Source: an uncultured Clostridia bacterium (GTDB taxonomy: Bacteria > Bacillota > Clostridia > Christensenellales > CAG-917). Taken from it: a DNA stretch of 44,130 nucleotides. The DNA lies in the NCBI GenBank assembly GCA_944349635.1, contig CALVNH010000009.1:1-44130 (forward strand), read 5' to 3'. The notes under the pieces are model-generated. The model was given only the letters and a program-made list of their open reading frames with translations, searched no databases and was not told where the DNA came from. A program made the translations under genes and the position numbers. Positions 1 through 44,130 of the stretch are shown piece by piece (position 1 is the first letter of the stretch; every line of letters starts with the position of its first letter).

Positions 1-1
1 T

Positions 2-99
2 GAGCAATGCGTCAACGGCAAGATTATTGAGCAATACCACTTCAACGTACACCGTCACGAGTCAATTATAAATCGGCGATCTGCGAAATCTTTCCGTTA
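2..99 (+). CDS. Possible 3' end of an unknown gene entering from the left
   Basis: An open frame runs from the window edge to a TAG at 97-99 and encodes 32 residues, beginning EQCVNGKIIEQYHFNVH. The first part shows the pyrimidine-rich third codon positions seen in neighbouring genes, while the last ten codons do not. I do not recognise the protein. It could be a real C-terminus read towards the terminator at 244-272, or chance. No other frame in 1-240 is more convincing. Confidence 0.25.
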
Positions 100-243
100 G
101 GATACGCAGTCCTCTTTTACGCGGACATCGGGCTTAAAACACCACCTTGCATATCATTTTTCAACCCGAACACTCGACCTCTTCGGGCAAATTTGAGTTT
201 CAACGCTTTGCCGGCTTCCACGACGACGAAGAAATCCGAATAT

Positions 244-272
244 AAAAAAAGCAACCGTTTCGGTTGCTTTTT
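244..272. terminator. Bidirectional intrinsic terminator downstream of ftsZ
   Basis: The 7-bp stem GCAACCG/CGGTTGC (251-257 with 261-267) has a 3-base loop and is flanked by A7 on one side and T5 on the other. It can therefore act on both strands. On the minus strand it lies about 130 bases after the ftsZ stop and ends the ftsA-ftsZ transcript. On the plus strand it could end whatever gene enters from the left. Bases 100-399 otherwise show nothing I recognise. Confidence 0.8.
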
Positions 273-399
273 ACGATTGTGTTTGTCCGCTCCGCCGTTC
301 GATGCGAAAATGCCGTGTGCCTGAAATACGACGTAACCGATAGCTTTTCTTTACGAAAACATCTTCAAATCGGACTTTTACGGCGAAACACCTTTCACG

Positions 400-1830
400 T
401 CAGTTTCTGTCGCGGCGCAGATGACGCAGGAATGCGGGAACCTGACGTCCTGCATTGCCGACATCGATGCGGCTGGACTGAATGCCGCCGTCGGACACGG
501 GTTCCGCCGCAGGCGCCACGGGCGCGGGAGCAACGGGTTGTTCCTGAACGGGTGCCGCAGGTTGAGGCTCCGCCGCAGGTGCCGAGGGTCGGATGTTGAA
601 AGTGGGTCTGTTTGCGAATATGTTGGGATTGTACTCCGACCTTGCGGATTCCACACGTTCGTCGTCGTCGCGCTTGGAATCTGCCGCCGCGTCGGCAATG
701 GACGCGATGTGATTCGCCGTGTTGCCGGGAGCAGGAACGTTGCCCGTCCGCGCGAGAGTGTTGTTCCTGTCCACAAACCCGGTGGCGATAATGGTGATTT
801 CTATATCTTTCTTGTCGGGCACGAAAGCCGTGCCGAAGATGATGTTCGCAGAGGGGTCGACAACCTGTTTGACGATTTCGCAAGCCTCGGTGACCTCGCT
901 GAGCAACATATCTTCACCGCCGCTGATGTTGACGATGATGCCGGTTGCGCCTTCGATGTCGGTTTCAAGCAGAGGGCTGAAAACCGCGTTTCTAACCGCC
1001 TCGATTACTCTCTTCTCGCCCTTGCCATAACCGATGCCCATGTGCGCCAGACCTCTCTTTTTGAGAATGGTTTTGACGTCGGCGAAGTCGAGGTTGATGA
1101 GTTCGGGATTTGCGATGACGTCGCTCACGCCCTGCACGCCCTGACGGAGAACGTCGTCGGCGATTTCGAACGCGCGCTTGAACCCGATTTTGTTGTCCAA
1201 AACTTCGATGAGCTTCTGGTTGGGAATGATGAGCAGCGTATCGACGAAATTTTTGAGGTTGCGAATGCCCGCTTCCGCATTCATCATGCGCTGTGCCCCC
1301 TCGAAATTGAAAGGCTTTGTCACGACGGCAACCGTCAGAATGCCCATGGATTTGGCTATTTCCGCGACAACGGGAGCCGCACCGGTGCCCGTTCCGCCAC
1401 CCATACCCGCCGTGATGAAGAGCAAATCTATGCCTTCAAGAGCCTTTTTGATGTCCTCGCGGGACTCTTCGGCGGCAAGTTTACCGATTTCGGGGTTGGA
1501 ACCCGCTCCCAGACCGCCCGTCTTATTGGCACCCAGCTGAATTTTGCATTCCTCGGGAACGAGGGACATATTGAGTGCCTGCATGTCGGTGTTCATGACT
1601 ATGAAACTTGCACTCTTGATGCCCGCTCTTATCATATTGTTGACGGCATTGTTTCCGCCTCCGCCGACGCCGACGACAACTATGTTTGCCTTGCCGGGAA
1701 CCTTGCGCGTGACGGGAGCAACATACTCCTCTTCCTCGTACTGTTCTTCGGCGTATGCGGCAGTATCTTCGTTGTCGGACCTGTCGGAATCAGGGGTGTT
1801 CGAATAGCCGAATCTTTCGAAATCTATCAT
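400..1830 (-). CDS. ftsZ: Cell division GTPase FtsZ
   Basis: FtsZ is the tubulin homologue that polymerises with GTP into the cytoplasmic Z ring at the division site. The 476-residue product has the glycine loop [10 protein letters not shown] (about 54-63), the tubulin signature GGGTGTG (144-150) and the T7 loop NLDFADV (246-252). A Pro/Ala-rich linker and a C-terminal peptide, RQVPAFLRH (462-470), match the tail that binds FtsA and SepF. About 48 acidic residues precede the GTPase core, and the protein is longer than the roughly 380 residues of many homologues. The start has a strong Shine-Dalgarno (CGGAGG, 1837-1842). The ATG overlaps the ftsA-like stop by four bases, so translation is probably coupled. 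sepF lies elsewhere in this window (25044-25454). Confidence 0.98.
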
Positions 1831-2990
1831 ATCTTACCTCCGTTTAAGACTCTTTTGATATATTCTCCGAAATTGAATTTCGATAAAGTTTCCGCGACCG
1901 TCAGCAAAGAAATCTTGGAGCTGTCGGAAGGTTTGGAAAATCCCGGCAAGCGGGGTGCACAGACCTCCACGCTCCTGTTGAGCTGTTCGCTCAGGAACTT
2001 CTTTGCTCCGCGAATGGACGCGACGCCCTCTCCCGTGAGATACACGGGGACGTATGTCGGCGAATCAAGTCCGTCCAGCACCGTCTTGATGAGCTCGGCA
2101 AACTGCTCCAAACGCGCGCGCACGATTTCGCACGCATCTGCTGCGAAGACGGTGTAATCGTTGTCAGCAACCAGAACGGCATCGTCCGCATAGGAAAGAT
2201 TGAGGTCGACAAGCTCTTTTGCACGCTCTGCAAGTTCGAACGGGACTTGCAGATATTCGTACATATCGGCGGCAATATGGGCTCCGCCCAAAGAGAACGA
2301 TTTCAACTCGCAAAGCCCCTCTCCTCTGCCGACGGCAATGAAAGAAGATATGTAGCCGATGTCGACAAGCACGTAGGACGCGTCGCGCTGTTCTCTCTCG
2401 AAAAGCGCAAGTCCCTCCGCCCACGGAGAGGCTATGAAGTGAATTTCTTTGAAACCGTGCTCCGCCGCGATTGTGCGGAAAGTGTCCGTAAAACGTGTTT
2501 CGCAGAACATATATGAAACGGTGGCTTCGATTCTGCCTGCCATCATGCCGCGAACGTCGAAATACAGTTTGTCGGACGTATCCACGGAATAACACACGGC
2601 GGAAGAATTGATTACCTCGTAGCCGTCATCGTCGAAATCGTTGCCCTTGCGAAGCAGAAAATCGATGTCCGCGTCGATGACCCTGCGCACTCTGTCGAGA
2701 GTGACGAACACTCTCTTGTTTACCACGGAAACGAATTCTCCGGGAACGCCGATGAAAATGCGACGGCTTCTGCTTCCCGCAGCGGCGACGGCCTCGGACA
2801 AAACCTCGGAAACGACGGAGTGCAAATCGGCTTCGTTGAGCCACTGCCCGTCGCAGAATCCGTCGTATTCACGCTCCGCAGATGCCTTGATATCGTAAAC
2901 GGATTGCGCCTTTTTGCAACCGACAATCGCGCTTATCAGACGCGACGTGACGTCGAGTATGACAATGTCTTTGCTGAAAAATGCGCTCAT
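1827..2990 (-). CDS. ftsA: FtsA-like actin-family division protein
   Basis: This is an actin-fold ATPase expected to tether FtsZ to the membrane. The 387-residue protein begins with an FtsA/PilM-like strand, [18 protein letters not shown]. It has a second phosphate-type segment, [15 protein letters not shown] (near 210), and a late [11 protein letters not shown] segment typical of the family. The tail [14 protein letters not shown] could form the short amphipathic membrane helix. The sequence is divergent and somewhat shorter than usual FtsA (about 420 residues). Position directly upstream of ftsZ with an ATGA overlap supports the call. The Shine-Dalgarno is weak. A strong promoter lies at 3046-3073. 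A divergent actin-like protein with another role is less likely. Confidence 0.85.
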
Positions 2991-3045
2991 AAGACCCCGT
3001 TTCCGCGAGAACGTAATTCCCGCTATAATATATAATTCTAACTTT

Positions 3046-3073
3046 ATTATATAATAAATAAAAACGCTGTCAA
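3046..3073 (-). promoter_or_regulatory. Sigma-A-type promoter for ftsA-ftsZ
   Basis: On the minus strand the sequence reads TTGACA (3068-3073), a 16-base spacer and TATAAT (3046-3051), a near-perfect vegetative promoter. It lies between the murA stop and the ftsA-like start, so ftsA-ftsZ can be transcribed independently of the upstream cluster. The leader would be about 50 bases long and is AT-rich. Confidence 0.75.
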
Positions 3074-3085
3074 TGCTTTTACGTT

Positions 3086-3104
3086 AAAAAACCGAGTTTT
3101 TCGG
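3086..3104 (-). terminator. Weak possible terminator after murA
   Basis: On the minus strand a 4-bp CCGA/TCGG stem with a 5-base loop is followed by six T. It lies about 35 bases after the murA stop and just upstream of the ftsA promoter. The stem is short, so termination would be partial at best. Confidence 0.35.
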
Positions 3105-3136
3105 CTAAAATGTCGATATTTAACCTTTTTTTACGT

Positions 3137-4408
3137 TCATTCGGGCAAACTGCCGCTTTCTCGCACAACTTTTCCGCCGAGATTCGACATAATCCGCTCT
3201 ATGTTCTCGTAGCCTCTGTCGAGATAACGCAGTCCGTCGATGAAACTTTCGCCCTCCGCTCCGAGAGCGGCAACAAGCAGTCCCGCTCCTCCGCGCAAAT
3301 CCGCCGCGTGCATCACGGCGCCCTTCATCCCGCGGCTGCCGTCCACGAATGCGGTGTTGCCTGCAAGAGCTATGTCCGCGCCCATTTTCCTGAGTTCGGC
3401 AACATGGGCGAATCTGTCCTCGAACACGGTTTCCCGCATGCTGCTCATTCCCGACGCGTAACACTGACACGCCATAAACGGCGCCTGCATGTCCGTCGGA
3501 AACAGCGGATAGGGTCCCGTGACGACGTCGGTTGCGGCAAGTACTCTGTCGCTTTCGAACACGAGAACGCCGCCGTGCTCGACAAGATAAGTGTGAGAGG
3601 ACAAAAAGGGCGAAATCACAGCACCCAGACACGAAGCGTCGGCTCCGTTCAGTTCAACTCGTCCGCCGGCAACCGCAACGGCCGCCATTACCGTTCCAGT
3701 GACTATTCTGTCGGCAACGGGAGCACAGACCGCGCCTTCCAGTTCTCGGACTCCGTTGACGGTGATTACGGGGGTGCCCTCTCCCGCAATGTCCGCGCCC
3801 ATTTTCACCAACAGTCTGACAAGGGACACTATCTCGGGTTCGCGCGCCGCGCCGATAAGACGCGTTCTGCCCTCCGCTTTGACTGCCGCCATAATCAGGT
3901 TTTCCGTCGCACCGACACTCGGATATTTCAGAATGACGTCCGCACCCGTGAGTTTTTCGGCGTGACAGAGCACGTAATCCTCACCGTACTCCACACAGGC
4001 TCCCAGACGCCGGAATCCGTCAAAGTGTATGTCGAGCGGCCGTGCGCCTATGCGACACCCGCCGGGGGTGAAGAGTCTCACTTCTCCCGTTTCCGCAAGC
4101 AGCGCACCCAGCATAAAGACAGAAGAACGCATTGCACAAGCAAGGTGCGGCGGGATTTCCGTCAAGGTCGGTTTGCCGCTCACCGTAACGTCGCGTCCCC
4201 GTCTGCTCACTGCCACGCCGAGCGCACGGAGAACTTCCGTCATGTCGTCGACGTCGCTTATGTAAGGGCAATCCGTGACGGTGACTTCGTCCTCCGTCAT
4301 GACGCTGGCGGCGAGCATAGGCAAAACGGCGTTTTTGGCGCCGTGAACGTTGTAAGTGCCGCACAAAGGGCTTCCCCCTTTCACGCGCAAATAAGTTTTT
4401 TCGGTCAT
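3137..4408 (-). CDS. murA: UDP-N-acetylglucosamine 1-carboxyvinyltransferase MurA
   Basis: MurA transfers enolpyruvate from PEP to UDP-GlcNAc in the cytoplasm, the first committed step of peptidoglycan precursor synthesis. The 423-residue product has the substrate-binding GAKNAVLP (23-30), the loop PGGCRIGARPLD with the catalytic Cys at about 118 (the fosfomycin target position), and PTD with the general-base Asp at about 306. The chosen ATG at 4408 has GGAGGAG in front of it; a longer frame to 4426 lacks this. It lies downstream of ftsW, where murG and related genes sit in many Firmicutes. The gap to ftsW is 38 bases, consistent with one transcript. Confidence 0.95.
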   Translation of the reverse strand: MTEKTYLRVKGGSPLCGTYNVHGAKNAVLPMLAASVMTEDEVTVTDCPYISDVDDMTEVLRALGVAVSRRGRDVTVSGKPTLTEIPPHLACAMRSSVFMLGALLAETGEVRLFTPGGCRIGARPLDIHFDGFRRLGACVEYGEDYVLCHAEKLTGADVILKYPSVGATENLIMAAVKAEGRTRLIGAAREPEIVSLVRLLVKMGADIAGEGTPVITVNGVRELEGAVCAPVADRIVTGTVMAAVAVAGGRVELNGADASCLGAVISPFLSSHTYLVEHGGVLVFESDRVLAATDVVTGPYPLFPTDMQAPFMACQCYASGMSSMRETVFEDRFAHVAELRKMGADIALAGNTAFVDGSRGMKGAVMHAADLRGGAGLLVAALGAEGESFIDGLRYLDRGYENIERIMSNLGGKVVRESGSLPE

Positions 4409-4446
4409 ATCTCCTCCGAAAAGCAACCTTGCGGAATCATTCCATT

Positions 4447-5622
4447 CTATGCCGTCGCCGCCGACGGCGTACTTTCCGACCGTTTTTTCGCGTCAGCCTT
4501 TCTTATCGTCGCCGTTCTTCCCAGAAAACGCGAGTTCGCGTGCCTGGAAACCGAAAGCAACATTCCGCACGCGCACAAATATGCGACCAACGAAGAGCCG
4601 CCCGCGCTCATGAAAGGCAAAGGCAAACCCGTGGGCGGCACGGCGCCGCATACCACGGCGACGTTGAGCAAAGTCTGAACGGCAATCACCGCCGTAATTC
4701 CTGCGGACAAATAGCAACTGTATCTGTCGGTTGCACGCAAGGCTATCACCACACCGCGCACCACTACCACTCCGAACAACGCACACACCGCAAGCACTCC
4801 GAAAAGTCCCGTTTCTTCGCCTATCACGGACATTATGAAATCGCTTTCGGCAAACGGCAAAAACAGATATTTCTGTCGCGAATTGAAGAGCCCGACTCCG
4901 AAAAGACCGCCCGAACCCAGCGCATAATAAGACTGTATCAGCTGATACCCTTCGTCGAGGGGCGATTCCCACGGGTCGAGAAAAGCAAGCAGCCTGCGAA
5001 CACGGTAGGGTTCGGCAAGCACGAGCGCCACGCCCAGAGCAACGACGGGAATCAGAATTATTGCAAGATGCGACGGCTTAACCCCTGCCACGAAAAGCAG
5101 AACCACGGTCACGGCTCCCGCGCAGATTGTGATGGACATATTCGGTTCGAGCAGCAAGAGGACACACACGATTCCGCCGATTGCAAGGAAAGCAACCGCT
5201 CTGGGAAAAGTGCCCACTCCTTTGGAGGCACCGAACGCCGCCATCAGCATAACCATGGCAAACTTCGCGAACTCCGACGGTTGAACGGTGAAAAATCCCA
5301 GATTCAGCCATCTTTTCGCGCCATAGCTCTCGACGCCTATCACCGGAATGAACACGGCGGCAAGCAGAATTATTCCTACGATGTACGCCGCAAGCGAATA
5401 CTTTTTGAAATACTCGGGCTTTACGAAAGACAGGGCGAGCATTGCCGCAACGCCGAAAACAAGGGCGACAGCCTGTGTTTTGACATAATGAAAAGAGTCC
5501 CCGTAGGTAATTTCCGCGCCGTAAGAAGATGCGGAATAGATGAACAGCAAACCCAGCAACGACAAAACCGTTACGGCAATGGCGAGAGGTTTGTCGAATC
5601 CGAAAAATCCCTCTCTCTTCAT
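4447..5622 (-). CDS. ftsW: SEDS-family septal glycosyltransferase FtsW/SpoVE
   Basis: This polytopic membrane enzyme polymerises lipid II into glycan strands together with a class B PBP. The 391-residue product begins with a SEDS-type first helix, FDKPLAIAVTVLSLLG, and the GLLFIYSASS segment. It contains QPSEFAKFA, the acidic loop ESDFIMSVIGEE (the region holding the catalytic Asp in this family) and the late LPFMSAGGSSL. About ten hydrophobic segments are visible. The ATG overlaps the murD stop as ATGA, so a longer upstream frame is not needed. Its partner is probably the class B PBP at 9684-11615. Whether it acts in division or sporulation cannot be told from sequence. Confidence 0.93.
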   Translation of the reverse strand: MKREGFFGFDKPLAIAVTVLSLLGLLFIYSASSYGAEITYGDSFHYVKTQAVALVFGVAAMLALSFVKPEYFKKYSLAAYIVGIILLAAVFIPVIGVESYGAKRWLNLGFFTVQPSEFAKFAMVMLMAAFGASKGVGTFPRAVAFLAIGGIVCVLLLLEPNMSITICAGAVTVVLLFVAGVKPSHLAIILIPVVALGVALVLAEPYRVRRLLAFLDPWESPLDEGYQLIQSYYALGSGGLFGVGLFNSRQKYLFLPFAESDFIMSVIGEETGLFGVLAVCALFGVVVVRGVVIALRATDRYSCYLSAGITAVIAVQTLLNVAVVCGAVPPTGLPLPFMSAGGSSLVAYLCACGMLLSVSRHANSRFLGRTATIRKADAKKRSESTPSAATA

Positions 5623-6923
5623 AGCTTGCGCATCAGCTTCACTACGGCGGCGTCGAAGGCGCGACCGCGTTCTGAATAGCCCGTATATCTGTCGTAACTT
5701 TTGGAAGACGGCGAAAACAGCACGTTTTTGCATTCCAGTTTGTGTGCCATATCCACAGCGTCCGCACAGGCGTCTTCCAGAGTTGCGCTGCGCAGGACGT
5801 TTCCGAAGCCCGCGCCGACGGCGGCACGTATTATGCTGTCCGCATTTTCGCCGACCACCACCACTCCTTTGATTTTGGAAGGCAGATTGGAAAAAAGTTC
5901 GCCGAAATTTTCCGCTCTTTGCGCTCCGCCGAGTATCAGAACGGTATCTCCGTCCATGCTCTCGCTTGCGGAAACCGTGGAAAACACGTTGGTCGCCTTG
6001 CTGTCGTTGTAGACATTGACGCCGTCCACGACTCCGCAGGACTTTCTGCGGAATTCGGGTCTGCGAAAGGACACCATCGCGTCGGCAATGGTATAAGGAC
6101 TGATTTCCTTTTCCATTGCGACGGCAAGCGCGGCAAGCGCGTTTTCCAGTTCTCTCCCCCTGAAATCCAGTTCCTCCGTTTCGACGACGGGCTTGCCTTT
6201 ATAACACAAAAATCCCGACGATTGATACGCTCCGTCCACGGGACGGGACAGACTGAACGGGATTTGCCGAGCTTTTACGAGAGGCAGAAGCGAACACACG
6301 TTTTCGTCGTCGGCATTGTAAACGGCTTTATCGCAAGAAGCCTGCCTGAGAAAAATGTTGGCTTTTGCGGCTATGTACCTTTCCATTGTTCCGTGCCTGT
6401 CCAGGTGGTCGGGCGTTATGTTGAGCATAACCGCGATTTCCGGCGAAAAATTGAGTGCCGTTTCCAGCTGAAAGCTGCTTGCTTCTATAACCACGCATTC
6501 CATGGCGTCGAGTTTGTCGGCAATCGAGGAAAACGCGGCGCCGATGTTCCCCACCGCGTGCGAATTGATTTTCGCGGTTTTGAGGATATGGTCGATGAGC
6601 AACGTCGTCGTGGTCTTTCCGTTTGTGCCCGTCACGGCAATCTGCTCAGCGACGCAGAATGCGGAAGCCAGTTCAAGTTCGCTTATGACGAGTTTTCCCG
6701 ACAGTTTCGCGTCCATGACGTAAGGATTGAACCCCGAAATCCCGGGGCTCAGCACGATTATGTCGCAGTCCTCGAACACGCCTGCGGAGGACGTGGCGTG
6801 ACTTTTTTCGGGATTGTCGTCGTAAATCACCGCTCTGCCTCCGTTCTCTCTCACAAGCTGATATGCCGACATACCGCTGATACCCGCGCCGTAAATCACG
6901 ACGTTTTTCCCCACAAGATTCAT
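5619..6923 (-). CDS. murD: UDP-N-acetylmuramoylalanine-D-glutamate ligase MurD
   Basis: MurD adds D-glutamate to UDP-MurNAc-L-Ala with ATP in the cytoplasm. The 434-residue product has an N-terminal Rossmann segment, VVIYGAGISGMSAY (8-21), the ATP-binding loop GTNGKTTTT (99-107), the NITPDHLDRHGT motif and YNDSKATN in the C-terminal domain, all typical of Mur ligases. The start at 6923 has GAGGA upstream, and its ATG overlaps the mraY stop as ATGA. The open frame extends far upstream only because it shadows mraY in another frame. D-glutamate for this step would come from the racemase at 33066-33941. Confidence 0.96.
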   Translation of the reverse strand: MNLVGKNVVIYGAGISGMSAYQLVRENGGRAVIYDDNPEKSHATSSAGVFEDCDIIVLSPGISGFNPYVMDAKLSGKLVISELELASAFCVAEQIAVTGTNGKTTTTLLIDHILKTAKINSHAVGNIGAAFSSIADKLDAMECVVIEASSFQLETALNFSPEIAVMLNITPDHLDRHGTMERYIAAKANIFLRQASCDKAVYNADDENVCSLLPLVKARQIPFSLSRPVDGAYQSSGFLCYKGKPVVETEELDFRGRELENALAALAVAMEKEISPYTIADAMVSFRRPEFRRKSCGVVDGVNVYNDSKATNVFSTVSASESMDGDTVLILGGAQRAENFGELFSNLPSKIKGVVVVGENADSIIRAAVGAGFGNVLRSATLEDACADAVDMAHKLECKNVLFSPSSKSYDRYTGYSERGRAFDAAVVKLMRKL

Positions 6924-7918
6924 ATTGTCCTCGCAAAAATTAGCGTGATTGCGCCCGCAACGGCGGTGACGAAGAAGTAAAGCGCACAGATTTTTGCCTC
7001 CGACAGCCCTTTCATTTCCAGATGATGATGAAAAGGAGCCATCAGGAAAATGCGTTTCTTCGTCGCTTTGAATACGAGCACCTGCATTATTACAGATATG
7101 CTGGACCATACGAACATTATTCCCGCAACGGGAAGAAGAAAAGGATTGCGCGAAAAAACAGCCACGCACGCCACCGCCGCGCCGAGTGCCAGCGAGCCCG
7201 TGTCGCCCATCATAACAGTCGCGGGATTGGAATTGAAAATCAGGTATCCCGACAATCCGCCCGCGGCGGAAGCGCAAATCGCGGTGAGTGAAAGTATCTC
7301 GTTTGCGGCGCGCGCGTCACCCGCGCCCGTTGCATCCGTGTAGGCTAGATAAGTCACTGCCGCAAACACGGCGAAATATCCCGCGGAAACGGTGGCGGCA
7401 AGTCCGTCGAGACCGTCCGTGAGGTTGACGGAATTTGTGGTCGCCACGAAAATCAGTATCACGAAAGGGATTATGCCGTAGCTGAGTTCGGCGGGCGCGC
7501 CGAAAGGCACGTTTATCTGAGACCCCGCATAGGGTGAGGCGTAACAGAAATACGCGGCGATTGCGCTCAATCCGAGCTGTCCGATTATTTTCTGATAGGG
7601 TTTCAGTCCCAGATTTCTCGAAAACCTGATTTTGATGAAATCGTCCAGAAACCCAAGCACTCCGAAGCCGAAAATCACGCTTGCCGACACCAGCGAAAAC
7701 GACGTGCTTTCGCACAGTGCCGAAATGAGCAACGGCAGCAGAAAAATTATGCCGCCCATTGTCGGAGTGCCGCTCTTGTGTTCGTGTTGCGTGACGTATC
7801 CCAGCACCGTCTGTCTTGCTTTGAGTTTTCCGAGCAACGCCACGAAAAAAGGAGCGGTCACCGCGGAAATCAATGCGGAACCCATGAAATAAAGCAGTAT
7901 TTTCAACTCCGCGCTCAT
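6920..7918 (-). CDS. mraY: Phospho-N-acetylmuramoyl-pentapeptide-transferase MraY
   Basis: MraY is a membrane enzyme that transfers phospho-MurNAc-pentapeptide to undecaprenyl phosphate, forming lipid I. The 332-residue product has about ten hydrophobic helices, the Asp pair in LGFLDDFIKI, the NLTDGLDGLA motif, MGDTGSLALG and the HHH signature in APFHHHLEMKG. The start used here is the ATG that overlaps the murE stop as ATGA. A slightly longer start five codons upstream is possible. It sits between murE and murD as in many Firmicutes. Confidence 0.96.
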   Translation of the reverse strand: MSAELKILLYFMGSALISAVTAPFFVALLGKLKARQTVLGYVTQHEHKSGTPTMGGIIFLLPLLISALCESTSFSLVSASVIFGFGVLGFLDDFIKIRFSRNLGLKPYQKIIGQLGLSAIAAYFCYASPYAGSQINVPFGAPAELSYGIIPFVILIFVATTNSVNLTDGLDGLAATVSAGYFAVFAAVTYLAYTDATGAGDARAANEILSLTAICASAAGGLSGYLIFNSNPATVMMGDTGSLALGAAVACVAVFSRNPFLLPVAGIMFVWSSISVIMQVLVFKATKKRIFLMAPFHHHLEMKGLSEAKICALYFFVTAVAGAITLIFARTI

Positions 7919-9351
7919 CTTGCCTGACCCCAACGCCTGGCGGTTTCGAAATCGCTGTACGGAATTCTTTTGCCGCGTATTTCCAGATAGTTTTCGTTAC
8001 CTTTGCCCGCAATCACCACCGTGTCGCCTTCCAGCATTTCGGATACGGCATAGGCTATGGCTTCCGTGCGGTCGACGAAAGTTTTGCACTCCGACTGCAT
8101 TCCCGCAACGATGTCGCATATTATGTCGGAGGGATTCTCGAACCGCGGATTGTCGGACGTCACAATCACGACGTCGCTGAGTTTTTCCGCGATTTTTCCC
8201 ATCACGGCACGCTTTGACTTGTCGCGCTCTCCTCCGCACCCGAACACGGCAATCAGACGGGATTTGGTGAGAGTCCTTGCCGTGCGCAAAAGTTTTTCCA
8301 GTCCGTCGGGCGTGTGCGCATAGTCTATGATAATGGTCCCTTTTTCGTTGTGCAAAACGCTGAATCTGCCTCGCACCGCCTTGACTTTACGCACGCAACG
8401 GAACAGAGTCTCCGCGTCGAGTCCCAGTTCATGTGCCGCCGTCAGCGCGGCCAACAGATTGTAAACGTTGAACTCGCCGTACAGTCCCGAACGCACGTCC
8501 ACAAGGTCGTCGCACAGATTGGCGAGAAAGCGCACTCCGTCGATGTTTTCCTCTACGTTCACGGCGAAACAGTCTGCGGGGTTTTCGAGCGCGTAAGTCA
8601 CGAAAGGCAATCCCGTTTTTTCCAACTCAGCCGCAAGTTCCCTGCCCGCGGCGTCGTCCGTGTTTACGACGGCTTTCGCGACGTGCTCCGCGGTGAAATA
8701 GGAGAATTTCGTCTGCTTGTAGTTTTCGTAACTCTTGAAATAGTCCAGATGGTCCTGCGAAAGGTTGGTAAATACGGCAATATCGGCTTTTATTCCGCAG
8801 AGTTTATCAAGTCTTATTGCGTGTGCGGAAACCTCGGAGACCACCACTTCCACGCCTTTTGCCCTCATTTTGAAAAGCAGTTCGTTGAGTTCGAAACTGT
8901 CGGGAGTGGTCAGGCTTTCTCCCGCCTTTTCTCCCAGAATATAATGTCCTTCCGTACCTATTAGTCCGGTTTTGACCCCCGCGTGGGCGAGCAGCGAGGA
9001 GATGTAATGCGCGGTTGACGTCTTTCCGTTGGTGCCCACTACAGCCACGAACTTCATTCCGTCGGACGGACGGAGAAAAAAGTTGCGCGACATGAGCGCG
9101 TATGCCGCCCTTACATTGTCTACCAAAACGTATTCCACGTCTGCGGAAGGTCTCTTTTCGGTTATCGCCACAAAGTCGGCGTCGATGTCTTCGACATAGC
9201 GGTTGCCGTCGTCGCGCACGCCCTCCATACAGAAAAACAAATCCCCGTCGCACACCTTGCGCGAATCGATTTTCAGCGAAGAAACCTCGCGGTTTTTATC
9301 GGCGTGAAGCTCGGAAAAACTCACTCCTTCCAGCAGATTTTCAAGTGTCAT
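7915..9351 (-). CDS. murE: UDP-MurNAc-tripeptide ligase MurE, meso-DAP type
   Basis: MurE adds the third stem residue to UDP-MurNAc-L-Ala-D-Glu. The 478-residue product has the ATP loop GTNGKTST (106-113), TNLSQDHLDYF, and GCGGERDKSKR followed by DNPR (400-403). DNPR is the motif associated with meso-diaminopimelate as substrate, in contrast to lysine-adding enzymes, so the wall is predicted to be DAP-type. A strong Shine-Dalgarno (GGAGGA) precedes the ATG. It has its own promoter at 9380-9408 and lies behind the terminator at 9560-9590, so the cluster is split into at least two transcripts here. Confidence 0.96.
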   Translation of the reverse strand: MTLENLLEGVSFSELHADKNREVSSLKIDSRKVCDGDLFFCMEGVRDDGNRYVEDIDADFVAITEKRPSADVEYVLVDNVRAAYALMSRNFFLRPSDGMKFVAVVGTNGKTSTAHYISSLLAHAGVKTGLIGTEGHYILGEKAGESLTTPDSFELNELLFKMRAKGVEVVVSEVSAHAIRLDKLCGIKADIAVFTNLSQDHLDYFKSYENYKQTKFSYFTAEHVAKAVVNTDDAAGRELAAELEKTGLPFVTYALENPADCFAVNVEENIDGVRFLANLCDDLVDVRSGLYGEFNVYNLLAALTAAHELGLDAETLFRCVRKVKAVRGRFSVLHNEKGTIIIDYAHTPDGLEKLLRTARTLTKSRLIAVFGCGGERDKSKRAVMGKIAEKLSDVVIVTSDNPRFENPSDIICDIVAGMQSECKTFVDRTEAIAYAVSEMLEGDTVVIAGKGNENYLEIRGKRIPYSDFETARRWGQAR

Positions 9352-9379
9352 AACGTCCTCCGAAATATTTAATATTCAC

Positions 9380-9408
9380 ATAATAATTATTATTTTTAGT
9401 GAAATCAA
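9380..9408 (-). promoter_or_regulatory. Promoter for murE-mraY-murD-ftsW-murA
   Basis: On the minus strand TTGATT (9403-9408), a 17-base spacer and TATTAT (9380-9385) fit a sigma-A promoter, about 30 bases upstream of the murE start. The surrounding DNA is strongly AT-rich. Confidence 0.6.
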
Positions 9409-9477
9409 CGGAGCGGCGAAACTAGACAAGGACGGAAATTTTTTGTGAAACGACCTCAAACCGTTTTCTCGGCAAAG

Positions 9478-9510
9478 GGGTTAAACGCCCTCCGTCGCAC
9501 CGTTTAACCC
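9478..9510. repeat. Perfect 10-bp inverted repeat between pbp and murE
   Basis: GGGTTAAACG (9478-9487) pairs with CGTTTAACCC (9501-9510) across a 13-base loop. There is no T-run on either strand, so it is not a standard terminator. It lies inside the 332-base gap (9352-9683) between the PBP terminator and the murE promoter. An operator or RNA structure is possible, but no function is evident. Confidence 0.5.
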
Positions 9511-9559
9511 GACGTAAGCGTCCGTTTGGTTTTCGCCCTTGTTCGAAACCTCATTCCGC

Positions 9560-9590
9560 AAAAAAGCCGCGTTCGTCACAAACGCGGCTT
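9560..9590 (-). terminator. Intrinsic terminator after the class B PBP
   Basis: On the minus strand a 10-bp perfect stem, AAGCCGCGTT/AACGCGGCTT (9581-9590 with 9564-9573), has a 7-base loop and is followed by six T. It lies about 95 bases after the PBP stop and should end the mraZ-rsmH-orf-pbp transcript. Confidence 0.85.
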
Positions 9591-9683
9591 GCATTTCTGC
9601 TTCGTTAAACCCGTTCCGAAAGCCTTCCCTTCTCCGGTATTCTCCGAACCGACCCGAGATACTGCGTTTTTCGGGACTACCTC

Positions 9684-11615
9684 TCATGTTATCAGCAAAA
9701 CGGTATTCCTTTTGTCCACCACGGCTCCCGCCGACGGAAATTGCGACGTCACCGTCGTGCCCTCGCCGTGTACCTCGACGTAAAGCCCCAGTTTTGCAAG
9801 TTCCGCCCTCGCCTGCGACAGACTCATTCCCGAATAGTCCGCCAGTTCGAAAGGCGTTCCGATTAGTTCGGCTTCCTCTCCCGTAAAGTGAGGTTCCGTG
9901 CCGAGATAAGCAAAAATTCCTTCGAAGATGTCCCCCACAAGAGGCGCGGCGACCAGGGAGCCGTAGTACATATAACCCTGCGGTTCGTCCACGAGAAGCA
10001 GAACGGCATACGGCGCGTCCGCTTCAAGTGCGAATCCCAAAAACGAGGAAATGTATTTCCCCTGCGCAATGTGCCCGTCCACGTATTTCTGAGCCGTTCC
10101 CGTCTTGCCTGCAACGGTATATCCGGGGACATACGCGCTCTTGCCGCTTCCGTTCAGCACCACTCTTTCCAGCAATGCGCGCATGGTTTCGGACGTCGAC
10201 GCCGATATTGTTGTGTTGCCTGCGGGAAACTCGGGTTTTATTTCCGTGCCCGAATACGGGTCCTTGACATATTCGAGCAAGTGTGGCGTGACAAGCTTCC
10301 CGCCGTTGATGACGGAGGACGCGGCGGTTATCATTCCTATCGGGGTTACGGCAACGGCTTGTCCGAATCCGATTCTTGCAAGGTCCACGTTTTTGACGTC
10401 GCTCTGCTTTATGAAAATTCCCGACGTCTCTCCCGTGATGTCAACGCCCGTTTTGCTCTGCAAACCGAATTTCCTAAGATATTCGTAAAAGGTATCCGTA
10501 CCCATGGCCAAAGCGCTGTCCATGAACACGCAGTTGCAGCTCTGTTCCACACCCTGTGCGAAATCTATCGAGCCGTGCCCCTGCGCCTTCCAGCAGCGGA
10601 TTTTCTGTCCGTCCACGACGTGCGTACCCGTGCAATAAAACCTGCTGGAAACGCTCATCGCGCCCGTATCGAGAGCTGCGGCGGCAGTCAGAATTTTGAA
10701 CGTGGAGCCCGGTTCGTACACATTTGACACAACGGTGCTCTTGGAGTATCCGAAAAGCTTTTCCAAATCGTCGCGCGGTACGTTATTGAGGTCGAACGAG
10801 GGATACTCCGCAAGCGCGGCTATTTCTCCCGTGTTGTAATTCATCACTATGCAAGCGGCGGCTTTGGGATTGTAGGTCAACACGGCTTTTTGCAACGCTC
10901 CCTGCACTATGCGCTGCATGGTCGCATCCAGAGTTGTGACGACGTCCATTCCCGCCACGGAAGGAATGTAATAGCTCCCTCCCCCTTCGATTTCCCGTCC
11001 CACCAAATCGGTGTCCGTCAGAATTTTGCCGTTTGTTCCCGTCAGATATTTGTCGTAATACGCTTCCAGCCCCGTTTGACCGTTGCCGTCGAAACCCGTG
11101 AACCCCAGCACCTGCGTCATAAAATCGCCGAACGGATAATAGCGGAGATTGTCCTCTCCGTAATAAATGCCCGAAAGTCCCGAAGCATACAGCGCGTCCA
11201 GCTGTTCTTTGGTCGCACCTCTCGCAACGGTAACTTCCGATGCCTGTTTTGAAACTTTCGCAAGCGCATCGTCGTAGGAAATGCCGAAAACTCCGCTCAA
11301 CAGATTCGCGACGGCGGGCTTGTCCGTCACCGCGTTCGGACGCACGTAAATGTTGTAACGAGTGGCGGTATCGGCAAGAACCGTGCCGTTTCTGTCCAGA
11401 ATTCTGCCTCGCGGCGCTTCCGTCGGCACGTCACGCATCCATTGCGACACGGCTTTCAGCTGCAATTCTTCGCCGTTCACAATCATTACCGTGAAAAGTT
11501 TGGCGAAAACCGCGAGAAAGGAAAAGGCTACCAGCAGCAGAACTGCCGATAGCCTCTTCCTCGGATTATGAATAATTGGGGATTGATTATGGCTGATTGT
11601 GGAATTGCGCGTCAT
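9684..11615 (-). CDS. Class B penicillin-binding protein with one PASTA domain (PbpB/SpoVD-like)
   Basis: This transpeptidase cross-links septal or spore peptidoglycan on the outer face of the membrane, partnering a SEDS protein. The 643-residue product has a short cytoplasmic tail, one membrane segment (about 22-46) and a PBP dimer domain with EAPRGRILDRNG. The catalytic SxxK (STFK, 304-307), SCN (359-361) and KTGT (504-507) follow, with one C-terminal PASTA domain (about 592-643). A single PASTA resembles SpoVD, but with only one such gene here a vegetative role is equally likely. The ATG at 11615 overlaps the upstream gene's 3' end by 29 bases with no clear Shine-Dalgarno, suggesting coupling. 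A TTG two codons earlier is possible. Confidence 0.93.
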   Translation of the reverse strand: MTRNSTISHNQSPIIHNPRKRLSAVLLLVAFSFLAVFAKLFTVMIVNGEELQLKAVSQWMRDVPTEAPRGRILDRNGTVLADTATRYNIYVRPNAVTDKPAVANLLSGVFGISYDDALAKVSKQASEVTVARGATKEQLDALYASGLSGIYYGEDNLRYYPFGDFMTQVLGFTGFDGNGQTGLEAYYDKYLTGTNGKILTDTDLVGREIEGGGSYYIPSVAGMDVVTTLDATMQRIVQGALQKAVLTYNPKAAACIVMNYNTGEIAALAEYPSFDLNNVPRDDLEKLFGYSKSTVVSNVYEPGSTFKILTAAAALDTGAMSVSSRFYCTGTHVVDGQKIRCWKAQGHGSIDFAQGVEQSCNCVFMDSALAMGTDTFYEYLRKFGLQSKTGVDITGETSGIFIKQSDVKNVDLARIGFGQAVAVTPIGMITAASSVINGGKLVTPHLLEYVKDPYSGTEIKPEFPAGNTTISASTSETMRALLERVVLNGSGKSAYVPGYTVAGKTGTAQKYVDGHIAQGKYISSFLGFALEADAPYAVLLLVDEPQGYMYYGSLVAAPLVGDIFEGIFAYLGTEPHFTGEEAELIGTPFELADYSGMSLSQARAELAKLGLYVEVHGEGTTVTSQFPSAGAVVDKRNTVLLIT

Positions 11616-12354
11616 ACCCAAAGTCTATTGCGTCATACTGCGAGATATGAGTTTCGGGTATCGTGCTCGCATAAACCGCGCCCGAGGCGGACGGAACTTT
11701 TGCCGTTCCCGCATTGAGGGGTTTTGCGTTCACTATGATGAGCACGCCTATGAGCACCACGACGATGACGTACGCCGCGATGATGAGTTTTGCTTTGAGA
11801 CCGAGGTGCAAACGACGCTTTGTCTTGTTCTCTTCTCTGTATCTCTCGGCATAATTTTCGTTGTAACTGGCCTTCGCCGCCTGAGCCGCACTTGTGGAAA
11901 CTGCGGCGTCGGAAGTCATGGACAATCTGTCATACAGTTCGTCGCCGGAAGCTCTCTCCGCATCGTTGACCGTGAACTCGTAGAGTCCGCGCGAAGGAGT
12001 GCGTGAAGGCTCGTAATTGTCGTAAGCGGAATAACCGGCTTCGGACTCGTATCTGCGCTGTCTTTCGGCGAATCTTTCGTCCAGAGTCGCGGAATAATCC
12101 ATTGCCCTGTACTCGTCCACTCTGGGAGCTTCGTAAGGGCGCGACGCTTCGTAAGCACGGGCGGATTCCGCCGAACGGGGTGCCGTGTAAGGTCTGGTTT
12201 CGAAATTGTATACGGGCTTGTTGTCGTAAGCAACGGCAGAATCCTGCATACGTCTGGACGCCGTATAATCGTCGTATGAGGGAAATCTGTCCACCGTTTC
12301 GGAGGAGTTTCTCGTCTGATTTCTGCCAAGCAATTCGTCGAGTGTTATTGCCAT
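11587..12354 (-). CDS. Unrecognised single-pass membrane protein in the ftsL position
   Basis: I do not recognise this 255-residue protein. It has a cytoplasmic region of about 185 residues rich in Tyr, Arg, Ser, Ala and Glu with recurring YxxxRPY-like segments, which looks disordered. A basic KTKRRLHLGLKAK stop then precedes one membrane helix (about 189-209), and about 46 residues lie outside. Its place between rsmH and a class B PBP is where ftsL normally lies. However, it lacks the extracytoplasmic leucine-zipper coiled coil of FtsL/DivIC, and the outer part is short. The Shine-Dalgarno GAGGTG is good, and the gap from rsmH is 10 bases. A division role is inferred from context only. Confidence 0.85.
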   Translation of the reverse strand: MAITLDELLGRNQTRNSSETVDRFPSYDDYTASRRMQDSAVAYDNKPVYNFETRPYTAPRSAESARAYEASRPYEAPRVDEYRAMDYSATLDERFAERQRRYESEAGYSAYDNYEPSRTPSRGLYEFTVNDAERASGDELYDRLSMTSDAAVSTSAAQAAKASYNENYAERYREENKTKRRLHLGLKAKLIIAAYVIVVVLIGVLIIVNAKPLNAGTAKVPSASGAVYASTIPETHISQYDAIDFGYDAQFHNQP

Positions 12355-12364
12355 AATTTCACCT

Positions 12365-13300
12365 CTACATTCTTTCGATTACACGGAGTTTTGCGCTCTC
12401 TGCCCTTGGGTTGTCGCGCAACTCGTCCGTTCCTGCCGTAATCGGTTTCGCGTTTATGAGTTTTACCTCTTGCACCTTTCCGCATACGCACACCGGAAAA
12501 TCCGGCGGACAAGTACACGAAAGGCTTAGTTGTCTGAAAGCGTTTTTCACCGCTCTGTCTTCCAGCGAGTGGAAGGTAATCACCGCCATTCTGCCCTGCG
12601 GTTTTAAGCGTCTTGCCAGTGCCGTTACGGCCTCTTCGAGGTCGGCCAGTTCGCCGTTCACTTCGATTCGCACCGCCTGAAACACTCTTTTTGCGGGGTG
12701 ACCGAACTTCCATCTGGTCGCCGCGGGATACGCCTGCTCCACTATCTTCGCAAGTTCTCCCGTCGTGGCAACGGGTGCCTTTTGCCTCTCTTCCGCGATT
12801 TTTTCGGCAATCTTTCTTGCGAGTTTTTCTTCGCCGTAATCGCGGAATATTGCGGTAAGTTCGTTGACGGAATATCCGTTGACCACTTCGTATGCGCTCA
12901 GTTTCTGTCCACGGTCCATTCTCATATCGAGAGGCGCGTCCTGCATATAACTGAATCCGCGCTCCGCATTGTCGAGCTGGTAAGATGACACACCCAAATC
13001 CAACAACACACCGTCGAGATGGTCTATTCCCAGTTCGTCAAGCACCGCGCATGCGTTCTTGAAGTCGTCACGCACGAAAATTATTCTGTCCGAAAAGTTC
13101 CTCAACCGCTTTTTTGCGGCTTCGTGGGCGTCGCCGTCCTTGTCGACCGCAACGAGTTTTCCGCCTGCGGTCAGTCTTTTTGCTATTTCGTAGGAGTGTC
13201 CGCCTCCGCCCATCGTGCCGTCGAGATATATTCCGTCGGGCTTTATGCAAAGAGCCTGTATGCACTCGTTCAGCAAAACCGGCTTGTGAACGAACTCCAT
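12365..13300 (-). CDS. rsmH: 16S rRNA (cytosine1402-N4)-methyltransferase RsmH (MraW)
   Basis: RsmH methylates N4 of C1402 in 16S rRNA using S-adenosylmethionine. The 311-residue product has HKPVLLNE near the start, the SAM loop YLDGTMGGGGHS, the LLDLGVSS motif, ERGFSYMQDAPLDMRMD and TFHSLEDR. Near the C-terminus is a Cys cluster, CTCPPDFPVCVC, that occurs in Firmicute homologues. Its start lies one base after the mraZ stop, with GGAGTG inside the end of mraZ as ribosome site. Confidence 0.97.
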   Translation of the reverse strand: MEFVHKPVLLNECIQALCIKPDGIYLDGTMGGGGHSYEIAKRLTAGGKLVAVDKDGDAHEAAKKRLRNFSDRIIFVRDDFKNACAVLDELGIDHLDGVLLDLGVSSYQLDNAERGFSYMQDAPLDMRMDRGQKLSAYEVVNGYSVNELTAIFRDYGEEKLARKIAEKIAEERQKAPVATTGELAKIVEQAYPAATRWKFGHPAKRVFQAVRIEVNGELADLEEAVTALARRLKPQGRMAVITFHSLEDRAVKNAFRQLSLSCTCPPDFPVCVCGKVQEVKLINAKPITAGTDELRDNPRAESAKLRVIERM

Positions 13301-13301
13301 C

Positions 13302-13748
13302 TTACACTCCGAGATTCTTGAGTTTTTCGAGCATACGGTTCAGATTGTCGGGATTGAGAACGCTGAACCTCTCGTCCCACACTTCCGCAGGCCAGATTTC
13401 CAGATAAGTCACTTTGCCGACAAACACAACTTCTTTGTTGATGCCCGCGGTCTTTGCAAGTTCCTTTGAAAGCCTCACTCTGCCCTGGGCGTCCTCTTCC
13501 ACATAATCGCCGTTGCCGAGAATGTCGGTGGCAAGGTCGTTTGCGGCGGTGTTGGAATAGAGATTGTCGACGCCTAGAGAAGCCACCACCGATTCGAGCT
13601 TTTCTTCGGGGATGATATAAAGGCACCCCGCTCTGCCGGGAAGAATATAAGCATTCGCGCCGATACCCTCACGGTATTTGGCGGGAATCCTCATACGTCC
13701 TTTGTCGTCAAGCTGGTGACGAACGTTTCCCAACATGAATTTAGGCAT
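13302..13748 (-). CDS. mraZ: Transcriptional regulator MraZ
   Basis: MraZ is an AbrB-fold ring-forming DNA-binding protein that regulates the dcw operon from its own promoter. The 148-residue product shows the two family half-motifs, LDDKGRMRIPAKYR (about 14-27) and EDAQGRVRLSKEL. The start at 13748 was chosen because AAGGAG lies 6 bases upstream; a longer frame has no such site. It is the first gene of the cluster. Two GTGG-type boxes spaced 10 bases apart overlap the -35 region of its promoter, as expected for autoregulation. Confidence 0.97.
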   Translation of the reverse strand: MPKFMLGNVRHQLDDKGRMRIPAKYREGIGANAYILPGRAGCLYIIPEEKLESVVASLGVDNLYSNTAANDLATDILGNGDYVEEDAQGRVRLSKELAKTAGINKEVVFVGKVTYLEIWPAEVWDERFSVLNPDNLNRMLEKLKNLGV

Positions 13749-13767
13749 AATTTCTCCTTGCGATTGT

Positions 13768-13796
13768 ATTCTACAATATCTTTTGCCCACTGTCAA
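13768..13796 (-). promoter_or_regulatory. Promoter of the dcw cluster (mraZ)
   Basis: On the minus strand TTGACA (13791-13796), a 17-base spacer and TAGAAT (13768-13773) give a strong sigma-A promoter. The predicted leader is short (about 13 bases) and holds the AAGGAG ribosome site of mraZ. Confidence 0.8.
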
Positions 13797-13803
13797 CCAC
13801 TTT
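13785..13803 (-). promoter_or_regulatory. Candidate MraZ operator (two boxes, 10-bp period)
   Basis: On the minus strand AAAGTGG (13797-13803) and GTGGGC (13785-13790) place GTGG cores exactly 10 bases apart, overlapping the -35 hexamer. Known MraZ sites are direct repeats with a TGGG or AAAGTGG core at 10-base periodicity. This would allow MraZ to repress its own operon. It is inferred from spacing and core only. Confidence 0.5.
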
Positions 13804-13901
13804 TTTTTCAAGTATTCAGTCAATTTTTGGAAAAATTTTTGTTAACATTTTAACTTTATGCGGCTTTGCATACCAAAATCATCTCAACAAAAGCTCCCCT
13901 G

Positions 13902-13907
13902 TATAAT
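13902..13907 (+). promoter_or_regulatory. Isolated TATAAT upstream of the spore-associated-type gene
   Basis: A perfect TATAAT sits 75 bases upstream of the start at 13983, but no -35 hexamer is visible at 16-18 bases. The activity of this box is uncertain. The alternative candidate at 13929-13956 is listed separately. Confidence 0.25.
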
Positions 13908-13928
13908 CCGACCGCAAAACGTCGGTTA

Positions 13929-13956
13929 ACTTTTGCCGGACGGAAAGCATATATTA
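13929..13956 (+). promoter_or_regulatory. Candidate sporulation (sigma-K-like) promoter
   Basis: CATATATTA (13948-13956) fits the CATANNNTA -10 element described for mother-cell sigma-K. An AC dinucleotide (13929-13930) lies 17 bases upstream, where the short sigma-K -35 would be. It is 26 bases upstream of the gene's start. The elements are short and chance matches are possible, but the gene family and the spore genes in this window make it reasonable. Confidence 0.4.
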
Positions 13957-13982
13957 CAGCAAAACGACAAGGAGGTAAAAAG

Positions 13983-14615
13983 ATGTCTTTTTGCAACGCT
14001 AATAATGCCGACAGATGTCCCGGGAACATCAGCGGAAATCCCATGAACGGTCTTTGCGAAAAGGTCTGCGTTCAGGTCAAAAAAGTGTTCGACGCTTGCA
14101 TATCGCAAGCGACCCTCGAAACTTTGTCCGTAACGCTCACCGATTTGACGCCGTCTTCGCCGTCCGAACCCCTGACCTTTGTCAGCGGTAAATCAACCTC
14201 GAACAAGGGCACGATAACCGCTCTCACGGTTACGCCGCTCGCCGACCGTCCCGGTCTTTCGCGAGTGCTCGCCAACGTGTCCATTCCCGTGCAAATCACC
14301 TACACCGACAGCAACGGAGTCGAAGGAACCGGAACGGGCAACATCACCCTCACCGAAGACATAGTCATGTGCGTTCCGACGGGAAGTGTTTTCCCCGTGG
14401 AGCTCGCGGCAACCGTCAACATGGCAAGCCCCAACGGTACTTATGTCAGCGGCAGCACGTTCTCGATTACGGCGTGCACGACCGTTGTGATGAAAGTTCT
14501 CGCCGACGTCGATTTGCTGGTGCCCTCTTACGGCTACTGCAAAATTCCGCCCTGCACGGAGTTTTCGCAGGAAGTATGTCAGGGCGTGTTCGACCTCCCG
14601 CTCTTCCCCTCCTGA
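13983..14615 (+). CDS. Conserved clostridial Cys-containing protein, possibly spore-associated
   Basis: The 210-residue product begins with a short Cys-containing segment and CEKVCVQVKKVFDACISQ (about 25-42). It continues with predicted beta-rich sequence and ends in CQGVFDLPLFPS. From memory this matches a family widespread in sporulating Clostridia and loosely linked to spore coat proteins. I cannot name a characterised member, and the function is unknown. No signal peptide is visible. The start at 13983 has an excellent Shine-Dalgarno (AAGGAGG); an open frame extending to 13866 is ignored. It is divergent from mraZ, and a sigma-K-like promoter is suggested upstream. Confidence 0.85.
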   Translation: MSFCNANNADRCPGNISGNPMNGLCEKVCVQVKKVFDACISQATLETLSVTLTDLTPSSPSEPLTFVSGKSTSNKGTITALTVTPLADRPGLSRVLANVSIPVQITYTDSNGVEGTGTGNITLTEDIVMCVPTGSVFPVELAATVNMASPNGTYVSGSTFSITACTTVVMKVLADVDLLVPSYGYCKIPPCTEFSQEVCQGVFDLPLFPS

Positions 14616-14650
14616 GGAAGACGGAAAGACGCGGATATTTCCGCCGAAAC

Positions 14651-14664
14651 CGCCCTTGCGGGCG
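14651..14664. repeat. Short GC hairpin
   Basis: CGCCC (14651-14655) and GGGCG (14660-14664) can pair across a 4-base loop just before the larger hairpin at 14670-14697. Together they may form a structured 3' end for the upstream gene. Confidence 0.3.
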
Positions 14665-14697
14665 AAAAACTGCGGGAACGATACCTCGTTCCCGCAG
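14665..14697 (-). terminator. Strong hairpin with a T-run only on the minus strand
   Basis: A perfect 12-bp stem, CTGCGGGAACGA/TCGTTCCCGCAG (14670-14681 with 14686-14697), has a 4-base loop. On the minus strand it is followed by five T (14669-14665), whereas the plus strand continues ACTCATT without a T-run. Both flanking genes are on the plus strand, so a minus-oriented terminator is unexpected. It may still work on the plus strand through stem strength. Confidence 0.5.
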
Positions 14698-14846
14698 ACT
14701 CATTCTTCCATCGCACGGAACCGAACGTCTTTGTCCCTACTTCCCTTATTTGGCAAAGAATGCGTTTTCACTTCCCTTTTTCCTTTTCCATCCCCTTAAA
14801 CGCCGCCGAATTTGCGTTGAAAACCGTATGCAAACGCGACGTTTTG

Positions 14847-14855
14847 TGATATAAT
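14847..14855 (+). promoter_or_regulatory. Extended -10 promoter, predicted leaderless start
   Basis: TGATATAAT (TG at 14847-14848, TATAAT at 14850-14855) is an extended -10 element; no good -35 is visible. Transcription would begin about seven bases downstream, at or next to the ATG at 14862. There is no Shine-Dalgarno. Confidence 0.55.
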
Positions 14856-14861
14856 CGCCGT

Positions 14862-15551
14862 ATGAAAGTCTTTGCAATCAGTGACCTGCATCTGTCCGCC
14901 GCGGTGGAAAAGCCCATGGACGTCTTCGGCGACGGCTGGCAAAATCATTTCGACCGAGTGCGCGAAAGCTGGCTTTCGCAAGTCACCGACGAGGACCTCG
15001 TGTTGCTCGGCGGCGATATATCGTGGGGGCTTACCCTCGAAGAAGCCGCTCCCGATTATCATTCCGTCGCGCGACTTCCGGGGAAAAAAGCCGTCGTCAA
15101 AGGCAATCACGATTACTACTGGACTTCTCTGTGCAAAATGAGCGCGGCTTTCCCCTGCTTTACTTTCATTCAAAACAACTGCGCCCGTTTTGAAAACGTG
15201 ATTGTCGCAGGTTCACGAGGGTGGACAATCCCTTCCGACGACACTCCCGAAAGCGATTTGAAAATTTTCAGACGTGAACTCGGCAGATTGGAGCTTTCGT
15301 TGAGCAGCGCGGAGAAAATCCGCACTCCCGACGACATAGTCGTCGCTCTTCTGCATTTTCCTCCGTTCGACGCCAAATACGGCGACAGCGAAGTGACGGA
15401 AATCCTGAAAAAACACTCCGTCGACAAAGTGCTTTACGGGCATCTGCACGGAAAAAACGCAAGAGTTACCCCCGTGGTGACGAAAGACGGCACGGACTAC
15501 ATTCTCACTTCCTGCGACCTTGTCGACAACAAACTGGTGCGAGTGCTCTGA
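14862..15551 (+). CDS. Calcineurin-like metallophosphoesterase
   Basis: This is a predicted cytoplasmic phosphoesterase of unknown substrate. The 229-residue product has all the metal-binding blocks in order: SDLHL (7-11), GGDISWG (about 50-56), KGNHDYYW (about 80-87), LLHFPPFD and YGHLHG. Its length fits the small stand-alone family. No signal peptide or membrane segment is seen. There is no ribosome site; the -10 box at 14850-14855 predicts that the mRNA begins at the ATG. After the gene comes a long gene-free stretch. Confidence 0.9.
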   Translation: MKVFAISDLHLSAAVEKPMDVFGDGWQNHFDRVRESWLSQVTDEDLVLLGGDISWGLTLEEAAPDYHSVARLPGKKAVVKGNHDYYWTSLCKMSAAFPCFTFIQNNCARFENVIVAGSRGWTIPSDDTPESDLKIFRRELGRLELSLSSAEKIRTPDDIVVALLHFPPFDAKYGDSEVTEILKKHSVDKVLYGHLHGKNARVTPVVTKDGTDYILTSCDLVDNKLVRVL

Positions 15552-16295
15552 CGCCACCCTCGCTTTTCAAGACGTCGGCGTCACGGCGAAACACCGTCGC
15601 AATCTCACGCCGTTTCCGAAAACGTTTTCTGCGTAACCGTTCCCCAAGCCGACAGCAGGTTCTCTATTTATTGCATCCCGTCCCAACTTTTCCGACGCTC
15701 TCCGACACGAATATTTGCCGCCCCGTACAAGCGCACTTCAACACAAAGAATCTCTTTGTGCCAATCTCCGCCGTTAGGCACACCGCCGCAACCCGCCTCC
15801 TGCACAGCGCATGTCACACGCGCACACTCGCACGTGACAAAATCCGTATCGGCTCTTCGCGCATTATACGCGACCGCACGTAACACAGGATGCGCGCTCA
15901 GCGCACACGCACGCATGTTCGCGCGACAAAAAGGAACGGAAGCTCGGCAAGGATAACAAAACTGCGCGCAAACGCACAAGCCGCCGAATCGCGCAACACT
16001 CTGCAGACGCTCATAGACTCAAAGTATTTAGACTTTGCAAGCCGACAAATTTACAGAAAGGTCTCAGATTTGCGGATTTTGCCTCGCGGAAAATTGCAAA
16101 AAAATTGAATAGCAATATATGAGAAAATGTTCGATAGTCGCCGCATCGTCTTTCGAGGTGCCGGTCCCGTCACACATTTATATTCGATGTTATGTCGTCA
16201 CTCAGGCTCAGCAGCAAACAAATAAGATTCGCAAGCGCGCAAACTCATCATTAAGACAACAAACATTCCTCCGCACATCCCGTGAAGCGCAAACA

Positions 16296-16357
16296 AAAAA
16301 TAGGCTATTTTGCTTTATCCTGTTAAAGCAAGGCGACAAACCATTATAAAAATAGGC
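16296..16357. repeat. Imperfect direct repeat with an inverted repeat between the copies
   Basis: AAAAATAGGC occurs at 16296-16305 and 16348-16357, each followed by a T-rich segment (TATTTTGCTTTAT and GTTTTGTATTAT). Between them lies the inverted repeat at 16310-16331. The purpose is unknown. Confidence 0.4.
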
Positions 16358-16581
16358 GTTTTGTATTATACTTTTTGACGTTTTCGAGAACAGTTCGACC
16401 GATTTTTTCTTATTTCGTCGTTATTTGCACCGCAACCGCGCGACCTCTGCCGCAACGACGGACGGAACACATGAATCAGGAAAAACACACCTCAAAGCGG
16501 ATAAGCACGTCTCGCAATTTATGCGTCGGCAATCATCCGAGCAGACAGTCCTGCAAAAAAACAATGCTCCGCAAACAAAAA

Positions 16582-16610
16582 AACCGCAAAATACGATTTT
16601 GCGGTTTTTT
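16582..16610. terminator. Terminator after engB
   Basis: An 11-bp stem, AACCGCAAAAT/ATTTTGCGGTT (16582-16592 with 16596-16606), has a 3-base loop and is flanked by A-runs and T-runs, so it can act on both strands. On the minus strand it lies about 28 bases after the engB stop. Confidence 0.85.
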
Positions 16611-16634
16611 GATTATGAAAGCAACATTCGAGAG

Positions 16635-17237
16635 CTATTCCGTTCCTTTTACAGAATACAGAACCGAGTCCAACCTTTCAAGGATATCCTCTTTCCCCGT
16701 CTTCTTAAGTGCTGACACCGTGTAGACGTTCTGTACTCCTATCCCGATTGCCGAGGCAATATCCGCCCTTCGCTTGCCCTGCTGCATTCTGGACAGCTTA
16801 TCGCACTTGGTGGCAATTACGGTGAAAGGAATGTTGTAGTGATAAAGAAAATTCAACAGCATCTTGTCGTCGGCAGTGGGTTCGTGCCGCACGTCGAGAA
16901 GCACAAAGACGTTCTTCAGATTTTTGCTGGTTGTAAGATAGCCTTCAATCATGGCGCCCCAACCGGCCTTTTCCGATTTGGACACCTTTGCAAATCCGTA
17001 TCCCGGAAGGTCCACAAAGACACACTCCCCTCCGTTTATACCGAAATAATTGAGCAAGCGCGTTCTGCCGGGGTCTGCGGAAGTTCTTGCCAGTTTACCG
17101 TTCCCCGTGAGAAAATTGATGAATGACGACTTGCCGACGTTCGATTTTCCCGCAAAGGCGATTTCGGGCACGCCGTAATCGGGAATCTTTGTCGGGTCGG
17201 CAACGGAGATGAGAAATTTTGCATTTTTTATGACCAT
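16635..17237 (-). CDS. engB: Ribosome biogenesis GTP-binding protein EngB/YsxC
   Basis: EngB is a small essential GTPase involved in late assembly of the large ribosomal subunit. The 200-residue product has G1 GKSNVGKSS, the switch region SADPGRTR, G3 DLPGYG and G4 TKCDK in order, and matches the usual length. The ATG at 17237 was chosen because MVIKNAKFLIS aligns with normal EngB N-termini. The frame is open for another 38 codons upstream but that part is not family-like. There is no clear Shine-Dalgarno. In many Firmicutes engB follows lon; here lon is missing and clpX is next upstream, separated by a terminator. Confidence 0.93.
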   Translation of the reverse strand: MVIKNAKFLISVADPTKIPDYGVPEIAFAGKSNVGKSSFINFLTGNGKLARTSADPGRTRLLNYFGINGGECVFVDLPGYGFAKVSKSEKAGWGAMIEGYLTTSKNLKNVFVLLDVRHEPTADDKMLLNFLYHYNIPFTVIATKCDKLSRMQQGKRRADIASAIGIGVQNVYTVSALKKTGKEDILERLDSVLYSVKGTE

Positions 17238-17367
17238 ACTGTTTGCCGTCGTGCCGCAAGCAGGTTTTGCAAGCGCACGTCTTTTCGTTCCGTTTCTTCG
17301 GGAGTTTTCCGAATCGGACACAGAACGGACAGATTGCCGCAAAAGGCACAACTTCCTCGCAATGCCG

Positions 17368-17396
17368 ATTTTACATTAAATCCGTCACGAATGCAA
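17368..17396 (-). promoter_or_regulatory. Promoter for engB
   Basis: On the minus strand TTGCAT (17391-17396), a 17-base spacer and TAAAAT (17368-17373) form a good sigma-A promoter. Transcription would start near 17361, leaving a leader of about 120 bases before engB. The rest of 17397-17662 holds nothing I recognise. Confidence 0.6.
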
Positions 17397-17662
17397 CCGA
17401 AGCGACCGAAATACACGCGAACATCGGATAATGTCGGCATTGTTTTGCAATTTTGAATTACACGCCCGTACGTCGTTGTATAACCATATCAAAGCTCCGT
17501 TGTCGCACTTGTATCCGTCGTCGTTTCAACAATCGGCACTCGCAAAATTTTTCCGCCTGCAAAAACACCTAATTTTACGCGCCCGCGACAGACATTGTTC
17601 GTGCCTGTGCCGAAAAACACAGCCGCACACGCGGCGCAACCCGACATATTTGCATTCATACG

Positions 17663-17690
17663 AAAAACCCCGTCTGCTTTCGGACGGGGT
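17663..17690 (-). terminator. Terminator after clpX
   Basis: On the minus strand ACCCCGTC/GACGGGGT (17683-17690 with 17667-17674) has an 8-base loop and is followed by a T-run. It lies about 65 bases after the clpX stop and closes the tig-clpP-clpX operon. Confidence 0.85.
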
Positions 17691-17753
17691 CTGTGTCTGA
17701 ATTTTCTTTTCAACGTCGGCAGACAACTGGGAGCCGATGTGCCGAAACGGCGC

Positions 17754-19007
17754 TCAGGCCGTGTATGCGTCGCTTGCGCTTTGAGGTCTGCGAATGACGG
17801 TAGGCCGCGCCTTTTCCGTGACGCATTCCTTGGTGACTACGACTTCCGAAATGGTTTTGTCTGAAGGCAATTCGTACATCAGGTCAAGCAATATATCTTC
17901 GAGAATGGACCTGAGGCCTCTTGCGCCTGTGTTGAGTTTGATGGCTTTTTCTGCCACGGCACGAAGAGCGTCGGGCTCGAAGCGCAGTTCCGCGCCGTCT
18001 ATTTCGAACTGAACCTTGTATTGCTTCACAAGCGCATTCTTGGGTTCGGACAGAATTTTAACGAGAGCTTCCTCGTCCAAAGCGTTCAACCCCACGACGA
18101 TGGGCACACGTCCCACAAATTCGGGTATCAGACCGTATTTGATGAGGTCTGCGGGTTGCAGTTCGGCAATCAGTTCGTCGTATTTGTAATTCTTCGTGCC
18201 TTTCACCGCGGCACCGAAACCCAGCTTGGAGCTGTCCTTGCGCTGGTCCACGATTTTATCGAGGTCAACGAAAGCACCGCCGCACAGGAACAGGATATTG
18301 GTTGTGTCGATTTGATAACATTCCTGATTCGGGTGTTTTCTGCCGCCTTGCGGAGGAACGCTTGCCATCGTACCTTCAATGATTTTCAGCAAAGCCTGCT
18401 GCACGCCTTCGCCGCTGACGTCGCGAGTTATTGAGACGTTTTCGCTCTTTCTAGCAATCTTGTCGATTTCGTCGATGTAAATTATGCCGACCTGTGCTTT
18501 CTGAATGTCTCCGTCTGCCGCCTGAATGAGTTTGAGCAGAATATTCTCGACGTCTTCGCCGACGTAACCGGCTTCGGTGAGCGTGGTAGCGTCCGCAACG
18601 GCGAAAGGAACGTTGAGAATCTGCGCGAGAGTTTTCGCAAGCAAAGTCTTTCCCGACCCGGTGGGACCGAGCAAAAGCACGTTGCTTTTTTCGAGCACAA
18701 CTCCGTCTTTTTCGCGCGAAGACCTGTTGATGCGTTTATAATGATTGTAAACCGCAACGCTCAACACTTTTTTCGCGCTGTCCTGACCGATGATGTATTC
18801 GTCGAGTTTCTCTTTGATTTGCTGCGGAGTGTAAAGCGAAACGCCCGCCGCACCCGAATCGTCCTTTTCCTTTGCAAGCAGATGGGCACACTGTTCGATG
18901 CACTCGTTGCAAATGGTCATACGGTTGGGACCGACGATTATCTTTTCGACCTCGCTGTCGCTTTTACCGCAGAAACTGCAATGAAGTTCCTTCTGAAAAC
19001 CTTCCAT
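17754..19007 (-). CDS. clpX: ATP-dependent Clp protease ATPase subunit ClpX
   Basis: ClpX is a hexameric AAA+ unfoldase that feeds substrates to ClpP. The 417-residue product has the N-terminal C4 zinc-binding domain (CSFCGKSD and CNECIEQC, about 11-41). Walker A GPTGSGKT, the pore loop GYVGED, Walker B IIYIDEID and a C-terminal AAA small domain follow. It starts 22 bases after the clpP stop with GAGGT as ribosome site. The order tig-clpP-clpX is conserved in Firmicutes. Confidence 0.98.
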
Positions 19008-19029
19008 ATTACCTCTTTGACGCCGCGAC

Positions 19030-19623
19030 TTATTTTCTGGAATAGAAAATCTTGTCGACGATGCCGTATTTTTCCGCCTCTTCCGCCGTCATATAGTAGT
19101 CACGGTCGGTGTCGAACTCGATTTTTGCGAGGTCCTGACCGGTGTTCGCGGCGAGAATTTCGTTCAGGCGTTTCTTGGTTTGAAGAATCTGTTCCGCCTG
19201 AATGGCGATATCGCTGGCTTGCCCCTGGGCGCCGCCCAAAGGCTGATGAATCATGACTTTTGAATTGGGCAACGCATAGCGTTTGCCTTTGGTTCCCGAC
19301 GACAGCAGGAATGCGCCCATACTTGCAGCCATACCCATGCAAATAGTGGACACGTCGCACTTGATGTAGTTCATCGTGTCGAATATTGCGAAACCTGCGG
19401 AAACAGAGCCGCCGGGGCTGTTGATGTAAAGACTGATGTCTTTGGAAGAATCCTTGCCTTCGAGATAAATGAGCTGTGCGACCACGAGGTCTGCCACAAC
19501 GTCGTTGATTTCTCCCGTGAGGAAAATGATTCTGTCTTCCAGCAGTCTGGAATAGATGTCGTAAGAGCGCTCGCCGCGTCCCGTTTGTTCGACTACGATA
19601 GGAACGAGTTGGTCCTTAATCAT
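19030..19623 (-). CDS. clpP: ATP-dependent Clp protease proteolytic subunit ClpP
   Basis: ClpP is the serine peptidase that forms the double-heptamer chamber used with ClpX. The 197-residue product has the nucleophile Ser in [10 protein letters not shown] (about 98) and the catalytic His in VMIHQPLGG (about 123), with the Asp later in the chain. Length and motifs are normal. AAGGAG precedes the ATG. It lies 36 bases after tig. Confidence 0.98.
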
Positions 19624-19659
19624 ATTTTCTCCTTTGCCGTAAAGCGGCGGGTTGACGAC

Positions 19660-21078
19660 TCAGTTTTCGGAGGATTCGTCCGTTTTCTTTGCTGCGGTCT
19701 TTTTTGCGGCGGGCTTCTTGGCGGGAGCCGCTTTCTCATCGGCGGGGGCTTCGGAAGCGTCGCTTGCGGCTTTCTTGGCGGAAGCTTTCTTCGCGGTGCC
19801 TGCGTTTTCGGCTTTGAGCAAGCTCATGAGTTTATCGGAAAGCACCTGATTTGCGAGATATTCGAAATGTTCCTTGCCGAGACCTTTTTTGAAAGTTTCG
19901 ACGTCCTGACCCGAACGTGCCGCCATGTCGGCAATCTTCTCGTCGAGTTCCTTGTCCTCGAATTTGAGCTCTTCCGCCTTGACGACGGCTTCCATGACCA
20001 GTCTGACCTTGACGCTCTTCGCCGCCTGCTCCTTGTATTCGTCGAGAAGCTGCTCCTTGGTGATGTTGACGTATTTCAGATAATCGTCGAGTTTGATTCC
20101 CTGATAGCTCAGACGGTATTCGAACTCGTTGACCATGTCTTCGGCCTCCTGCATAATCATGGCTTCGGGAACTTCCACTTCCGCATTGTCCACGACAGCC
20201 TGCACGAGAGCGTCTTCGAACTCTCTGTCGGCACGGTCCTCGGCGTCCTTCATAAGTTTATTTTTGACGTCGGCTTTGTATTCGGCAAGCGTGTCGAATT
20301 CGGAAATTTCCTTGACGAATTCGTCGTCGAGAGCGGGAAGTTCCTTTTTCTTGACGGCATTCACGGTGCATTCGAAAACGGCTTCTTTTCCTTTGAGTTC
20401 GTCGGCGTGATAATCTTCGGGGAAAGTGACTTTGACGTCCTTCTTTTCGCCCGCTTTGACGCCCACGAGTTGCTCTTCGAATCCGGGAATGAAGCTGCCG
20501 GAGCCGAGTTCGAGGTCGTAGGATTCTGCGCTGCCGCCGTCGAACTTCACGCCGTCCACGGAGCCCGCGAAATCTATATTGACTATGTCGCCGTTCTGCG
20601 ACGCGTCGTCCTTTTCGACGATTCTCGCCTGTTTTTCGCGCGCTTCCTCAACTGCCGCATCAACTTGTTTCGCGGTGACTTTTTCCACCTTCTTTTCAAT
20701 GGAAAGACCCTTGTATTTGCCCAGTTTCACATCAGGCTTGACGGTAACGATTAAAGTGAATGTCGCGCCGCCGTCCTCTTTGAAATCGAAAGACGTAAGT
20801 TCGGGCTGTGCCACCACGTCGACGTCCTTTTCCTTTCCGAGAGCTTCGGAATAGGCTTCGGGAATTACGATGTCCATTGCATCCTCGAAAAATACCTCTT
20901 TGCCGTAAATTCCCTCGATAACTTTCTTGGGAACGTGACCCTTGCGGAATCCCGCGATGGCATACTTGTGCTTGGTTTTGGCGTACGCCTCGTCCACGGC
21001 TTTGCCGAATGTCTCTGCGTCGACGTCAAACACGAATTTGACCTGACTTTTTTCCAACTTTTCAACTGTGTAACTCAT
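19660..21078 (-). CDS. tig: Trigger factor with Lys/Ala-rich C-terminal tail
   Basis: Trigger factor is the ribosome-bound chaperone and prolyl isomerase. The 472-residue product has the ribosome-binding signature GFRKGHVPKKVIE (about 44-56). A FKBP-type domain follows, with NGDIVNIDFAG and GSGSFIPGFEEQL, then the helical chaperone domain. After about residue 425 comes a low-complexity tail of Lys, Ala, Pro and Ser (KKAAS, AAPAKKP, KKTAAKK) that looks like a histone H1-like extension. Such tails are variable in this family. GGAGGA precedes the ATG. It heads the tig-clpP-clpX operon. Confidence 0.96.
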   Translation of the reverse strand: MSYTVEKLEKSQVKFVFDVDAETFGKAVDEAYAKTKHKYAIAGFRKGHVPKKVIEGIYGKEVFFEDAMDIVIPEAYSEALGKEKDVDVVAQPELTSFDFKEDGGATFTLIVTVKPDVKLGKYKGLSIEKKVEKVTAKQVDAAVEEAREKQARIVEKDDASQNGDIVNIDFAGSVDGVKFDGGSAESYDLELGSGSFIPGFEEQLVGVKAGEKKDVKVTFPEDYHADELKGKEAVFECTVNAVKKKELPALDDEFVKEISEFDTLAEYKADVKNKLMKDAEDRADREFEDALVQAVVDNAEVEVPEAMIMQEAEDMVNEFEYRLSYQGIKLDDYLKYVNITKEQLLDEYKEQAAKSVKVRLVMEAVVKAEELKFEDKELDEKIADMAARSGQDVETFKKGLGKEHFEYLANQVLSDKLMSLLKAENAGTAKKASAKKAASDASEAPADEKAAPAKKPAAKKTAAKKTDESSEN

Positions 21079-21099
21079 TTGTCCTCCGATTATGTGTCG

Positions 21100-21114
21100 A
21101 ATACATAATGTATT
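21100..21114. repeat. Palindrome in the tig upstream region
   Basis: AATACAT and ATGTATT (21100-21106 and 21108-21114) form a 7-bp inverted repeat around one base, 22 bases upstream of the tig start. It lies in the AT-rich promoter region shared with the divergent rqcH gene. It could be an operator or chance. Confidence 0.3.
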
Positions 21115-21211
21115 ATTTCATAAGTAAAAGGAATTGTAACACATACCCGCGCGAAAATCAATCAAAAATTCAAAACGGAACTTTTCCGCCGCGTAAACGC
21201 GAAAATTCCCG

Positions 21212-21239
21212 TTGCCTTGCGCGGCTTTCAGTGTATAAT
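21212..21239 (+). promoter_or_regulatory. Promoter for rqcH, predicted leaderless start
   Basis: TTGCCT (21212-21217), a 16-base spacer and TATAAT (21234-21239) form a sigma-A promoter. The TATAAT ends seven bases before the ATG at 21247, so the mRNA should begin at the start codon. No Shine-Dalgarno is present. Confidence 0.6.
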
Positions 21240-21246
21240 TGTGAAT

Positions 21247-22938
21247 ATGGGAAGCGATTTTCTTGCGTTGAGCGCTCTCGCGGCGGAGCTTGACTCCGCT
21301 TTGAAAGGCGCGCGTATAGACAAAATAGTACAGCCCGAGGCCGACGAAGTACGGTTTTTTCTGCGTGCCCCTGGACGAAACGTATGTCTTGTCGCTTCCT
21401 GCAATGCGGGAGCCCCCAGGCTTCACCTCACCGAAAGCAAAAAAGCGAATCCCGTCACCGCGCCGAACTTCTGTATGTTGCTGAGAAAACATCTCTCAAA
21501 CGGCGCAGTCGAAGACGTGTCAATGTACAACGACGACAGAATAATCCGCATCAAGTTTGCCGCAAGAACGGAAATGCGCGACAATGCGGAGTTTTATCTT
21601 TTCGTGGAAATAATGAACCGCTATTCCAACATCGTTTTCACGGACGCGGACCTGACAATTCTCGACGCGGTAAAACACCTCTCCGTGGACAGCGGCGGAC
21701 ACGTCGTTCTGCGCGGCGTGCGCTATCTGCCTCCCGAACAGCCCAAACCCAACTTTACCAAAGGAATGAAAGCCGCGCTGGCGTCTTTTTCGGGCGGAGA
21801 CCTTCACAGACACATTCTGGATAACGTGTCCGGACTTTCGGGAATCACGGTTTCGGAAATTCTGTTGCGTGCGGGAGCTGACAGCGCGTCGTCCCGCCTC
21901 TCCGACAAAGAGATTTCCGATATACTGAGCCTGGTCGACGATTTGCGCGACGTCACACGCTCCGCTCTTTATGCTCCCTGCGTGATTGCGGGAAAAGACG
22001 TCTATCCCTTCCCGTACCGCACTCTGAAAGGCGAAGTCACCTCATATCCCGACATTTCGTCGGCGTATGACGCGTTTTACGGTGCTTGCGACGCGGAAAT
22101 AAGATTGAAAGCCCGTCTTAAAAGCGTGAACGCGGCAATCAAGCGTCTGCGTACGAGAACGGAAAAAAACGTGGCAATCGACAGACAACGTCTTGCCGAA
22201 TGCGAGGAAATGGACAAGTGGCGCCTTTACGGAGAACTCATTGTTGCAAACATTTACCGCATAAAAAAAGGCGACGCCGCGGTGACCTGCCACGACTACT
22301 ACTCCGACAGGGAAATCACCGTTGAGTTGGACGAAAGACTGACCCCTTCGGGAAATTCCGCGGCTTATTACGCAAAATACAACAAGCTGAAACGCACTCG
22401 CGATTTCACGCTGAAAAAACTCGACGACGACCTCGCTCTGCTCGATTACGTCGCGTCAATGGAAGCCGAAACAGCAAGGCTCGGACCTGCCGACTCCTCC
22501 GCGGCAATCGAAGAAGAACTGGCACGCCTGGGCGCCGTAAAACGCAAAGCACAAAAGAACAAAATACGCAAGGAAAAAGCCGAACCGCCCGAGGAATATC
22601 TCGTGGACGGATTCACAGTGCTTGCGGGAAAGAACAACTTGCAGAACGAGGAACTCACCTTCCGCGTCGCGCGCTCTTGCGACATCTGGTTGCACGCCAA
22701 AAACAGGCACGGCGCACATGTAATCGTAATCACGGAAGGAAAAACTCCCCCCGACGACATTCTGAAAATCGCGGGAGAAATCGCGGCGGCAGACGCGGGT
22801 GCCGCGGTGGAAGTGGACTACACGGAGCGCAGAAACGTCAAACGGCACCCTAACGGACACCCGGGACAAGTGATTTACGTCAACTTCAAAACAATGGTTT
22901 CCGTGCCGAATTCTCACAAAGAGCTGAAAGTAAAATAG
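21247..22938 (+). CDS. rqcH: Rqc2/NFACT family ribosome quality-control protein RqcH
   Basis: RqcH binds stalled 50S-peptidyl-tRNA complexes and directs C-terminal alanine tailing of the nascent chain. The 563-residue product has the NFACT-N domain (about 1-180, starting SDFLALSALAAEL) and a helix-hairpin-helix and coiled-coil middle. The NFACT-R domain has ELTFRVARSCDIWLHAKNRHGAH near 470. Length is normal. The ATG at 21247 matches family N-termini; an in-frame GTG two codons earlier is possible. There is no ribosome site, and a TATAAT sits directly upstream. It may alternatively be labelled fibronectin-binding protein (FbpA) in older annotation. Confidence 0.93.
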   Translation: MGSDFLALSALAAELDSALKGARIDKIVQPEADEVRFFLRAPGRNVCLVASCNAGAPRLHLTESKKANPVTAPNFCMLLRKHLSNGAVEDVSMYNDDRIIRIKFAARTEMRDNAEFYLFVEIMNRYSNIVFTDADLTILDAVKHLSVDSGGHVVLRGVRYLPPEQPKPNFTKGMKAALASFSGGDLHRHILDNVSGLSGITVSEILLRAGADSASSRLSDKEISDILSLVDDLRDVTRSALYAPCVIAGKDVYPFPYRTLKGEVTSYPDISSAYDAFYGACDAEIRLKARLKSVNAAIKRLRTRTEKNVAIDRQRLAECEEMDKWRLYGELIVANIYRIKKGDAAVTCHDYYSDREITVELDERLTPSGNSAAYYAKYNKLKRTRDFTLKKLDDDLALLDYVASMEAETARLGPADSSAAIEEELARLGAVKRKAQKNKIRKEKAEPPEEYLVDGFTVLAGKNNLQNEELTFRVARSCDIWLHAKNRHGAHVIVITEGKTPPDDILKIAGEIAAADAGAAVEVDYTERRNVKRHPNGHPGQVIYVNFKTMVSVPNSHKELKVK

Positions 22939-22972
22939 CCTAAGACTGTTTCAACCGCAACGGCAATCTGCG

Positions 22973-23000
22973 AATCCGACTCTAACGGGGTCGGATTTTT
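22973..23000 (+). terminator. Terminator after rqcH
   Basis: AATCCGAC/GTCGGATT (22973-22980 with 22990-22997) has a 9-base loop and is followed by T's. It lies 35 bases after the rqcH stop on the plus strand. Confidence 0.85.
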
Positions 23001-23046
23001 ACGTCTGCGTCACGTCGCACACTTCTTCTGCTTCGCGCGCTTACAC

Positions 23047-23073
23047 AAAAAAACGACTGACCGCTGTCAGCCG
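23047..23073 (-). terminator. Terminator after the rluD-like gene
   Basis: On the minus strand CGGCTGAC/GTCAGTCG (one G-T pair) has a 4-base loop and is followed by seven T. The mismatch would be an A-C clash on the other strand, so the element is directional. It lies about 70 bases after the pseudouridine synthase stop. Confidence 0.75.
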
Positions 23074-23142
23074 ATTGCGAACTTTCACGACGGTTTGCGG
23101 GAAATTCGCCTGAACCCGAATCGCGCCCAACGCACGACTCTG

Positions 23143-24045
23143 TCAAGACGTCTTTCCGCGGAGCTTTTCGAGTATCTTTGCGAAATAGTCCGGCAAATCG
23201 CACTCGAACACCATTCTTTCTCCCGTGGTCGGACTTGTGAGTTCCAGCCGTTTTGCGTGAAGAAGCTGTCCGTTCTTATAAAGCGTCTGCGACCCGCCGT
23301 ATACGGCGTCACCCACAACGGGGTGATGCAGATACGCGCAATGCACTCTTATCTGATGAGTGCGCCCCGTTTCCAGTTCGCACCTGACAAGTGTGTACGC
23401 ACCGAATCTTTCCAGCACTTTGAAGCGGGTCACGGCCCTTCTGCCGTTCTCGTCGACCGCCATTTTTTTTCTGTCCTTGCGGCTTCTTGCAATGGGTGCG
23501 TCCACAGTGCCTTCATCCTCTTTGAAGTTGCCGTCTGTCAGCGCGTAATAGATTCTGCGCGCCGTCTTTTTTTCTATTTGCGAAGCAAGATTTTTATGCG
23601 CTTCGTCCGTCTTTGCCACGACAATGAGCCCCGACGTGTCCTTGTCCAGACGGTGAACTATGCCGGGACGTATCACTCCGTTGATGGAGCTCAGATTTTT
23701 CAGATTGAACAGCAAGGCGTTCACCAGGGTATCGTTGGCACGGTAACTTCCCGCCTGATGCACCACCATGCCCTGCGGCTTGTTGATGACGGCGAAATTG
23801 TCGTCTTCGAACACAATGTCGAGAGGTATGTCAGAGGCTACGGCTTCCAGCGGTTCGGGCTGCGGAATTTCAAAATCCACCACGTCCCCGCGTTTCAAAT
23901 CGAAGCCGCTTTTCGTTCTTCTCTCCCCGTTGACGAAAGCACCGTGGCTTTCCACGGTATTTTTGACAGCCGAACGCGTCAGCGAGGTTTCACGCGCAAG
24001 AAAGACGTCCAGCCTGATGTTATCGTCATTCACGGTATATTGCAT
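23143..24045 (-). CDS. RluD-family 23S rRNA pseudouridine synthase
   Basis: This enzyme converts specific uridines of 23S rRNA to pseudouridine. The 300-residue product has an N-terminal S4 RNA-binding domain (about 10-65). The catalytic domain follows, with INKPQGMVVHQ, the catalytic Asp in GIVHRLDKDTSGL (about 138) and GRTHQIRVH. This is the architecture of the RluA/C/D group; the exact position modified cannot be read. It follows lspA by about 60 bases, the usual lspA-rluD pairing. No clear Shine-Dalgarno is visible. Confidence 0.92.
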   Translation of the reverse strand: MQYTVNDDNIRLDVFLARETSLTRSAVKNTVESHGAFVNGERRTKSGFDLKRGDVVDFEIPQPEPLEAVASDIPLDIVFEDDNFAVINKPQGMVVHQAGSYRANDTLVNALLFNLKNLSSINGVIRPGIVHRLDKDTSGLIVVAKTDEAHKNLASQIEKKTARRIYYALTDGNFKEDEGTVDAPIARSRKDRKKMAVDENGRRAVTRFKVLERFGAYTLVRCELETGRTHQIRVHCAYLHHPVVGDAVYGGSQTLYKNGQLLHAKRLELTSPTTGERMVFECDLPDYFAKILEKLRGKTS

Positions 24046-24104
24046 ATTCGTTGAAAAGGCATTTTAACCTGTACTTTTGGCAGATTAAACTGTTTTTTGT
24101 TGCA

Positions 24105-24998
24105 TTATTCGGTTTGAGAAGGATTGTCCTCCGCGTCACCGTCGTCGCCTGAATGCGGTAGGTCTTCGGGAATCTGCGTCACGGAAAACGCCGCACCGTT
24201 CTCTTTCCTTTTTCCGTCGGCAGACGCGTCCGCGCCGTCCGCTGTCGCACTCCTTTCCCCGTCTGCGGCGTCTTCGGCAGAACTCCCGCGAGAAGTCGTG
24301 GAAGAGGTTCCCTCTTCGTTGGCGTTATCCGTCGCGGAACCAGAATTGTCGGCAACCGCGGCATCGGAGATTTCGGCAGAGTTTCCGTCCGCCTGTTCGG
24401 GCTTCCACTCGTTTTTGGAAGTCGTGAACAACATTATCAGCAATCCTATTATGAGAACGACGGCGCCCACCGTTATGCACGCGTCCGCCACGTTGAAGAT
24501 GGCAAAATCCACAAACGTGAACTGAAAGAAGTCGCGCACGTAACCGAAAGCAATTCTGTCCACCAGATTGCCGATTCCGCCTGCGGCTATCAGTATGAGC
24601 GGAATTCTGATGTACGCCTTGTCCTTTCTGACAACCAGCAGATATCCCATTATCAGCACTATGACGATTGCCGTAATCACGGTGAGCATAATCGTGCCGT
24701 TTTTGAAAAGTCCGAATCCCATACCCGTATTTTCGGAATATGTGAGGTCGATGAACCCTTCAATCAGCGTATAATGACCGCCCTGCTCCCGCACAAAGGA
24801 AAAAAGATAGTCCTTCAAGGTGAGGTCCAGGGTGATTATGAAAGCGAAAAGAAAGGCTTCCAGAAAAAACTTCAAAAGCACACTTACGTGCGCTTTATCC
24901 CATTTGAAGTCTTTGAAAAAAGTTTTTACGCTTCCGCACCAGCGTTTGACGTATTCTTTGAAAGGGACCTTTGTCTGTCCGTTGTTCTGTTCCTGCAT
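24105..24998 (-). CDS. lspA: Lipoprotein signal peptidase LspA with long acidic C-terminal tail
   Basis: LspA is the membrane aspartyl protease that removes signal peptides from prolipoproteins. The 297-residue product has four hydrophobic segments, NTGMGFGLF (about 90-98) and the catalytic Asp residues in GNLVDR (about D147) and FNVADA (about D172). Typical LspA is 150-170 residues. Here about 40 extra residues precede the first helix, and about 95 low-complexity residues rich in Ala, Ser, Asp and Glu follow the last. The ATG at 24998 has AAAGGA upstream; a slightly longer frame to 25028 is possible. It lies between sepF and the rluD-like gene. Confidence 0.92.
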   Translation of the reverse strand: MQEQNNGQTKVPFKEYVKRWCGSVKTFFKDFKWDKAHVSVLLKFFLEAFLFAFIITLDLTLKDYLFSFVREQGGHYTLIEGFIDLTYSENTGMGFGLFKNGTIMLTVITAIVIVLIMGYLLVVRKDKAYIRIPLILIAAGGIGNLVDRIAFGYVRDFFQFTFVDFAIFNVADACITVGAVVLIIGLLIMLFTTSKNEWKPEQADGNSAEISDAAVADNSGSATDNANEEGTSSTTSRGSSAEDAADGERSATADGADASADGKRKENGAAFSVTQIPEDLPHSGDDGDAEDNPSQTE

Positions 24999-25043
24999 TT
25001 TTTCCTTTTGACGGCGCGCGAAAGACACGCGCGCGTCGCGCTT

Positions 25044-25454
25044 TTATTTCCTGCCGAGATGAGGAGGAACGGTTATCGTCACACCGCTCGGCGCAAAGAG
25101 AAAGATGTTCTTCGTAATCTGCTGAATGGAGCCGTTCAAAGCGTATATGGCACCGCTCATAAAATCCAGAATGCGATAGACGGAGGTCTGGTTGATTTCG
25201 GAAAAATCGACTATTACCTGTTCGCGCATTTTGAGGTGGTCTATGAGCAACTGAACGTCCTCGTAAGTGGAAGGCGAATAAATCACCGTACCGCCTGCGG
25301 AATGCTGTTGCATGGGTGCACGAGGAGCGGAATCCTGTCCGCCGCCGAAAAGGCGCGTGAATCTTCCGCCTCTGGAAGCCTCGGAAGCATATCTTCCGTC
25401 ACCCGAGGGATTGCCCCTCATGGGAGCTCCTGCAAAAAAATCTCTTTCGTTCAT
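25044..25454 (-). CDS. sepF: Cell division protein SepF
   Basis: SepF binds the FtsZ tail and the membrane and shapes the septum in Gram-positive bacteria. The 136-residue product has a Gly/Arg/Ser-rich linker with GGRFTRLFGG, then the SepF core from about residue 55. The core carries YEDVQLLIDHLKMREQVIVD and RILDFMSGAIYALNG (DFMSGA is the dimer helix region) and ends in LFAPSGVTI. The N-terminus, MNERDFFAG, is less amphipathic than the usual membrane anchor. GAGAGGT precedes the ATG. It starts two bases after yggS, a standard pairing. Confidence 0.93.
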   Translation of the reverse strand: MNERDFFAGAPMRGNPSGDGRYASEASRGGRFTRLFGGGQDSAPRAPMQQHSAGGTVIYSPSTYEDVQLLIDHLKMREQVIVDFSEINQTSVYRILDFMSGAIYALNGSIQQITKNIFLFAPSGVTITVPPHLGRK

Positions 25455-25456
25455 AT

Positions 25457-26149
25457 CTACCTCTCTTCCCTTCGGTTCACGTCCGCGGGATAGATTCTCT
25501 CGCCGAAAAGGGTTCTCCCCAGCCTGATTACGTTGGCGCCGTATTCCAGCGCGATTTCGTAATCGTTGGACATTCCTGCGGACAGATACTTAATTTTCGC
25601 ATTGTCCTGCCCGATTTCGGAAATCTCGTCGTAAAGGGATTTCAAATCGGCGTACATACTGCGCAGTTCCGCGCAATCGCCCAGGTTGGGAAGCACGCTC
25701 ATCAATCCCTCTATCCGTATGCCCTCAACACCTTTCAGGGACTTTACGAAATCCGCCGCCTTGTCTGGTGAGACGCCACCCTTGGAGAGCTCTCCTCCCA
25801 TATTTACCTCGACAAGACACGCCTGTGTCTTTCCGTGCTTTGCCGCCTGTTTGACGATTTCCTCGGCAAGTTCTGTCCTGTCAAGCGAATGAATGAGCTC
25901 TACCTTGTCGATTATATACTTAACTTTGTTCGTTTGCAACTGTCCGATGAAATGCCATCTGTAAGCGGGATTGTATTTTGCGGTAAGTTCCTGCACGCGG
26001 TTTTCGCCCAACACGAAATCGGGAGCCAGGCGCATAAGCTCGTCAACGGTCTCCACGGTCTGCATTTTCACTGCGGCAACCACCGTGACATCTCTGCCGC
26101 ACTCCGCAATCGCACGGCGCACGTCGGATATGTGTTCCGTATAAATCAT
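25457..26149 (-). CDS. yggS: YggS-family pyridoxal phosphate homeostasis protein
   Basis: This protein binds PLP and helps maintain vitamin B6 and amino acid balance; it has no known enzymatic turnover. The 230-residue product has the PLP lysine in VAAVKMQTVE (about 28), the signature WHFIGQLQTNKVK (about 65-77), LVEVNMGGELSKGG and LSAGMSNDYEIAL. Its ATG overlaps the stop of the GH36 gene by one base (TGATG). It is followed directly by sepF, as ylmE-ylmF in Bacillus. Confidence 0.94.
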   Translation of the reverse strand: MIYTEHISDVRRAIAECGRDVTVVAAVKMQTVETVDELMRLAPDFVLGENRVQELTAKYNPAYRWHFIGQLQTNKVKYIIDKVELIHSLDRTELAEEIVKQAAKHGKTQACLVEVNMGGELSKGGVSPDKAADFVKSLKGVEGIRIEGLMSVLPNLGDCAELRSMYADLKSLYDEISEIGQDNAKIKYLSAGMSNDYEIALEYGANVIRLGRTLFGERIYPADVNRREER

Positions 26150-27828
26150 CAGCCGTTCACCTTCTTGTCGGAATAATTGCCGTTTTTCATTTCGAATTCG
26201 AACACGCGTTTGTCGCCGTCGAGTTCGTAGTCCACTCTGTACGAATCGGCGGACGTCTTGTAAGCACGCGTGATTTTCCCGCCGAAAGGACGGAAAGCTT
26301 CCAGCAGAACCGCCGTTTTCTCGGCGTCGTATTCAGCGGCGTTGTCGGACACGAACAGTACGCTGCCGAACATATTGTTCACCTTGGCAAGCAACTTTTT
26401 CTGTGCCATGGTATAGACGGCGGGCTTCGCACCTCCGTCGCGAAGGAAGAATACGTCGGGGTCGTTGAGGAAGAAACGCTTGTTGAGGTGCCGTCTGAAC
26501 ACCGTGTTGTTCACGGCGTGCACGGCGGAAATAATCTCCTGATTGGTGCAACGGACGTAATATCTGTCTTTGAATGACAACTCCACGTCGCAACCTGTCC
26601 TGCAAGCGTCGACGAAACCGAATGAGGACGTCATGGGCACACCGCACCCGAGCAGATATTTATCGCCTACGCACTCGCGCAAAAGAGTCATCGCCTCGTG
26701 CATAAGCTGTCCTCGGCTCTTGCCGTTGCGCGGAACGATACACGCCGCATACAGGAAGTCAAGTTTTACCATATCGTATCCCCACTCGTCGAAGACGGTG
26801 GCGAAAACACGGCGCACGTAATCGCGGACTTCCGGCTTCTCCGTATCCAGAACGTAAAAACCTTTCCACGCAACGCCGCCTATCACCTTTTTGCCTTTTT
26901 CGTCACGCAAAAGCCAGTCGGGGTGTTCCTCCGCAATGCGAGACTTGTATTCCGCCGCAAACGGAGCCACCCAGAGGCCCGCAATGTACCCTTTGGAATG
27001 AATGCTGTCGGCAATGTATTTCATTCCGTGCGGAAATTTCTTTTTGTCAACGTCGGACCAGTCGCCCACGCGGGATTCGTAACCGTCGTCAATCTGAAAT
27101 ATGTTGGCTCTGTCGCCCGCAATCTTTGCCATGCCGTTCAAATCGCGCAATATGACGTTTTCGTCGATGTTCTGAAAATAGTTATACCAGGAAGTATAAC
27201 CCGCAAGGTCGGGTATGTTGCTTTTCCGTTTGAAAACATACGCTGCCGCGTACTTGTCGAACACCTCGTCGTATCCGCCCACGTAACGCACGATGTCGAA
27301 GAGCGTGCACTCAGTCGTCACATCCATGCCTTCGACGTCCTTCGAGATTGTGAACACGCCGTTTTTCACGTCGTTGTAAAACACGGTGAAAGCACGACTC
27401 TCGTCCACGGAGCCGAAAAATTCCATTTCGTCGCCGCGACGGAAATAGGTATAGCCGTGCGAATGAAAAAGATTTTTTCCGTATTTCGTAAAGGAGTAAT
27501 CCCCCGACGCTCCCGAAATTTTCCTGGCGAAAGCGAAAAGATTGACGGGAAACAACAAGCCCTTCTGCCTGTCGCGCGCGTAATATTCGGAAGAAACCGT
27601 CCACGACTGATAGCCCGCGCCGAAAAACACCTCGTCGTCACGCATGGCATAAGGCGCGGAAAACTCCGCCGAAATCAACCTCACCTTTCCTGTGGGTGCG
27701 ATTTTTGCGGTAAAACGGCCGTCGTACACAACGCAGTCCACCGCGATGTTTTCGTCACTCGAAGAAGTAACCCTTCTTTCTCCGTTAACGGAATACGCAA
27801 GTGTCAGTCTGAAATCGGAAAAGTTCAT
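26149..27828 (-). CDS. GH36-type alpha-galactosidase
   Basis: This is a predicted cytoplasmic glycosidase (no signal peptide) acting on terminal alpha-galactosides. The 559-residue product has an N-terminal beta domain and then a (beta/alpha)8 barrel with FQIDDGYE and GYDMVKLDFLYA (nucleophile Asp). DACRTGCDVELSF follows, carrying the likely acid/base Asp. It then ends in a C-terminal beta domain. This is the shorter form of GH36; exact sugar specificity is inferred. GGAGG lies before the ATG at 27828; a GTG four codons earlier is in frame but overlaps that site. It heads an operon with yggS, sepF, lspA and the rluD-like gene, an unusual setting for a sugar hydrolase. Confidence 0.85.
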   Translation of the reverse strand: MNFSDFRLTLAYSVNGERRVTSSSDENIAVDCVVYDGRFTAKIAPTGKVRLISAEFSAPYAMRDDEVFFGAGYQSWTVSSEYYARDRQKGLLFPVNLFAFARKISGASGDYSFTKYGKNLFHSHGYTYFRRGDEMEFFGSVDESRAFTVFYNDVKNGVFTISKDVEGMDVTTECTLFDIVRYVGGYDEVFDKYAAAYVFKRKSNIPDLAGYTSWYNYFQNIDENVILRDLNGMAKIAGDRANIFQIDDGYESRVGDWSDVDKKKFPHGMKYIADSIHSKGYIAGLWVAPFAAEYKSRIAEEHPDWLLRDEKGKKVIGGVAWKGFYVLDTEKPEVRDYVRRVFATVFDEWGYDMVKLDFLYAACIVPRNGKSRGQLMHEAMTLLRECVGDKYLLGCGVPMTSSFGFVDACRTGCDVELSFKDRYYVRCTNQEIISAVHAVNNTVFRRHLNKRFFLNDPDVFFLRDGGAKPAVYTMAQKKLLAKVNNMFGSVLFVSDNAAEYDAEKTAVLLEAFRPFGGKITRAYKTSADSYRVDYELDGDKRVFEFEMKNGNYSDKKVNG

Positions 27829-27873
27829 GGCGTCCTCCACTCATTTTCGGCACAACTGCTCTAATTAAATGAC

Positions 27874-27902
27874 ATTATACACTCTCGCGCGCGAAAAGTA
27901 AA
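27874..27902 (-). promoter_or_regulatory. Promoter for the GH36-yggS-sepF-lspA-rluD operon
   Basis: On the minus strand TTTACT (27897-27902), a 17-base spacer and TATAAT (27874-27879) lie 46 bases upstream of the GH36 start. The leader of about 40 bases includes the GGAGG site. Confidence 0.65.
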
Positions 27903-27961
27903 CGGGTAAGCTCAAAGGATGTAAACGGCAAATGTCCGAAAATCCGTTTCGTGTCCGAAAA

Positions 27962-27992
27962 ACAAAAGAGGCGCGGTGTAAGCCGCGTCCTC
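27962..27992 (-). terminator. Terminator after the SSB-like gene
   Basis: On the minus strand a GC-rich stem (GAGGACGCGG with CCGCGCCTC, one bulge) has a 6-base loop and is followed by TTTTGT. It lies about 40 bases after the SSB-like stop. Confidence 0.65.
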
Positions 27993-28032
27993 GGATTTGC
28001 GAAATTTCCGTCTGCACGACGTCTTCAAAACG

Positions 28033-28647
28033 CTATTCCGTTCTTTCGATTTTGGAAACGGACACTTCGTATGCCACGCGTTCTTCCACGGAACCGTTCT
28101 CTAGGGTTTTCTGATACACTCTTGACTGTATGCGTCCCGTAACGGCAATCTTTTCTCCCACGGCGAATTCGCCCGCGTAACGCGCGTTGCGCCCCCAGGC
28201 AATCGCGGGGATATAGTCGGACTTATTGTAAGCGCGGTTGACCGCAAGCAACAAATCGCATATCTCGCGCTTGAAAGGCGTCGTGCGGTAAACCGGCGGC
28301 TTGCAGACGAATCCTTCCAGTTCGATTATGTTCGGACTCTCCGCGTCACCCTCGTCCAGTTCCCGTGCGAATATGCGCAGCACGAGTTTGCTCTTTCCGT
28401 CCGTGATTTTGTTGTAACTGCGCAGCTGCCCCGACACTCCGACAAACGTTCCCGCCGTCAACGACACGTTGTTCATAAGTCTGTCGGAAACGGTAACGGG
28501 AATTTTGTCCTCGCATTCGGAAAGCCGCTTGACGGCAAGCACGACGTCGTAGAATTTTTCTCCCAGCACCTCGTGTGAAAATTCCGGAGGCGTTACCACG
28601 GTGCCCGCGACGTACGCTCTGTTGTTTTGCATTTGTTCGTAACCCAT
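28033..28647 (-). CDS. SSB-family protein with two OB-fold segments
   Basis: This is a predicted single-stranded DNA-binding protein. The 204-residue product contains two consecutive SSB-like segments: one from NRAYVAGTVVTPPEF (about 10-100), and one from IIELEGFVCKPPVYR with ICDLLLAVNRAY and DYIPAIAWGRNARY (about 110-204). The second part is closest to canonical SSB, and there is no acidic C-terminal tip of the usual DDxPF kind. Tandem SSB-like proteins of this length occur in Clostridia beside the main ssb; that role is inferred. AGAGGA precedes the ATG at 28647. It follows the pdaB-like gene by 54 bases. Confidence 0.8.
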   Translation of the reverse strand: MGYEQMQNNRAYVAGTVVTPPEFSHEVLGEKFYDVVLAVKRLSECEDKIPVTVSDRLMNNVSLTAGTFVGVSGQLRSYNKITDGKSKLVLRIFARELDEGDAESPNIIELEGFVCKPPVYRTTPFKREICDLLLAVNRAYNKSDYIPAIAWGRNARYAGEFAVGEKIAVTGRIQSRVYQKTLENGSVEERVAYEVSVSKIERTE

Positions 28648-28701
28648 ACTTCCTCTCTTAATTGCGGGGTGGATTTGCCGAAGCACCGCAATCGTATTTC
28701 G

Positions 28702-29475
28702 TCAGCCGGCGATATGCTGCACGCCCGCCGAATCTACCGTAAAGTTTTCCGTGGCGACCATTTCGGAGAGTCCGACAAAACGGAATCCTTTGTTTTTCAG
28801 ACCTTCCAAGACTATCGGAAGTGCGTCCAGAACGTGGTCGGAATTGTTGTGGAAAAGCACAATATCGCCACTTTTTGCCCTCGGAACGACACGTTCAACT
28901 ATCTCTTTTGCAGACAAACCTTTCCAGTCCAGACTGTCTATGCTCCACTGTACGCCCACCATATTCTGTTCTTCCACGACAGTCATCAGACGGTTGGAAT
29001 AGTCGCCGTACGGCGCTCTGAAATAGGTGGGGCGAATGCCCGTCAGTTGTTCTATCCGGTCGTTTACGGACACGATTTCGTCGCGTATTGCGTCCTCGCT
29101 GAGTCGCGGCATATTCAGGTGATTTTTGGAGTGGTTCCCGATTTCCAGTCCCGCTTCCGCAACTGCTTTCACCTCGTCTTCGTATTTGTCTATCCAGAAG
29201 CCCACCAGAAAAAACGTTCCGCCCGCTCCGTACTCTTTCAGAATGTCGATGATGCCTTGCGTCTTGTCGGCTCCCCACGCCGCATCGAAGGTCAGAGCTA
29301 TCACCTTCTCGGAGTCTTCGGCGCGCGCCACGTTGTACACCGGAATTTTCCTTGTGCTTTCGCCGAAAAACACAGCCGCGGTTCCCGTCGTTCCCAGCGC
29401 GGTCAGCACCACAGCAAGGAATATCACTACGGCTGTAACCGCCACGATACTTTTCCTTTTAAGCACCAAAAACAC
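28702..29475 (-). CDS. pdaB: PdaB-like polysaccharide deacetylase
   Basis: This is a NodB-domain protein of the sporulation-linked PdaB group, which acts on peptidoglycan or a related polymer outside the membrane. The 257-residue product has an N-terminal membrane or signal segment (about 9-33). The NodB motifs follow: LTFDAAWG (the second metal-binding Asp of TFDD is Ala, as in PdaB-type proteins), IGNHSKNH, RAPYGDYS, LDWKG and VLFHNNS. The start is GTG with GAGGTG upstream. It is likely cotranscribed with the downstream SSB-like gene. The sporulation role is inferred from family and from gpr in this window. Confidence 0.85.
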   Translation of the reverse strand: MFLVLKRKSIVAVTAVVIFLAVVLTALGTTGTAAVFFGESTRKIPVYNVARAEDSEKVIALTFDAAWGADKTQGIIDILKEYGAGGTFFLVGFWIDKYEDEVKAVAEAGLEIGNHSKNHLNMPRLSEDAIRDEIVSVNDRIEQLTGIRPTYFRAPYGDYSNRLMTVVEEQNMVGVQWSIDSLDWKGLSAKEIVERVVPRAKSGDIVLFHNNSDHVLDALPIVLEGLKNKGFRFVGLSEMVATENFTVDSAGVQHIAG

Positions 29476-29794
29476 GTTTCACCTCATACTAAAACTTTTT
29501 ACCGCGCGCAATATGGGGAATTTTGTTGACGACGGACGAATTTCGTCGTTGACGCGCAAGCCGTATCCGTCCGAAACGCCGCTCTCCTGCGTCAAACACC
29601 CGCCTTTCCGCACACACGAATATATGCCGCGGAAAGCGTCGGTATTACAGACCGACGGAGAGCCCTCCGCAACCGTTCCGCATACACGACACAGGCTCTT
29701 GACTTCCACACCGAAGTGCGTATATAATTTACGGACGGACCGTTCGGGGGTCTTCAACCGACAAATCCACGGTTCGCACGTCACGGAGGTCATT
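29476..29794. other. Intergenic region between pdaB and a plus-strand membrane protein
   Basis: This 319-base gap separates divergent genes. It holds TTGACG twice (29526-29531 and 29549-29554) around the small palindrome ACGAATTTCGT, and the plus-strand promoter at 29699-29728. No gene or RNA is recognised in the remainder. Confidence 0.5.
29699..29728 (+). promoter_or_regulatory. Promoter for the membrane protein at 29795
   Basis: TTGACT (29699-29704), an 18-base spacer and TATAAT (29723-29728) form a sigma-A promoter. The leader is about 60 bases and ends with the ribosome site GGAGGT. Confidence 0.7.
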
Positions 29795-30643
29795 ATGAAA
29801 GGCGATTCCGAAAACACCGCATTGAAAAAGTTTCTGCTTGCTCTGCCGCTTGCGGGGCTTGCATTTCTCGCTTTGATCGCCTTCGGCATCTGGGGAGTGG
29901 CTTTAAGCTACGCCGTTGCTCTTGCCGTTGCCTGGGACTCGGCAATGGCGTTCTTCGTATTCTTCGGGCTCTCCGTGCTGAGCGCGGGTTTTACCGTGCT
30001 TGTCTGCGTTGCTTTCCGCAACTATCTGACGAAAATTTATTTGGACAGATATCCACGCGTCAAAAAAGAAACCGCACCCGAAACTCACGCCGCGGCGGAA
30101 TCTTCTTCTCAAACGGCGGACACGGGTTCCAGAATAATTAAAAAGAAACTTCTCACGCCGCAGAATGTGGGCTATGCCCTGTTGGTGGTCGCCGTAATAC
30201 TCGTCATAGTTGCGGCCGCACTCGGGTGTCTCGACGCCAAAAACTGGGTAACGGCAAGAGAGCCTTACATGACGTCGAAAGGCTATTTTGCTCAAAGCGA
30301 GCCCTGCGAAGTGTCCTTCCCCGTGTCGGACTACAACCTCGTCTCGCGCGTCGTCATCGAAATCGAGGACAGAACCGTCGTCGTGAAATATGCCGACGTC
30401 AACGAAATTTCGGTATCGTGTTACTTTTTCTATGAGGACGAATACGTTTTTTCCAGAAGCGACAGCACGTTGAAAATCGTGCGCACCGACGCACCTGTCG
30501 CCGACAGCGCACTCGACGAAATGCTGGGAATAGTTTTTACGCCAAACAAGATAGAAAGACAGGTCATCGTCACAATGCCTCTTGCATACAAGGACAAAAT
30601 AACCGTTGTTTCGGAAAATAAAATCATCTATGCCAAAAACTGA
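29795..30643 (+). CDS. Membrane protein with DUF4097-like outer beta domain
   Basis: Function unknown. The 282-residue product has a hydrophobic N-terminal region that forms two membrane helices (within about 12-72), and a charged linker with Ala/Ser/Thr runs. A third helix (about 125-146, VGYALLVVAVILVIVAA) is followed by about 135 mainly beta residues. The beta part (VVIEIEDRTVVVKYAD, YVFSRSDSTLKIV) resembles the repeating pattern of DUF4097 adhesin-like domains; this is a tentative match. The start at 29795 has GGAGGT upstream. It stands alone between its promoter and the terminator at 30813. Confidence 0.8.
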   Translation: MKGDSENTALKKFLLALPLAGLAFLALIAFGIWGVALSYAVALAVAWDSAMAFFVFFGLSVLSAGFTVLVCVAFRNYLTKIYLDRYPRVKKETAPETHAAAESSSQTADTGSRIIKKKLLTPQNVGYALLVVAVILVIVAAALGCLDAKNWVTAREPYMTSKGYFAQSEPCEVSFPVSDYNLVSRVVIEIEDRTVVVKYADVNEISVSCYFFYEDEYVFSRSDSTLKIVRTDAPVADSALDEMLGIVFTPNKIERQVIVTMPLAYKDKITVVSENKIIYAKN

Positions 30644-30812
30644 CGTGCGTCGTCGTTTCCCGACAGCGCCCGCACCGCACACGTATTGAACGCGTAGCGA
30701 CTTTCGGACGGTGCGGCAGTGCCGCAAATCAGCCCGAAGCGCAACCGCCAGCGTCCGACCGACGCCGAATCTCATCCGAAAAAACAATCGGCGCATTGCA
30801 CCGAAAAAAAAC

Positions 30813-30844
30813 AAAAAATCCACCGAAATCGGTGGATTTTTTTG
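30813..30844. terminator. Bidirectional terminator between the membrane protein and the EF-G-like gene
   Basis: ATCCACCGA/TCGGTGGAT forms a stem with a very short loop, flanked by A-runs and T-runs on both sides. It serves the convergent genes at 29795-30643 and 30870-32933. Confidence 0.85.
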
Positions 30845-30869
30845 AATTGTCAAAGGGGAGAAAAGCGAA

Positions 30870-32933
30870 TTACTTCTTCGCCTCTTCCTCGCGTTTTTTG
30901 GCGTCCTCGATGATTTTTGCATTCGCACTGCCGGGAACTTCGTCGTAACGGATGAGTTCCATCGAGAATTTGCCTCTGCCCTGCGTCATACTCCTGAGGT
31001 CGGTAGCGTAACGGAACATTTCAGCCTGAGGAACTTCCGCCGTGATAATCTGCTTGCCGCCTTCCGCGATATCCGTGCCGAGAATGCGACCTCTGCGCTT
31101 GTTCATGTCGCCGAGGATGTCGCCGAGGTATTCGTCGGGAACGACGATTTTGGCTTCCATGATGGGTTCGAGGAAGCAGGGAGACGCTTTGGAGCAACCT
31201 TCCTGATAGGAAAGCTTCGCGGCGGTGATAAACGCGATTTCCTTGCTGTCGACGGGGTGATACTTTCCGTCGTAAAGCGTGGCTTTGATGTTGACCATGG
31301 GATAACCCGCAAGCACGCCCTTCTTGATGGCTTCGCGAAGACCTTTTTCTACCGCGGGAATGAACTGACGGGGCACCGCGCCGCCGACGATTGCGTCGAC
31401 GAACTCGAATTCGCCATCTTCCGCACCGGGCTCGAACTTGATGAACACGTCGCCGTACTGCCCTGCGCCGCCGGACTGTTTCTTGTGTTTGCCTTCGGCT
31501 TCCGCAGTCTTTCTGATGGTTTCGCGGTATGCCACTCTGGGCTCCACCCAAGTGATGTCGAGACCGAGTTTGTTCTTGACGCGCTTGCACATTATGTCAA
31601 GCTGCGCCTCGCCGAGACCGCTGATGAGAACGTCGCCGGTTTCGATGTTCTTCTCGACCTTGAACGTGGCGTCCTCGTCCTGCATCTTGATGAGACCCTG
31701 AATGACTTTTTCCTCGTCTTTCGCGGCCTTGACGGCATAGGAAATGACGGGCTTCGGGAATTCGATTTTGTCGAAGTCCAGTTTGTATTCGGGAGCGGAA
31801 AGGGTGTCGTTGGTGTTGGTATAAACGAGTTTTGCAAGAGCGCCGATGTCACCTGCTTCCAGACAATCGACGGGTTCCTGCTTCTTGCCTTTGAGAACGT
31901 AAATGGTGCCGACTTTTTCGGGCTTTTCTGCGGTGTTGTTGAAAATGCTGTCGCCGCTCTGGAGTTTGCCGCTCATGACTTTCAGGATGAGCAGTTTGCC
32001 TACATACGGGTCGACGACGGATTTGAAAACCTGCGCGCTGAAAGGTGCGGAGCTGTCACAGGCGATTTCGACGCGTTCGCCGTCCTTGGTGGCCTTTGCC
32101 TTTCTGGCTTTGGCGGGAGAAGGAAGCAAATCGACGATTTTGTCCATGAGTCCGCCGATTCTTGTGGACGTTGTGGCGTTGCCCGCCATGAGGGGAACGA
32201 AACTGTCGCTTGCGATTGCGCTGTGAATGCCCTTCTGAATTTCTTCCGCGGTGAAAGTTTCGCCGTCGAAGAACTTCATCATAAGCTCTTCGTCGGTCTC
32301 CGCGACCATTTCCATAAGTTTGTCTCTGTATTCCGCGGCTTTGGATTCCAGAGCGGCGGGAACGGAAGCGGACTTGCCGTCGAGGGTGAAGCCCTCACCC
32401 GTGAACACGTCGACGTATCCCGTCATCTTGCCGCCTTCCATAATGGGAAGTTCGATGGGAACGACTTTGGAATACTTGGCGGTGATGGCGTCCACCGTGG
32501 ACATGAAATCAGAGTTTTCCTTGTTGACCGCGTTGACGAAAATAAACGCGGGCACTTCTTTTTCGAGGCACATTTCGAGTGCTTTTTCCGTGCCGACCGT
32601 GAGAGAGCCGGAAGCACTTGTCACGACGATTGCGCTGTCCGCGGCTTTGAGCGCGGCAACCATCTCGCCTTCGAAGTCGAAAAATCCGGGCACGTCGAGA
32701 ATGTTGATTTTGGTGCCCTTGTGAACGGCGTATGCGACGGACATATTGATGGAAATCTTGCGTTTGATTTCCTCGTCGTCATAGTCCATCGTGGCGGTGC
32801 CGTCGTCGACTTTGCCGAGTCGGTCGATGGTCTTCGTCTCGAAAAGCATCGCTTCGGCCAGGGAAGTCTTGCCTTCACCCGAGTGACCGATGAGCGCGAT
32901 GTTGCGGATAAAATCAGTTGCAAAAGTCTTCAT
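30870..32933 (-). CDS. EF-G-like translational GTPase (EF-G2 type)
   Basis: This is a paralogue of elongation factor G; the exact role of the group is not settled. The 687-residue product has a G1 loop, GHSGEGKTSL (about 16-25), where EF-G has AHIDAGKTT. The G3 box, DVPGFFDFEGE, has Phe in place of the catalytic His of DTPGHVDF, and the G4-like box is VNKEN. EF-G domains II-V follow, including GLGEAQLDIM and QGRGKFSMEL near the end. The altered G boxes place it in the EF-G-like group, not the main fusA. GAGG precedes the ATG. Its last residues are Lys/Glu-rich. Confidence 0.92.
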   Translation of the reverse strand: MKTFATDFIRNIALIGHSGEGKTSLAEAMLFETKTIDRLGKVDDGTATMDYDDEEIKRKISINMSVAYAVHKGTKINILDVPGFFDFEGEMVAALKAADSAIVVTSASGSLTVGTEKALEMCLEKEVPAFIFVNAVNKENSDFMSTVDAITAKYSKVVPIELPIMEGGKMTGYVDVFTGEGFTLDGKSASVPAALESKAAEYRDKLMEMVAETDEELMMKFFDGETFTAEEIQKGIHSAIASDSFVPLMAGNATTSTRIGGLMDKIVDLLPSPAKARKAKATKDGERVEIACDSSAPFSAQVFKSVVDPYVGKLLILKVMSGKLQSGDSIFNNTAEKPEKVGTIYVLKGKKQEPVDCLEAGDIGALAKLVYTNTNDTLSAPEYKLDFDKIEFPKPVISYAVKAAKDEEKVIQGLIKMQDEDATFKVEKNIETGDVLISGLGEAQLDIMCKRVKNKLGLDITWVEPRVAYRETIRKTAEAEGKHKKQSGGAGQYGDVFIKFEPGAEDGEFEFVDAIVGGAVPRQFIPAVEKGLREAIKKGVLAGYPMVNIKATLYDGKYHPVDSKEIAFITAAKLSYQEGCSKASPCFLEPIMEAKIVVPDEYLGDILGDMNKRRGRILGTDIAEGGKQIITAEVPQAEMFRYATDLRSMTQGRGKFSMELIRYDEVPGSANAKIIEDAKKREEEAKK

Positions 32934-32963
32934 ATATATACCTCATAATGATATTTCCAAACA

Positions 32964-32992
32964 ATAATACTATAAATCGCCGTCATACGCAA
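32964..32992 (-). promoter_or_regulatory. Promoter for the EF-G-like gene
   Basis: On the minus strand TTGCGT (32987-32992), a 17-base spacer and TATTAT (32964-32969) lie about 30 bases upstream of the start. Confidence 0.55.
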
Positions 32993-33065
32993 GCAAAAAA
33001 ACGTCGTCAACGGAAAATTGGCTCAAACGCGAATAGCCCTTCCTCCGCGGGAATAGAGTTTAGGT

Positions 33066-33941
33066 GTGAAAACGGTCATAGGCGTCTACGACAGCGGCAT
33101 AGGAGGACTCACCACCCTCTCAAAACTTGCGGCACGGCTTCCGCAATGCGACTTCCGTTATCTTGCGGACAACGCGAGAATGCCTTTCGGCACGAAAAGC
33201 AAGGAGGAAATCGCCGCCGCGGTCTACTCCGCAATCGAACGCCTGAAACAGGACTGCGACATCGTGGTTTTGGGCTGTAACACGGCATCTACCGCGGTAA
33301 ATCCCGACGGAGTGTTCAAATTGAAACCCCGTCTGGACGGGTGTGTGCCTTCCGAAACCCTGGTGCTTGCCACCCCGCTGACGCTTGCCGCGACGCAAGC
33401 GCGGGAAAAAGGTTTTTTGACGGCCGACACCAAAGAACTTGCCGTTCTCACGGAGATACAGGCGTCACTGTGTTTCAAGAGCAAAACCGTTATATCCATG
33501 AAAAATCTGGACGGCTATTTTGCGGAAAGGCTTTCGTCTGCAACCGAAAGCGGAAAAATAAAAAAAGTGATTCTGGGGTGTTCGCATTATGTCTACGCAC
33601 GCGACAGACTGGCGGCGCTGTTCCCTTCCGCCGAATTCGCCGACGGCAACGACGCTCTCACCGACGAAGTGTGCAAGTGCGTTCACGGTTTTTTCGACGT
33701 GTCGGAAAGCGCTTCTATTTTTGCGCCGTTAAGACGGGAATACACAGGGTTGGGCTGTTGCGACGGTTGCGGACTCGCACGCTTGCAGCGTGACCCGTCC
33801 TTTTCCGCCCCGCATCCGTCGGTGACTTTCGCTTTTACCGCAGAATGCGAAACGGACAAATACAAATGGTTGCTCGAAAAACTTTTCGAAAGTTACGTCG
33901 CCAAAGACACAACATTCCCGTTTTGCCGCTGCTTTCAATGA
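33066..33941 (+). CDS. murI: Glutamate racemase MurI
   Basis: MurI interconverts L- and D-glutamate, supplying D-Glu for MurD. The 291-residue product has GVYDSGIGGLTTL (about 6-18), LADNARMPFG, the first catalytic Cys in LGCNTAST (about 73) and the second in LGCSHYVY (about 172). It is divergent in the second half and somewhat longer than usual. The start is GTG at 33066 with no strong ribosome site. A weak TAGAGT box (33054-33059) sits where it would give a near-leaderless mRNA, but no -35 is visible. The 3' end overlaps that of gpr by seven bases. Confidence 0.88.
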   Translation: MKTVIGVYDSGIGGLTTLSKLAARLPQCDFRYLADNARMPFGTKSKEEIAAAVYSAIERLKQDCDIVVLGCNTASTAVNPDGVFKLKPRLDGCVPSETLVLATPLTLAATQAREKGFLTADTKELAVLTEIQASLCFKSKTVISMKNLDGYFAERLSSATESGKIKKVILGCSHYVYARDRLAALFPSAEFADGNDALTDEVCKCVHGFFDVSESASIFAPLRREYTGLGCCDGCGLARLQRDPSFSAPHPSVTFAFTAECETDKYKWLLEKLFESYVAKDTTFPFCRCFQ

Positions 33942-34810
33942 TTTTCTCCGAAAGCCGCATTGATTGCCCCTGCGACAACGGCGGCGGCGGAATCCGCATA
34001 ATAGAGAATCTCTTTGGGCGCCACAACGAGATTGCCCAGCCTCTTTTCGGCAATTTCGTTGCGCAGGCGGTATTCGTCGCATTCAACCCCCGACGCACAC
34101 AGATAATCTTTCGCAAAATCGGAAAGCACGGTGCGCATGGAAAGCACGAGAGGCACCCCCACCGCGACTACCGGCACACCGAGAACGGAGCGGTCAATCC
34201 TCGGTTTGTCGCCGCCCACTCCGCTTGCGGGAGCAATTCCCGCAGTCGTGAGCTGAAACGACGTCCCCAATCTGGTTGCGGACGACGTGGCAAGCGAATC
34301 GACAACGATAACGCACGAGGGCTTGATTTTCATGCATACACCCTCCACCGTATCGGCTGTTTTTATTCCGGTGAGTCCCTCAACTCCCGCGGAAAAGCCG
34401 CAAAGTCTTACCTTGGCGCGCGGTCGCTTCGCCTCGCTGACGGGTGACACGTCAAGCATGTCAACCGTTCTTCGTCCAAGCGAATCGGCAGTCACGTTGT
34501 CGTTGCCGAGTCCGACGACAAGCACTTTGGAAGTCCTGCCCTGCACACCCACAAGTTCGACCAGCGTTTCCGCTATTCTGTTCTGCAACGTCCTGATTTT
34601 GGAAGAGCTTTCCAGCACCGCAGACGGACAATCGTACGTCACGTAAACGCCCTTTTCCTTGCCTGCTTTTTCCGCCAGTTCGGATTTGGTGAGATTGACA
34701 TAGCGCCTGACTATGCCGTACGACAGCGTGCTTTCGCGCGCCAGATTGCCCATAGAGCGTTTTTCCAGTGCGTCCACCGCCATATCCGAAACGAAATTAT
34801 CGAAATCCAC
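33935..34810 (-). CDS. gpr: Germination protease GPR (spore protease, family A25)
   Basis: GPR degrades small acid-soluble spore proteins during germination and is a marker of endospore formers. The 291-residue product has VVGLGNDNVTADSLGRRTVD (about 97-116) and IVVDSLATSSATRLGTSFQL, the conserved blocks that include the catalytic Asp residues, then GIAPASGVGG. It is somewhat shorter than Bacillus GPR (about 370 residues). The start is GTG without a Shine-Dalgarno. CATAATA directly upstream resembles the forespore sigma-F/G -10 (CATNNTA). It is divergent from rpsT, a common neighbour of gpr in Firmicutes. Confidence 0.94.
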   Translation of the reverse strand: MDFDNFVSDMAVDALEKRSMGNLARESTLSYGIVRRYVNLTKSELAEKAGKEKGVYVTYDCPSAVLESSSKIRTLQNRIAETLVELVGVQGRTSKVLVVGLGNDNVTADSLGRRTVDMLDVSPVSEAKRPRAKVRLCGFSAGVEGLTGIKTADTVEGVCMKIKPSCVIVVDSLATSSATRLGTSFQLTTAGIAPASGVGGDKPRIDRSVLGVPVVAVGVPLVLSMRTVLSDFAKDYLCASGVECDEYRLRNEIAEKRLGNLVVAPKEILYYADSAAAVVAGAINAAFGENH

Positions 34811-34813
34811 GCG

Positions 34814-34820
34814 TATATTA
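34814..34820 (-). promoter_or_regulatory. Candidate forespore-type -10 element for gpr
   Basis: On the minus strand CATAATA lies three bases before the GTG of gpr and fits the CATNNTA -10 of sigma-F/G. I see no good matching -35 at 17-18 bases. The placement this close to the start makes the promoter call uncertain. Confidence 0.2.
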
Positions 34821-34853
34821 TGCTCATTTTCTCAAAAAACACCACAAAAAGAG

Positions 34854-34882
34854 TTGCAACAATTTTTGCGATGTGATAAGAT
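34854..34882 (+). promoter_or_regulatory. Promoter for rpsT
   Basis: TTGCAA (34854-34859), a 17-base spacer and TAAGAT (34877-34882) lie about 40 bases before the rpsT start on the plus strand. Confidence 0.6.
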
Positions 34883-34923
34883 TACCTAGATATTTAATCA
34901 GTACCACGTACGAGGAGAAGAAT

Positions 34924-35193
34924 ATGCCGAATATTAAGTCCGCAAAAAAGAGAGTCCTGGTTTCCAAAAGAAGAAACGAGGAAAACGTCGCGAAGAAATC
35001 CCGCGTTAAGAATGCGATAAAGAAATACAACGCCGCCATCGAAGCCAAAGACGTTGCGCTTGCCGAGCAGCTTTTGTCGGAAACCGTTTCCATCATCGAC
35101 AAAGCCGCCGCAGACGGAGTTTATCACAAGAACACGGTCGCACGCAAAAAAGCAACTCTCTGCCGCGCACTCAGCGCCCTCAAAGCAGAATAA
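34924..35193 (+). CDS. rpsT: 30S ribosomal protein S20
   Basis: S20 is a small helical 16S rRNA-binding protein of the 30S subunit. The 89-residue product begins MPNIKSAKKRVLVSKRR, as S20 does, and continues with the KKSRVKNAIKKYNAAI helix and HKNTVARKKATLCRAL. The length is standard. GAGGAG precedes the ATG. It is monocistronic, with its own promoter and terminator. Confidence 0.98.
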   Translation: MPNIKSAKKRVLVSKRRNEENVAKKSRVKNAIKKYNAAIEAKDVALAEQLLSETVSIIDKAAADGVYHKNTVARKKATLCRALSALKAE

Positions 35194-35217
35194 AGCCGAC
35201 AAAATCGAATACGACGA

Positions 35218-35241
35218 CCGCCCTGCAAAGGGCGGCTTTTT
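35218..35241 (+). terminator. Terminator after rpsT
   Basis: CCGCCCT/AGGGCGG (35218-35224 with 35229-35235) has a 4-base loop, followed by C and five T. Confidence 0.85.
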
Positions 35242-35329
35242 CATATTCAGGTCAGGGGCTTCCGGGGTGCGGAGAACCGCCGTTTCCGACCTTTTCCCAC
35301 CGCGCCCGTCCGCACTCTCCGCCACATAT

Positions 35330-35357
35330 AAAAACGAAGCCGTACGGCTTCGTTTTT
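35330..35357. terminator. Bidirectional terminator after the S8 protease
   Basis: The palindrome of CGAAGCC and GGCTTCG around GTAC is extended by A5 on the left and T5 on the right. It lies about 80 bases after the protease stop on the minus strand. Confidence 0.85.
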
Positions 35358-35436
35358 CGTCGGCGCGTTTCTCGCCGTCACGTTACGCATGGATTGATTT
35401 CCCGATGATGCGCCATTCGGAAACCGACGTTTGCTT

Positions 35437-37281
35437 TTATCGTTCTTTCTCCTTCCACCCGTCGGCATAGCCGCGTTGCTTTTTCTTCTTTGCCGCAACC
35501 GCGGCGGCAATTCCGCCTGCAACGACAATCCCCAGCAAAACGTAACCCGTAATCTCCAAGCCCTTGTACAGCTTCTCTTTGTCAACGACTTCGACATTTA
35601 CCGTTACCGTGCTGTCGCTCATCGTGCCGTCCACGGAGTACGAAATCAGATAAGTGCCCTTTTTGTCGGGAGCGAAACGAAACTCTCTTCCCCTATGCAC
35701 CGCTTGTCCGTCAACGTACCACACCGCCTCCGCGTCGGGATTGAGCGCTGCGGAATTCTCGAAGCCGAAAACCACGGTTTCTCCCTTTACCGTATTGCAC
35801 GCCCCGTCGGTTATCTCCGTTTCGGAAACTATTTTCCAGGACGTTTCGAATTCGGCGTAAGTCACGGACAGAACCTGCGTCTCCGACGTCAGAAGCGGCG
35901 TCGAATCCGTCATTGCTCCGTACACCGACACCGTCACGGTGACGCTCTGCAAGGAATGCGGAGTCCACGACATAACCAGTCTCTTTCCGTAAACGGTGTA
36001 TGCAAGTCCGTCCAATACGTAATGCCATTCGTAAACCAGTCCTTCGTAGTCGTCGGAAGGCACAAGCGTTGCGGATAGTTCCACCCTGTTGGTCTCTCCG
36101 AAGACAAGCTCGGAAAGCGAAATTTCCGCTTTGAGTTCTTCGGGCGCAAGCTGCACGTTTCCGTTTGCGTCGATAACGAAATCTTCCGTCACGAGTCCCA
36201 ACGCGTCCAAGACGGGAAATTCCGTCTGATACGCCGTGAGCGTCGGACATTCAACCATATAGGAAGTGAACGCGTCGTAAGCCTTTGCCGCCGTGAAATC
36301 CCCGAGTACGCCGCTTGCGCGGTATCTGACTTCCAACAGCCCCACGGTAAATGCCGTCACGGGGGAAGCCATGCTGGTACCGGTCATGTTTTTGTAGCCG
36401 TTCACGGTTGCGGCGTTCGCGCTGAAAATGTCCGTACCGGGAGCGCAAACGTCGAAAAAGCTTCCGAAATTGGAAGACTCTCTCATTGTTTTTTCACCGC
36501 CTGACATTCCGTAGTTCATCACTCCGATGACGTTGTCGGAGGCGGCGGGATATGTCCGCACGTTTTTGCCGTCGTTCCCCGCGGCGGCAACGAAAACGGC
36601 TTTTTGCGCGTCGCTTTGCGTGACCAGTGAACTCCAACTCGTCGAGGTTGCGGCAAACGACATATTCACGACGTCGGCACCGTTTGAAAGAGCGAAATCC
36701 ACGGCTTCAATCACATCCGAAAGGCGGAAACTGTTCTGCTCCTTCCCGTTCTTGACTTCCGAGTAGCCCGCTCTTATCGGCATTATTTTTACGTAATCTT
36801 CCAAATCGAGAGCGCGTATCAGAGCGGCGACGATTCCCGCCACATGCGTACCGTGTCCGTCGTAACCGGCATCGGCTATGTCGTCGTTGTCGGAATATGT
36901 GTTTCTTCCCACTGTTTTCCCGTCGCCGTCGGTCAGCAACACTCCGTCGAAAAGCTCGTGGTCGGCGTTTATACCCGTATCGATGACAGCTATCACCACG
37001 GGGTCGGAAAGCAATTTCTCAAAAGAAAAAGCGTCGTCGGCCTTCCAGCCGTCCACGACGCCTTTCAATGAGTTTATGTTGAGATTGTCCGCGTCGAAGT
37101 GCCAGTCGTTCCGATACGCATCGTCGAGATAACTTTCGGGCAACGCCGCATACGCCGTGTCCGACCCGCAGACCGAAAACACCGCCGCGAAGCACAAAAC
37201 GAAACAAACCGCAACCGCCGTCATCAGCATTGCGCAACGTCTCATTTCGGTTTTTCCGCAACAGCGTCGAATGCCCGACAT
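35437..37281 (-). CDS. Membrane-anchored subtilisin-like serine protease (S8)
   Basis: This is a predicted surface protease. The 614-residue product has a signal peptide (hydrophobic about 18-45, ending near AYAA). The S8 domain follows, with the catalytic Asp in VIAVIDTGI (about 95-103), His in DGHGTHVAGI, the oxyanion Asn in VAAAGND and Ser in GTSMASP. About 230 residues of predicted beta/Ig-like sequence come next, then one C-terminal helix (about 577-597) and KKKK. The helix plus Lys-rich tail anchors it in the membrane without a sortase signal. There is no obvious inhibitor-type prodomain. It starts 18 bases after the alpha-CTD/WG gene, in the same operon. The first ATG is used; a second, 12 codons on, is possible. 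Confidence 0.92.
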   Translation of the reverse strand: MSGIRRCCGKTEMRRCAMLMTAVAVCFVLCFAAVFSVCGSDTAYAALPESYLDDAYRNDWHFDADNLNINSLKGVVDGWKADDAFSFEKLLSDPVVIAVIDTGINADHELFDGVLLTDGDGKTVGRNTYSDNDDIADAGYDGHGTHVAGIVAALIRALDLEDYVKIMPIRAGYSEVKNGKEQNSFRLSDVIEAVDFALSNGADVVNMSFAATSTSWSSLVTQSDAQKAVFVAAAGNDGKNVRTYPAASDNVIGVMNYGMSGGEKTMRESSNFGSFFDVCAPGTDIFSANAATVNGYKNMTGTSMASPVTAFTVGLLEVRYRASGVLGDFTAAKAYDAFTSYMVECPTLTAYQTEFPVLDALGLVTEDFVIDANGNVQLAPEELKAEISLSELVFGETNRVELSATLVPSDDYEGLVYEWHYVLDGLAYTVYGKRLVMSWTPHSLQSVTVTVSVYGAMTDSTPLLTSETQVLSVTYAEFETSWKIVSETEITDGACNTVKGETVVFGFENSAALNPDAEAVWYVDGQAVHRGREFRFAPDKKGTYLISYSVDGTMSDSTVTVNVEVVDKEKLYKGLEITGYVLLGIVVAGGIAAAVAAKKKKQRGYADGWKEKER

Positions 37282-37299
37282 CGTGCTACCTGCCGCAAA

Positions 37300-38217
37300 T
37301 CATATCCACTTGACGGAACCGTCTGGGAAAATGGTTCCCCACCTGCCGTCCTTCTTGACCTTGGCTTCCCCTTCTTCAAAGGCAGTCGCGGCGTCGTAAA
37401 TAAAAGGAATGACCTCTTCGTTCTGTTTGTCGATATACCCGCACTTGCCGTTTTTCACCACGCTTGCCAGCCCTTCGGAAAAACTCATAGCCGTTTCGTA
37501 CACGAAGGGAATCACGATTTCGTTTGCGGGGTTGATGTAGCCGCACTTCTCTTCGAGTTCGACGGAAGCAAGCCCGTCCTTGAAACAGAACACTTCGTCG
37601 TACATTGGCGGAATCACGGTTTTCATTCCGTCGTAAAAACCCCACTTTCCGCCTTTCTGAACCTTTCGCCACTCTTCGACGGGCAACGGTTCAGTAACCT
37701 TCGCAGGGCGTTCTTCCTTCTTGGGAGTCAGCTTCGCACCTTGCGCGTTGCCGCGACGCGCATTCCTGTCGTCGCGCGCCGAAGCCTTGTCACGCGTAAG
37801 CTGTTTGTCTCGCCTGTCGTCAGCGGCAACGTTGCCTTTTGCGGCAACGGAAGCCGAATCCGGCAAAAACTCCATGCCTTTGCCGGCAAGCAGACCTTTC
37901 AGTTCCAACAACATCTTTTTGTTGAAACCCTGCACCTTGAACATATCCTTTTCCGTGCGGGACACAAGGTCCGCAACGGTGCCGATTCTGTATTTGGAAA
38001 GCAGCGCCACCGTGTTTTCCGCAGCGCCCAGCTCCTTCACGGAAACCGCGGTTTTCTCCGCAGGATAACGCGAAACCGCCTGCGCCGAACCCGTGTGCCT
38101 GCGCTGTCTGTCGTTTCTTCCGCGGGAATTGTCCTGCGCGGCGTTGCGTTCGGCGGGAGTGCCGTCGGAAGCGGAGCTTTTCTTTTTGCCGCCGTAATGA
38201 AATTTTCTGTTAGCCAT
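37300..38217 (-). CDS. Fusion of an RNA polymerase alpha-CTD-like domain and WG repeats
   Basis: Function unknown; 305 residues. An Arg/Lys/Ser-rich N-terminus (1-50) precedes a helix-hairpin-helix segment (about 58-118: AVSVKELGAAENTVALL, RIGTVADLVSRTEKDM, GFNKKMLLELKGLL). This follows the pattern of the RNA polymerase alpha C-terminal domain. A basic linker (120-180) is followed by about three to four WG-type repeats (about 188-305: GKWGFYDG, KCGYINPANEIVIPFVY, GKCGYIDKQNEEVIPFIY, GRWGTIFPDG). No signal peptide is present, so it should be cytoplasmic. AAAGGT precedes the ATG at 38217. It lies upstream of the S8 protease and divergent from the SH3/propeller gene. Confidence 0.85.
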   Translation of the reverse strand: MANRKFHYGGKKKSSASDGTPAERNAAQDNSRGRNDRQRRHTGSAQAVSRYPAEKTAVSVKELGAAENTVALLSKYRIGTVADLVSRTEKDMFKVQGFNKKMLLELKGLLAGKGMEFLPDSASVAAKGNVAADDRRDKQLTRDKASARDDRNARRGNAQGAKLTPKKEERPAKVTEPLPVEEWRKVQKGGKWGFYDGMKTVIPPMYDEVFCFKDGLASVELEEKCGYINPANEIVIPFVYETAMSFSEGLASVVKNGKCGYIDKQNEEVIPFIYDAATAFEEGEAKVKKDGRWGTIFPDGSVKWI

Positions 38218-38234
38218 ATTTTTACCTTTGCAAC

Positions 38235-38263
38235 ATAATACCACATATTGAGTTATATATCAA
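38235..38263 (-). promoter_or_regulatory. Promoter for the alpha-CTD/WG gene and S8 protease
   Basis: On the minus strand TTGATA (38258-38263), a 17-base spacer and TATTAT (38235-38240), with a TG extension just upstream, form a strong sigma-A promoter. It is back-to-back with the promoter at 38279-38307. Confidence 0.65.
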
Positions 38264-38278
38264 CAGATTATCAAGTTA

Positions 38279-38307
38279 TTGACGAAACTGTACCCGCTCG
38301 CTATAAT
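38279..38307 (+). promoter_or_regulatory. Promoter for the SH3/propeller gene, predicted leaderless start
   Basis: TTGACG (38279-38284), a 17-base spacer and TATAAT (38302-38307) form a near-consensus promoter. The -10 ends six bases before the ATG at 38314, so the predicted start point is the A of the ATG. No Shine-Dalgarno is present. Confidence 0.7.
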
Positions 38308-38313
38308 GAATGT

Positions 38314-40698
38314 ATGAAAATTTTGTCGAAAAATTTGCGTTGGATAATTCCCTTCATACTGTTCGCCGCGGTGTTGGTCGCGGTGCTTTGTGCAGGAAGT
38401 CATACGGCGTACGCAGACAACTTCGACATCGTTTATCCCGACGACGGCTACTTTCCCGTCGACCGCGCGGGTTACGTCACCGCAACCAACGATTACATCG
38501 CCGTCTATGACGCAGAAAGACGAAACGTTCTCGTGACGGGCAAGCGCGATTTTCACCTCAACGCCTTCGCATACGAGAGCGTGAGCGGACTCTGGATTGC
38601 AAACGATACCCTGCTTTTGCGTTACGGAAAGACGGAATCCTCCTTTGTCAGCGTGGATATGAGTGCCGCGCTTCCCGCCTTTGCCGACGCCGACCTCTAC
38701 ACCCCCGAAAACATCTCTTACATCGTTTCCGACGGCACGCGCTTTTATGCGAAATCCGACACGGTGCTTGCCGTATATAACTCAAATCTCGAAGTTTATC
38801 GTGACAATATTACCCATTCAACCGCTCTTTCCGGCAAATTCGTGTTCGCCGCGGAAGGCTCGTCGCTCTATATTTTCGCTTTGGATTTCGGCGACAGGGA
38901 ATACTTTGTCTACAACATAGATTTGAACGAATCCGCACGCAATGAGTGCGAAATCACGCCCTATGCCGTGGCGGGCTCCGAAGGCGGAATTATCGCCAAC
39001 ACGGGTTCTTCGCTTGTCGTCGTCGACAAGCAGAAAGGCAAAGTTCTGTTCGACACCGGAATAACCTGCGACAAGGATTCCGCATTCACTTCCTTTGCAA
39101 ACAAGATATATTTTGTCAACTCCGACGGCGCGGTGGAAATCTACACCGTGAATTTTGAAACAGGTTCCGTCACCCTCACGGACACGCTTTCCATGCGCGG
39201 CAACGGCGAAGCGGGTTTCAACAGTCCCTCCGACGTCATCAAAAGCGGAAATACCGCGGTGATTGCCGACACGCTCAATCAAAGAATCGTGTTTGCCACG
39301 GGCAACAGTTTCTCCTCCGTGCAGACGACAGGCGACGCTCCTTTCCGTCTTGCCGAATATCCGTTCGGCGTTTACGCCGCTTCCGAACACACGATTTATT
39401 CCGTTACGCGCACTTCTGCGACTCCCATGCTCAGCTATGACGGCTCCGTGCGCGACATAATGTTCATCGACGGAGTGCTGTACGCTCTCACCGATTCTTC
39501 CCTGGATATGATAATAAACACCACTCCCGTATGTCTCGCCAAAGTAAAAGACGGAATCGCGGTGACGCGCGCGGAAGAGGGCTCCTGCATCTACGTTCTG
39601 ACGAAAACCGGCATTCTCACTCTGGACACGAAAGGCAAAGAAGTTCTCCCGGAGAGAAAATACGATTTCACCGACGCAACCGACTTTGCGGCGGATTATA
39701 CGGGCACTTTCTTCGTCGCTTTCAACGGCGACGACAAACAGAAGATATCCGTCATAAGCAACAATCCGTCTTCCCTCGCTCTCTCCCGCGACATCGTCAT
39801 AGAGTCCGACCTTGTCGACCCCGCCCCGCTCTCCGTGACACTCGACGGCAGCAAGGCACTGTTTGCATCTGCGTCCTGCTTCATCGGAAGCATCGAAGCC
39901 GGCGCCGTGGACAAGGAGCACTTCGCTCCTACGGAATCTCCCGTCCTGGACGAAACTTCGTCCGTTTCTTTTGCCAAACTCACGCAGGATTCCTTCCTGC
40001 TTTCCGAACCTCTACGCATCGACACAATGTCACCCGTTGCCGCCGATACCGTGGTGTTGGTGTTCGACGGGGCCTCTCGCGCCGACGGCTACACTTACGT
40101 TTATCTGCAAGGCAAACGGCAGTATGTCGAGACCTCTCTTCTGCAAGCCGTCACTCCGTCTCCCGTCAACAAACGCTTCACTCTTAAAGCGGGCGCGGAA
40201 AGGATTGCCTATCCTTCCTGCGACATAGCGCAAAGCGCGTCGGAAGACGCCGTCGTCACCGTCACGGATTACGCCGCAGGTCTCGACGGCGGAGTCTGGG
40301 CAAGAATCGACACAAACGGACAGCTTCTCTTTGTCCGCGTGTCCGACCTCGTGGAATATGTCGAAACCGTGCCGGAAAAGGAACGCATATTCGGCAGAGC
40401 CGTTTCCGACCGCGCGGGCGGCATCGTCAACGTCTACGCACTACCCGACTCGTCTTCGACCGTGGTGCTTGAAATCGTCGACGGCACACGCATGGAAATT
40501 CTCGACGAATCGGGCGAATTCTATTACGTCGAGACGGAAAACGCACGCGGCTACGTTCTGAAAGAACAGGTGGAACTCGAAGGGCTTACAACGGTGCAGA
40601 TAGTCTCCATTGTCCTTGCTGTCGCGGTGTTCGTCACGGGTGCGATAATATTCGTCTTCGTCTACGCCGCAAAGAAAAAAGAAAAAGAAAAAGCATAG
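38314..40698 (+). CDS. Large membrane-anchored surface protein, propeller-like with SH3-like domains
   Basis: The 794-residue product has a signal peptide (hydrophobic about 11-28, then AYADN). A long beta-repeat region (about 40-540) follows and reads like a propeller; one stretch, FNSPSDVIKSGNTAVIADTLNQ, is NHL-like if read in two parts. Two SH3-like segments come next (about 585-630 and 690-755, the latter with VNVYALPDSSSTVVLEI and GYVLKEQVE). The C-terminus is a membrane helix (about 764-787) and a Lys/Glu tail. It is predicted to sit outside the membrane and bind wall or polymer; no catalytic motif is seen. It is divergent from the alpha-CTD/WG-protease pair. The MKILSKN start fits a signal peptide better than the longer frame. 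Confidence 0.85.
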   Translation: MKILSKNLRWIIPFILFAAVLVAVLCAGSHTAYADNFDIVYPDDGYFPVDRAGYVTATNDYIAVYDAERRNVLVTGKRDFHLNAFAYESVSGLWIANDTLLLRYGKTESSFVSVDMSAALPAFADADLYTPENISYIVSDGTRFYAKSDTVLAVYNSNLEVYRDNITHSTALSGKFVFAAEGSSLYIFALDFGDREYFVYNIDLNESARNECEITPYAVAGSEGGIIANTGSSLVVVDKQKGKVLFDTGITCDKDSAFTSFANKIYFVNSDGAVEIYTVNFETGSVTLTDTLSMRGNGEAGFNSPSDVIKSGNTAVIADTLNQRIVFATGNSFSSVQTTGDAPFRLAEYPFGVYAASEHTIYSVTRTSATPMLSYDGSVRDIMFIDGVLYALTDSSLDMIINTTPVCLAKVKDGIAVTRAEEGSCIYVLTKTGILTLDTKGKEVLPERKYDFTDATDFAADYTGTFFVAFNGDDKQKISVISNNPSSLALSRDIVIESDLVDPAPLSVTLDGSKALFASASCFIGSIEAGAVDKEHFAPTESPVLDETSSVSFAKLTQDSFLLSEPLRIDTMSPVAADTVVLVFDGASRADGYTYVYLQGKRQYVETSLLQAVTPSPVNKRFTLKAGAERIAYPSCDIAQSASEDAVVTVTDYAAGLDGGVWARIDTNGQLLFVRVSDLVEYVETVPEKERIFGRAVSDRAGGIVNVYALPDSSSTVVLEIVDGTRMEILDESGEFYYVETENARGYVLKEQVELEGLTTVQIVSIVLAVAVFVTGAIIFVFVYAAKKKEKEKA

Positions 40699-40706
40699 CG
40701 AAAAGG

Positions 40707-40735
40707 TTGCAAAATTTCACGGCTTGCTATATAAT
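40707..40735 (+). promoter_or_regulatory. Promoter for tRNA-Pro
   Basis: TTGCAA (40707-40712), a 17-base spacer and TATAAT (40730-40735) form a strong sigma-A promoter 20 bases before the tRNA. It begins only nine bases after the stop of the upstream gene. Confidence 0.75.
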
Positions 40736-40755
40736 AATCCAGCAATCGGAAATAA

Positions 40756-40832
40756 CTGGGTGTGGCGCAGCTTGGTAGCGCGCTTGAATGGGGTTCAAGA
40801 GGCCGGAAGTTCAAATCTTCTCACCCAGACCA
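40756..40832 (+). tRNA. tRNA-Pro (anticodon GGG)
   Basis: The sequence folds as a standard 77-base tRNA with encoded CCA. The acceptor is CTGGGTG/CACCCAG, the D stem GCGC/GCGC and the anticodon stem CTTGA/TCAAG. The loop ATGGGGT has anticodon GGG. The T stem GGAAG/CTTCT surrounds TTCAAAT. The discriminator base is A. It reads CCC and CCU proline codons. Confidence 0.95.
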
Positions 40833-40835
40833 CGC

Positions 40836-40862
40836 AAAGCACGGCAGATGCCGTGCTTTTTT
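40836..40862 (+). terminator. Terminator after tRNA-Pro
   Basis: GCACGGC/GCCGTGC with a short loop is followed by six T, immediately after the CCA end of the tRNA. Confidence 0.9.
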
Positions 40863-41310
40863 GTTTTATCTAGGCAAAAATTCACCGAATTACGTTACCA
40901 TGTCTCCCCCACCGCTATTCCGCCGCGTTGTTTTACCGGAACTGCGACTAATCTTCGCAAAACTCAGATTACCACACCAACTGCTCCCGCTCCTTGCAAA
41001 TCTTATCACGTTATCACGAATGACGACACGTTTCACGCCTTTTCTGCTCAAGCACATTGCCCAGCAACAATTCTAAAATTACATCCACATCAGCTCACCA
41101 TTTTTTAACCACACTTCGACTTGGCACGCACACATAATATAATCGCATAATCCGAAAATCTTCCTGCCCTATTTTAACCTAATCAATTATGCAAAACTTT
41201 CACCTTTTACTTCTCACCGATATTTATTGTACAAAATTGATTTGTTATTCATTTTTTAAAACTATCATTAAAATAATATCTGAATAAATTTCTGATTTCA
41301 ACATTTATTC
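40863..41310. other. AT-rich gene-free stretch after tRNA-Pro
   Basis: About 450 bases of lower GC content than the preceding genes. No open frame has a ribosome site and no RNA is recognised. Composition changes soon after the tRNA terminator, consistent with the edge of an accessory segment. Confidence 0.5.
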
Positions 41311-41351
41311 GCTGATGTAGCTCAGGAGGTAGAGCGCTTCCTTACCAAGGT
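41311..41351 (+). pseudogene. Truncated tRNA-Thr-like 5' half with altered anticodon
   Basis: GCTGATG, TA, GCTC, a D loop with GGTA, GAGC and G follow tRNA-Thr(GGT) closely through the D arm. The anticodon stem-loop reads CTTCC, TTACCAA, GG, so the expected GGT is replaced by ACC, its reverse complement. Pairing stops after three base pairs. There is no variable loop, T arm or 3' acceptor (CATCAGC) downstream. It is therefore a remnant, not a working tRNA. Confidence 0.7.
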
Positions 41352-41541
41352 ACAACCCTAAACAAAAGGGGCATTGCCCGCCGCAACATACCCCTTCCAA
41401 ATCTCCAAAACACCACAATATCTTGTGCTTTTTCTTCCCCAAAATTTCTCTGGCAGTCAACCCTTTTCCCAATTTGACAGCCAAATACAGCCAATCAGAA
41501 AAATCCACATATTTTTAGACAGTTTTACAAAGAAAATTCCG
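41352..41541. other. Gene-free stretch after the tRNA remnant
   Basis: About 190 bases with no convincing gene. A minus-strand frame of 67 residues (41305-41508) contains CCGGQCPFC, but it reads through the tRNA remnant and has no ribosome site. It is not annotated. Confidence 0.4.
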
Positions 41542-42588
41542 TCAGTTTTTTCGGAAATAAAACGTCGCTTTTCCCTTGCCTTCCCTGCCGATGACCCCCT
41601 CCTCCAACAGCACTCTCAAAGCGTTTTCTACGGAGGTTTTTCCTATCGACGGCACGCGTTCCATAATGTCGTTCTTCGTGAACTTCCCTATCATATTGCC
41701 GACGGCGATTTTCACCAAATCCGTGGACGAGTATTTGCCTTCGACGGCCGTCATTCTTTCTTCGAAATCCCTGTAAGCCGCCAACACCGTTCCGAGCGTG
41801 TATTTGATAAAAGGCGTGCTGTCGTTCTCGCCGGTATACCAATTCGCATCACTCTTCGCCAGCGCGTCATAATAACTGTCCTTAGTGTTTTCGATTTTGC
41901 TTTCCAAGCTGATATATTTGCCGACCACATACCCGGCACGGTACAACAGCAAAGTGGTGAGCAGGCGCGACATCCTTCCGTTGCCGTCCGAGAACGGGTG
42001 AATGCAGAGGAAATCCATAATGAACGCAGGGATGAGGATAAGCTGGTCCACTTCGCAAGCGTCCACCGCCCTGTTAAAGCTCTCACATATCTTTTCAACC
42101 GCCGCTGGGGTTTCGAAGGGATCAAGCGGCACAAATCTTACAATCTCTTCTCCGTCCGCTTTTGTTTCCTTTACGAAATTTTGCGCAATCTTAAACCTGC
42201 CGCCTATACCTCTTTGAGAATAGCGGTACAGCACCTGATGCAGCTGCAAAATATAGGAAACCTTAATCGGGATATATTCGTAGCTCTCATGAATCAAAGC
42301 CAGAGCGTCACGGTATCCCGAAATTTCCTCTTCGTCTCTGTTCCGCGGCGTAGTCTTCTGCTCGCATAATTGCTTGATACGGGACGCAGTGGTAATAATG
42401 CCCTCAATTTTATTGGACGACTCTGTGCTTTGTATCTTTGCGACCTCAACAAGCTTTTCAAGCGTCGCGGGTTTTTGCTTCAAATACAAAGCCTGCTTGC
42501 CCTTATATTCGTGAATTTGAGCAACCAATCCGAGAATTTCGCTATCCCACTTTATTTCTCTCAATTTACCGTAATCAAAATCTCTCAT
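41542..42588 (-). CDS. Fic family protein with N-terminal inhibitory motif
   Basis: Fic proteins usually transfer AMP from ATP to a hydroxyl group of a target protein. The 348-residue product has an N-terminal helix with SNKIEG (58-63), which fits the (S/T)xxxE(G/N) self-inhibition motif. The Fic core has a complete catalytic loop, HPFSDGNGRMSR (197-208). A C-terminal winged-helix-like region (about 275-348) follows. This is the class II layout with built-in inhibitor, so a separate antitoxin is not needed and none is seen. AGGAG precedes the ATG. It has its own strong promoter at 42616-42644. The target is unknown. Confidence 0.93.
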   Translation of the reverse strand: MRDFDYGKLREIKWDSEILGLVAQIHEYKGKQALYLKQKPATLEKLVEVAKIQSTESSNKIEGIITTASRIKQLCEQKTTPRNRDEEEISGYRDALALIHESYEYIPIKVSYILQLHQVLYRYSQRGIGGRFKIAQNFVKETKADGEEIVRFVPLDPFETPAAVEKICESFNRAVDACEVDQLILIPAFIMDFLCIHPFSDGNGRMSRLLTTLLLYRAGYVVGKYISLESKIENTKDSYYDALAKSDANWYTGENDSTPFIKYTLGTVLAAYRDFEERMTAVEGKYSSTDLVKIAVGNMIGKFTKNDIMERVPSIGKTSVENALRVLLEEGVIGREGKGKATFYFRKN

Positions 42589-42615
42589 TCGCTTACTCTC
42601 CTATTAATTAGCCCA

Positions 42616-42644
42616 ATTATACTATTATTTTGAGCGATTATCAA
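42616..42644 (-). promoter_or_regulatory. Promoter for the Fic gene
   Basis: On the minus strand TTGATA (42639-42644), a 17-base spacer and TATAAT (42616-42621) lie 27 bases upstream of the Fic start. Confidence 0.75.
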
Positions 42645-42748
42645 CAGTTTATGCCAATCATTCGCACAATAATTACTTAAAATGGGCAATCTATTATATT
42701 CTACACAAGGCACAACACGAAACAAAAAGAAAAATACACAAATAAAAA

Positions 42749-43324
42749 TCAGTAATCATTATTTGACCATTCGTCCCTTACGGCCAGACCTGCCAACAAT
42801 TCCGCAACCGCAATTGCAGAATAACACAGATTTTCAGGTTGAAGACATTTGTAGCCACACCGACGGTGGAGATAATATAAATCGTAGTTCTTAATTTTGT
42901 CCCCGTATATGGACTTTGCCACATCGAGTGTATCCAACCTGCGATTGCCGAACTCTATTCCGTATTTTTTGCCGGACTCGACCAACAAATCGTCAAACTG
43001 CCTCATATCGTACCCGACAAGAACGGCATCGCCCAGAAAGTTTTTGAAGCCAATCAATGCTGCGTGCAAATCACATTCCCCGCTCTCGACACTTATAAGG
43101 TCTTTTTTACTGTTTGCGCCAATGCACGATATGCACCGAAAGCAAATGCGGCGATAGAAACTTCCGACATCGTTTATACCGTCAAACTTATGTCCATTAT
43201 ACGCAGTCCATCCGCACACCTTGACTGCGCTTATATACAATATTCTGCTTTTGCCGTAACGAACGGCTTTGCCGATGTCCACCGCAACGACAGGTGATGT
43301 GTCTATAAGTTCCGTCAAATGCAT
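42749..43324 (-). CDS. DnaQ-like exonuclease-fold protein lacking catalytic residues
   Basis: This 191-residue protein follows the DEDD exonuclease fold: VVAVDIGKA (about 12-20) at the ExoI position, FLGDAVLVGYDMRQFDDLL (about 91-109) at ExoII, RRLDTLDVAKSI, and AIAVAELL at ExoIII. Of the five metal-binding residues, the Glu of DxE is Gly. The ExoIII His and Asp are replaced as well, near ENLCYSAIAVAEL. Only the first Asp and the ExoII Asp remain. It probably does not cleave DNA and may bind nucleic acid, or be decaying. It also has about ten Cys. GGAGG precedes the ATG. Confidence 0.7.
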   Translation of the reverse strand: MHLTELIDTSPVVAVDIGKAVRYGKSRILYISAVKVCGWTAYNGHKFDGINDVGSFYRRICFRCISCIGANSKKDLISVESGECDLHAALIGFKNFLGDAVLVGYDMRQFDDLLVESGKKYGIEFGNRRLDTLDVAKSIYGDKIKNYDLYYLHRRCGYKCLQPENLCYSAIAVAELLAGLAVRDEWSNNDY

Positions 43325-43437
43325 TTCATCGTCCTCCGTCTCTTAAACGCACTTTCGCACAAATTTTATAATATCGGATGCTACGAGACAAAAACGCACC
43401 TGCAAAACGGATAAAGTGATTGTATGGGAGGTGCAAT

Positions 43438-43941
43438 ATGCAGGAAAACAAATCAGGCAGCAACGTTAAAGCAACACAGGGAAAAGAACCCTTGCAAGAC
43501 CACAATCTTAACGACGGTAATCATTACAATCAACCAGAAACAAACCCTCTGCAAAGAAAAAAAATCATTACCGCAATCGTTGTGGCGATGATTGTCGTAG
43601 CGGCAATCATAATAATTGCCGTATCGGTCGGAAGCTCTATGAAAGGAATAGAAGTTCTGGAAGAACAGCTTGTCACAAATCCTTATTACGCAATGATAGG
43701 CGACAACCTTTATCCCATAGTTGTGGTTAAAGTCAAAAACACTTCTAACACCACAAAAAAGATATCCTTCGAAGCCAATTTCTATGCGGACGGAAAATTA
43801 CTTGGGGACGGACAGGCAAACTATATTACACTTGCCCCCGGCGACGAAGCCTTTCTTCACGCTCAAAGCGACAAAGGCTACCGCGCGTGGTCCTCTCACG
43901 CATACTCCTACAAGATCACCAAGTGGCATATCTACTCCTAA
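43438..43941 (+). CDS. Single-pass membrane protein with FxLYD-like outer domain
   Basis: Function unknown; 167 residues. A polar, Asn/Gln/Lys-rich cytoplasmic N-terminus (1-43) precedes one membrane helix (about 44-65, IITAIVVAMIVVAAIIIIAV). An outer beta domain of about 100 residues follows, with VVVKVKNTSNTTKKISFEA and ITLAPGDEAFLHAQ. That resembles FxLYD-type domains of Firmicute surface proteins; the match is tentative. The ATG at 43438 was chosen for its GGGAGGTG ribosome site; an upstream TTG is less likely. Codon use is AT-richer than in the core region. Confidence 0.8.
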   Translation: MQENKSGSNVKATQGKEPLQDHNLNDGNHYNQPETNPLQRKKIITAIVVAMIVVAAIIIIAVSVGSSMKGIEVLEEQLVTNPYYAMIGDNLYPIVVVKVKNTSNTTKKISFEANFYADGKLLGDGQANYITLAPGDEAFLHAQSDKGYRAWSSHAYSYKITKWHIYS

Positions 43942-43963
43942 CCATACCAAATCGCATCGAAAC

Positions 43964-44000
43964 AAAATCGCCGCCGTCACACTGGACTGCGGCGATTTTT
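43964..44000. terminator. Bidirectional terminator near the right end
   Basis: An 11-bp stem, AAAATCGCCGC/GCGGCGATTTT (43964-43974 with 43989-43999), has a 14-base loop and is flanked by A and T tracts. It lies between two convergent genes. Confidence 0.85.
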
Positions 44001-44037
44001 AATTCAAATTACACACTTTACACGACAAAATCGATTG

Positions 44038-44130
44038 TTAAAACGGGAAGTAGGCGTCGAGCACGGTTTTTACCGACAGGGCGTACGCCTTGCAACAGGC
44101 GTGGTTCATCTTGTATTGCAATTCCGTGAA
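44038..44130 (-). CDS. 3' end of an unrecognised gene running off the right edge
   Basis: The last 30 codons and TAA stop of a minus-strand gene. The peptide includes LQYKMNHACCKAYALS and ends VLDAYFPF. Codon use resembles the genes of the core region, and the terminator at 43964-44000 lies in the right place. Too little is present to name a family. Confidence 0.6.
   Translation of the reverse strand, partial: FTELQYKMNHACCKAYALSVKTVLDAYFPF

Follow-up and report, generated by a model that had tools for sequence, protein, structure and literature searches.

A lineage-specific fusion of an RNA polymerase alpha-CTD homologue with WG repeats, a possible cytoplasmic adaptor in Clostridia-type bacteria

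We know of no molecular role for WG repeats (WG_beta_rep, PF14903). In the C-terminal domain of the RNA polymerase alpha subunit (alpha-CTD; RNA_pol_A_CTD, PF03118), N268 is a DNA-reading residue, the 261 determinant is an acidic patch at positions 258, 259 and 261, and positions 285-288 form a functional surface. A passage in one source describes R265 and N294 as entering the minor groove and K291 and K298 as bridging to phosphates (PMC7822876). A passage in another names R265, N294 and K298 as residues that may contact minor-groove sequences (PMC5101437), and because K298 is placed there the split between base-reading and backbone residues is not a clean one. The AR2 region of NusA is a double helix-hairpin-helix module that binds the alpha-CTD and SuhB (PMC6614801).

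The gene considered here lies in a 44,130-nucleotide stretch of DNA from an uncultured Clostridia bacterium (the window), where an open reading frame at 37300..38217 on the minus strand encodes 305 amino acids from an ATG and fuses an alpha-CTD-like domain to WG repeats. All parts of the protein are encoded on the same strand. A basic N-terminal tail that begins MANRKFHY (residues 1-49; 38071..38217; net charge +7) precedes the alpha-CTD-like domain (residues 50-119, approximately; 37861..38070), which was placed by profile, PDB and hhalign matches. A basic low-complexity linker of 56 residues follows (residues 120-175; 37693..37860; net charge +6), and the protein ends in an acidic WG repeat domain (residues 176-305; 37303..37692) with three Pfam repeats and a partial one recognized by eye.

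This layout was followed through 81 orthologues. The first 41 of them had been selected for having both parts from 45 distinct open reading frames found with phmmer, and L043, L059, L060 and L061 were dropped from that set by alignment as WG-only or RpoA sequences. L041, which contains undetermined residues, was left out of alignments A1, A4 and A5, and L044 was left out of A1; both are among the 81. L028 is truncated at a contig end. MANKKFYY-type starts, similar to that of the window's protein, are seen in the alignments. Net charge is positive in the tail of 81/81 orthologues and in the linker of 76/81, and negative in the WG part of 80/81, with medians of +5 for the tail, +3 for the domain, +6 for the linker and -5 for the WG part. 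Linker length ranges from 23 to 185 residues. Judged from composition, the tail and the linker are probably disordered. A 19-residue hydropathy window, a crude measure, exceeded 1.6 in just one of the 81 orthologues, and no membrane or export segment was evident. The sequence-only reading had described basic, disordered linkers in a cytoplasmic protein, and these comparisons bear out the charge and are in keeping with the location. Against nine members of the genus, identity is 79-85% in the WG domain and 53-61% in the alpha-like domain. Short conserved stretches, possibly interaction motifs, occur within the variable linker: a GMTINEI-MGKR type in L084, L098 and others (family f5), a VDFSKIFPRE type in L086, L087 and others (f16), and a KFGLADRR type in 6/10 rows of alignment A2.

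The alpha-CTD-like domain was compared with known domains at several levels. In the Pfam scan of the single protein, PF03118 fell on residues 73-110 at 22.9 bits, just below the cut-off of 23.8. Run over the genome, the same model reached 26 bits here, above the cut-off, and this was its sole match at E <= 0.1 besides rpoA. It also matched 38 of the 39 family members at E <= 0.001. A phmmer search of the single protein against the PDB returned alpha-CTD chains from E 1.6e-4 over residues 57-120. With a profile of the domain (A4, 40 rows) the best PDB match was an RpoA alpha chain at 2.5e-16, and the non-RpoA matches at E <= 0.1 were RAD51D (RAD51L3) chains only, the best at 0.0044. Aligned by hhalign with nine RpoA CTDs of the order, the domain gave a probability of 99.3 over 66 columns without gaps. 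A generic helix-hairpin-helix assignment, one of the two outcomes that would have refuted the original proposal, was rejected, since HHH_5 scored 13.7 bits against a cut-off of 27 and the PDB and hhalign matches point to RpoA. Sequence comparison thus supports the domain as a true alpha-CTD homologue rather than a generic helix-hairpin-helix. Pfam detected no alpha N-terminal domain in the open reading frame, and a separate rpoA is present elsewhere in the genome. In a tree of the 81 family domains and 22 RpoA CTDs, the 81 grouped together with support of 0.88; the tree, built on about 65 columns, does not show their RpoA source.

Two NCBIfam models also fell on the alpha-like domain. NF011498 (RNA polymerase beta', positions 1306-1375 of 1459) was matched by 20/39 family members and NF033442 (BREX PglW, about positions 772-891 of 1391) by 11/39, although the PglW matches extend into the tail and the linker (residues 15-127 in L015 and 10-116 in L018), so that composition may contribute. 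These matches suggest a wider occurrence of alpha-CTD-like domains, in proteins whose partner domains are other than WG repeats. NusA AR2 resembles the fusion in being a helix-hairpin-helix module of a transcription factor, but no NusA chain appeared among the A4 PDB matches at E <= 0.1, and Pfam placed neither KH nor S1 domains in the fusion.

The second half of the protein was assigned by PF14903, which Pfam placed on three stretches (E 1e-32) at 37543-37626, 37441-37542 and 37339-37440 on the minus strand, each above the cut-off. The model matched all 39 family members. The protein thus has three tandem repeats in common with described WG_beta_rep proteins and differs from them in that its WG set is short and follows an alpha-CTD-like domain. 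A WG profile (A5, 40 rows) had no convincing match in the PDB (best E 0.41), and the WG propeller of the sequence-only reading is a putative fold. The ranges proposed from the sequence alone, residues 58-118 for the alpha-CTD-like domain and 188-305 for the WG repeats, agree roughly with those found by these searches.

The pairing had been thought to lack a characterised precedent, and no description of it was found in the literature searched (titles and beginnings of abstracts, among the matches listed). The fusion itself recurs. An initial scan of 60 genomes, including the window's own, gave 44 with a match at E <= 0.001, a count that includes WG-only and RpoA-only matches. Named-species genomes gave 11 loci, 10 of them fused relatives whose titles name Clostridia, Clostridiales or Bacillota bacteria; a locus titled Neisseriaceae was dropped, as it matched residues 116-302 only. 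In 297 genomes of the order, A4 found a match in 287, and a second match or a fused copy alone was seen in seven families (f1, f5, f7, f9, f13, f16 and f24). Within the order sample of these seven families, 89/93 genomes carry a second or fused match (f1 22/22, f5 20/21, f7 2/2, f9 3/3, f13 6/6, f16 18/20 and f24 18/19), as a core gene would show. In five of the genomes (G074, G091, G170, G234 and G304) fused matches were seen with the follow-up scan. One of the four misses, G263, matched in part, from model position 72 onward, within an open frame reported as 24,251 amino acids long, which we took for masked sequence; the fusion was not found in G227, G229 and G285 (81%, 93% and 54% complete). 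In the other 204 genomes of the order only G053 had two A4 matches, and the full-length profile gave there an RpoA-type match with no WG part.

As an unselected test of the fusion, second alpha-CTD-like matches from families other than the window's (f1) were fetched, and WG repeats lay on the same open reading frame in 40/40; they come from 62 such matches listed, of which a further 6 belonged to the set beforehand and the other 16 were left out. Together with the seven families, this result rules out an artefact of a single assembly, a concern raised with the original proposal. Beyond the order, the full-length profile was run against 398 genomes of the phylum (E <= 1e-20) and 391 of the class (E <= 1e-25), and full-length matches came from two genomes only, G000 and G013, which belong to the window's family. 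These samples are thin per order, so that rare fusions may exist elsewhere, and with 5 or 6 candidates scored per genome a fusion in a WG-rich genome could escape. The remaining matches listed have their start at model position 120 or beyond, in the linker or WG part, so that other WG proteins match over those positions only. A mobile-element origin was also rejected: the tblastn hits lay in 3 phage and 26 plasmid records, with less than 80% of the query covered in each, and the matches start at residue 157 or later, in linker and WG sequence only (3/3 phage places and the 10/26 plasmid places listed).

Residues of the domain were numbered as in E. coli through alignment to the genome's own RpoA, with the Arg of VRSYNC, which we take to be R265, as anchor. 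The R265-equivalent is Arg in 6/81 orthologues, the N268-equivalent Asn in 4/81 and the N294-equivalent Asn in 21/81. R265 Arg and N294 Asn occur together in 3/81, and R265 Arg and N268 Asn together in 1/81. In none of the 81 are positions 258, 259 and 261 all acidic; the RpoA of the same genome carries E, D and D at these positions. RpoA controls were taken from 22 genomes of the order, of which 21 belong to fused families, and R265 and N268 were found in 22/22, as was N294, scored by eye. The basic hairpin shows the opposite pattern, with K or R at the K291-equivalent in 76/81 orthologues and at the K297- and K298-equivalents in 81/81. Position 290 is Tyr or Phe in 79/81, 296 is Gly in 28/81, 299 is Ser in 0/81 and 302 is Glu in 63/81. 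With RpoA the domain thus has in common the profile match, the gapless alignment and basic residues at 291, 297 and 298; it differs in the missing alpha N-terminal domain, in the residues for DNA reading and the 261 patch, mostly lost, and in the WG repeats that follow.

Read from these alignments, the domain has kept the basic hairpin and has mostly lost base reading. Since R265 and N294 are mostly gone here and RpoA keeps them, promoter reading in the manner of the alpha-CTD is weakened as an explanation. The idea that the protein touches promoter DNA through a CTD-like module therefore holds for the homology of the module and loses ground on base reading. A kept hairpin with lost base reading speaks for either a contact with nucleic acid that is not sequence-specific or a contact with protein.

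We tentatively favor, with some reserve, a reading of the fusion as a lineage-specific, probably housekeeping cytoplasmic adaptor, in which an alpha-CTD relative joined to a WG domain would attach to a nucleic acid or to a transcription complex and would not read the sequence. The alpha-like domain and the basic tails would contact the backbone phosphates of DNA or RNA irrespective of sequence. Alternatively, these parts may dock on a transcription complex in a way similar to that of NusA AR2 on the alpha-CTD. The strongly constrained, acidic WG domain would bind a putative partner, which would thereby be brought to the nucleic acid or transcription complex. It speaks against the adaptor reading that the loss of R265 and N294 is expected as well of a domain used solely to contact proteins, and that the conserved lysines may have a structural role.

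The genes around the fusion bear on the alternatives. Downstream, after a gap of 18 bases, lies an S8 subtilase (35437..37281, minus strand; Peptidase_S8 E 9e-35) with hydrophobic N- and C-terminal segments seen by eye. On the other side is a divergently transcribed SH3_3 protein (38314..40698, plus strand; SH3_3 E 1.7e-7) with a hydrophobic C-terminal segment, also by eye. In the window's family the fusion gene often sits between these two, near rpsT and gpr. Homologues of the subtilase were found in 28/39 neighbor loci and of the SH3_3 protein in 31/39, where some loci represent the same genome twice and some are short. As a cluster gene the subtilase is missing from the six loci of other families and from L044, L045, L054 and L058; of the six, only L051 has the SH3_3 homologue, a few kb from the fusion gene. 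Other-family loci show a semialdehyde dehydrogenase (L046), MreB (L048) or TrkH and TrkA (L051) beside the fusion gene, or a methyltransferase and a DnaX-like protein near it (L049). A fixed operon partner was accordingly rejected, as neighbors are kept in many loci of the window's family and mostly not across families. The subtilase is 32-44% identical to its 28 neighbor-locus homologues and is far less conserved than the WG domain of the fusion.

In the window rpsT, gpr and an EF-G-type gene also lie near the fusion gene. Two loci of other families resemble this: L047 keeps all three genes, and in L050 gpr and an rpsT match are found at a distance of about 4-6 kb from the fusion gene. This context lends something to the idea of a ribosome- or RNA-associated factor, whose basic tails and hairpin would bind rRNA or mRNA and whose WG domain would hold a partner in translation or RNA processing, as do the tails, which by eye resemble the basic tails of ribosomal proteins, and hairpin lysines that are basic throughout the 81 orthologues. 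The context is missing, however, from the other 4/6 other-family loci, the closest PDB relatives are alpha-CTDs, and no ribosomal or RNA-binding helix-hairpin-helix protein appeared at E <= 0.1; we consider this idea rather unlikely. Slightly less credible is a pure protein scaffold, in which the alpha-like fold would serve protein contact only, with the linkers as spacers, perhaps tied to the neighboring membrane-anchored subtilase and SH3 protein. Such a scaffold fits the loss of most DNA-reading residues and the frequency of both neighbors, but not the other-family loci, where the subtilase is absent and the SH3 protein occurs once, nor the invariably basic tails and hairpin lysines. Finally, a decoy or anti-activator that mimics the RpoA CTD and draws regulators off the polymerase is improbable, for although an RTE-D-M stretch gives most proteins of the window's family an alpha-like surface around 285-288, Thr stands at position 285 in only 42/81 orthologues and Glu at 286 in only 54/81, and the 261 patch is never complete.

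Other features were recorded nearby. A germination protease (33935-34810, minus strand; PF03418 E 1e-40) lies beside rpsT and an Asp/Glu racemase-like gene; in an assembly of 1.35 Mb it is a hint of sporulation in a small genome. A Fic/DOC family protein is encoded at 41542-42588 on the minus strand (PF02661 E 4.1e-15). Apart from a tRNA gene at 40756-40829 (plus strand; RF00005, 59.8 bits), no RNA element was found beside the fusion gene.

The adaptor that we favor would be made constitutively. A sigma-A-type promoter-like site, TTGATA-17-TATTAT with a TG before the second hexamer, lies at 38235..38263 on the minus strand and ends 17 nt before the ATG. Sites of this kind were scored as consensus matches against single-base shuffles, and a stretch of 1.3 kb holds 4 against a shuffle mean of 0.7. 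At most 100 nt upstream of the start, 43/81 orthologues have such a site (shuffle mean 13.9, maximum 21) and 38/81 show none, with starts taken as the first Met of the open reading frame, which is wrong for L014 and L021 at least. In the window's family 28/35 have one, and 16 of these 28 end 16-17 nt before the start. Codon adaptation of the fusion gene is moderate, at 0.603 (rank 9 of 23 chosen window genes; EF-G 0.745), measured against 20 reference genes that include non-ribosomal genes of the same cluster. High expression is accordingly not favored, and an abundant nucleoid protein is not indicated. Presence in nearly every genome of seven families, a promoter-like site of its own and changing neighbors together make the fusion look like a core gene.

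It is possible, if doubtful, that the fusion is a core factor of transcription or of the nucleoid, specific to its lineage. In that case a copy of the alpha-CTD would have been fused to WG repeats in an ancestor of the seven families, and the product would act constitutively as an adaptor on RNA polymerase or the nucleoid, gripping the backbone without reading sequence. The pattern of residues makes the adaptor reading testable through the hairpin lysines. The fusion is a recurrent gene of small-genome Clostridia-type bacteria in which a piece of the transcription machinery is paired with a repeat domain. If it proves to be bound to polymerase or nucleoid, WG repeats would gain a molecular role, and the alpha-CTD would be shown able to become a free adaptor.
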